Positions 1 through 35,320 of a stretch of 35,320 nt of DNA are shown piece after piece. Origin of the DNA: Deltaproteobacteria bacterium (GTDB taxonomy: Bacteria; Desulfobacterota; Binatia; DP-6). A program made the position numbers and the translations under genes. Location of the stretch: assembly GCA_005888095.1 (NCBI GenBank), contig VBKF01000133.1:1-35320 (forward strand), read 5' to 3'. Position 1 is the stretch's first letter. Every line of letters starts with the position of its first letter. Below the pieces are notes generated by a model. That model was not told the origin of the DNA. It made no database searches and saw nothing but the letters and a program-made list of their open reading frames with translations.

Positions 1-1
1 G

Positions 2-76
2 CTCGAGCCACCACTCGAGGGATGGCGTCGGCTCCGGGTCGGCGGCTACCGGATCGTCTTCAACTACGGGAAGTGA
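2..76 (+). pseudogene. C-terminal end of a RelE/ParE-like toxin, partial and possibly frameshifted
   Basis: The frame open from the left edge reads LEPPLEGWRRLRVGGYRIVF followed by NYGK and a TGA. This matches the core of RelE/ParE-superfamily toxins, where a Leu-x-Gly-x-x-Arg-Leu-Arg-Val-Gly-x-Tyr-Arg pattern precedes the last beta strands. Family members usually continue for about 15 to 25 residues after this point with a strand ending in a conserved Arg or Tyr. Here the frame stops early, while another frame just downstream (from about base 79) reads MRLACAFADHGP, which could be the missing strand after a one-base shift. I therefore read it as a decayed or frameshifted toxin. The N-terminal part and any antitoxin lie outside the window. 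Confidence 0.45.
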
Positions 77-270
77 GATGCGACTCGCGTGCGCCTTCGC
101 GGATCACGGTCCCGGATCGCGGCGATCGGGCCAGCGGTGGAGGTCGGTCCTACCCCACATCGGCAACCATCACCCCGGCTCGTGGCGTGGCGGTCGTGGT
201 GGTCATGGTCCGGCCCGCGCACAGCGGATCCGGCGATCAGGAGGTGCCACGGCTTGTGGCCTGAGCCCCC

Positions 271-320
271 CCGGCCAGAGGGTGGCCGGGAGGCGGAGGA
301 GGGCATCCGCGCCCTCCTCC
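271..320 (-). terminator. Two GC-rich hairpins after the collagen-like gene
   Basis: CCGGCCA (271-277) and TGGCCGG (283-289) form a 7-bp stem. GGAGGAGGGC (295-304) and GCCCTCCTCC (311-320) form a perfect 10-bp stem with a 6-base loop. The second begins 26 bases after the stop codon of the collagen-like gene in its reading direction. There is no T-run, so it may act as an RNA 3'-end stabiliser or a non-canonical terminator. The rest of 77-345 shows no convincing gene. Confidence 0.45.
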
Positions 321-345
321 CCCCGGCTCCCCGCGTCGTGGCTGG

Positions 346-2694
346 CTATTGCTGAACGAGTGTGTCCACGCCGACGACGCTGATCCGGCCGTTGGACACC
401 GTTCGCGTATCTCCCCCCGTCGCGCAGTTGACGTTGATCGTCACGACGGAAGACGGACCGCCGGCGGCAGTGAACACGCCTTCCAGCGCGACGCCCCCTT
501 TGGCCACGTTCGTGTTGTCCCCCAACAGCAGCGTGTCCAAGCGATCGATCTCGGTCGTCACACCGTTCTCCACCGCCACGAGGACGCAGGTGATCTGACT
601 CTGGCCCTTCGCGAAGGGAGCATTCAGCTTGGCGTCAATCATGTACGAATTGGTCCCGGAGACCACCTGAGAGAGCACCGGGCTACTGATGGAGCTGATT
701 GGCGCCGCCCCAAACTTCTTGTGCCATCCGTATGCCTTGCCCGGATTTCCGTCCTTCCCGTCCTTCCCATCCTTCCCGTGACAAATGAATGTGGGATTAT
801 CGGTACCGAGAGGGTCGTCCACCCACGAGCTCGTCACCTCGTCGACGTGTTGGGTGTAGACGAGGAAGGCCGGCTTCGGCGTACAATCACTCGGATAGCC
901 CGGATCGCCCGGCTTGACGACCACCTTTCTTACGCCCTTCCCATGCTGGCCGTGGTCGCCTTTGTCGCCCTTGTCGCCGTGGTCGCCCTTGTCGCCGTGG
1001 TCGCCCTTGTCGCCGTGGTCGCCCTTGTCGCCCTTCTGTCCGTTGACACCCGCGGCGCCGTCCTTTCCGTGACAGATGACCGTGGGGTTGTCGCTCCCGA
1101 GGGGGTCGTCGACGAACGAATTCGAGACGTCGTCGACGTGTTGGGTGTAGACGAGGAAGGCCGGCTTCGGCGTACAATCGATCGGGTAGCCCGGATCGCC
1201 CGGCTTGACGAGCACTTTCCTGACGCCCTTCCCATGCTGGCCGTGGTCGCCCTTGTCGCCCTTGTCGCCGTGGTCGCCCTTGTCGCCCTTGTCGCCGTGA
1301 TCGCCCTTGTCGCCGTGGTCTCCCTTGTCGCCCTTCGGTCCGTCGGCACCCGCGGCGCCGTCCTTTCCGTGACAGATGACCGTGGGGTTGTCGGTACCGA
1401 GCGGGTCGTCGACAAACGAATTCGAGACCTCGTCGACGTGTTGGGTGTAGACGAGAAAGGCCGGCTTCGGCGTACAGTCAGTCGGGTAGCCCGGATCGCC
1501 CGGCTTGACGAGCACTTTCCTGACGCCTTTCCCGTGCTGGCCGTGGTCGCCCTTGTCCCCCTTGTCGCCCTTGTCGCCGTGGTCGCCCTTGTCGCCCTTG
1601 TCACCTTTCTGCCCAGGGACACCCGGGTTCCCGTCCTTGCCGTTCTGTCCGTTCGGTCCCGCTGCGCCATCCCTGCCGTTCTGCCCCGCCGCTCCGTCCT
1701 TTCCCCGGCAGAGGTAGGTAGGGGCGGTGCCGTCGTCCACCCACGCCCCATTGACGAACTGTTGGGCATAGATGGCTATGGCCGCACCCTGTTCACATCC
1801 CGTCAGCGCGTATTGCGGGTCTGACGGTTGGATGCGGTCTCGTCTGAAGCCTTTCCCGTGCTGACCGTTCTGCCCCGGGAGTCCATTGAGTCCGGGGTCG
1901 CCCTTGTCGCCCTTCGCGCCCTGCAGTCCCGTCGCGCCCGGATCACCCTTCGGCCCTTGCGCTCCGGTCGCGCCCAGATCCCCCTTGTCGCCCTTGTCCC
2001 CCTTCAACCCCGTCGCGCCCGTGGCACCCTTCGGCCCTTGCGGTCCGATCGCGCCCAGATCCCCCTTGTCACCCTTGTCGCCCTTCAACCCCGCCGCACC
2101 CAGATCGCCTTTCGGCCCTTGCGCTCCGGTCGTGCCCGGATCCCCCTTGTCGCCCTTGTCCCCCTTCAACCCCGTCGCGCCCGGATCACCCTTCGGCCCT
2201 TGGAGCCCGGTGGCGCCGGTGTCACCTTTCGCACCGTTTTGACCGTTGATTCCGTTTTTACCGCGGAGCGAGAAGTTGACGGTGATGCCGTCATTGTACG
2301 GCGCCCCCTGGCCCGTCGAGACGATCAGGCGGTAGGTACCCGCCGGGCTGAAGTCCGCGCAGTTGATCGGGATGTTGATCTGGTTGGCATCCCATTGTCC
2401 GGTCGCGGGCATGTAACTCTTCTGGAAGGCGCCCATGCCGATCGCAACGACCGGGATAGCGCCGCTGTTGTTGAAGTTCTGACCGTAAATGGTCAATGTT
2501 CTCGTCAAGGCATCAAAGACCGGCCCGGTGGCCCCCGGGCTGGGAGGGCAGAAATCGTCCAGCGTCGCGCTGCTGATCGCCACCTGGATTCTCGCGCTCG
2601 TGTCCAGGGTTTGCGCCCTGCTGAAGGACGGTGCGAGCGCCGGCAACATCACGCCGAGGACGGCCGCGACGAGGGGCCTTCGCAGCCGTCGCAT
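346..2694 (-). CDS. Secreted collagen-like protein with four cysteine-paired modules
   Basis: The start is the ATG at 2694 because AAGGAGGT (2701-2708) sits 6 bases upstream; an ATG at 2790 in the same frame lacks this site. The 782-residue product begins with a signal peptide (about 1-28, cleavage near SRAQ). Residues 30-143 form a beta-rich domain with an IPT/TIG-like LTIYGQNF strand. Gly-X-Y blocks rich in GDKGDKGDHG and GPKGDPGATG occupy 145-280, 331-388, 442-488, 542-586 and 640-652. Between them lie four modules of about 50 residues (281-330, 389-441, 489-541, 587-638), each with one cysteine in the middle and one at the end (C300/C329, C407/C441, C507/C541, C604/C638). The C-terminal domain 653-782 is predicted beta-rich with C703 and C757, like the trimerising heads of other bacterial collagens. 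I infer an exported, trimeric, surface or matrix protein; no anchor is visible. Base composition is less GC-rich than in the lpx genes, consistent with acquisition. Confidence 0.9.
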   Translation of the reverse strand: MRRLRRPLVAAVLGVMLPALAPSFSRAQTLDTSARIQVAISSATLDDFCPPSPGATGPVFDALTRTLTIYGQNFNNSGAIPVVAIGMGAFQKSYMPATGQWDANQINIPINCADFSPAGTYRLIVSTGQGAPYNDGITVNFSLRGKNGINGQNGAKGDTGATGLQGPKGDPGATGLKGDKGDKGDPGTTGAQGPKGDLGAAGLKGDKGDKGDLGAIGPQGPKGATGATGLKGDKGDKGDLGATGAQGPKGDPGATGLQGAKGDKGDPGLNGLPGQNGQHGKGFRRDRIQPSDPQYALTGCEQGAAIAIYAQQFVNGAWVDDGTAPTYLCRGKDGAAGQNGRDGAAGPNGQNGKDGNPGVPGQKGDKGDKGDHGDKGDKGDKGDHGQHGKGVRKVLVKPGDPGYPTDCTPKPAFLVYTQHVDEVSNSFVDDPLGTDNPTVICHGKDGAAGADGPKGDKGDHGDKGDHGDKGDKGDHGDKGDKGDHGQHGKGVRKVLVKPGDPGYPIDCTPKPAFLVYTQHVDDVSNSFVDDPLGSDNPTVICHGKDGAAGVNGQKGDKGDHGDKGDHGDKGDHGDKGDKGDHGQHGKGVRKVVVKPGDPGYPSDCTPKPAFLVYTQHVDEVTSSWVDDPLGTDNPTFICHGKDGKDGKDGNPGKAYGWHKKFGAAPISSISSPVLSQVVSGTNSYMIDAKLNAPFAKGQSQITCVLVAVENGVTTEIDRLDTLLLGDNTNVAKGGVALEGVFTAAGGPSSVVTINVNCATGGDTRTVSNGRISVVGVDTLVQQ
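781..1530 (-). repeat. Near-identical internal repeats of the collagen-like gene
   Basis: Three copies of a module plus collagen linker lie in tandem. The modules are at 781-936, 1072-1230 and 1372-1530. Equivalent points (for example the GTG of the cysteine-histidine end at 778, 1069 and 1369) are 291 and 300 bases apart, both multiples of three. The modules differ at only a few residues, such as YPTDC, YPIDC and YPSDC. A fourth, clearly diverged module lies at 1705-1854. The spacers consist of short GDK/GDH-coding units that differ in number between copies, so slippage or unequal recombination is likely. Confidence 0.9.
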
Positions 2695-2830
2695 CGTGTG
2701 ACCTCCTTGCGGCATGGGAACCCCCCACGCCCCGAATGTGAAGAGAAAACTGGTCCGGGTTTCCTTCCAACCGATGCTGCCTAGTTTCATCGCAAGCTTG
2801 CCCTCCTCAGGCGTTGAGTTAGTGGCGGCT

Positions 2831-2860
2831 ACAGTCCCCCAAGGCCGGTGTTTTTGTCAA
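2831..2860 (-). promoter_or_regulatory. Possible promoter of the collagen-like gene
   Basis: On the minus strand a perfect TTGACA (-35; plus 2855-2860) is followed after 17 to 18 bases by GGACTG/GACTGT, a poor -10 match. It lies about 120 to 140 bases before the start codon in otherwise non-coding sequence. The -35 is convincing and the -10 is not, so an activator or another sigma factor may be needed. Confidence 0.35.
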
Positions 2861-2870
2861 GAGCTAGCGG

Positions 2871-2971
2871 GTTGGAAACCGCTGTCAGCGTTCCAAACTA
2901 AGTAGGATTCGGGACGGCGGGAATGAAAGCGTAACTCGCACGGAAGCGTAACTGGGAGCAAATGCGTAACT
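2871..2971. repeat. Imperfect inverted repeat plus three GCGTAACT direct repeats
   Basis: TTGGAA (2872-2877) and TTCCAA (2891-2896) flank the palindrome CGCTGTCAGCG (2880-2890). Just beyond, GCGTAACT occurs three times at 2929-2936, 2946-2953 and 2964-2971, a period of 17 to 18 bases. The cluster lies directly upstream of the possible promoter of the collagen-like gene and 0.5 kb from the recombinase gene. It could be operator sites for a regulator, a recombination site, or the multiple terminal repeats of an insertion-sequence end. The sequence alone does not decide. Confidence 0.55.
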
Positions 2972-3493
2972 GACTGATCCGGCGCGCGGGAGGGCAATCC
3001 CGGTAAAGGCCGGAGGTTGGGCGAACGAGCGAGCCGCGCCATCTGGCCAGCGGGCGCCAGCTCACTTTCACCGTCCAAAAATGCACAGCGATCACGCCAA
3101 CGGTGACCGTCGCCGCGATCTACTGTCGGATATTCAAGCCGTTGCTGTCGACGGTACGCGCATTACGCCTTGCGCCGTTAGCGTCACGATCGTCGGAAAA
3201 CGGGGGAAGGGACGGTTGGTCGGATGGGCGACTCCTCAACGAGCATCCGGACGCGGGACCCGACTACCTAGCCGCCCGTCGTGTTCTCGCGTGGCCTCAT
3301 CGGCGGCTGGACCCACGTCCTCGTTCGCCGCTCGCGGCGAGCGCCGCTTGATCGGGGGAGCCTTCGCAGCTCCACGCATTCAAGCCAGCGGAGGCTCGTG
3401 CTCCTGGACCAGCAGGGGCGAGTGCTTGCACCGTGCAGGCGCGGTCGGTCGGGACCCGTCGGTGGGGATGTTCGCCGCCTTGTGCTGTCGCGG
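2972..3493. other. Stretch without a convincing gene
   Basis: Open frames exist on both strands (for example 3081-3605 plus and 3297-3497 minus), but their translations are Arg/Ser/Pro-rich without motifs and look like chance frames of GC-rich DNA. The 3297-3497 minus frame starts in an ATGA overlap with the recombinase stop, the only point in its favour. The stretch could be remains of a decayed mobile element. Confidence 0.4.
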
Positions 3494-4138
3494 TCACGAA
3501 TCGGGGCTTTCCCGCGACGCCCGAGGCCGTGCGCGCATCGCGACGATGAGATGCGGCGGCGCGATGTGGCGCAGATACTGGCCGGTCGTCCGGCGGGATA
3601 CATGACCCAGCGCAGCCTGCAGGATCTCGAGTGGCACCTGCTTGTCAGCGAGTCGAGCCGCATGCGCGTGGCGCAGGCCATGCGCGTGTACGCGCTTCGC
3701 GATGCCGGCCTTACGCGCAAGACGTGGGAGGAGTGCACGGACGTATGCGGATTGAAGCGGGCGACCCTCTAGTGTGCAGAAGAGCAGGGATCCGGTCTCG
3801 AGGCGCAGACGCTCTCGCCGATCGAGCCATCGTTCGAGCACCGCGAAGGCGGCCGACTCCAGTTGAACGCTGCGCTCCTTATTGCCGTTTCTTCTTGGCG
3901 GGGTGATCGATCGGTGTGTCCGATCCAGGTTGCTCGGTAGCAAGGCGAGGACCTCCGACACCCGCAGCCCGCCCTCGTACAGGGCAACGATCAAGGCGCG
4001 GTTACGGATGCCGGTCGACCGGCGGTCCGAACACGCGCCGATCAGGGCCTCTACCTCCGCCGGCGCCAGGAGCTCTACGGGGTACTTCTTCCCCGCGTTC
4101 GCGGGCCGATAGGGGGCCCGTCCTGCTGGCCCATTCAT
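3494..4138 (-). CDS. Short tyrosine recombinase, catalytic domain only
   Basis: The 214-residue product (ATG at 4138, MNGPAGRAPY) has the complete catalytic set of the tyrosine recombinase/integrase family: R59 in EGGLRVSE, K87 in NGNKERS on the beta hairpin, H153-x-x-R156 in HAHGLRHAHA, H179 in LGH, and nucleophile Y188 in TTGQYLRH. What is missing is the N-terminal SAM-like DNA-binding domain of about 90 to 100 residues found in XerC/D and phage integrases; the catalytic part begins about 20 residues after the start. The frame is open upstream to 4228 but that part (RHPSRSPPGY) does not resemble the missing domain. It may be a natural minimal recombinase, as in some phage and integrative elements, or the remnant of a longer one. 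Its neighbours, a degraded toxin and a repeat-rich gap, suggest an old mobile element. Confidence 0.85.
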   Translation of the reverse strand: MNGPAGRAPYRPANAGKKYPVELLAPAEVEALIGACSDRRSTGIRNRALIVALYEGGLRVSEVLALLPSNLDRTHRSITPPRRNGNKERSVQLESAAFAVLERWLDRRERLRLETGSLLFCTLEGRPLQSAYVRALLPRLARKAGIAKRVHAHGLRHAHAARLADKQVPLEILQAALGHVSRRTTGQYLRHIAPPHLIVAMRARPRASRESPDS

Positions 4139-4291
4139 ATCCGTCCCGTACCGGCCATGCCGCTTCCCGCTGCAAGCGGCGTACCCGGGCGGCGACCGCG
4201 ACGGATGGCGTTGCAACACTGCCGCCATAGGAACCGCGGTTCATGCCGGTCGCTCACCGCCGCCGTGCGTTCATCTACCTTCGGGCCTCCG

Positions 4292-4322
4292 CCCGCCGCC
4301 ACGGAGCGGCTCAGGCGGCGGG
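4292..4322 (-). terminator. Possible hairpin at the end of the envelope operon
   Basis: CCCGCCGCC (4292-4300) and GGCGGCGGG (4314-4322) can form a 9-bp stem with a 13-base loop that includes the lpxK stop codon. No T-run follows, so function as a terminator is uncertain. Confidence 0.3.
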
Positions 4323-5354
4323 TTCGAGGAGGTCGAGGAGCGCCGCCTCGTCCTCCACCTCGAGGTCGACGCGGAGCGCCACCAGTGCCTCGAGGCCGGG
4401 AAAGCGCTCGAGCTTCGTGAGGTCCTTCTCGGTCGTCACCAGCGTGCCCGCGCGCGCCGCCGCGGCGATCCGCCGCGCGTCGGCGGCCGTGTAGGCATGG
4501 TGGTCCGGGAAGCGGAGCACGTCGCGCACCCGCGCGCCGAGCCGCCCGAGCGTCTCGACCAAGCGCTCGGGCCGCGCGATGCCGGCCACCGCCACGACGT
4601 CTCGGCCGACGAGCGCGTCGAGCGGCTCGGCGTGGAAGGCGCCGTCTCGCGCGCGCACCGCGGCCACAGGTGCGAGCCGGCCACGGAAGACCACCGTTCC
4701 CGGCGGGACGGAGGCCGCGGCGTCGCCGACCGCGAGCACCGCCCGCGCCCGGCGGAGCGCGCCAGGCGGCTCGCGCAGCGAGCCCGCGGGCAGGCACCAG
4801 TCGGCCGCCGCGTCGTCCGCCACCAGCACGAGGTCGGCGTCACGGGCGAGGGCTCGATGCTGGAAGCCGTCGTCGAGCACGATCGTGTCGAGGGCGAAGC
4901 GCGCGCAGGCGAGCGCGGCCGCCTCGTGGCGGCGCTCGCCGGTCACGACGGGACCCGCGAAACGGCGCGCCAGCATCACCGCCTCGTCGCCGCCGTCCTC
5001 CGCCGTGACGAGCGCCCGACCCTCCACGCCCACGACGACCGGGCCGGGACGCCGCTTGCGGTAGCCGCGCGCCACGATGCCGACGCGGTGACCACGCGCC
5101 GCCAGACGCTCGGCGAGCCAGAGGGCCGCGGGCGTCTTGCCCGTGCCTCCGACCGTGAGGTTGCCGACGCTCACCACCCACGCCGGCACGCGGCGCGCGG
5201 CGAGCCAGCCGCGGTCGTAGAGGTGGTTCCGCAGCCCCACCGCCGCCCGATAGGCCGCCGCCGCTGGGACGAGCGTCATCCGGAGCGCGCGTGCGCTCGG
5301 CGTCCGCCCGAGCCACGCATGGCGGGCGAGCCCTTCCAGCGACAGGGCGCTCAT
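4311..5354 (-). CDS. lpxK: Tetraacyldisaccharide 4'-kinase LpxK
   Basis: LpxK phosphorylates the 4' position of the tetraacyldisaccharide to give lipid IVA, on the inner face of the cytoplasmic membrane. The 347-residue product has the family P-loop GNLTVGGTGKTP (64-75), which belongs to LpxK specifically, and DDGFQHRAL (161-169) with the paired aspartates. It begins with the hydrophobic, membrane-associating helix usual for the family (about 25-45). The ATG at 5354 overlaps the waaA stop as ATGA. The protein is of normal length and is the last gene of the operon. The same reading frame stays open upstream all the way to 7400, but only because of base composition: the waaA region between is coding in another frame. 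Confidence 0.96.
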   Translation of the reverse strand: MSALSLEGLARHAWLGRTPSARALRMTLVPAAAAYRAAVGLRNHLYDRGWLAARRVPAWVVSVGNLTVGGTGKTPAALWLAERLAARGHRVGIVARGYRKRRPGPVVVGVEGRALVTAEDGGDEAVMLARRFAGPVVTGERRHEAAALACARFALDTIVLDDGFQHRALARDADLVLVADDAAADWCLPAGSLREPPGALRRARAVLAVGDAAASVPPGTVVFRGRLAPVAAVRARDGAFHAEPLDALVGRDVVAVAGIARPERLVETLGRLGARVRDVLRFPDHHAYTAADARRIAAAARAGTLVTTEKDLTKLERFPGLEALVALRVDLEVEDEAALLDLLEPAA

Positions 5355-6667
5355 CCGGACGACGCCTCCGCGGCGTGCGCGGTCGTGAGCCGCGCGGTGA
5401 TGATCTTCACATGCCGCTCGAGGGCGCCCCGTCCGCTCTCGGCCACCGCCCGCGCCCGCTGGCCCATCGCGACGGCGCGCTCGGCGTCGGAGAGGAGCCC
5501 GGCGAGCGCCACCGTCAGCGCCGCGGGCGATTCGACGCGCACGAGCCCGCCGGCTGCGGCGAGCCGGGCGACGAGGGCGGCGCTGTGCTCCGTGTGCGGG
5601 CCGACCAGGATCGGACGCGCGGCCCGTGCCGGCTCGAGGACGTTGTGGCCGCCCGCCGGCACGAGGCTTCCGCCGACGAAGGCCGCCCAGGCGAGGGCGT
5701 AGCAGTGCGCCAGCGGCCCCACGGCGTCGAGCAGCACGACGGCCGGGCCGGGCGGCAAGGCCGCCGCCTCGTGCCCCACGAGCGCCGTGTATCGCAAGCA
5801 CGGGAGCGGCGCACTCGCCACCGCCGCCTCGACCGCCTCGAGCCGCTCCGGATGGCGGGGCGCGAGCATGAGGAGGAGGTCGGGATGCGCGGGCACGAGC
5901 GCCCGGTAAGCCGCGAGGAGCGCCTCGTCCTCGCCTCGGTGCGTGCTGCCGCCGACGATCAGCCGCCGGCCCGCGAGCGCCGCGGCGAGCGCCGCGATCT
6001 CGGCGGGCGGCGGCGCCGCCGCGGCGTCGAACTTGAGGCTGCCGGCGACGTGGACGCGACGCGGGTCGGCGCCGAGCGCGACGATCCGCCGCGCGTCCTC
6101 CTCGGTCTGCATGCAGCAGGTGACCGGGGCGAGCGCCCGCCGGTACAGCGACCGCAAGCCCCAGGCGCGCGCCGTGCGCGCACTCACCCGGCCGCTTACC
6201 AGGATGGCGGGCACGCCGCGGGCCGCGAGTGCGCCCAGGAAGGTCGGCCAGACCTCGGTCTCGGTGAAGAGGAATGCCTCCAGCCGAAAGGGCTCGAGCC
6301 GCCGCCGCACGGTCGCCGGCGCATCGAGCGGGAACAGGCACGCGAGGTGCGCCTCGGACATCTCGCGCGCCAGCGCGAGACCCGTGGCGGTGAGGGTGGA
6401 GACCACGAACAGCCGCCGCGGAAAGCGTTCGCGCAGGCGGGCCAGCAGCGGACGAGCCGCGACCAGCTCGCCCACCGAGGCGGCGTGCAGCCAGATCGCA
6501 TCGCCTCCGCGGGCCGTCGCCTCTTCCGCCGCCGGCAGCGCCCCCAGTCGGCCCGCGAGCGTCGGCCAGCGGCGTCCCGCGCCCGGCAGGCGCGCGCCGA
6601 CCACGGCCAGGGCCGCCGCGACCGTCATGGCGCCGCGATAGGCGCCCCGGATGAGCGGCCCGGTCAC
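5351..6667 (-). CDS. waaA: Kdo transferase WaaA (KdtA)
   Basis: WaaA adds one or more Kdo residues from CMP-Kdo to lipid IVA. The 438-residue product has a short N-terminal membrane-anchoring segment, then HAASVGE (61-67) with the catalytic Glu67, FTETEVWP (134-141), a nucleotide-site GSTHRGEDE (239-247) and GGHNVLEP (339-346), all in the usual order of this GT-B enzyme. The GTG at 6667 is preferred because the next methionine (codon 14) would cut the anchor; this GTG also overlaps a TGA as GTGA, which should be the stop of the preceding acyltransferase. lpxK follows with an ATGA overlap, so waaA and lpxK are translationally coupled. Whether one, two or more Kdo units are added cannot be told from the sequence. 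Confidence 0.95.
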   Translation of the reverse strand: MTGPLIRGAYRGAMTVAAALAVVGARLPGAGRRWPTLAGRLGALPAAEEATARGGDAIWLHAASVGELVAARPLLARLRERFPRRLFVVSTLTATGLALAREMSEAHLACLFPLDAPATVRRRLEPFRLEAFLFTETEVWPTFLGALAARGVPAILVSGRVSARTARAWGLRSLYRRALAPVTCCMQTEEDARRIVALGADPRRVHVAGSLKFDAAAAPPPAEIAALAAALAGRRLIVGGSTHRGEDEALLAAYRALVPAHPDLLLMLAPRHPERLEAVEAAVASAPLPCLRYTALVGHEAAALPPGPAVVLLDAVGPLAHCYALAWAAFVGGSLVPAGGHNVLEPARAARPILVGPHTEHSAALVARLAAAGGLVRVESPAALTVALAGLLSDAERAVAMGQRARAVAESGRGALERHVKIITARLTTAHAAEASSG

Positions 6668-7400
6668 GCGGCCGCCACCCCGACGGCCACGGCGGCCACG
6701 CGAGCGCCGCCTCGACCGCCGCCCGCGCCGCCTCGTCGCCACCCGCCGCGTCCGGGACGGCGAGCGGCTCGCCGAGGACGAGCGCCACGCGCGCGAACGG
6801 AGCCGGCAGCTGGAGCCGGTCCCAGCTGCCCAGCCGGCGCGCCGGGCGGGCGGCCGCGCCGACCGCCACGATGGGCAGGCCGGTCGCCCGCGCGAGCTGC
6901 ACGACACCCCCCTGCGCGTGGTGGCGCGGGCCGCGCGGGCCGTCCGGCACGACGGCGATCAGCTCGCCGCGCGCATGGGCCCCCAGGAGGCCGCGGAGCG
7001 CGCCCAGCCAACCGCGCGTCGACGAGCCGCGGACGGCGCGGATGCCGAGCCGGCGAACCGCCTGGGCCGCGATCTCCGCGTCGCGATGCCAGCTGAGCAT
7101 GATGGCCACGCGCGCCCGCGGGTAGACCGCGGTCACCATGAGAGGCTGGAGCACGATCGTGTCGTGCCAGAAGGCGAACACCGCGCGCTCGCCCCGCCCG
7201 AGGCCGTCGAGGACGCCGGCCGGATCGAGGCACCGCACGCGGAGTGTCCGGTAGAGGAGCCGGAGCACGAAGGCAATCGCCCACCCGGCCAGCGTCACGG
7301 CGATGCGCGTTCGCCAGCTCCACCGCCGGCGGAAGGGCGAGTCGGCGGCGCGCACGCCGTCCCGCGCGGCAGCGCCGGACTCCGTCGGGACGGTCAACAC
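6664..7400 (-). CDS. DUF374-type lysophospholipid acyltransferase-like protein, with probable 3' frameshift
   Basis: The protein belongs to the DUF374 branch of the LPLAT acyltransferase superfamily: N-terminal membrane helix (RIAVTLAGWAIAFVLRLLYR), FAFWHDTIVLQP, SWHRDAEIAAQAVRRLGI, then VVPDGPRGPRHHAQGG and a C-terminal LVLGEPLAVP strand. In deltaproteobacteria this gene sits between msbA and waaA, and it is thought to acylate a lipid A-type substrate; its exact reaction here is unknown. The GTG at 7400 overlaps the msbA stop. At the 3' end the frame has no stop and runs into waaA. A shift of one base near 6690-6710 would instead give an ending VAAVAVGVAAA with TGA at 6664-6666, forming a GTGA overlap with waaA and a normal length of about 245 residues. 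I infer a one-base deletion in the sequence or a real mutation. Confidence 0.85.
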
Positions 7401-9187
7401 GCCTTCCCGGCGCGCGCCCGCCCCTCCTCGCGGAGCATCTCCTCCCCGCTCGCCGCCTCCGGCACGTCGAGGTCGCGGAACTGGAGCTCGTAGAGCTTGC
7501 GGTACTCGGCGGCCTGCGCGAGCAGCTCGTCGTGCGTGCCGCTCTCGACGACCTCGCCGCGCACCAGGACGATGATCCGATCGGCGCGCCTGACGGTCGA
7601 CAGGCGGTGCGCGACGACGAGCGTCGTGCGGTTGGCCATCAGCCGCTCGAGCGCCTCCTGCACCAGGCCCTCGGACTCGGTGTCGAGCGCCGAGGTGGCC
7701 TCGTCGAGGATCAGGATCGGCGCGTTCTTGAGCAGCGCCCGGGCGATGGCGAGACGCTGGCGCTGCCCGCCCGAGAGGCGTACGCCGAGGTCGCCGATGT
7801 GGGTGTCGTAGCCGCGCGGCAGCTCGAGGATGAAGTCGTGGGCGTTGGCCGCCCGCGCCGCCGCGATGATCTCCTCCGTCGACCGGTCCGGATCGCCGTA
7901 GGCGATGTTGGTGCGCACGCTGTCGTTGAACAGGAACGTGAACTGCGTGACCACCGCGATCTGGGCGCGCAAGCTCGCCAGCGTCAGGTCGCGCAGGTCG
8001 ACGCCGTCGACCGTGATCCGCCCCTCGGTCGGGTCGTAGAAGCGCGGGATCAGGTCGGCGAGCGTGCTCTTGCCGCCGCCGCTCATGCCGACCAGCGCCA
8101 CCACCTCGCCGACGCGGATGCGGAGGTCGATGTGACGCAGCACCGGCTCGCCGGGCTCGTAGGCGAAGCTCACGTCCTCGAAGGCAATCCCGTCGCGCAC
8201 CGCGCGCAGCACCCGCGCCGCGGGTCGATCGACCACCTGGGGCCGCGTGTCCAGCAGCTCGAACACCCGGTCGGCGCCGGCCAGCCCCTGCTGGATCGCG
8301 TAGTTCGTGCGCACGAGCCGCTTGAAGGGCTCGTAGAGGAGGAAGAGCGTGATCACGAAGCCGATGAAGGCGCCCTGCGTCCGCGTCCCCGCGATCACGC
8401 TGGCGCCGCCGTAGTAGATGATGCCGGCGACCGCGATCCCGGCCAGGAGCTCGGTGATCGGCACCGCGCGCAGCAGGCTCTGGCGCATGTAGAGACGGAA
8501 GAGGCGCAGGTTGTGCTCGTGGAAGCGCTCCTGCTCGGAGCGCTCCTGCCCGAAGGCCTTCACCACCCGGTTGCCCTGCACGTTCTCGTGCAGCATGGCG
8601 TTCAGACGGCCGATCCCCTCCTGCATCCCGCGGCCCGTCTGGCGGAGCTGCTTCGAGAAGTAGCGCAGCGGCAGCCCGGCGACCGGGAAGAGCACCACGG
8701 CGAGGAGGGCCAGCACCCAGTCCATGTAGACCGCGACGGCGACCAGGCCGATCAGGCGCGTGATGTCCTCGAAGAGGGAGGTGAGCGCGTCGGTCACCGT
8801 GCCGCGCACGAGCGACACGTCGGTCGTGACGCGCGAGACGATCTGCCCGGCCCGCTGGCGGTTGAAGAACGCGAGGTCGAGGCGCTGCATGTGACTGGTG
8901 AGCTCGTTGCGCAGGTCGGTGACCACGCGCTGCCCGATCCAGTCGGTCAGGTACTCGGAGGCGAAGTCGAGGCCGCCGCGCAGGACGGCGAGGACGAGCA
9001 CGCCGACCACCGCCAGCGGCAGCGCCTCGCGGTGCTGCTGGGTGAACACCTGGTCGAAGGTGAACTTGGCGAGGAACGGGATCGAGCTCTCGACGCCGCT
9101 GAAGCCGAGCATCGCCACGACCGCGAGGACCCCGTGCGGCCAGAGGTACGGCCGGAGATGGCCGAGCAGACGGCGGTACTGCTTCAT
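7394..9187 (-). CDS. msbA: Lipid A-core flippase MsbA (ABC transporter half-subunit)
   Basis: The 597-residue protein has a six-helix ABC exporter membrane domain (about 15-305) and an ATPase domain with Walker A GMSGGGKST (367-375), signature LSGGQ (471-475), Walker B ILILDE (491-496) and H-loop VVAHRL. This is the standard MsbA-type layout and length. It would flip lipid A-core across the inner membrane as a homodimer. The position between lpxB and waaA supports MsbA over a drug exporter. The start (ATG at 9187) lies 3 bases after the lpxB stop, and the 3' end overlaps the next gene. Confidence 0.93.
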   Translation of the reverse strand: MKQYRRLLGHLRPYLWPHGVLAVVAMLGFSGVESSIPFLAKFTFDQVFTQQHREALPLAVVGVLVLAVLRGGLDFASEYLTDWIGQRVVTDLRNELTSHMQRLDLAFFNRQRAGQIVSRVTTDVSLVRGTVTDALTSLFEDITRLIGLVAVAVYMDWVLALLAVVLFPVAGLPLRYFSKQLRQTGRGMQEGIGRLNAMLHENVQGNRVVKAFGQERSEQERFHEHNLRLFRLYMRQSLLRAVPITELLAGIAVAGIIYYGGASVIAGTRTQGAFIGFVITLFLLYEPFKRLVRTNYAIQQGLAGADRVFELLDTRPQVVDRPAARVLRAVRDGIAFEDVSFAYEPGEPVLRHIDLRIRVGEVVALVGMSGGGKSTLADLIPRFYDPTEGRITVDGVDLRDLTLASLRAQIAVVTQFTFLFNDSVRTNIAYGDPDRSTEEIIAAARAANAHDFILELPRGYDTHIGDLGVRLSGGQRQRLAIARALLKNAPILILDEATSALDTESEGLVQEALERLMANRTTLVVAHRLSTVRRADRIIVLVRGEVVESGTHDELLAQAAEYRKLYELQFRDLDVPEAASGEEMLREEGRARAGKAC

Positions 9188-9190
9188 GCC

Positions 9191-10378
9191 TCAGCCGCCG
9201 CCGGCGCCGAGCAGCTCGGCGGCGATCGTCGCCGCCCGCCCGGCGGCGCCGCCGCGCCCGAGCCGCCGGCGTACCTCACGCAGCTCGTCGACGATGGCCA
9301 GGCGCCGGGCCGGGCTGTCGAGGATCGCCCGGGCCTCGGCCGCGATGCCCGGCCCCGTCGCCCGGCCCTGGAGCAGCTCCGGGACGACCTCGTGACCGGC
9401 GACGATGTTGGGCATCCCGATGTGCCGCACGCCGCGCACGAGGAGGCGGGCAAGGAACGCCGTCAGCCGCGAGACGCGGTAGACGATCACCATCGGGCAC
9501 TCGAGCAGCGCGCACTCGAGCGTCGCCGTCCCGGAGGAGACGAGCGCCAGATCGGCCGCCGCAATCAGGTTGTAGGTGTCGCCCTCGATCACGGGGACCT
9601 CGACGCCGGCCGCATGGATCTGCGCCTGGACCTCCGCCCGGCGCACGGTATGCGCGAGCGCGAGCGGAAACTGATAGGGACCGCTGGCGGCGAGCCGGCG
9701 GACCGCGTCGAGGAGGTCGGGGAGGAGGGAGCGGATCTCGTTCGGCCGGCTGCCGGGGAGGAGCAGCACCGTCGGCCGGTCGGGATCGAGGCCATGGGCG
9801 GCGAGCGTCTCCCCGCGGCTGCGCGTCACCGCCACGCGGTCGAGGAGCGGATGGCCGACGAACTCGACGCCGGGCAGGCGGCCCGCGTAGAGCGCCGGCT
9901 CGAAGGGGAACACGACCGCCAGTCGATCGACGCGGCGCGCGATCTTGCGCACGCGCCCGCGCCGCCAGGCCCAGACCTGCGGCCCGATGTAGTAGAGCAC
10001 CGGCACGCCGGCCCGCTTCGCGGCGCGGGCCAGCCGGAGGTTGAACTCCGGGAAGTCGATCAGCACGCAGAGGTCCGGCGGCTCGGTGCGCAGCCTGCGC
10101 ACCAGGGCGCGATAGGCGCGGACGAGCGCCCGCAGCCGCCCGACCACCTCCGTCACGCCGACGGTCGCCACCTCGCCCGCGTCGGCCACCGTCGCCATGC
10201 CGGCCTCGCGCAGCCGCTCGCCGCCGATCCCGAACACCTCGACGTCGGGCAGGCGGGCCCGGAGCGCCGTCAGCAGGTCGGCCCCATGGAGGTCGCCCGA
10301 CGCCTCGCCGGCCACGAGGAGCACCCGGTAGCGGCGCGCCGGCGCCGCCGGGGCGGCGGATGCGCTGCGCCGTGCCAT
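9191..10378 (-). CDS. lpxB: Lipid-A-disaccharide synthase LpxB
   Basis: LpxB joins UDP-2,3-diacylglucosamine and lipid X into the lipid A disaccharide. The 395-residue product has the glycine-rich GEASGDLHG (24-32), the conserved VLIDFPEFNLRLA stretch and YYIGPQVWAWR, as in GT19 enzymes, then the C-terminal SGTATLE nucleotide-binding motif. Length matches the family (about 380-395) plus a short Ala/Arg-rich N-terminal tail. Its ATG directly follows the stop of the dehydrogenase gene. Confidence 0.96.
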   Translation of the reverse strand: MARRSASAAPAAPARRYRVLLVAGEASGDLHGADLLTALRARLPDVEVFGIGGERLREAGMATVADAGEVATVGVTEVVGRLRALVRAYRALVRRLRTEPPDLCVLIDFPEFNLRLARAAKRAGVPVLYYIGPQVWAWRRGRVRKIARRVDRLAVVFPFEPALYAGRLPGVEFVGHPLLDRVAVTRSRGETLAAHGLDPDRPTVLLLPGSRPNEIRSLLPDLLDAVRRLAASGPYQFPLALAHTVRRAEVQAQIHAAGVEVPVIEGDTYNLIAAADLALVSSGTATLECALLECPMVIVYRVSRLTAFLARLLVRGVRHIGMPNIVAGHEVVPELLQGRATGPGIAAEARAILDSPARRLAIVDELREVRRRLGRGGAAGRAATIAAELLGAGGG

Positions 10379-11341
10379 CTACGACCGCGCCTGCGCCGCG
10401 CGGCTCTCCGTCTCGAGGCTCTCGCGTATCACGTGCGCCACCTCGAGCGCGCGCAGCCCGTCCCACCCGGTCACGGGCGGCGTCTCGCGCTCCCGCACCG
10501 CACGCAGGAAGGCATCGATCTCGCTGCCGAGCGCATCGGCCTCGGGCACCTCGCGCTCCTCCAGGCTGAGCGCGGGCTGCCCGTCCGGGCCCGGCTCGCG
10601 CCGGCAGATCAGGACACGCCGCTCGCCGTAGTCGACCGAGAGATAGGCGTCGGGCTGGAAGATGCGGAGCTTGCGCTCGCGCTTGAGCGACACGCGGCTC
10701 GCGGTCACGTTCGCGATGCCGCCGTTGGCAAAGCGCAGCCGCGCGTTGGCGATGTCGACGGACGTCGTGAGCACCGGCACCCCCACCGCCTCCACCGAGC
10801 GGAGCGCCGACGGCATCATACTCAGGATCACGTCGAGGTCGTGGATCATCAGGTCGAGCACGACGTCGACGTCCGTGCCGCGCTCGCTGAACGGCGCGAG
10901 ACGGTGGCACTCGATGAAGCGCGGCTCGCGGAGCACGCCGTCGAGCGCCCGGATCGCCGGGTTGAAGCGCTCGAGATGGCCCACCTGAAGCACGCGCTCC
11001 CGGCGCACCGCGAGCTCGACGAGGGCCTTGCCCTCCGCCACCGTCGTGGTGAGCGGCTTCTCCACGAGCACATCGACGCCGGCTTCGAGCAGGTCGCCCG
11101 CCACGGCGTGGTGCAGCTGGGTGGGGACCGCGACGCTCGCGCAGTCGATGCGGCCGAGGAGCGCGCGGTGGTCGGTCACCGCCTCCACGCCGAGCGCCGC
11201 CGCGACGGCCCGGGCGCGGGCGGGGTCGACGTCGACCACCGCGACCAGCTCGGCGCCGGCGTGGGCCGCATACTTCTCGGCGTGGAAGCGTCCGAGGTAG
11301 CCGACGCCGACGACCGCCGCCCGGAGCCTCGGGCCGGTCAC
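10379..11341 (-). CDS. Gfo/Idh/MocA-family dehydrogenase, possibly UDP-GlcNAc 3-dehydrogenase (GnnA-like)
   Basis: The 320-residue protein has an N-terminal Rossmann fold with GVGYLGRFHA, the family hallmark VEKPLTT near residue 94 and a C-terminal domain with VLDLMIHDLDVIL. The stretch VGHLERFNPA is typical of members that sit in lpx operons. In Acidithiobacillus and Leptospira the related GnnA oxidises UDP-GlcNAc at C3 so that GnnB can transaminate it, giving lipid A with amide-linked 3-acyl chains. Position between lpxI and lpxB supports a role on UDP-GlcNAc, but no aminotransferase like GnnB is in the window, so this function is inference. It starts with GTG, overlapping the lpxI stop as GTGA. 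Confidence 0.88.
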   Translation of the reverse strand: MTGPRLRAAVVGVGYLGRFHAEKYAAHAGAELVAVVDVDPARARAVAAALGVEAVTDHRALLGRIDCASVAVPTQLHHAVAGDLLEAGVDVLVEKPLTTTVAEGKALVELAVRRERVLQVGHLERFNPAIRALDGVLREPRFIECHRLAPFSERGTDVDVVLDLMIHDLDVILSMMPSALRSVEAVGVPVLTTSVDIANARLRFANGGIANVTASRVSLKRERKLRIFQPDAYLSVDYGERRVLICRREPGPDGQPALSLEEREVPEADALGSEIDAFLRAVRERETPPVTGWDGLRALEVAHVIRESLETESRAAQARS

Positions 11342-12192
11342 GGCAGCACCTCCGCCGGGTCAACGGCGACCACCGCGATGCTGGCCGCGTCGGCGAGCGC
11401 CACCATCTCGGCCCGATCGAGCGTGATCGTCCGGCGGGCTTCCACGGCGAGCGCCCGGCCGCGCATCTCGGCGAGCGTCCGGATCGTCTCCGGCCCGACC
11501 GCCGGCAGGTCGAAGCGCGTGTCCTGGGTCGGCTTGCACACCTTGACGACGACGATGTCCCCGTTGGCGAGCTGGCCCGCGCGCCGGATGGTCGCGTCGG
11601 TGCCCTCGATGCCCTCGACGGCGATCACCGCGCCGCTGCGCACGACCACGCTCTGCCCGATGTCGAACTGCCCGATCACCTTCGCGGCGCGGAAGCCGAA
11701 GCGGATCTCGCTCCACTCCTCCTCGCTCGGCGGGCGAGACCCGAGGACGCCGGCCAGCGGCACGATCTCCTGCAGATACAGGGTCGACTCCACGACGGCG
11801 ATCCCTTCGGTCTCGAGCTCGGCGGCCAGCGCGCGCAGCACGAGGTCGTCGCGCAGCTTGCCGAGGCGGGCGAGGAGCCGCATCGCCCGCGCGTCGGGCC
11901 TGAGCTCGCGGAAGAGCCGCGGCTTGGCGATGCCGCCGACCATCACGGTCCGGCGGATGCCGGCCGCCCGCAGCGCGCGGATCATCGCGTCGAGCTCCCC
12001 GGGGTGGATCCAGGTGATGGCGCTGACCACCCGCTCGAGCGCCGGGTCGGTCTCGCCCAGGTGGGCGACCGCGACCACCTCGACGCCGCGCCGCCGGGCG
12101 GTCTCGGCGAACAGCACGGGGAAGCGCCCGCTGCCGGCGACGAGCCCGATGCGTTCCGCGCCGAGGCGTTCGGCCCCGAGACCTCGCTCCAT
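11338..12192 (-). CDS. lpxI: UDP-2,3-diacylglucosamine pyrophosphatase LpxI
   Basis: LpxI (DUF1009) hydrolyses UDP-2,3-diacylglucosamine to lipid X in bacteria that lack LpxH. The product shows the family's IGLVAGSGRFP near the N-terminus, VMVGGIAKPRLF, and the C-terminal VEGIEGTDATIRRAG and VKVCKPTQDTRFDLP stretches, including the Asp of GTD in the active region. I chose the ATG at 12192, 2 bases after the lpxA stop, giving 284 residues. A GTG at 12204 in the same frame would overlap lpxA and add four residues, and cannot be excluded. Confidence 0.95.
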   Translation of the reverse strand: MERGLGAERLGAERIGLVAGSGRFPVLFAETARRRGVEVVAVAHLGETDPALERVVSAITWIHPGELDAMIRALRAAGIRRTVMVGGIAKPRLFRELRPDARAMRLLARLGKLRDDLVLRALAAELETEGIAVVESTLYLQEIVPLAGVLGSRPPSEEEWSEIRFGFRAAKVIGQFDIGQSVVVRSGAVIAVEGIEGTDATIRRAGQLANGDIVVVKVCKPTQDTRFDLPAVGPETIRTLAEMRGRALAVEARRTITLDRAEMVALADAASIAVVAVDPAEVLP

Positions 12193-12194
12193 GG

Positions 12195-13373
12195 CTAGCG
12201 GCACACTCCGCGCTGCGAGGCCACGACGAAGTCGAGCAGGTGCGCCACCTCCCGCACGTGGCCGAGGGCCTCGCGGGTCCGCGCCACGGCGTCACGCCTC
12301 GCGCCCGACGCCTGGAAGAGCATCCGGTAGGCGCGCTTGAGGGTGGCGAGCGTGGCGGGTGTGAACCCCCGGCGCCGGAGGCCGACGGCGTTGAGGCCGT
12401 GCAGGCGCGCGCGGTCGCCGGCAGCCACGCAGTACGGCGGGACGTCCATCGACACCATGGCCCCCGCGGCGCACAGCGCCGACTCCCCGATGCGCACGAA
12501 CTGATGCACGCCGACCAGCCCGCCGATGATCGCGTGGTCCTCGACCGTCACGTGCCCGCCGAGCGCGGCCCCGGGCGAGACGATGACGTGATCGCCGAGG
12601 CGGCAGTCGTGGCCGACGTGGGCGTTCACCATGAAGAGGCAGCCCTTCCCGGTGCGGGTCGCCATGCCGCCCGCCGCGGTGCCGGGATTGATCGAGACGA
12701 ACTCGCGCACGATGTTGGCCGCTCCCAGCTCGAGCGTGCTCGGCTCACCGCGGTACTTGAGGTCCTGCGGGATCGACCCGACGCTCGCGAAGGAAAAGAC
12801 GCGCGTGCCGGCGCCGAGCGTCGTCCAGCCGTCGATGACGGCATGCGCGCCGATGCGACAGCCGGCGGCGATCCGGACGTGGCGCCCGACGACGGCGTAC
12901 GGTCCGACCGTGACCCCTTGATCGAGCTCGGCACCGCGCGCCACCGCCGCGGTCGGATGGATGCGCGGGCCGGCGGGTACGGCCGCTGCGAAGTCGACCT
13001 CGGCCACCAGCGCCGTCCCCACCGAGACGACGCCGCGCAGCTGCCACGGCGAGCCGGGCGCCCGCCGCGTCACCTCGAGCCGCAGCGCGTCCCCGGGCAG
13101 CACGGGACGGCGGAAGCGTGCGCGGTCGACCGCCACCAGGCGAAGCTCCTCCGCATCCTCGGCCAGGTGTGCGCCGAGCTGCACGAGCGCCTCGCAGACG
13201 AGCACGCCGGGCAGGACGGGAGCGCCCGGGAAGTGGCCGGGGAAATACGGCTCGTTGGCCGACACGAGCTTGGTCCCGACCGCCCGCACCCCGGCCTCGA
13301 CCTCGAGCACGCGGTCGATCAGCGCGTAGGGGAACGCCGGTGACGGCCCTCGCGGCTCAGCGTGCGGCGTCAT
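12195..13373 (-). CDS. FabZ-LpxA fusion: 3-hydroxyacyl-ACP dehydratase plus UDP-GlcNAc acyltransferase
   Basis: One 392-residue frame holds two enzymes that are normally separate neighbours. Residues 13-132 are a hot-dog fold FabZ with PYALIDRVLEVE, the catalytic His47 in YFPGHFPG and Glu61 in LVCEALVQ. From residue 137 (RIHPTAAVARGA) follows a full left-handed beta-helix LpxA with QDLKYRGE (203-210), VNAHVGHDC (249-257; His252 and His255 matching E. coli His122 and His125), VGVHQF (287-292, matching His160) and the C-terminal helical part ending near 390. Both active sites look intact. FabZ makes trans-2-enoyl-ACP; LpxA uses 3-hydroxyacyl-ACP, the same branch-point substrate. The usual preceding lpxD is absent. 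The junction is proline/alanine-rich (AAAVPAGP) with no stop, frameshift or internal start site that would suggest two genes. ATG at 13373 has no clear ribosome site. Confidence 0.95.
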   Translation of the reverse strand: MTPHAEPRGPSPAFPYALIDRVLEVEAGVRAVGTKLVSANEPYFPGHFPGAPVLPGVLVCEALVQLGAHLAEDAEELRLVAVDRARFRRPVLPGDALRLEVTRRAPGSPWQLRGVVSVGTALVAEVDFAAAVPAGPRIHPTAAVARGAELDQGVTVGPYAVVGRHVRIAAGCRIGAHAVIDGWTTLGAGTRVFSFASVGSIPQDLKYRGEPSTLELGAANIVREFVSINPGTAAGGMATRTGKGCLFMVNAHVGHDCRLGDHVIVSPGAALGGHVTVEDHAIIGGLVGVHQFVRIGESALCAAGAMVSMDVPPYCVAAGDRARLHGLNAVGLRRRGFTPATLATLKRAYRMLFQASGARRDAVARTREALGHVREVAHLLDFVVASQRGVCR

Positions 13374-13408
13374 GAGCGGCGCCTGAGCGAAGGATATCGA
13401 TAGGCGCC

Positions 13409-13963
13409 CTACTCCTTCCCCTTGCTGGACCGCGCTCCGTCGTGGCGCGGCGAGGCGTTGTAGAGCTTGATGATCTCGTCGGTGATGTCGGTCGCCTTGT
13501 CGTTGTAGAGCAGCGCGCCGTTCGACGCCTCGAGCACCAGCGAGTAGCCGTGCTTCTCGCCGTAGTCCCGCACGAGCGCGTAGAGCTCGTCGACGATGCC
13601 GGCGGTCAGCTCCGAGTCGGTGCGCTTGAGATCGCGCTGGAAGTCCTCGTACTTGCGCTTGAACTCGAGGCTGCGGTTCTCGAGATCCTTCTCGAGGTTC
13701 CGGCGCTCCTCCTCCTTCAGGACCACCGCCTTCTTGTCGTAGTCCTCACGCAGCCGGTCCAGATCCTCGCGCTGCCGCTTCAGCTGGTCCTGCGCCTTCT
13801 CGAACTTGGCCTTGACCTGATCGCGGGCCTTCTTGCCCGCCTCGCAGTCGTTGAGCGCCCGCTGCATGTCGACCACGCCCACCTTCAGCTCGGCGCGCGC
13901 CGGCACGGCCACGACGACGACGGCCAGCGTGGCGGCCCCGATCCACTGTCCGATCTGCCTCAC
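13409..13963 (-). CDS. skp: Periplasmic chaperone OmpH/Skp
   Basis: The 184-residue protein has a signal peptide (about 1-24, ending PARAE), the family's VGVVDMQRALNDCEAGKK start and a long coiled coil (about 45-130) rich in Lys, Glu and Arg, then a C-terminal helix with the YSLVLEASNGALLYND strand. Skp trimers hold unfolded outer-membrane proteins in their tentacles and hand them to the BAM complex. The GTG at 13963 follows GGGAGGAGG by a few bases, an excellent ribosome site. bamA lies directly upstream with a gap of 9 bases. Length is normal, with a short Lys/Ser-rich tail. Confidence 0.93.
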   Translation of the reverse strand: MRQIGQWIGAATLAVVVVAVPARAELKVGVVDMQRALNDCEAGKKARDQVKAKFEKAQDQLKRQREDLDRLREDYDKKAVVLKEEERRNLEKDLENRSLEFKRKYEDFQRDLKRTDSELTAGIVDELYALVRDYGEKHGYSLVLEASNGALLYNDKATDITDEIIKLYNASPRHDGARSSKGKE

Positions 13964-13972
13964 GCCTCCTCC

Positions 13973-16381
13973 CTAGTATTGAAACGGTCCCCCGAACGAG
14001 AACAGCAGGAGGCTCTTCTGGTCGTGGGGCTTCGCGTTGAACGGCTTGCCGAGCTCGATGCGCAGCGGGCCGACGGGCGACAGCCAGCGGACGCCGGCGC
14101 CCGCCGAGAAGCGGGTGTTGTCCAGCGAGAAGCCCTCGTCGGCGCCATACGCGTTGCCGGCGTCGGCGAAGACGACGCCCTTGAGCCCGATCCCCTGCAC
14201 CAGCGGGAAGATGACCTCGTTGTTCAGCACCACCTCCTCGCTGCCGCCGATGGGCGTCGTGGAGACCACGTTGCCGAAGAAGTCCTTGCGCTCCTCGCGC
14301 GGACCGAGCGTGCGGCTCTTGAAGCCGCGGATGGAGCTGATGCCGCCGGGAAAGTAACGCTCGAACAGCGGGAGATCGTTGCCGGTGAGCCCGCCGTCGC
14401 CGAAGCCGTAGCCGACGGTGCTGCCGAAGGAGTAGGTGAAGTCGCCGAGCGACTTGGAGCGCAGGAAGGTATAGTACCAGCGCTCGCGCCCCTCGATCTT
14501 CGTGAACCGCTCGCCGCCGAGCCCGGCGGCTTCGAGCGACAGCTCCTGGAAGGAGCCGGCGGTCGGGTCGAAGGCGTGGTTCAGGGTGTTGCGCGAGACG
14601 TGCGGCGTGACGCTGCTGATCAGGCTCGTCCCCTCCTCGGCGCGGATGGAGCGCGTGGCCCCGAAGCCGAGGTTGCTGATCTCCGCCTGCTCGAGCCGGT
14701 AGTCGGCGCCGACGCGCACCTCCTCGAGCGGGAACCCCCAGAGCGAGCTGTAGCCCCAGGCCGTCACCGGGTAGGTGAGCTGCGTGCCGATCCCGGTCCC
14801 GCCGCGGGCGAACTCGTCGAACTGGAGCCGCCAGCTGAACGCGTTCGCCCCGACGGTGAGCGGCGTCTCGCGGAAGTAGGGCTCGGTGAAGGACAGGATG
14901 ATGTTGCGCCGCAGCGAGCCGACGTCGCCGTTCAGCACGAGCCGCTGTCCCCGCCCGAAGAGGTTGTTCTCCTGGATGCGGAGGTTGAAGAGCAGCGAGT
15001 CGGCCGAGCTGAACCCCGCGCCCGCGCTGAACGCGCCGGTCTGCCCCTCCTTCACGTCGACCACGACGTTCATGCGGTCGTCGGCACCGGTTCGGCGGGT
15101 GGTGATGTTGACCTCCTTGAAGAACCCGAGGCGCTGCAGCGCCTCGCGGCTCTTGCGGAGCTTGGTGGCGGAGAAGAGCTCCTGCTCCTGGAGGCGCATC
15201 TCGCGGCGGACCACCTGGTCGCGCGTCTTGGTGTTGCCGGTGACCTCGATGCGCTCGACGGTCACCTGGCGCCCGCGGTCCACCTGGAAGGCGATGTCGA
15301 CCGTCTTCTCCTCCGGGTGCATGTCGGTTTGGGGGTCGACGGTGGCGAAGGCGTAGCCGTCGTCCGAGAGCCGCTCGGTCAGCTTCTGCACGTCCTCGCG
15401 GAGCGCGCTCGCCTTGAAGACGTCGCCCGGCGCGGTGCCGAGATCGTGCCGGAGCTTGGTCGTGTCGGCGGGCACGTTCGAGCCGACCACCGTGACCTCG
15501 CCCACCCGGTACTGGTCGCCCTCCTCGATCTTCACAGTCACGTGCAGGCCGTCGTCACGCCGCTCGACGCGCGGCTCGTCGACCTTCACCGTGACGTAGC
15601 CGTGATCGTAGTAGAAGGCGGTCAGCCGCTCCATGTCGGTGCGCAGCACGTCCTTGTTGAGGATGCCCGCCCCGGTGATGACCGAGAGGAACCACTTCTC
15701 GCGCGTCTGCATGACACGCCGGAGCTTGCGCGCCGAGAAGGCCCGGTTTCCCTCGAAGGCGACCTCCGTCACGCGGACGGGGCCCTCCTCCTTCACCGTG
15801 TAGAACAGGTCCACCTCGTTCTCGCCCACCGCCGCGGTGCGGTACGCGATCTCGGCGTCGAGGTAGCCCTTGTCGACGTAGAGCTTCTTCGCCGCCTCGA
15901 TCCCCTGGCGCGCCTTCTCGGGGTCGAGGATCGTGTGGGGGCGGACCTTGAGCGCCGCCTCGACCTCCTCGCGCTTGAGCTTCTTGGTCCCGTCGACCTT
16001 GACGGCGCGCACGAGGGGCCGTTCCTTCACGCGGAAGGTGACCGCCACGTGATTCTCGGGCGCGGGGCTCACGTCGGCATCGACCTGGTCGAAGAAGCCC
16101 ATGGCGTAGACCGCGCGGATGTCGCGATCGAGCGTGTCGCGGGCGAACGGCTGTCCCACCTGCGTGCGGAGGTGGACCCGGATCGCGTCCTCCTCGACGC
16201 GGACGTTCCCCTCGATCGCCACCCGCGCGATCGACGGCTCCCCCTGGGCGAACAGGGGCCCCGCTTTCGCGGCGAGCGCCACGGCGGCGGCCAGGAGCGC
16301 GCCCCACGCTGACCGGCGGGGAGGCGAGACGCCTTGCGCGGCTGTCTTCGCTCGCCCGTCTGGTTCCGCGGCGCTCGTCAC
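13973..16381 (-). CDS. bamA: Outer-membrane protein assembly factor BamA
   Basis: BamA is the core of the machine that folds beta-barrel proteins into the outer membrane. The 802-residue product has a signal peptide (about 25-45, cleavage near LFAQ), five POTRA repeats (about 48-395, each with a pattern such as [15 protein letters not shown] or [14 protein letters not shown]), and a C-terminal barrel with the conserved [13 protein letters not shown] motif in loop 6. It ends in SFGGPFQY, an aromatic C-terminal residue as expected for a barrel protein. The GTG at 16381 overlaps the lolD stop as GTGA. The sequence is complete and of normal length. Confidence 0.96.
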
Positions 16382-17106
16382 GACGCTCCTCCCACGCCGC
16401 CGATGCGGGTGAGCGGCGGCGCGTGTTCCTCGCGCAGCCGGCCTCCGGCGAGCCGCAGCGTGCGACCCATGGCGGCGGCGAGGCGGGCGTTGTGCGTCGC
16501 CACCACCAGGGACGAGCCGTGCTCCCGGTTGAGCTCGATCAGCAGCTGCTGGACGCCCTCGCCGGTCGCGGGGTCGAGGTTCCCCGTCGGCTCGTCGGCC
16601 AGCAGGAGGCGCGGCCGCTGCACGAGCGCCCGGGCGACGGCGACGCGCTGCTGCTCGCCGCCCGAGAGCTGCCCGGGCCGATGCGCCAGCCGCTCGCGGA
16701 GTCCCACCCGCTCGAGCAGCGCCGCCGCCCGCGCGCGCGCCTCGCGCAAGGCCTCGCCGGCGATCAGCGCCGGCAGCATGACGTTCTCGAGCGCCGTGAA
16801 ATCGGGCAGCAGGTGATGGAACTGGAAGACGAACCCCACCTCCCGGTTGCGGAACACGGCCAGCCCCGGCTCGGGCCAGGCGAACACGTCCTCGCCGTCG
16901 AAGAGGACGCGGCCGCCGGTGGGACGGTCGAGCGCGCCGAGCAGGTGGAGGAGCGTGCTCTTGCCGACGCCGGACTCGCCGACGATCGCGATGCGCTCGC
17001 CGGCCTCGATCTCGAGGCCGAGGCCCTCGAGCACCGACACCACCGCTGGCCCGTCCACGTAGCGCTTCTCGAGCTCGACCGCCTGGACGAGGGGCGCGCC
17101 TGGCAT
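16378..17106 (-). CDS. lolD: Lipoprotein-releasing ABC transporter ATPase LolD
   Basis: The 242-residue ATPase has Walker [10 protein letters not shown] (43-51), the Q-loop [10 protein letters not shown] (92-101), signature LSGGE (147-151), Walker B LLLADEP (167-173) and the switch THN near 204. [16 protein letters not shown] is typical of LolD/MacB-type ATPases. It powers extraction of lipoproteins from the inner membrane together with the LolC/E protein encoded 6 bases upstream. The ATG at 17106 is used; the stop overlaps bamA. Confidence 0.94.
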
Positions 17107-17112
17107 GCGGCG

Positions 17113-18378
17113 CTATTCATAGCGGATCACCTCGACCGGGACCAGGCTCGCCGCCCGCCGCGCGGGTGACAGGGCCGCGACGACGCAGATCCCGACCGAG
17201 ACGGTCGCCACCACGAGGAAGTTGATCGGGTCCATCCGCACGGGGAGCGTGGTCACCAGAAAGACGTCTTTCGGGAGCTCGACGAAGCGGTAGTGCGCGA
17301 GCAGCCAGCAGCCGCCGAGGCCGAGGAGGTTGCCGAGCAGCGTCCCCGCCACGCCGATGACGGCGCCGTTCAGGATGAAGATGCGGCCGATCGAACGGTT
17401 CGACCCGCCCATCGACTTGAGGATCGCGATGTCGCGACGCTTCTCCTTCACCACCATGGTGAGGCTCGCCAGGATGTTGAAGGCGGCGACCACGACGATC
17501 AGGCAGAGCACGATGCCGTACACGACCTTCTCCAGCTTGAGGGCGGAGAAGAGGTTGCGATTCACCTCCATCCAGTCGCGCGCCCGGTACGGGAAGCCGC
17601 CGAGCGCCGCCTCGATCGCCCGCGCCACGCCCCGGGCCGCATAGATGTCGCGCACGCGGACCTCGATGCCGGTGATGCCGTCGTGCAGGTCGAAGAAACG
17701 CTGCGCGTCGGGCACGGCCATGTAGGCGAGCGTGGTGTCGTAGTCGTAGAGGCCGGAGTCGAAGAGACCCGCCAGCACGAAGCGCTTCACGCGCGGCACC
17801 ATACCGGTCGGGCCGCGCGTGCCGAGGGGCGACACGACGGTCACCACGTCGCCCGGCGCCACCCCGAGCTGGCGCGCGAGCTCGCGGCCGAGCAGCAGAC
17901 CGGACAGCTCGACGGTGCCGCCCCCCTCCTCGGGCGGCAGCGTCACCCGGTGCGGCACGGCGAGGCCCGCGAGGCTCCCTTGCTCGATGTGGTGCTCCAC
18001 GTCGACGACCGCGCCCGCGGCTCCGGGGTCGATGCCGCGGACGACGACGCCCGACACGTTCCGCCCGACGGTGAGCATCGCCTGTCCGTAGATGAACGGC
18101 GCCGCCGCCACGACGCCGTCGACGGCCCGGACACGCTCGACGAGGCCCGGCTTCCCCTCGATGGGCCCGCTGTAGCTGACCACCACGATGTGGGGGTTGA
18201 AGCCGAGGATCTTGTCGCGCAGGTCCTGCTCGAAGCCGGTCATGACGGCGAGCACGATGTTGAGCGTGGCGACGCCGATCGTGACGCCGAGGAGGGAGAT
18301 GGCGGAGATGAGCGAGAGGAACACGCGCCGGCGGGCACGGAGGTAGCGGAGGCCGACGAAGAGCTCCCAGCTCATCAT
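17113..18378 (-). CDS. lolC: Lipoprotein-releasing permease LolC/LolE
   Basis: The 421-residue protein shows the LolC/E layout: a first membrane helix after WELFVGLRYLRARRRVFLSLIS, a large periplasmic domain (about 50-265) and three C-terminal membrane helices, with the conserved VVKEKRRDIAILKSMGGSNR loop (about 310-330) that couples to LolD. There is one gene for this subunit, so the transporter is probably a homodimer-type LolCD, although a LolE could be elsewhere. The start is ATG 18378 or the adjacent ATG 18375; AAGGA lies 6 bases upstream of the first, inside the 23-base tandem repeat. Confidence 0.93.
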   Translation of the reverse strand: MMSWELFVGLRYLRARRRVFLSLISAISLLGVTIGVATLNIVLAVMTGFEQDLRDKILGFNPHIVVVSYSGPIEGKPGLVERVRAVDGVVAAAPFIYGQAMLTVGRNVSGVVVRGIDPGAAGAVVDVEHHIEQGSLAGLAVPHRVTLPPEEGGGTVELSGLLLGRELARQLGVAPGDVVTVVSPLGTRGPTGMVPRVKRFVLAGLFDSGLYDYDTTLAYMAVPDAQRFFDLHDGITGIEVRVRDIYAARGVARAIEAALGGFPYRARDWMEVNRNLFSALKLEKVVYGIVLCLIVVVAAFNILASLTMVVKEKRRDIAILKSMGGSNRSIGRIFILNGAVIGVAGTLLGNLLGLGGCWLLAHYRFVELPKDVFLVTTLPVRMDPINFLVVATVSVGICVVAALSPARRAASLVPVEVIRYE

Positions 18379-18379
18379 T

Positions 18380-18425
18380 GATATCCTTCGCTCGCGCTCA
18401 CGGATATCCTTTGCTCGCGCTCACG
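18380..18425. repeat. Tandem 23-base repeat between lysS and lolC
   Basis: Two copies of a 23-base unit starting GATATCCTTCGCTCG lie at 18380-18402 and 18403-18425 with one mismatch. The second copy includes the lysS stop codon. Read on the minus strand each copy contains AAGGA; the one next to lolC serves as its ribosome site. The 14-mer GATATCCTTCGCTC also occurs, in the opposite orientation, in the 35-base gap before fabZ-lpxA (13385-13398). Confidence 0.85.
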
Positions 18426-19905
18426 TGGCCGGCTCCGGGCGGAGCTGCGGGAAGAGGATCACCTCGCGGATCGAGGTCGCCCCGGTGAGCACCATCACCA
18501 GGCGGTCGACCCCGATGCCCTCGCCCGCCGTCGGGGGGAGCCCGTGCTCGAGCGCGCGCAGGTAGTCCTCGTCCATGACGTGCGCCTCGAGGTCGCCCGC
18601 CGCCCGCGCCCGCCGCTGCTCCTCGAAGCGGGCCCGCTGGTCCTCGGGGTCGTTCAGCTCGGAGAAGGCGTTGGCGATCTCCTGGCGGGCGACGATCAGC
18701 TCGAAGCGGTCGACGAAGCGCGGATCACGGTCGTTGCGGCGCGCGAGCGGCGACAGCTCGACGGGAAACTGCGTCACGAAGGTCGGCTGGACGAGGCCGG
18801 GCTCGACCAGCGCCTCGAAGAGCGCCCCGAGGAGATGTCCCGCGGTCATCTCGGGGCGCACGGCAAGGGCGTGGCGAGCTGCCAGCGCGGCGGCGGCGTC
18901 GCGCTCGAGCAGGCGTTCGGCCGGGACGCCGGCCTGCTCCGCGACCAGCTCGACCATCGTGCGCCGCGGCCAGGGCGGCGCGAGGTCGATCGCCTCACCG
19001 CCGTACTCGGCCACCGTCCCGCCCGTGACCTCGCGCGCCAGGCCGGAGAGCATCTCCTCGGTGAGGACCATGAGGTCCTCGTACGTCGCATAGGCCTGAT
19101 AGAACTCGAGCATGGTGAACTCGGGGTTGTGGCGCGTCGAGAGCCCCTCGTTGCGGAAGACGCGCGACAGCTCGAAGACCCGCTCGAGCCCGCCGACGAC
19201 GAGCCGCTTCAGGTACAGCTCGGGCGCGATCCGCAGGTAGAGGTCGGCGTCGAGCGCGTTGTGGTGGGTGACGAACGGCCGGGCCGCGGCGCCGCCCGGC
19301 ATCGGCTGCATCATCGGCGTCTCGACCTCGACGTAGTCGCGCGCGGCGAGGAAGCTCCGCAGGTAGGCGACCGCCGCGGTGCGCGTCCGGAAGATGCGCC
19401 GGACGTCCGCGTTGACGACGAGGTCGACGTAGCGCTGGCGGTAGCGGGTCTCGACGTCCACGAGCCCGTGCCATTTCTCGGGCAGCGGCCGGAGCGCCTT
19501 GGCGAGCAGCCGGACGTCGTCGGCCTCGACGGTGAGCTCGCCCGTCCGCGTGCGGAACGGCCGGCCGCCGACGCCGACCACGTCGCCGAGATCGAACGTC
19601 CGGTAGAGCTCGAAGGCCGCCTCGCTCAGGCGGTCGCGGCGCGCGTGGACCTGGATGCGTCCCGCGCGGTCCTGGAGGTGGAGGAACCCCGCCTTGCCGA
19701 AGTCGCGCAGGCCGACGATGCGCCCCGCGACGCGCACCGCCCCGATGGATGCGAGCGCCGTTTCCGCGAGCCCCTCGCAGCGGGCATGGAGGTCCCCCGC
19801 CGTGTGATCAGGGCGGAAGTCGTTCGGGTACGGGTGCACTCCCCGCGCCCGCAGCGCTTGCAGCTTCTTCCGCCTGACCACGCTCTGCTCGTGGTCTTCG
19901 GGCAT
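18421..19905 (-). CDS. lysS: Lysyl-tRNA synthetase, class II
   Basis: LysRS charges tRNA-Lys. From the ATG at 19905 the protein is 494 residues, the usual size; a TTG at 19956 in the same frame would add 17 unconserved residues. It has the N-terminal OB-fold anticodon-binding domain (about 40-150; [20 protein letters not shown]), then the class II core: motif 2 [20 protein letters not shown] and motif 3 [15 protein letters not shown] near the C-terminus. It heads the envelope operon, an arrangement known from deltaproteobacteria, where it precedes lolC. Confidence 0.95.
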
Positions 19906-20161
19906 CGTGGGTGGTCTCGAGCAGTGGTGAGTACTGGCTTCTCCCCGGAAAGGCAAATGTATCCGGGGGCCCGTGCGGTCCTCGCGCCCTTCGGGCGCTG
20001 CGGTCCTCCGATGCCCCCGGACCCCGTTGCTCGCGCGCGGCGTAGCCGCGCGCGGCTCCTCTGCTCGCCCGGCTCCCGCCTTGCGCTCGCCCGCTTTGCG
20101 GGCTTCGCTCGCCCGGGCACGGCGCTGCGTGGCTCAGTGGAGGTGGGGCGACGGGAGGTGC
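19906..20161. other. Gap between the DUF899 gene and lysS, with hairpins
   Basis: No gene is seen. The stretch has short perfect stem-loops: GCCCGC-TTT-GCGGGC (20089-20103), the palindrome AGCCGCGCGCGGCT (20044-20057) and GCGCCC-TTC-GGGCGC (19984-19998). Any of these might end transcription from the DUF899 gene. An AT-richer patch (19953-19963, minus-strand TACATT) could be a -10 for lysS, but no -35 fits. Confidence 0.4.
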
Positions 20162-20839
20162 TCAGTCGTAGGACAGCTTCGGCAGCCAGTCCGTGCCGCG
20201 GCCTTCGGGCGTCAGGTCGAAGAAGTTCCAGATCGGCCACAACGAGTCGACGTGGCGGGGGTGGCCCTGCGTGGGCACGTAGAGCATCTCGGCCGACCAG
20301 AAGTGGAAGATGCCGGCATCCGTGGAGGTGAAGACGTTGCAGGCGGGCAGCTGCTGGCCGTCCGGCGTCTCCGCTGCGTAGTCCGCGTTGTAGGTGTTGG
20401 TCGCCGATGAAAGCAGGCGGAGTCGACCCCAGCCTCGCCGCGCGGCCCAGAGGCGGAGGCGGTCGGCAGGTGACTTGGCCACGACCACCAGGTTCAGGCG
20501 CTGTGTGAGATGGGGCACGTAGGCGTTCACCCCGTCGAGGAAGCACGTGCACATCGGACAGGGCTGCGCGGCTGCCGGTCCGTACATGTAGCTGTACACG
20601 ATGAGCGAGTGCCTGCCGGGCGAAAAGAGCTCGGACAGTCTCACCGACCGCACCTGGTCTTCTTTCGCTTCCTCGAAGACGTAGTCCTCCTTGACCCGGC
20701 CGCCGAGGGGCAGCTCGCGGCGCAGCGCCGCGACCGTCTCGAGCCCCTGCCGGAGCTCGATCTCCTTCTCGAGCAGGCGATCGCGCGCGGCGCGGTAGGC
20801 CTCGCTCTCTCCGGGAAACCGAACGGGATGCACCGCCAT
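20162..20839 (-). CDS. DUF899 family thioredoxin-fold protein
   Basis: The 225-residue product matches the DUF899 family: N-terminal helix with ARDRLLEKEIELRQ, RELPLGGRVKEDYVFEE, SLIVYSYMYGP, then CPMC (94-97) in the thioredoxin-like position, LVVVAKSPADRLRLWAARRGW and a C-terminal IWNFFDLTPEGRGTDWLPKL. The reaction of the family is not known; a redox or peroxidase-like role is inferred from the fold and Cys pair. The ATG at 20839 follows GAGGAGGG, a strong ribosome site. It is apparently a single-gene unit. Confidence 0.85.
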   Translation of the reverse strand: MAVHPVRFPGESEAYRAARDRLLEKEIELRQGLETVAALRRELPLGGRVKEDYVFEEAKEDQVRSVRLSELFSPGRHSLIVYSYMYGPAAAQPCPMCTCFLDGVNAYVPHLTQRLNLVVVAKSPADRLRLWAARRGWGRLRLLSSATNTYNADYAAETPDGQQLPACNVFTSTDAGIFHFWSAEMLYVPTQGHPRHVDSLWPIWNFFDLTPEGRGTDWLPKLSYD

Positions 20840-20872
20840 GTGACCCTCCTCGGCTCGTGCCGGTCAACGTGC

Positions 20873-20901
20873 GGCTATTGAATGCGGGGATGACTTGTCA
20901 A
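20873..20901 (-). promoter_or_regulatory. Possible promoter of the DUF899 gene
   Basis: On the minus strand TTGACA (20896-20901) is followed 16 to 17 bases later by AATAGC/ATAGCC. The -35 is perfect, the -10 is weak. The predicted start of transcription is about 25 to 30 bases before the ATG, leaving room for the ribosome site. Confidence 0.4.
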
Positions 20902-20979
20902 GCTGCGGTCAGGTCGCTGCGGGCGAGCCACTGCCGCCCTGGAGAAGGATCCGCGCTCGCGCTGGCGGTCAGCGCCGAC

Positions 20980-23262
20980 TCACGGGAAGACGAGAACGGC
21001 GCGGGCGGCGGGGCCGCCCTGGAGGTCGGCGGTGAGCGCTACGGTGCCGGCGGCGTTCCCGGCGGGGCCGCCGAAGGCGAGGAAGGATCCGCCGCCGGGT
21101 GCGGGACCACCGAGCCAGGCGAGGGCCTCGACCGGCGAGGGCGGCGCCTGCGGGGCGCCGGCGACGCGGAAGATTCCTTCGGTGTGAGCGCCGCCCGAGA
21201 CGGCCGCGTGGAAGACGACGCGATTGGCGGCGAAGACCGGCGCGTCGAAGTTCGTGAAACGACCGCCGTCGGGTGCGGCATCGCCGCTGGCGACGAGGAC
21301 GTCCCGCGCCCGCCCACTGACCACGAAGAGCCCCTGACGAGCGCGCTGGTCGACCACCGCGCGAAAGGCGACGCCTGCCGGACCCGCCGCCGGCGAGTCG
21401 AAGGACTGGAAGTTGCCGGCGAGACGCGTCGCGGTGGCCTCTCCGGCACGGGCGAGCGCGCGCGTGCGTCGGCCGCTCTTGAGAAAGACCCCGAGGTTGC
21501 TCGCCGTGCCGGTCAGCCGCGCGACGAACGCCGCCCGTCTGCCGCCCAGGTGCGCCGGTGTCCCGAAGCTCGAGTAGCGACCGCCGCCCGGCGCGTGCTC
21601 GTCGGCGCGCGCCACCGCGAGCCGCCGCCGGCCGAGTCGAAGAAAGAGACCGGTCGCGCTCGAGGTGCGTGCCAGCTCGGCCTGGAATGCGAAGCCGCCC
21701 GGGCCGACGCTGACCCGTGCCGCGGCGTCGAGCACGCCGACGAAGAAGTCGCGGATCGAGCCTCCGCCCGGGGCGCCGTCGCCCGTCTTGAGCAGCGGGA
21801 CGGCACCGGCGGGGCCGGCCAGGAAGAGCGCCCGGCGGAAGCCCGGGCCGAGCACGGCGGCGGCAAACACGATGCGACCGCCCGCCCCCGCCGCCGGAGG
21901 ATCGAACTGCTGGTAGCGCCCGCCGAGCGGCGTCGGCTCGCCGAGCATCGCCACCAGCGACACCTGCCCGGGTCCGCTCGCAACGAAGATCCCCTCCCGC
22001 AGCCCGAGGAAGATCGCGCCCTCGGCGTTGTCGCGCACGCTCGGCTCGATGAAGCGGAAGCCGCCGCCGAGGTCCGTCGCTTCGTCGAGCAGGGCCAGCT
22101 CCGCCACCGTGCGCGCTCGCGTGACGCGGAAGAGACCCGGGGGGCCGCCGATCAGGGAGGCGGGGACGATCACGCCGTCGTCGTCCGCCAGCACGGGGTC
22201 GCGGAGCTGCGCGAGCCGTCCCGCTCCCGTCGTCTCGCCCACGCCGACCACCTTCTCGACGCCGCCCTCCGGGGGCGCGAGGAAGATGCCGGAGCTGAAG
22301 CGTCCATCCGCCACGACGCCGCGGAAGGCGATCGTCCCGCCGGCATTGATCGCGGGCACGAGGCTCGCGGCGAACGGCCGGAACGTGCCGCCGATGGGCG
22401 TGGGGTCGCCCTCGACAACGACGGCGCGCAGCGAGGCGCGCGTCGTCGAGGGGTCGGCGCGGAAGACCCCGCTCCTCGGCCCGGACACCGTCGCGCGGAA
22501 GACCCAGCCGCCCGCGTCATTCATGCTCCCGGCGCCGAGGGCGACGAACTGCCCGCCGATGGGGCTCGCGTCACCCGCGACGGCGAGCGTGGCGATCGCG
22601 GCCCCATCCCAGAAGAAGAGGCCATCCGGTCCGCTGGCCACGGCCGCCCGAAAGCCCACCCGTCCGTCATTCGTCACGCCGAGCAGACGGAACTGCTGGA
22701 ACGCGCCGCCGCCGGGCGAGGGCTCGCCCGTGCGGGCCACCACCGCGGAGGTCGTGCCGTCGGTCACGAAGAGCGCGTGCACGCCGTTGTCGAGCAGGGC
22801 GGAGAACGCCACCCGGCCGCCGTCGCCGCTCACGGCCACCGTGGCGCCGAAGCCTGCGAACCTCCCGCCGCCGGGCGCCAGTGCCCCGGCGCTGGCCAGC
22901 AGCTCGAGCTGCGCGTCCCGCAGCCGATAGACGCCGGCGTCGCCGCCGGCGAAGAGCAGCCGCATGGCCACGGCGCCGCGCCCCGCCGCCGGTGGACCGA
23001 TGTCGGCCACCACGCGCCCGCCGGGCCCCCGCTCGCCGGCGGCGAGCACGTGCCGGAGCGTCCCCGCCTGGACCTGGAAGAGGACCGCCGATCCACCGAG
23101 GAAGGCGACGCGGCCGGCGTCGTCGAGCGCCGGGTCCGAGAAGCGCGAGAACGGGAGACCGAGCGCCGACGGCGCACCGGCCGCGACGATGGTCGCCGCG
23201 CGCCCGGCGCTCGCCGTCGCCGCGGACACGACGAGGGCGAGCAGGACCGCCCGCAGGTGCAC
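20980..23262 (-). CDS. Secreted tandem-repeat protein of the NxxGxxAF/DUF7453 type
   Basis: The 760-residue product begins with a signal peptide (about 1-23, ending GRAATIV). The rest is about 14 repeats of roughly 52 residues. Each has a pattern like G-(D/E)-x-(A/T/S)-P-x-G-G-x-(F/Y)-x-x-F, then a short stretch with N/D-x-x-G-x-x-(A/V)-F and G-x-F/L-F. Examples are SPGGGAFQQF, TPIGGTFRPF, TPLGGRYQQF, APGGGSIRDFF, APGGGRYSSF and APDGGRFTNF. This is the layout of the choice-of-anchor NxxGxxAF repeat proteins, probably built like one or two beta propellers. No catalytic motif, sortase signal or membrane anchor is visible after the last repeat (AVLVFP). The start is a GTG at 23262. Function is unknown; binding or surface display is only a guess. 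Confidence 0.85.
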   Translation of the reverse strand: MHLRAVLLALVVSAATASAGRAATIVAAGAPSALGLPFSRFSDPALDDAGRVAFLGGSAVLFQVQAGTLRHVLAAGERGPGGRVVADIGPPAAGRGAVAMRLLFAGGDAGVYRLRDAQLELLASAGALAPGGGRFAGFGATVAVSGDGGRVAFSALLDNGVHALFVTDGTTSAVVARTGEPSPGGGAFQQFRLLGVTNDGRVGFRAAVASGPDGLFFWDGAAIATLAVAGDASPIGGQFVALGAGSMNDAGGWVFRATVSGPRSGVFRADPSTTRASLRAVVVEGDPTPIGGTFRPFAASLVPAINAGGTIAFRGVVADGRFSSGIFLAPPEGGVEKVVGVGETTGAGRLAQLRDPVLADDDGVIVPASLIGGPPGLFRVTRARTVAELALLDEATDLGGGFRFIEPSVRDNAEGAIFLGLREGIFVASGPGQVSLVAMLGEPTPLGGRYQQFDPPAAGAGGRIVFAAAVLGPGFRRALFLAGPAGAVPLLKTGDGAPGGGSIRDFFVGVLDAAARVSVGPGGFAFQAELARTSSATGLFLRLGRRRLAVARADEHAPGGGRYSSFGTPAHLGGRRAAFVARLTGTASNLGVFLKSGRRTRALARAGEATATRLAGNFQSFDSPAAGPAGVAFRAVVDQRARQGLFVVSGRARDVLVASGDAAPDGGRFTNFDAPVFAANRVVFHAAVSGGAHTEGIFRVAGAPQAPPSPVEALAWLGGPAPGGGSFLAFGGPAGNAAGTVALTADLQGGPAARAVLVFP

Positions 23263-23367
23263 CGCGCGCAGCTTCGCAAATCCGGTGCCACGCGCCGCGC
23301 GCCATCCAGTCGCCGGCGCCCGGCGCTCGCCTGCAGCCTTCGTGCAGGGCTGCGCGATGGCCCCGAC
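23263..23367. other. Gap between plsB and the tandem-repeat gene
   Basis: This 105-base stretch is GC-rich and has a weak stem (GCAGCC 23333-23338 with GGCTGC 23348-23353) just after the plsB stop, possibly a terminator. No clear promoter for the tandem-repeat gene was found. Confidence 0.3.
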
Positions 23368-25956
23368 CTACGTCCCGAGCCGCTGGATCAGGTCGGCGAG
23401 ACGCTCGAACGCGGCGCCCGGCTCGATCGACCGCTCGCGCCCGCCCCGCCCGCGGCGCACGACGGCGACGTGGCCGAGCTCCGCGAGCCGCGAGAGGGCG
23501 TTGGCGAAGATGGCCGTCGAGTTGCCCTCCTGCTTGTGCACCTCGCCGAGCAGGAGGCTCGTGGCGAACTGTCGCCGCATGCGCTGCAGCAGCGCCGCCT
23601 GCGAGATGGGCCACTCCTTCTGCGCCGCAACGGTCCGGACGGCGACCAGATACGCCTCCCGGAAGTTCTCGATCAGGCCCGCCGTGGCGCGGATCAAGGG
23701 ATGGTCCACCACGGCGGCGTCCCCCTCGAGCGCCCCGCAGTCGCGATAGTAGTCGAGCCAGCGTTCGAGCTGGACGCGCAGCGCGCCGCGCTCCGGGAGC
23801 GGGAATTCCCAGCGGTAGAAGTCCAGCCACCAGGTGACGTAGGCCGGCAGCGCGGTGAGCGGCACCTCCGCGAGCAGCGCCCGCGTGAGCAAGGAGGGGA
23901 TCAGGAAGAAATGGATCGTGTTGTTCTTATAGAAGTCGAGGTTGACACGCTTGTCCGCCGGCACGTGGATCACGATGCCGTCGCTGTCGGGCAGGCGCTC
24001 GGCCAACCCGCCCGTCTCGAGCCAACCGAGGCTCTCGCGGTAGTTCGACGCCTCGTTGCGCTCGAGGGACGAGGTCAGGCGGACGCCCTGGGCGCGCAAG
24101 AGGCCGACCAGGGCATGCGCCGCGGCGAGGAAGTCGCCCAGACGGCAGGCCGCCTGCGGCGCGGCGAGCAGCGCGCTGGCGCTCACCGCGGTCGCCCCCG
24201 CCACCGCCACCACGTTCACGTCGCGCAGCAGCTGGAAGCCCAGGCGCCGGACGAAGCGCCGCTTCTCGTCCTCGATCTCCGGCTGCCCGAAGCCGGCGCG
24301 GAATCGGTCGCGCAGCGGCCCCAGCGCCGCTTCGAGCGAGATCGGGTCCGCGAAGCTCACGTAGGCCGTCCCGTACCGGCGCTTCAGCACGCCGCGCGCC
24401 CGGAGCAGCGTCACCAGGCTCTCCTGCTCCTTGTCGGCGCCCGTGATCTCGCTCTTGTACGTCTCCTCCTCCGGGACGCGGCCGTAGTGAATGGAGATCG
24501 GCACGAAGTACAGGTCGCGCCGGACGCCCTGGAGGAAGGCGTTCACGATGGCCGACAGCAACCCGAGCTTGGGCGTCAGGATCTTCCCGGTCCGCGCCCG
24601 CCCACCCTCGATGAAGAACTCCTGCGTGTAGCCTTCCCGGATGAGGAAGGTCAGGTACTTCCGGAACACCATCTTGTAGAGCTCGTTGTCCTCGAAGGTG
24701 CGGCGGATGAAGAAGGCGCCGGCGCCTCGGAACAGAGGCCCCATCGGCCAGAAGCTCAGGTTGATTCCCGCCGCGATGTGCGGCGGCGACAGGTAGTTGG
24801 TGTGGAAGATGTAGGAGAGGATCAGGTAGTCGAAGTGGCTGCGGTGGCACGGAACCAGCACGACGGGGTGCTGCTTCACGCAGTCCACCACCTTCTCCAG
24901 ACCGACGATCTCGAGACCCGAGAAGAGCTGCGGCCAGATGCGGTTGAAGAGGAACTCGAGGATGCCGAAGTAGAGCCCGTTGAAGTTGGAGGCCATCTCG
25001 TCGAAGTAGCCGCGCGCTTCCTTCCACACGCGTCGTCGCGGCACGCCGCGCTCGGCGCCCAGCCGCCGGACGAGCAGCTTGAGCTCCGGGTCGCGGAGCA
25101 CCCGATCGCGCACGACCCGCCGCGGCAGCAGCGCCGGCCCCCACACCACCCGCTCCTCCCGGTAGAGGAAGATCTGGAGCGCGCGCGCCAGCCGCCGGAC
25201 GATCCGCTCCTCGCCCTCGCGCCGGTACTCCTCGAGGAAGCGCCCGAGCGCGATCTCCCGTCCGAGCGTCAGCTGCGTCTCCTCGGCGTTCCAGAGATAG
25301 GTGAAGAAGCGCTTCGCCTCGCCGGGCGCCTCCTGCACGCTGTAGAGGAGGGTCGCGAAGCGCGACTCCTTGCGGCGAAACCCCTTGCCGCGGAAGATGG
25401 CCACCGGGACGAGGAAGACCGGGCCCGTGCTCGCCTGGGCCGCGCGTACGACGTCGCGCAGGTACTCCGGTCCGAGCCGCGCCGCCGCCAGCGCCCGCCG
25501 CCGGCGCGCCGCCACCGCCTGGCTCCGCATGAAGACGAGCACGGGCTCCCGGACGGCGACGAGGCCGGCACACGCCGCGTGCGCCGCGGCGCGGGCCCGC
25601 TTCCGAAAGCGGAACGTCCAGCGCAGCATGTCGCCGAGCGGCCGGAAGCGCACGGTCGAAACGCCGGGCGCGAAGCGCGCGAGCGGCAGGCCCTCGCGCA
25701 GCAGGACGGCGTTCACCAGCAGGTAGTCGAGGGTCGAGCGGTAGCGCATGACGTAGATGATCGTGCCCTGCCGGGCGAGCTGCCGAAGGTGCTCGATCGC
25801 CTCCGGGCGCAGCCGGACACGGCTGAAGATGAGGCGCACGAGCAGCCGGGCGAGGAGGCCGAAGCGCTCGAGCATGGTCGAGCGCTGCTCCGGGACCGCG
25901 GCGGCCGGCTGCGGCGCGCGCGCGGCTCGGACGGCGGGGCCGGGCCTCTCGACCAT
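23368..25956 (-). CDS. plsB: Glycerol-3-phosphate acyltransferase PlsB
   Basis: PlsB makes 1-acylglycerol 3-phosphate, the first step of phospholipid synthesis. The 862-residue product has the HX4D acyltransferase motif HRSHFD (371-376), SFWPMGPLFRGAGAFFIRR (about 401-419) for glycerol-3-phosphate binding, IEGGRARTGK (449-458) and YFVPISIHYGR, in PlsB order. The region 66-80 (TIIYVMRYRSTLDYL) is the conserved N-terminal PlsB segment. It is about 55 residues longer than the E. coli enzyme, mainly in loops and an Ala/Arg/Pro-rich tail at the N-terminus. The ATG at 25956 shares one base with the manC stop (TGATG), so the two are translationally coupled. It is the long PlsB type, not PlsX/PlsY. 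Confidence 0.93.
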   Translation of the reverse strand: MVERPGPAVRAARAPQPAAAVPEQRSTMLERFGLLARLLVRLIFSRVRLRPEAIEHLRQLARQGTIIYVMRYRSTLDYLLVNAVLLREGLPLARFAPGVSTVRFRPLGDMLRWTFRFRKRARAAAHAACAGLVAVREPVLVFMRSQAVAARRRRALAAARLGPEYLRDVVRAAQASTGPVFLVPVAIFRGKGFRRKESRFATLLYSVQEAPGEAKRFFTYLWNAEETQLTLGREIALGRFLEEYRREGEERIVRRLARALQIFLYREERVVWGPALLPRRVVRDRVLRDPELKLLVRRLGAERGVPRRRVWKEARGYFDEMASNFNGLYFGILEFLFNRIWPQLFSGLEIVGLEKVVDCVKQHPVVLVPCHRSHFDYLILSYIFHTNYLSPPHIAAGINLSFWPMGPLFRGAGAFFIRRTFEDNELYKMVFRKYLTFLIREGYTQEFFIEGGRARTGKILTPKLGLLSAIVNAFLQGVRRDLYFVPISIHYGRVPEEETYKSEITGADKEQESLVTLLRARGVLKRRYGTAYVSFADPISLEAALGPLRDRFRAGFGQPEIEDEKRRFVRRLGFQLLRDVNVVAVAGATAVSASALLAAPQAACRLGDFLAAAHALVGLLRAQGVRLTSSLERNEASNYRESLGWLETGGLAERLPDSDGIVIHVPADKRVNLDFYKNNTIHFFLIPSLLTRALLAEVPLTALPAYVTWWLDFYRWEFPLPERGALRVQLERWLDYYRDCGALEGDAAVVDHPLIRATAGLIENFREAYLVAVRTVAAQKEWPISQAALLQRMRRQFATSLLLGEVHKQEGNSTAIFANALSRLAELGHVAVVRRGRGGRERSIEPGAAFERLADLIQRLGT

Positions 25957-27029
25957 CACAGGTACCTCTCGAGGCCGCGGCGGCGGAGCTCCTCGACGAC
26001 GAGGCGCACGTCCTGTGCCCGGTCCTTGCGACAGACGAGCAGCGCGTCGGGCGAGTCGACCACGACGAGGTCGTCGACGCCGACGAGCGCGACCAGGCGG
26101 CGCGGACTGTCGACGACACAGCCCCGGCTGTCGATGGGCAGGGCGCGGCCGCGGACCGCGTTGCGGCCGTTCCCTCCGGTTCGCCAGAAGGCTTCGAGCG
26201 CCGCCCAGCTGCCCACGTCGGCCCACGCGAAGCGGGCCCGTACCACCGCCACGCGCGCCGCGCGCTCGAGGACTCCGGTGTCGATCGAGACCGCGGGCAG
26301 CCGCCGGTAGGCGGCGGCCAGCCCTTTGGGGTCGCGCCGGCCGAGCGCCCGCTCGAGTGCGGCGACGAGTGCGGGCAGGTGCGTGCGCAGCGCGGCGAGG
26401 ATGGCCGACGCGCGCCAGGCGAAGATGCCGCTGTTCCAGAGGACGCGGCCCCCCGCGAGCAGGGCTGCGGCGCGCGCCCGGTCCGGCTTCTCGACGAAGG
26501 CCTCCACCCAGGCGGCCCGGCCGGACGTCCCTGGTACGGCGCGCCCGGCGCGCACGTAGCCGTAGCCCGTCTCGGGCCGGGTGGGTCGGAGCCCGAGCGT
26601 GACGAGCGCCCCGGTCCGCTCGGCCACGTCGAGGGCGAACCCGAGGTCGGACCGGAAGCGGGCGGCGTCGTCGATCGCGTGATCGGCCGGCAGCACGGTG
26701 ATCAGGGCGTCATCGCACTCGCGGGCCACGCCGAGCGCGGCCAGCGCGATCGCCGCTGCCGTGTTGCGTCCTTCGGGCTCGACCAGCAGCTGGCCCGAGC
26801 CGAGTCCCGGCAGCTGCGCGCGCACGGCACGCGCATGCTCGCGTCCGGTCACGATCCGCATGCGATCGCGTGCGACGAGCGGCGAGAGGCGCGCCACGGT
26901 TTCCTGCAGCATCGTCCGCGCGCCGAGGATCGGCAGCAGCTGCTTCGGCATGCGCAGGCGGCTGCGCGGCCAGAAGCGCGATCCGGAGCCTCCGGCCAGG
27001 ACGACCGCGTAGCGGGGGGGGCGTGGCAC
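25956..27029 (-). CDS. manC: Mannose-1-phosphate guanylyltransferase, short form
   Basis: It makes GDP-mannose from GTP and mannose 1-phosphate for mannose, fucose or related sugars in surface polysaccharides. The 357-residue product has the nucleotide-binding LAGGSGSRFWPRSR (11-24) with MPKQLLP, EPEGRNTAAAIALAA, PADHAI, TRPETGYGYV, EAFVEKP, WNSGIFAWR and ARFAWADVGSW, in the order of the family. It lacks the C-terminal isomerase domain of bifunctional ManC/AlgA enzymes. The start is a GTG at 27029. It precedes plsB with one shared base, an unusual partner, so the pairing may be only transcriptional. Confidence 0.93.
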   Translation of the reverse strand: MPRPPRYAVVLAGGSGSRFWPRSRLRMPKQLLPILGARTMLQETVARLSPLVARDRMRIVTGREHARAVRAQLPGLGSGQLLVEPEGRNTAAAIALAALGVARECDDALITVLPADHAIDDAARFRSDLGFALDVAERTGALVTLGLRPTRPETGYGYVRAGRAVPGTSGRAAWVEAFVEKPDRARAAALLAGGRVLWNSGIFAWRASAILAALRTHLPALVAALERALGRRDPKGLAAAYRRLPAVSIDTGVLERAARVAVVRARFAWADVGSWAALEAFWRTGGNGRNAVRGRALPIDSRGCVVDSPRRLVALVGVDDLVVVDSPDALLVCRKDRAQDVRLVVEELRRRGLERYL

Positions 27030-27134
27030 GGGAGTGTTCGTCGGGACGTCGCCCGGGCGCCATGATTAGGCAGCGTTTCGGGGAAAAGCAAGCTTGCACT
27101 TGACACGCCGGGCCAAGCGCGGTGTCGTCGGCGC
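27030..27134. promoter_or_regulatory. Divergent intergenic region between manC and the lipase gene
   Basis: The 105-base gap must hold both promoters. Minus-strand TTGCTT and TAATCA are 17 bases apart but match consensus weakly. On the plus strand TTGACA (27100-27105) has no good -10 and would put the transcription start almost at the GTG. AAGCAAGCTTGC (27086-27097) holds the palindrome GCAAGCTTGC. Confidence 0.3.
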
Positions 27135-28001
27135 GTGGTGCTGCTCGGCCTCGTCGTCCGCATCGCGCTGGTCGTCGCGGCCGGCGCGATCGTGTTCAAT
27201 CTGATCGCCTACGCGGCCGCGGCCACCGATCGGCGGCGCCATCCGACGGCCTGCGCAGCCGACGAGGGAGAGCGGCCCGCCTGGCCGGCACGCCTGCGCG
27301 CGTTCGCCTGCGAGTGCGCGGCGACGACCGTGCTCGCCTGGACGGCGCCACTCGCCCTCCACCGCCGCCGCATGCGACCGTTCGACGCGCGCCTGCAGCG
27401 CCGGCCCGTCGTCCTCCTCCACGGCTATCTCCAGCACGCCGCGAACTTCCTGTGGGTGGCACGGCGGCTGCGGCGCGACGGCTGGGTCCATCTCTACGAG
27501 GTTGGGCACGCTCCCCTGTGGGGCGACATCGAGCGCAGCGGTGCGCGGCTCGTCCGCATCATCGAGCGCATCCGGCGCGAGACGGGCGCGGAGGAGGTGG
27601 ACGTGGTCGCGCACAGCATGGGCGGGCTCGTCGCGCGTGCCTCGCTGCGCGCCGGCGCAGCCGGCATCCACCGCATCATCACGCTCGGCACTCCCCACCA
27701 GGGCACGCGGGCGTTCCCCTGGCTCGGCGCGGACCCGATGCTCCGTCAGATGCGGCCCGGCTCCCCGTGCCTCCAGCGGCTCGCCGCCTTCGATGCGGCG
27801 CCGCACGGCGCCGAGCTCATCTCGATCTACTCGCTCGACGACGCCCTCGTCGTCCCGCCCGCCAACGGCTACTGCCCGGGCGCCTTCAACATCGAGGTGC
27901 GCGGGCCCGGACACATGTCGCTCCTCTTCTCGCGCCGCGTGTACGAGCTCGTGCGGGAGAATCTGGCGGCGGAGGCCGAGCGGGCGCGCCAGATCTCGTG
28001 A
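27135..28001 (+). CDS. Membrane-anchored alpha/beta-hydrolase, lipase-like
   Basis: The 288-residue protein starts with a hydrophobic helix (about 3-28), a second moderately hydrophobic stretch (about 60-75), then an alpha/beta hydrolase domain: VVLLHGYLQHAANF (92-105, oxyanion HG), VVAHSMGGLVAR (157-168, nucleophile Ser161), TLGTPHQGTRAF, SIYSLDDALVVP (Asp235 or Asp236) and GPGHMSLLF (His260). This is the triacylglycerol lipase/PGAP1-like layout with a complete triad. The substrate cannot be told. The first of two adjacent GTG codons is taken as start. The stop overlaps the next gene as GTGA, so the two form an operon. Confidence 0.85.
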   Translation: MVLLGLVVRIALVVAAGAIVFNLIAYAAAATDRRRHPTACAADEGERPAWPARLRAFACECAATTVLAWTAPLALHRRRMRPFDARLQRRPVVLLHGYLQHAANFLWVARRLRRDGWVHLYEVGHAPLWGDIERSGARLVRIIERIRRETGAEEVDVVAHSMGGLVARASLRAGAAGIHRIITLGTPHQGTRAFPWLGADPMLRQMRPGSPCLQRLAAFDAAPHGAELISIYSLDDALVVPPANGYCPGAFNIEVRGPGHMSLLFSRRVYELVRENLAAEAERARQIS

Positions 28002-28921
28002 ACCCGGGTGGCGCCGAGCGCTCCGTCCCGGTGGCAGCCGCCGGCCGGCTCGACGCGATCGCGCGCGCGGCGCTTCCCGGGCTCTCGCGACGCGTGGTGC
28101 ACTCGCTCATCGCCGAGGGCCTGGTGCGCGTCGACGGCCGCCGCGCCGCGAAGGGCGCGCGCGTCCCGGCGGGCGCGGTCGTCACCGTGCCGGACCTGCC
28201 GGCACGTCCCGCTCCCGAGCCCGACCTTGGCGTGCCCGTCGTCTACGCAGACGAGCACCTCGTCGTGCTCGACAAGCCGGGCGGCATGCCGGCACATGCG
28301 CTCGATCCCCGTCAGCGGGGCACGGCCGCGGCGTTTCTCCTCGCCCGGTATCCGGAGACCGCTCGGGTGGGCGATCCGCTGGCGCCAGGCCTCGTGCACC
28401 GCCTCGACAGCGGCACCTCGGGGCTGCTCCTCGCGGCGCGCACGCCCGAGGCACACGCGGGGCTGCGCCGCGCGCTCCGCGCGCGGGCGGTGGAGAAGCG
28501 CTACCTGGCGCTGGTGGCGGGACAGCCCCGCGCCGCCAGCTGGCGCGCCGACGTGCCGCTGGCGCACGATCCGCGCGACCGCCGCCGGATGATCCCCGGC
28601 CGGCCGCCCCTGCGCGCGTGGGCGGCCTCGACCGAGGTGCGCGTCGTTCGCGCGCTCGGTCCGCACGCGCTCGCCGAGGCGACGATCCGGACGGGCGTCA
28701 CGCACCAGGTGCGGGCGCACCTCGCGCTCGCTGGGCACCCGGTGCTGGGCGACGAGCGCTACGGCGGTCCGCCGGTCGACCTGCCGCGCGGCCGCCATGC
28801 GCTGCACGCCGCCGCGCTCTGCTTTCCGCATCCGGCGACGGGGAACCCGATGCAGCTGACGAGCCCGTTACCCGCCGAGCTCGAACGGCTGGTCGAGCGG
28901 CTCGACCGCGCGCGCCGCTGA
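27998..28921 (+). CDS. RluA-family pseudouridine synthase
   Basis: This enzyme converts uridine to pseudouridine in rRNA or tRNA. The 307-residue product has an N-terminal S4-like RNA-binding domain (about 14-65; GRLDAIARAALPGLSRRVVHSLI), YADEHLVVLDKPGGMPAH, and the catalytic HRLDSGTSG (134-142) with Asp137, followed by VEKRYLALV and THQVRAHLALAGHPVLGDERYG. These are RluA/RluC/RluD hallmarks; the target site cannot be assigned. The start is a GTG at 27998 overlapping the lipase stop. Confidence 0.93.
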   Translation: MNPGGAERSVPVAAAGRLDAIARAALPGLSRRVVHSLIAEGLVRVDGRRAAKGARVPAGAVVTVPDLPARPAPEPDLGVPVVYADEHLVVLDKPGGMPAHALDPRQRGTAAAFLLARYPETARVGDPLAPGLVHRLDSGTSGLLLAARTPEAHAGLRRALRARAVEKRYLALVAGQPRAASWRADVPLAHDPRDRRRMIPGRPPLRAWAASTEVRVVRALGPHALAEATIRTGVTHQVRAHLALAGHPVLGDERYGGPPVDLPRGRHALHAAALCFPHPATGNPMQLTSPLPAELERLVERLDRARR

Positions 28922-28929
28922 AGCAGCGC

Positions 28930-29313
28930 TCAGGCCGCGGCCTTGCCGCTGCCCTTGCCGCCGCGCGGCTCCTTGGCGCTCGCGCACGCGGAGCAGAGGT
29001 TGTTCACGTTGTTCGGGTCCTCGACCAGGCCGTCGTCGATGTTGTGGCACACCTTCCGGCACGAGGCGCAGATGAAGTAGATGCCCTCGATCGTCTTGTT
29101 GATGCGCTCGCGGTTCAGGATCCGCCCCTTCAGCTTCTCGATGCGGATGCCGAGCAGCTCCTCGTACTGGCGCTTGATCTTGCGCCGGCCCGCCTCGTCC
29201 TTCGGCAGGTCCTCCTGGCCGTCGTCGGTGTGCTGCTCCTCGTCGTCGAGGATGCTGAACGCCTTGCTGTTGCTGCTGCTCGTCGCCTTGTCGCTCTTGC
29301 GCGCCCGTGCCAT
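28930..29313 (-). CDS. Small cysteine-rich zinc-ribbon-like protein of unknown function
   Basis: The 127-residue protein is charged: an Asp/Glu-rich N-terminus (DDEEQHTDDGQED), a basic helical middle (GRRKIKRQYEELLGIRIEKLKGRI), then ICASCRKVCHNID and, 17 residues on, LCSACASAK. The two CxxC pairs suggest one bound zinc. It ends in a Gly/Lys tail. I do not recognise a named family. The ATG at 29313 has GGAGGG about 11 bases upstream. It is the second gene after the 29330-29500 protein, 16 bases apart, and probably shares its promoter. Regulatory or RNA-binding roles are possible but unproven. Confidence 0.75.
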   Translation of the reverse strand: MARARKSDKATSSSNSKAFSILDDEEQHTDDGQEDLPKDEAGRRKIKRQYEELLGIRIEKLKGRILNRERINKTIEGIYFICASCRKVCHNIDDGLVEDPNNVNNLCSACASAKEPRGGKGSGKAAA

Positions 29314-29329
29314 CGGTCAGAACCCTCCG

Positions 29330-29500
29330 TCAACGCGTCCGCTCGCTGTAGCCGCAGCTCTTCTCGCACACCCAGAAGAAGCCGCGCGGCCCGAAGCCGG
29401 CGAACTGGACCACTCGCGTCTCGGCGCCGCAGCGGGGACAGCGGCGGCTCTGCCCGGCCTCCCCGCTCTTCTCCGCGGTCTTCGCCTTCTTCTCCGCCAT
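29330..29500 (-). CDS. 56-residue zinc-ribbon protein
   Basis: A short frame from ATG at 29500 encodes MAEKKAKTAEKSGEAGQSRR, then RCPRCGAETRVVQFAGFGP, RGFFWVCEKSCGYSERTR and TGA. The pattern CPRC (21-24) ... C45-x3-C49 is a classic zinc ribbon, with aromatic residues between (FGPRGFFWVC) as in compact ribbons. The N-terminus is a lysine-rich tail. It lies between a good promoter (29569-29597) and the 127-residue cysteine-rich gene. The consistent zinc-ligand spacing and codon usage support a real gene in spite of its size. Function unknown. Confidence 0.75.
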   Translation of the reverse strand: MAEKKAKTAEKSGEAGQSRRCPRCGAETRVVQFAGFGPRGFFWVCEKSCGYSERTR

Positions 29501-29568
29501 GTGCCGCCGGCGCGCCTCTGGCTAAGGGACCCCAGGCCGCGGCAGGGCTGCGCGCCGGGCTCGTCTTC

Positions 29569-29597
29569 CGTATACGAGCGCCCCGCGGCTCTGTCAA
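29569..29597 (-). promoter_or_regulatory. Promoter of the two small zinc-ribbon genes
   Basis: On the minus strand TTGACA (29592-29597) and TATACG (29569-29574) are separated by exactly 17 bases, the best sigma-70-type match in the window. Transcription would start near 29562, about 60 bases before the ATG at 29500. Confidence 0.65.
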
Positions 29598-29611
29598 GGT
29601 TACCGGCGACC

Positions 29612-29640
29612 TTGAGGCGCCAAAACTCGCGTGCTAGCGT
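29612..29640 (+). promoter_or_regulatory. Possible promoter of the tRNA-modification operon
   Basis: TTGAGG (29612-29617) and TAGCGT (29635-29640) are 17 bases apart, giving a very short leader before the ATG at 29656. It is back to back with the promoter on the minus strand; the two -35 boxes are 15 bases apart. No ribosome site is seen, so translation may be near-leaderless. Confidence 0.4.
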
Positions 29641-29655
29641 CCGACCTTTCGCGCC

Positions 29656-29856
29656 ATGCGCGTCCATCTTCGCCCGCAGCGCCGGACCGTCGAGATCCGC
29701 GGGCCTCGCCGGGTCGGGGCGCTGCTCGCCGAGCTCCGCATCCTGCCGGGTACCGCCATGGTGATCCGTGGCGACCTCCTGCTGACGGATGGCGACGTCG
29801 TCGAGGAGGGCGACGAGATCGAGATCCGAGCCGTCATCTCCGGAGGCGCGGGGTGA
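29656..29856 (+). CDS. ttuB: Ubiquitin-like sulfur carrier, TtuB/ThiS/MoaD type
   Basis: This 66-residue protein begins MRVHLRPQRRTVEIRGPRRV and has the pattern of the ThiS/MoaD/TtuB beta-grasp: two N-terminal strands, helix VGALLAELRI, strand AMVIRGDLLL, then DGDVVEEGDEIEIRAVISGG. Such carriers take sulfur as a C-terminal thiocarboxylate on Gly-Gly after adenylation by an E1-like enzyme. Here two residues, Ala-Gly, follow the Gly-Gly, so the free end is not the usual one. Its stop overlaps the GTG of the ttuA-like gene, which supports TtuB over ThiS or MoaD. No E1-like (TtuC/MoeB) gene is in the window. The gene symbol is by context and similarity. Confidence 0.82.
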   Translation: MRVHLRPQRRTVEIRGPRRVGALLAELRILPGTAMVIRGDLLLTDGDVVEEGDEIEIRAVISGGAG

Positions 29857-30785
29857 AGTGCAGACGCTGCGGCGCGCGCGCCGAGGTCCAGCTCCGGGCG
29901 CACAACACGGCCTTCTGCCGGCCCTGCTACCTCTTCTTCTTCCGCCGCCAGGTGGAGCGAGCGATCGCCGCGCAGCGGATGCTCGCCCCCGGGGAGCGCG
30001 TGCTGGTGGCGGTCTCGGGCGGCAAGGACAGCCTGGCGCTGTGGGACCTGCTCGCCGACCTCGGCTACGACACCACGGGCCTCTACCTGGGGCTCGGCAT
30101 CGGGGAGTACTCCGACTGCTCGCAGGAAAAGGTGGAGCGGTTCGCGGCGGGCCGCGGCCTCCCGCTCCGGGTGGTGAAGCTCGAGGCCGAAGGCCCCGGG
30201 CTCGGCGTGCCGGCGGTGGCCGTCGCCACGCGGCGTGCGCCCTGCGCCGCCTGTGGCACGATGAAGCGCCACTATTTCGACGCCGCGGCCTTCGCCGGCG
30301 GCTTCGACGTCCTCGCCACCGGCCACAACCTGGACGACGAGGCCGCACGGCTCCTCGGCAACGTCCTCCGCTGGCAGAAGGACCATCTGGCGCGGCAGCG
30401 CCCCGTCCTCCCGCCCACGCATCCGAAGTTCGTCCGCAAGGTGAAGCCCCTCTACCTCACGAGCGAGTACGAGACGGCGGTCTACGCCTTCATGAGGGGG
30501 ATCGACTACATCGTCGACGAGTGTCCCAACGCCGCCGGCGCCACGCAGCTGCTCTACAAGGAAGCGCTGGACCGGCTCGAGGCCGGGAGCCCCGGCACGA
30601 AGCTCGCGTTCGTGAAGGAGTTCCTGCGCACGGCGCAGCCCGCGTTCGCGGCCGTCGAGCAGCGAGAGCCGCAGGAGTGCGCGGGCTGCGGCATGCCCGC
30701 GTACGGGGCCCTCTGCTCGTTCTGCAGCCTGGTGCGCGAGGTCGAGGCCAGGCGCGCCCGCACCGCCTCCGCCGTGCCGGCGTGA
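29853..30785 (+). CDS. ttuA: TtuA-type tRNA 2-thiolation enzyme (TtuA/Ncs6 family)
   Basis: TtuA-type enzymes adenylate a tRNA uridine or ribothymidine and replace its 2-oxygen with sulfur from a ubiquitin-like carrier. The 310-residue product has zinc finger 1 (C3, C6, C22, C25), the PP-loop SGGKDS (55-60), C131 and C134 in CAACGTMKR and C224, which correspond to the three cysteines that hold the 4Fe-4S cluster in TtuA, TGHNLDDEA (157-165), and zinc finger 2 (C276, C279, C288, C291). All ligands are present. The start is a GTG at 29853 inside the stop of the carrier gene, and the stop overlaps trmI. Whether position 54 of tRNA or position 34 (as in Ncs6) is the target cannot be told directly; the bacterial context and trmI point to position 54. 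Confidence 0.9.
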   Translation: MKCRRCGARAEVQLRAHNTAFCRPCYLFFFRRQVERAIAAQRMLAPGERVLVAVSGGKDSLALWDLLADLGYDTTGLYLGLGIGEYSDCSQEKVERFAAGRGLPLRVVKLEAEGPGLGVPAVAVATRRAPCAACGTMKRHYFDAAAFAGGFDVLATGHNLDDEAARLLGNVLRWQKDHLARQRPVLPPTHPKFVRKVKPLYLTSEYETAVYAFMRGIDYIVDECPNAAGATQLLYKEALDRLEAGSPGTKLAFVKEFLRTAQPAFAAVEQREPQECAGCGMPAYGALCSFCSLVREVEARRARTASAVPA

Positions 30786-31600
30786 CGCCCGCCCCGCCGC
30801 CCGGAGAGCGGTCCGTGCTGCGCGACCAGGAGCCGGTCGTCTTCATCGACCGCAAGGAGCGGACGTACCTCCGCATCCTGCGCCGGGGTGGACGGGTGTC
30901 GGTGCGCGGCCGGCCGATCGCCTGCGACGACGTCATCGGCCGGCCGGAGGGCTCGCGCATCGAGAGCGCGAGCGGCGAGGCGCTGCTCGTCCTGCGGCCC
31001 ACCTACGCGCAGCTCATCCCGAGCCTGCCCCGGCGCGCCGAGCCGATCTATCCGAAGGACGTGGGGCCGATCCTCCTCTGGGGCGACATCGGGCCGGGCA
31101 TGCACGTGGTCGAGGTCGGCACGGGCCCGGGCGCGCTGACCCTGGCGCTGCTGCGCGCCGTCGGCCCGACGGGACGCCTCACGTCGTACGAGGCGCGCGA
31201 CGACTTTGCGACCCTGGCGCGCGACAACGTCGCCCGCTATCACGGACCCGCTGCCAACTGGACGCTCCGCGTCGCGGACGCGTTCGCCGGTCTCGACGAA
31301 CGTGACGTCGACCGGCTGATCGTCGATCTCGCCGAGCCCTGGCACCTGCTCGACGCGGTGGGCCGGACGCTCCGGCCCGGCGGCGTCATCACCGCCTTCC
31401 TCCCGACCGCGCTGCAGGTGAAGCAGCTCGTCGACGCGCTGCGCGCCGGGTGCTTCGGGGCGGTCGAGACGCTCGAGACGCTGGCCCGCTTCTGGCATGT
31501 GCGCGACCGCAGCATCCGTCCCGCGCACCGCATGGTGGCGCACACCGGCTTTCTGGTCTTCGCGCGGCGGCTCGCGGGGAATTCTGAATTGACTCCGTAA
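30782..31600 (+). CDS. trmI: tRNA (adenine-58-N1)-methyltransferase TrmI
   Basis: TrmI methylates A58 in the T-loop of tRNA. The 272-residue product (GTG at 30782) has the N-terminal small beta domain (about 14-90), YPKDVGPILLWGDIGPGMHVVEVGTGPGALTLALL (SAM-binding motif I, about 96-130), YEARDDFATLARDNV, DRLIVDLAEPWHLLD with the conserved Asp-Leu-x-x-Pro of the active site, and GGVITAFLPTALQVKQL. This matches TrmI/Trm61, including the typical DxxxPW. It overlaps ttuA by four bases, so all three genes are read together. In Thermus m1A58 helps 2-thiolation of position 54. Confidence 0.92.
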   Translation: MTPAPPPGERSVLRDQEPVVFIDRKERTYLRILRRGGRVSVRGRPIACDDVIGRPEGSRIESASGEALLVLRPTYAQLIPSLPRRAEPIYPKDVGPILLWGDIGPGMHVVEVGTGPGALTLALLRAVGPTGRLTSYEARDDFATLARDNVARYHGPAANWTLRVADAFAGLDERDVDRLIVDLAEPWHLLDAVGRTLRPGGVITAFLPTALQVKQLVDALRAGCFGAVETLETLARFWHVRDRSIRPAHRMVAHTGFLVFARRLAGNSELTP

Positions 31601-31617
31601 AAACCCTGTAGTAGCGA
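31589..31617 (+). promoter_or_regulatory. Possible internal promoter before the cyclo-ligase-like gene
   Basis: TTGACT (31589-31594) and TAGCGA (31612-31617), 17 bases apart, overlap the end of trmI. The match is moderate. If used, it would allow separate expression of the next two genes. Confidence 0.3.
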
Positions 31618-31663
31618 AGGGCGCGTGCACGGCGGGTGATGCGTGCACGCGCGCCGACTCGCG

Positions 31664-32404
31664 ATGACAAAGGCGGAAATCCGCCATAAGGTTTGGCAGA
31701 CGATCCAGCGTGAGGGCGCGGCACGGTTCCCCGGGGCGCACGGCCGCATCCCGCACTTCGTCGGCGCCGAGCAGGCGGCGCAGCTCCTGCGCGAGATGGC
31801 GGTGTGGCGACGGGCGCTCGTGGTGAAGGTCAATCCCGACGCGCCGCAGCTGCCCGTCCGGCGGCTCGCGCTCGCCGAGGGCAAGATCATCTACATGGCC
31901 GTGCCCCGCCTGAGGACCGAGAAGTGCTTCGTCGAGATCGATCCGCAGCGTCTCGGCAAGAAGGCCATGCTGGCGAGCAGCATCGCCGGCGCCTGCCGCT
32001 ACGGCCGCGCCGTGTCGCCGCGCGAGATGCGCCCCGTCGATCTCGTGGTGTGCGGCTCGGTCGCCGTCGGGCGCGACGGGGCGCGGCTCGGCAAGGGCGG
32101 CGGCTACTGCGACCTCGAGTACGGCCTGCTGCGCGAGGAAGGCAAGGTACGGGAGTCGACGCCGATTCTCACCACGGTCCACGGGGTGCAGATCGTCGCC
32201 GAGCGGATCACGATGCTGCCGCACGACCTGCCGGTGGACTTCCTGGTCACGCCGACCGAGGTGATCGCGACGCGGCCCGCCCACCCCCGCCCGCGCGGCA
32301 TCTACTGGGACCTCCTCCGGGCGCTCAAGATCAACGCCATCCCGCTGCTGCGCAAGCGCCTGAAGCGGGGGAGCACGGGCACGCCCTCGCCGCGCCGTCT
32401 CTAA
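31664..32404 (+). CDS. 5-formyltetrahydrofolate cyclo-ligase-like protein
   Basis: The product (246 residues from ATG at 31664, MTKAEIRHKV) has the fold marks of the 5-FCL/MTHFS family: an N-terminal helix, ARFPGAHGRIPHFVGAEQA, KIIYMAVPRL, and the nucleotide-binding GKGGGYCDLEYGLL. Family enzymes turn 5-formyl-THF into methenyl-THF with ATP. This longer branch (about 240 residues, against 180-200 for true MTHFS) has not been shown to have that activity, so it may have another role. A GTG at 31643 would add seven unconserved residues. It precedes the SDH protease gene by 10 bases. Confidence 0.85.
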   Translation: MTKAEIRHKVWQTIQREGAARFPGAHGRIPHFVGAEQAAQLLREMAVWRRALVVKVNPDAPQLPVRRLALAEGKIIYMAVPRLRTEKCFVEIDPQRLGKKAMLASSIAGACRYGRAVSPREMRPVDLVVCGSVAVGRDGARLGKGGGYCDLEYGLLREEGKVRESTPILTTVHGVQIVAERITMLPHDLPVDFLVTPTEVIATRPAHPRPRGIYWDLLRALKINAIPLLRKRLKRGSTGTPSPRRL

Positions 32405-32414
32405 GCGGTCGCGC

Positions 32415-33275
32415 TTGCACGCGAGCGACCTCCTCTGGTTCCTGTTCCTGGTCATGGCGGTCGCGCCCATGGTGCAGCGCCGGCTGCTCGACCTGCAGCG
32501 CGTCCGCTTCCTGCGCACCTGGGAGCGGCGGCGCGGCAGCCGCGTGATCGCGCTCATCCACCGCCAGGAGACGATGAGCCTCCTCGGGTTTCCCCTGATC
32601 CGCTACATCGACATCCAGGACAGCGAGGAGCTGCTGCGGGCGCTGCGGCTCACGGCCGAGGACGTGCCGATCGACATCATCCTGCACACGCCGGGCGGGC
32701 TCGCGCTCGCGGCCGAGCAGATCGCGCACGCGATCTGCCGCCGGCGTGCGAAGGTGACCGTCTACGTCCCCCACTACGCGATGAGCGGCGGCACCTTGAT
32801 CGCGCTCGCCGCGGACGAGATCGTCATGGACCCGAACGCGGTGCTCGGCTCGCTCGATCCGCAGCTCGGCCAGCACCCGGCCGCCTCGATCATCCAGGCC
32901 GTCGACTGGAAGACCGAGCACCGTCAGGAGATCGACGACGAGACCCTCATCCTCGCGGACGTCGCACGCAAGGCGATGCTCCAGCTGCGGCAGTGCGTGG
33001 CCGGGGTCCTGACCGATCGCTTCGGTCCCGAGAAGGCCGGCGCGCTCGCCGAGACGTTCACGCACGGCGAGTGGACGCACGACCATCCGCTGAACGTGGA
33101 GACCCTCGGGCGGCTCGGCCTCCCGATCAACACCGACATGCCGCGGGAGATCTACGAATACATGCGGCTGTTCCCGCAGGCGTCGACGGGCCGCCCGTCG
33201 GTGCAGTACGTCCCGCTGCCCTATCGGAGCCCGGCCCCAACGTCGGCGCCGGCGAAGCGCGCACGCAGCGGGTAG
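32415..33275 (+). CDS. Membrane-anchored SDH/ClpP-fold serine protease-like protein
   Basis: The 286-residue protein belongs to the SDH (serine dehydrogenase proteinase) branch of the ClpP/SppA superfamily. It has one N-terminal membrane helix (about 5-20, DLLWFLFLVMAVAPMV), then RGSRVIALIHRQETMSLLGF, YIDIQDSEELLRA, DIILHTPGGLALAAEQIA (oxyanion HTPGG, 91-95), and VPHYAMSGGTLIALAADEIVMD with the nucleophile Ser124. The catalytic domain then lies on the cytoplasmic side or in the periplasm, depending on helix orientation. The start is TTG at 32415; the internal ATG would lose half the helix. It ends with a Pro/Ala-rich tail. Its partner is the cyclo-ligase-like gene. Confidence 0.88.
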   Translation: MHASDLLWFLFLVMAVAPMVQRRLLDLQRVRFLRTWERRRGSRVIALIHRQETMSLLGFPLIRYIDIQDSEELLRALRLTAEDVPIDIILHTPGGLALAAEQIAHAICRRRAKVTVYVPHYAMSGGTLIALAADEIVMDPNAVLGSLDPQLGQHPAASIIQAVDWKTEHRQEIDDETLILADVARKAMLQLRQCVAGVLTDRFGPEKAGALAETFTHGEWTHDHPLNVETLGRLGLPINTDMPREIYEYMRLFPQASTGRPSVQYVPLPYRSPAPTSAPAKRARSG

Positions 33276-33294
33276 GAGCGGGTGGGCCCTCCTT

Positions 33295-35148
33295 TCACAG
33301 ACGCTCGCCGGCCGGCACGATCCCCGCCAGCCGGCAGAGCGTCTCGATCGTCACGATCGCATAGAGCTGGTTGAAGTCGGTGAAGTCGGGCCCCCGCGCC
33401 GCGGCGAGGAAGGCGCTGAGACCGTCGGGCGCGTAGAGGCTCGCACTGCGCAGCCGCTCGACGTCGAGGAGCCCCTCGGCGTCGAAGCGCGTCACGAGGT
33501 CGCGGTTCCAGGCGGGCTCGGGCGGGCGCGCGGTCGGGTTAGTGAAGATCGGGTGGCGCACCGTCATCAGCCCGAGCTTCCGGACCAGACGCGCGCCCGC
33601 ACCCACCGCGTAGCGGGTCACGTGCGCCGGCCGCGTGAGGCGGATCGGCTCCGCCGAGCCGCCGTAGCACGTGGGCAGCGCGGCGAGCGTCGGGTGCATG
33701 CGCGTGATCATGTGGCGCACGAGCCGGCCGGCGAGGCGGAACCGCCACGGCACGGCCGCCGCCCACTCGAGCAGCTCGGCGGTGGCAAGCGGCGCGGGCG
33801 AGGCGAGGAGCGGCCACACCGCGCCCGCGTAGCGACCGACGTGCCCGGAGCTCTTCCACAGGTAGATGGCGTCGAGCTTCTGCGTGTTGAGCGCGTCCGG
33901 AGCGAGACCGGCGATCGCGGCCGCGGTGCGCACCTGGTCGGCCACGTAGTCCGCGCGCCAGTCGGCGTGGAAGAGGCCGAGGTTTGGCCGGACGGCCGGG
34001 AAGAAGCGGTAGCGAAGGAGGCGCGGCACGTCGAGCGCCGACGTCCGCCCGATCCGGAGGTACTCCTGCTGCCAGAAGAACTCCCGGTACAGCTCGCCGC
34101 CGCCGCCGGTGAGCGACGCGGCGAAGCGGCCGGCGAGGCGCCGCTTCGCGTAGAGCGTGCCGTCGATCGCGTGCCCCCCGAGCTCGCCGTCCGCGAGGGC
34201 GACGCCTTCCTCGAAGAGCGGCCAGCGGCGCCCGCCCCAGTCGGGGGGAAGGCTGACGTGCTCGAGTGACCAGCCGAAGCGATCGGCGATCAGACGGGCG
34301 ATCGCGACGTCGAGGTGGTCGTCGGGGCCGTTGACGGTGACGTGCACCGGCGCGCCGGGCTCGGCGAGCGCGGCGACCACGAGCCGCGAGTCGAGGCCGG
34401 AGGTCAGATCGGCGACCCACGCGGGCCAGGCGGCGCGCACCTGCCGGGCGGTTGCGCGGAGCAACCCGCCGCCTTCGTCGGCGGCGTCCTCGATCCGGCG
34501 GTAGGCGCGGGCGGCGCGGTAGGGGAGCCAGCGGCGCGCCACGTGGGCGCGGCCGGCGGTGATCGTCACCCGCTCGCCGAAGCTCGCGCGGCGGATGCCG
34601 GCGAAGGCGCTCCGCGGGCTCCGGATGGCGCTCTCCATGAAGAGGGCGCGGAGCGCCTCGACGTCGAGGCGCGCGCCGAGCCCGACGGCGAGCGGCAGCG
34701 CCGCGGTGGTGACCCAGGCGACCCCGTCGTCTTCGGCGACGTAGACCGGAAAGAGGCCGAGCTGGTCGGGCGCGGCGACCAGCCGGCCGTCGCGGCGATC
34801 CATCGCCAGGGCGAGGTACTGGCCCTGGAGCCCGTCGAGGGCAGCGTCTCCGACGGCGGCGAAGCGGATGGCGAGGTGCGGGAGCACCCCGTCCGCCGCC
34901 ACGGCGGCCTCGGCCGCGAAGCACCAGCCGGCGGCGGCGACGGTCACCTGGCCGTCGGGCGACGTCACGAGCGCCGGATGCGGCGAACCGGCGCCGGCGA
35001 AGCGCACCACGCGGCAGGTCGGCCCGGCGGCCTCGGCGGTGGGCGCCATGCCGCGGAGCGCGGTGAACGCCCTGACCACGCGGGCGAGCGACGCGGCGGC
35101 GCGGTCGGCGCGCTCAGGCGCCCACGAGACGGCGAGGAGGCCCGGCAT
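33295..35148 (-). CDS. Asparagine synthetase-like protein without the glutaminase cysteine
   Basis: The 617-residue protein has the two-domain layout of AsnB: an N-terminal Ntn-type domain (1-200) and a C-terminal synthetase domain with the PP-loop SGLDSR (250-255). It starts MPGLLAVSW, so the catalytic Cys2 that frees ammonia from glutamine is Pro; the domain should be inactive as a glutaminase. The usual DGGDELFxGY is LTGGGGELYREFF here, so the substrate also may differ. AsnB-like proteins of this type occur in polysaccharide and secondary-metabolite gene groups, where they amidate or ligate carboxyl groups. The ATG at 35148 directly follows the stop of the next upstream gene, so both are in one operon. 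Real function unknown. Confidence 0.82.
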   Translation of the reverse strand: MPGLLAVSWAPERADRAAASLARVVRAFTALRGMAPTAEAAGPTCRVVRFAGAGSPHPALVTSPDGQVTVAAAGWCFAAEAAVAADGVLPHLAIRFAAVGDAALDGLQGQYLALAMDRRDGRLVAAPDQLGLFPVYVAEDDGVAWVTTAALPLAVGLGARLDVEALRALFMESAIRSPRSAFAGIRRASFGERVTITAGRAHVARRWLPYRAARAYRRIEDAADEGGGLLRATARQVRAAWPAWVADLTSGLDSRLVVAALAEPGAPVHVTVNGPDDHLDVAIARLIADRFGWSLEHVSLPPDWGGRRWPLFEEGVALADGELGGHAIDGTLYAKRRLAGRFAASLTGGGGELYREFFWQQEYLRIGRTSALDVPRLLRYRFFPAVRPNLGLFHADWRADYVADQVRTAAAIAGLAPDALNTQKLDAIYLWKSSGHVGRYAGAVWPLLASPAPLATAELLEWAAAVPWRFRLAGRLVRHMITRMHPTLAALPTCYGGSAEPIRLTRPAHVTRYAVGAGARLVRKLGLMTVRHPIFTNPTARPPEPAWNRDLVTRFDAEGLLDVERLRSASLYAPDGLSAFLAAARGPDFTDFNQLYAIVTIETLCRLAGIVPAGERL

Positions 35149-35320
35149 TCACGGTCTCGCCGGGCGCCACCGACGCCGGTGCGGCGTCGCTCGACGTCCC
35201 GTCGCGCGCCGCGCGAGCCGCAGCGCCTGCCGCACCGCCGCGCCTGGCGTCCGCGCCCGGACGACGCCGGGCAGGTCGCCCCACGCGCCGAGCACGACGA
35301 CGGGACGCTCGAGCACGCGC
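35149..35320 (-). CDS. C-terminal end of an unidentified protein, partial
   Basis: The frame open from the right edge ends with TGA at 35149-35151, immediately before the AsnB-like ATG. The 56 residues seen begin RVLERPVVVLGAWGDLPGVV and end in an Arg/Pro-rich tail (RRATPHRRRWRPARP). VVVLGAWGDL looks like a short Rossmann-type strand and turn. I cannot identify the family. It is likely the first or an earlier gene of the AsnB-like operon. Confidence 0.55.
   Translation of the reverse strand, partial: RVLERPVVVLGAWGDLPGVVRARTPGAAVRQALRLARRATGRRATPHRRRWRPARP

Follow-up and report, generated by a model that had tools for sequence, protein, structure and literature searches.

Does an operon that joins a sulfur carrier, a tRNA thiolase and a tRNA methyltransferase serve heat stability alone, or does it modify the tRNA T-loop in bacteria that live at ordinary temperature? 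The question is raised by a three-gene locus in a 35,320-nucleotide stretch (the window; contig VBKF01000133.1 of assembly GCA_005888095.1) from a Deltaproteobacteria bacterium of the class Binatia, a host not known as thermophilic. We have compared its genes with solved structures, protein families, 98 genomes of the class and a wider set of named genomes.

Three overlapping genes and their products

The first-pass annotation of the window had described three genes joined by GTGA overlaps, and the open frames agree: both joints, ttuB/ttuA and ttuA/trmI, are overlaps of four bases with the sequence GTGA (Table 1). The GTG start of ttuA is an ATG at the same position in both relatives from the same genus (L009 and L010). 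When each gene was compared with three members of the family, the nine dN/dS values fell between 0.10 and 0.26, those of ttuB between 0.16 and 0.26, and the three operon genes are under purifying selection. A scan of positions 29300-31800 found no promoter and two terminator-like patterns (0.6 in shuffled sequences), and no Rfam family was found within the window.

Table 1. Features of the ttuB-ttuA-trmI locus, in positions of the window
Feature	Position	Strand	Description	Basis
ttuB	29656-29856	+	66 aa, ubiquitin-like sulfur carrier, end ISGG-AG	PDB, Pfam ThiS, dN/dS
Diglycine codons GGA-GGC	29842-29847	+	apparent Shine-Dalgarno role	
TtuB C-terminal cap	29848-29853	+	Ala-Gly codons after the diglycine	sequence
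ttuA	29853-30785	+	310 aa, GTG start, putative tRNA 2-thiolation enzyme, TtuA (position 54) type	PDB, NCBIfam, tree
PP-loop SGGKDS	30015-30032	+	TtuA residues 55-60	invariant in alignment A1
CxxC, C131 and C134	30243-30254	+	two of three predicted Fe-S ligands	align with T. thermophilus TtuA
K138	30264-30266	+	corresponds to K137 of T. thermophilus, where TtuB is attached	invariant in alignment A1
C224	30522-30524	+	third predicted Fe-S ligand	ECPN motif invariant in alignment A1
trmI	30782-31600	+	272 aa, GTG start, tRNA m1A58 methyltransferase family	PDB, Pfam

The ttuA product finds its best PDB match in the T. thermophilus TtuA structure 5gha (303 bits, E 2.7e-89), followed by the TtuA of P. 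horikoshii (241 bits) and, far behind, the U34 thiolase NcsA of M. maripaludis (91 bits). Its NCBIfam scores are 255 bits for TtuA (NF049949), 95 for NcsA and 50 for TtcA, each under the model's own curated cut-off; that of the TtuA model, 450 bits, is read as narrow and is not counted against the family because the model is named after Pyrococcus. The Pfam TtuA_LIM_N match is over its cut-off. An identity as NcsA/Ncs6 or TtcA was rejected, the best profile and PDB matches being TtuA instead, and no placement with either was found in a tree that held one long-branched NcsA and no TtcA. NcsA/Ncs6, which acts on U34, and TtcA, which acts on C32, have the PP-loop and the three Fe-S cysteines in common with the window enzyme (PMC8584467), from which they are set apart by the profile scores. 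By its sequence, then, the predicted thiolase is of the TtuA type, as first annotated, and not of the NcsA or TtcA type.

The residues that had been proposed to form the zinc sites, the PP-loop and the C131/C134/C224 trio all have their places in an alignment of eight class TtuA sequences with T. thermophilus TtuA (alignment A1). The zinc-site cysteines number eight (C3, C6, C22 and C25; C276, C279, C288 and C291), and seven of them are invariant in A1; the exception, C25, is a histidine in T. thermophilus.

For the trmI product the best PDB match is 1i9g (Rv2118c; E 1.3e-57), with further matches to chains named TrmI (5c1i and 5c0o) and Pfam matches over cut-off to GCD14 (86 bits) and TrmI-like_N (27.5 bits). 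Rv2118c is itself called MtTrmI (PMC3281791), and on this similarity the putative methyltransferase is a member of the m1A58 family.

Two neighbours accompany the operon. Downstream of trmI, a gene of the 5-formyltetrahydrofolate cyclo-ligase family (31664-32404, plus strand; Pfam) recurs after trmI in 18 of the 44 class loci, flanks permitting. TrmFO uses a folate, and a folate enzyme next to T-loop genes may point to a link to TrmFO. On the other side, divergent from the operon, lies a gene for a small four-cysteine, zinc-finger-like protein (28930-29313, minus strand) with no Pfam match at 0.01; such a gene is found near the operon in 27 of the 44 class loci.

A capped carrier and its diglycine codons

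The ttuB product resembles T. thermophilus TtuB (PDB 5ztb, E 6.7e-9) and reaches 18.0 bits with Pfam ThiS, below the cut-off of 22.5. As encoded it ends in GG-AG, so that the diglycine stands two residues short of the very end. Such caps are common: 24 of 40 class TtuBs carry one or two extra residues, a count that leaves out L097 (broken frame) and L087, L089 and L090 (no ttuB upstream). In 66 TtuBs of named genomes, which leave out copies of class genomes (L098-L101) and one carrier with Ala-Gly in place of the diglycine (L176), 38 have one to three extra residues and 18 end in GG; the other ten, out of 48 frames scored as capped, have tails of more than three residues that may not be caps. 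The letters of the cap differ from one TtuB to another.

In the window the diglycine is encoded by GGA-GGC, and the GGAGG inside these codons (29842-29846) lies 6 bases before the GTG of ttuA. In class pairs where no more than 8 bases separate the diglycine from ttuA, a limit fixed after the class data had been seen, the first glycine codon is GGA or GGG in 19 of 19 cases, against 4 of 21 in pairs spaced further apart (Fisher 7e-8, uncorrected for relatedness); these two codons make up 0.31 of glycine codons in the class ttuA genes. Pairs from outside the class show it less strongly, with 26 of 40 close pairs and 9 of 26 spaced ones (p 0.023, again uncorrected for relatedness). Because of the contrast between close and spaced class pairs, the diglycine codons of ttuB appear to double as the ribosome-binding site of ttuA. 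We read the arrangement as one short stretch that both ends the carrier and starts the enzyme, the cap being the spacer left by the overlap of stop and start. Closeness does not force a cap, since 2 of the 19 close class pairs (L030 and L095) and 12 of the 40 close named pairs still end in GG, and 7 of the 21 spaced class pairs are capped. If the double use is real, it offers a simple, countable case of a protein end and a translation start in one stretch.

Two variants of the junction deserve mention. In an Actinomycetota assembly (L116, 2204-3487) TtuB and TtuA share one open frame with no stop between them; this genome also encodes another TtuB, in a short separate frame that lies about 1 kb away from a TrmI. 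In two Nitrospira loci (L160 and L164) the ttuB tails just after the diglycine consist of near-repeats that resemble TTTCACGCCTCACG and may reflect the insertion of a small repeat between the two genes.

Distribution and the remaining pathway

The adjacency survey proposed with the first annotation was run over the class. With a match of E 1e-40 or better as the limit, 44 of the 98 class genomes, the window's own included, have TtuA; a looser limit of 1e-3 gives 77 and takes in other PP-loop enzymes. In 41 of the 44 loci ttuB lies directly upstream of ttuA. The trmI gene lies within the fetched flank in 41, or in 42 when the second contig of G043 is included, an assembly split so that trmI follows the other piece of ttuA; in G052 and G094 it lies elsewhere. 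TrmFO (E 1e-50) is found in 90 of the 98 genomes and in 41 of the 44 with TtuA, the other three giving no match at that limit. TrmI (E 1e-60 or better) is found in 92 of the 98. The two T-loop modifications had been proposed to form a coupled pair: all 44 genomes with TtuA have TrmI, which fits, and the coupling is one-sided because 48 of the 54 genomes without TtuA have TrmI as well. As a marker for TtuA, TrmI was rejected for the same reason.

A scan of named genomes returned at least 528 relatives, of which the best 80 were kept, four of them class members. Of the 76 others among these best 80, 67 have ttuB upstream of ttuA, and in 42 trmI follows downstream; nine named Nitrospirota loci have no ttuB nearby, and two loci counted as lacking trmI (L141 and L150) end early downstream. 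By their titles, the listed relatives include Acidimicrobiia and other Actinomycetota, Nitrospirota, Rokubacteria, Bacillota, Armatimonadota, Thermaceae and one archaeon. One of eight TtuA-bearing named genomes gave no TrmI match at 1e-20.

In a tree of 105 TtuA rows (26 selected from the 44 class members, 76 named and 3 solved), the window's enzyme groups with class members alone, in a clade (99/98) that comprises 24 of their rows and is separate from Thermus; the other two class rows fall with Thermaceae (98/91). The label of trmI beside ttuA outside the class requires five to six changes on this tree. Two relatives titled Bifidobacterium breve (L123 and L127) fall among Acidimicrobiia and lake Actinomycetota, and their titles look like mislabels.

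The window's own genome (5.46 Mb, estimated as 100% complete and 2.4% contaminated) holds TrmFO (612.8 bits, over cut-off), one JAMM protease over the Pfam cut-off with the full HxH-x7-SxxD motif, and a 406-residue protein in which an N-terminal rhodanese domain is joined to a ThiF/E1 domain that passes the NCBIfam MoeB cut-off. TtuC- and TtuD-like genes, which the first-pass annotation had suggested looking for, are present as a rhodanese-ThiF fusion. Four sulfur carriers were seen in the genome: TtuB (GG-AG), a protein like SAMP1/MoaD (GG-A), and two that end in GG, which we take to be MoaD and ThiS from their sequences and neighbours. A second E1 is encoded next to genes for cysteine synthase and threonine synthase (L038, 6379-10601), in a cluster where the capped SAMP1/MoaD-like carrier and E1-like proteins are also found and which looks like a carrier-dependent route to cysteine or methionine. 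A further cluster (L040, 4297-10338) may be a ubiquitin-like system: next to a protein resembling E1 it has a JAMM-like match that stays below cut-off, a frame of ATPase type and further unassigned frames. No tRNA gene was found in nine stretches of the genome.

Taken together, the three genes very probably form an operon with coupled translation that serves two modifications of the T-loop, and the likely output is m5s2U54 with m1A58 because the same genome holds TrmFO, the rhodanese-E1 fusion and JAMM. From these genes we infer the substrate position, the E1 that serves TtuB, the removal of the cap, the modification itself and its benefit. In the pathway we propose, the two-residue cap would be removed from TtuB, most likely by the JAMM protease, and the MoeB-type E1 fused to rhodanese, encoded elsewhere in the genome, would adenylate and thiocarboxylate the trimmed carrier. 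TtuA would then adenylate U54 or m5U54 at C2 and use its Fe-S cluster for sulfur insertion, TrmFO would supply the m5 group, and TrmI would make m1A58 and so speed thiolation, an effect that m1A58 has on the TtuA of T. thermophilus (PMC6418473).

This pathway follows the T. thermophilus system of TtuA, TtuB, TtuC and TtuD with TrmFO and TrmI, both of the latter likewise present in the window's genome, in its protein families, catalytic residues and attachment lysine. It differs from the Thermus system in the fusion of the TtuC- and TtuD-like domains in one protein, in the capped TtuB, in a host not known as thermophilic and in the single overlapping operon, whereas in Thermus arciformis trmI is found on a different contig from ttuA and ttuB. 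A further capped sulfur carrier with a JAMM protease is QbsE. The capped carriers PtmS2 and PtmS3 likewise extend one or two residues past the diglycine and come with JAMM proteases (PMC6006322), and the window's genome has a JAMM as well; they serve natural products, and in the window's genome no JAMM lies in the stretches retrieved around ttuB. The MoaD-MoaE fusion of Deinococcus radiodurans, cut by DRJAMM (PMC8832034), joins carrier and enzyme in frame as L116 does, whose product would presumably be cut too; the window's TtuB and TtuA, unlike that fusion, are separate proteins. In the titles and abstract openings of mostly non-subscription literature, we found no report of a ttuB-ttuA-trmI operon or of a capped TtuB. 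The word 2-sulfurtransferase occurs in one listed study of Actinobacteria from a spring at 50 C (PMC7325909). The enzymes are members of known families, and their arrangement looks new.

Cap removal, substrate and temperature

The cap could be a neutral by-product of gene overlap that the E1 tolerates or that a general carboxypeptidase trims in place of JAMM, and we give this a real chance, if somewhat less than an even one: cap letters vary, and lack of a cap does not make JAMM rarer, with matches over cut-off in 16 of 16 uncapped and 21 of 24 capped class genomes, the three capped genomes that lack it including one that is 99% complete. The named genomes picked for this test agree (18 of 23 capped, 8 of 10 uncapped), so that JAMM was rejected as a predictor of the cap. 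Within flanks of up to 1.5 kb in the 44 class loci and up to 2.5 kb in the best 80 named ones, no JAMM match lies near the operon; three of those 80 have ThiF-like matches in their flanks, all Thermanaeromonas or Thermoanaerobacter. Against a neutral cap stand the statement that sulfur carriers whose ends are capped typically depend on a protease, QbsD being an example (PMC6006322), and the loss of about half the thiouridine when T. thermophilus loses its JAMM (PMC3980101). We keep JAMM as the likeliest single candidate for cap removal. We consider it very unlikely that the TtuA-like enzyme acts on a different position of tRNA or on something other than tRNA, even though TtuA and NcsA are related and CtaC of closthioamide synthesis, which thioamidates a peptide, has the same Fe-S motif (PMC6772006). 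The enzyme is far nearer TtuA than NcsA, a gene for a T-loop methyltransferase adjoins it in 41 of the 44 class loci, and K138 is conserved as in TtuA, where T. thermophilus K137 is the site of TtuB attachment and eukaryotic Ncs6 has an arginine (PMC3980101).

The remaining alternative returns to heat: the operon would be the remnant of a thermophilic ancestor, or the host itself heat-loving, with heat stability as the sole role. One review describes m5s2U54 as a nucleoside typical of and specific to thermophiles and reports it absent from mesophiles (PMC6313347), and another places TtuA in thermophilic bacteria (PMC8395126). Some orders of Binatota inhabit thermal sites, and genomes of one order, UTPRO1, come from soil and hydrothermal sites (PMC8262859); on that ground we go no further than to call the window's host a likely mesophile. 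No 16S rRNA was found in its assembly. Two composition indices were computed with crude gene picking. IVYWREL was 0.420 in the window, 0.427 in another contig of the genome and 0.448 in a contig of the same family (G006), compared with 0.406 in Nitrospira moscoviensis, 0.454 in Thermus arciformis and 0.426 in Thermoanaerobacter wiegelii; (E+K)/(Q+H) was 1.65, 1.76, 1.95, 1.55, 2.63 and 4.35 in the same order. IVYWREL leans warm for G006, near Thermus, and (E+K)/(Q+H) leans ordinary for all three Binatota samples. The two class TtuAs that group with Thermaceae also favour heat. The window's enzyme stands apart from Thermus within the class clade, dN/dS is low, and titles of class relatives hold '30cm' (L098, same family) and 'Offshore_80m' (L101). 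N. moscoviensis has TtuA, a TtuB ending in GG, TrmI and JAMM, its ttuB and trmI not adjoining ttuA, and strain M-1, which has the genome record matched here, is cultured at 39 C (PMC6606698). We therefore think heat as the sole role unlikely. The thermophilic past first suggested for the operon keeps some footing in the thermal-site orders, but the presence of these genes in non-thermophilic bacteria makes it unnecessary.

Since related gene sets occur in bacteria that are not heat-loving, T-loop modification may not be only for heat. A bolder reading, to which we give slightly less than an even chance, is that 2-thiolation of U54 is widespread at ordinary temperature through a ttuB-ttuA-trmI operon in several phyla, with TtuB often made as a capped proprotein and its diglycine codons serving, in the class, as the ribosome-binding site of ttuA as well. 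If U54 is indeed thiolated at ordinary temperature, the modification would have a role other than heat stability, and with its thiolation genes in a bacterium cultured at 39 C, N. moscoviensis makes the question of thermophile specificity directly testable.
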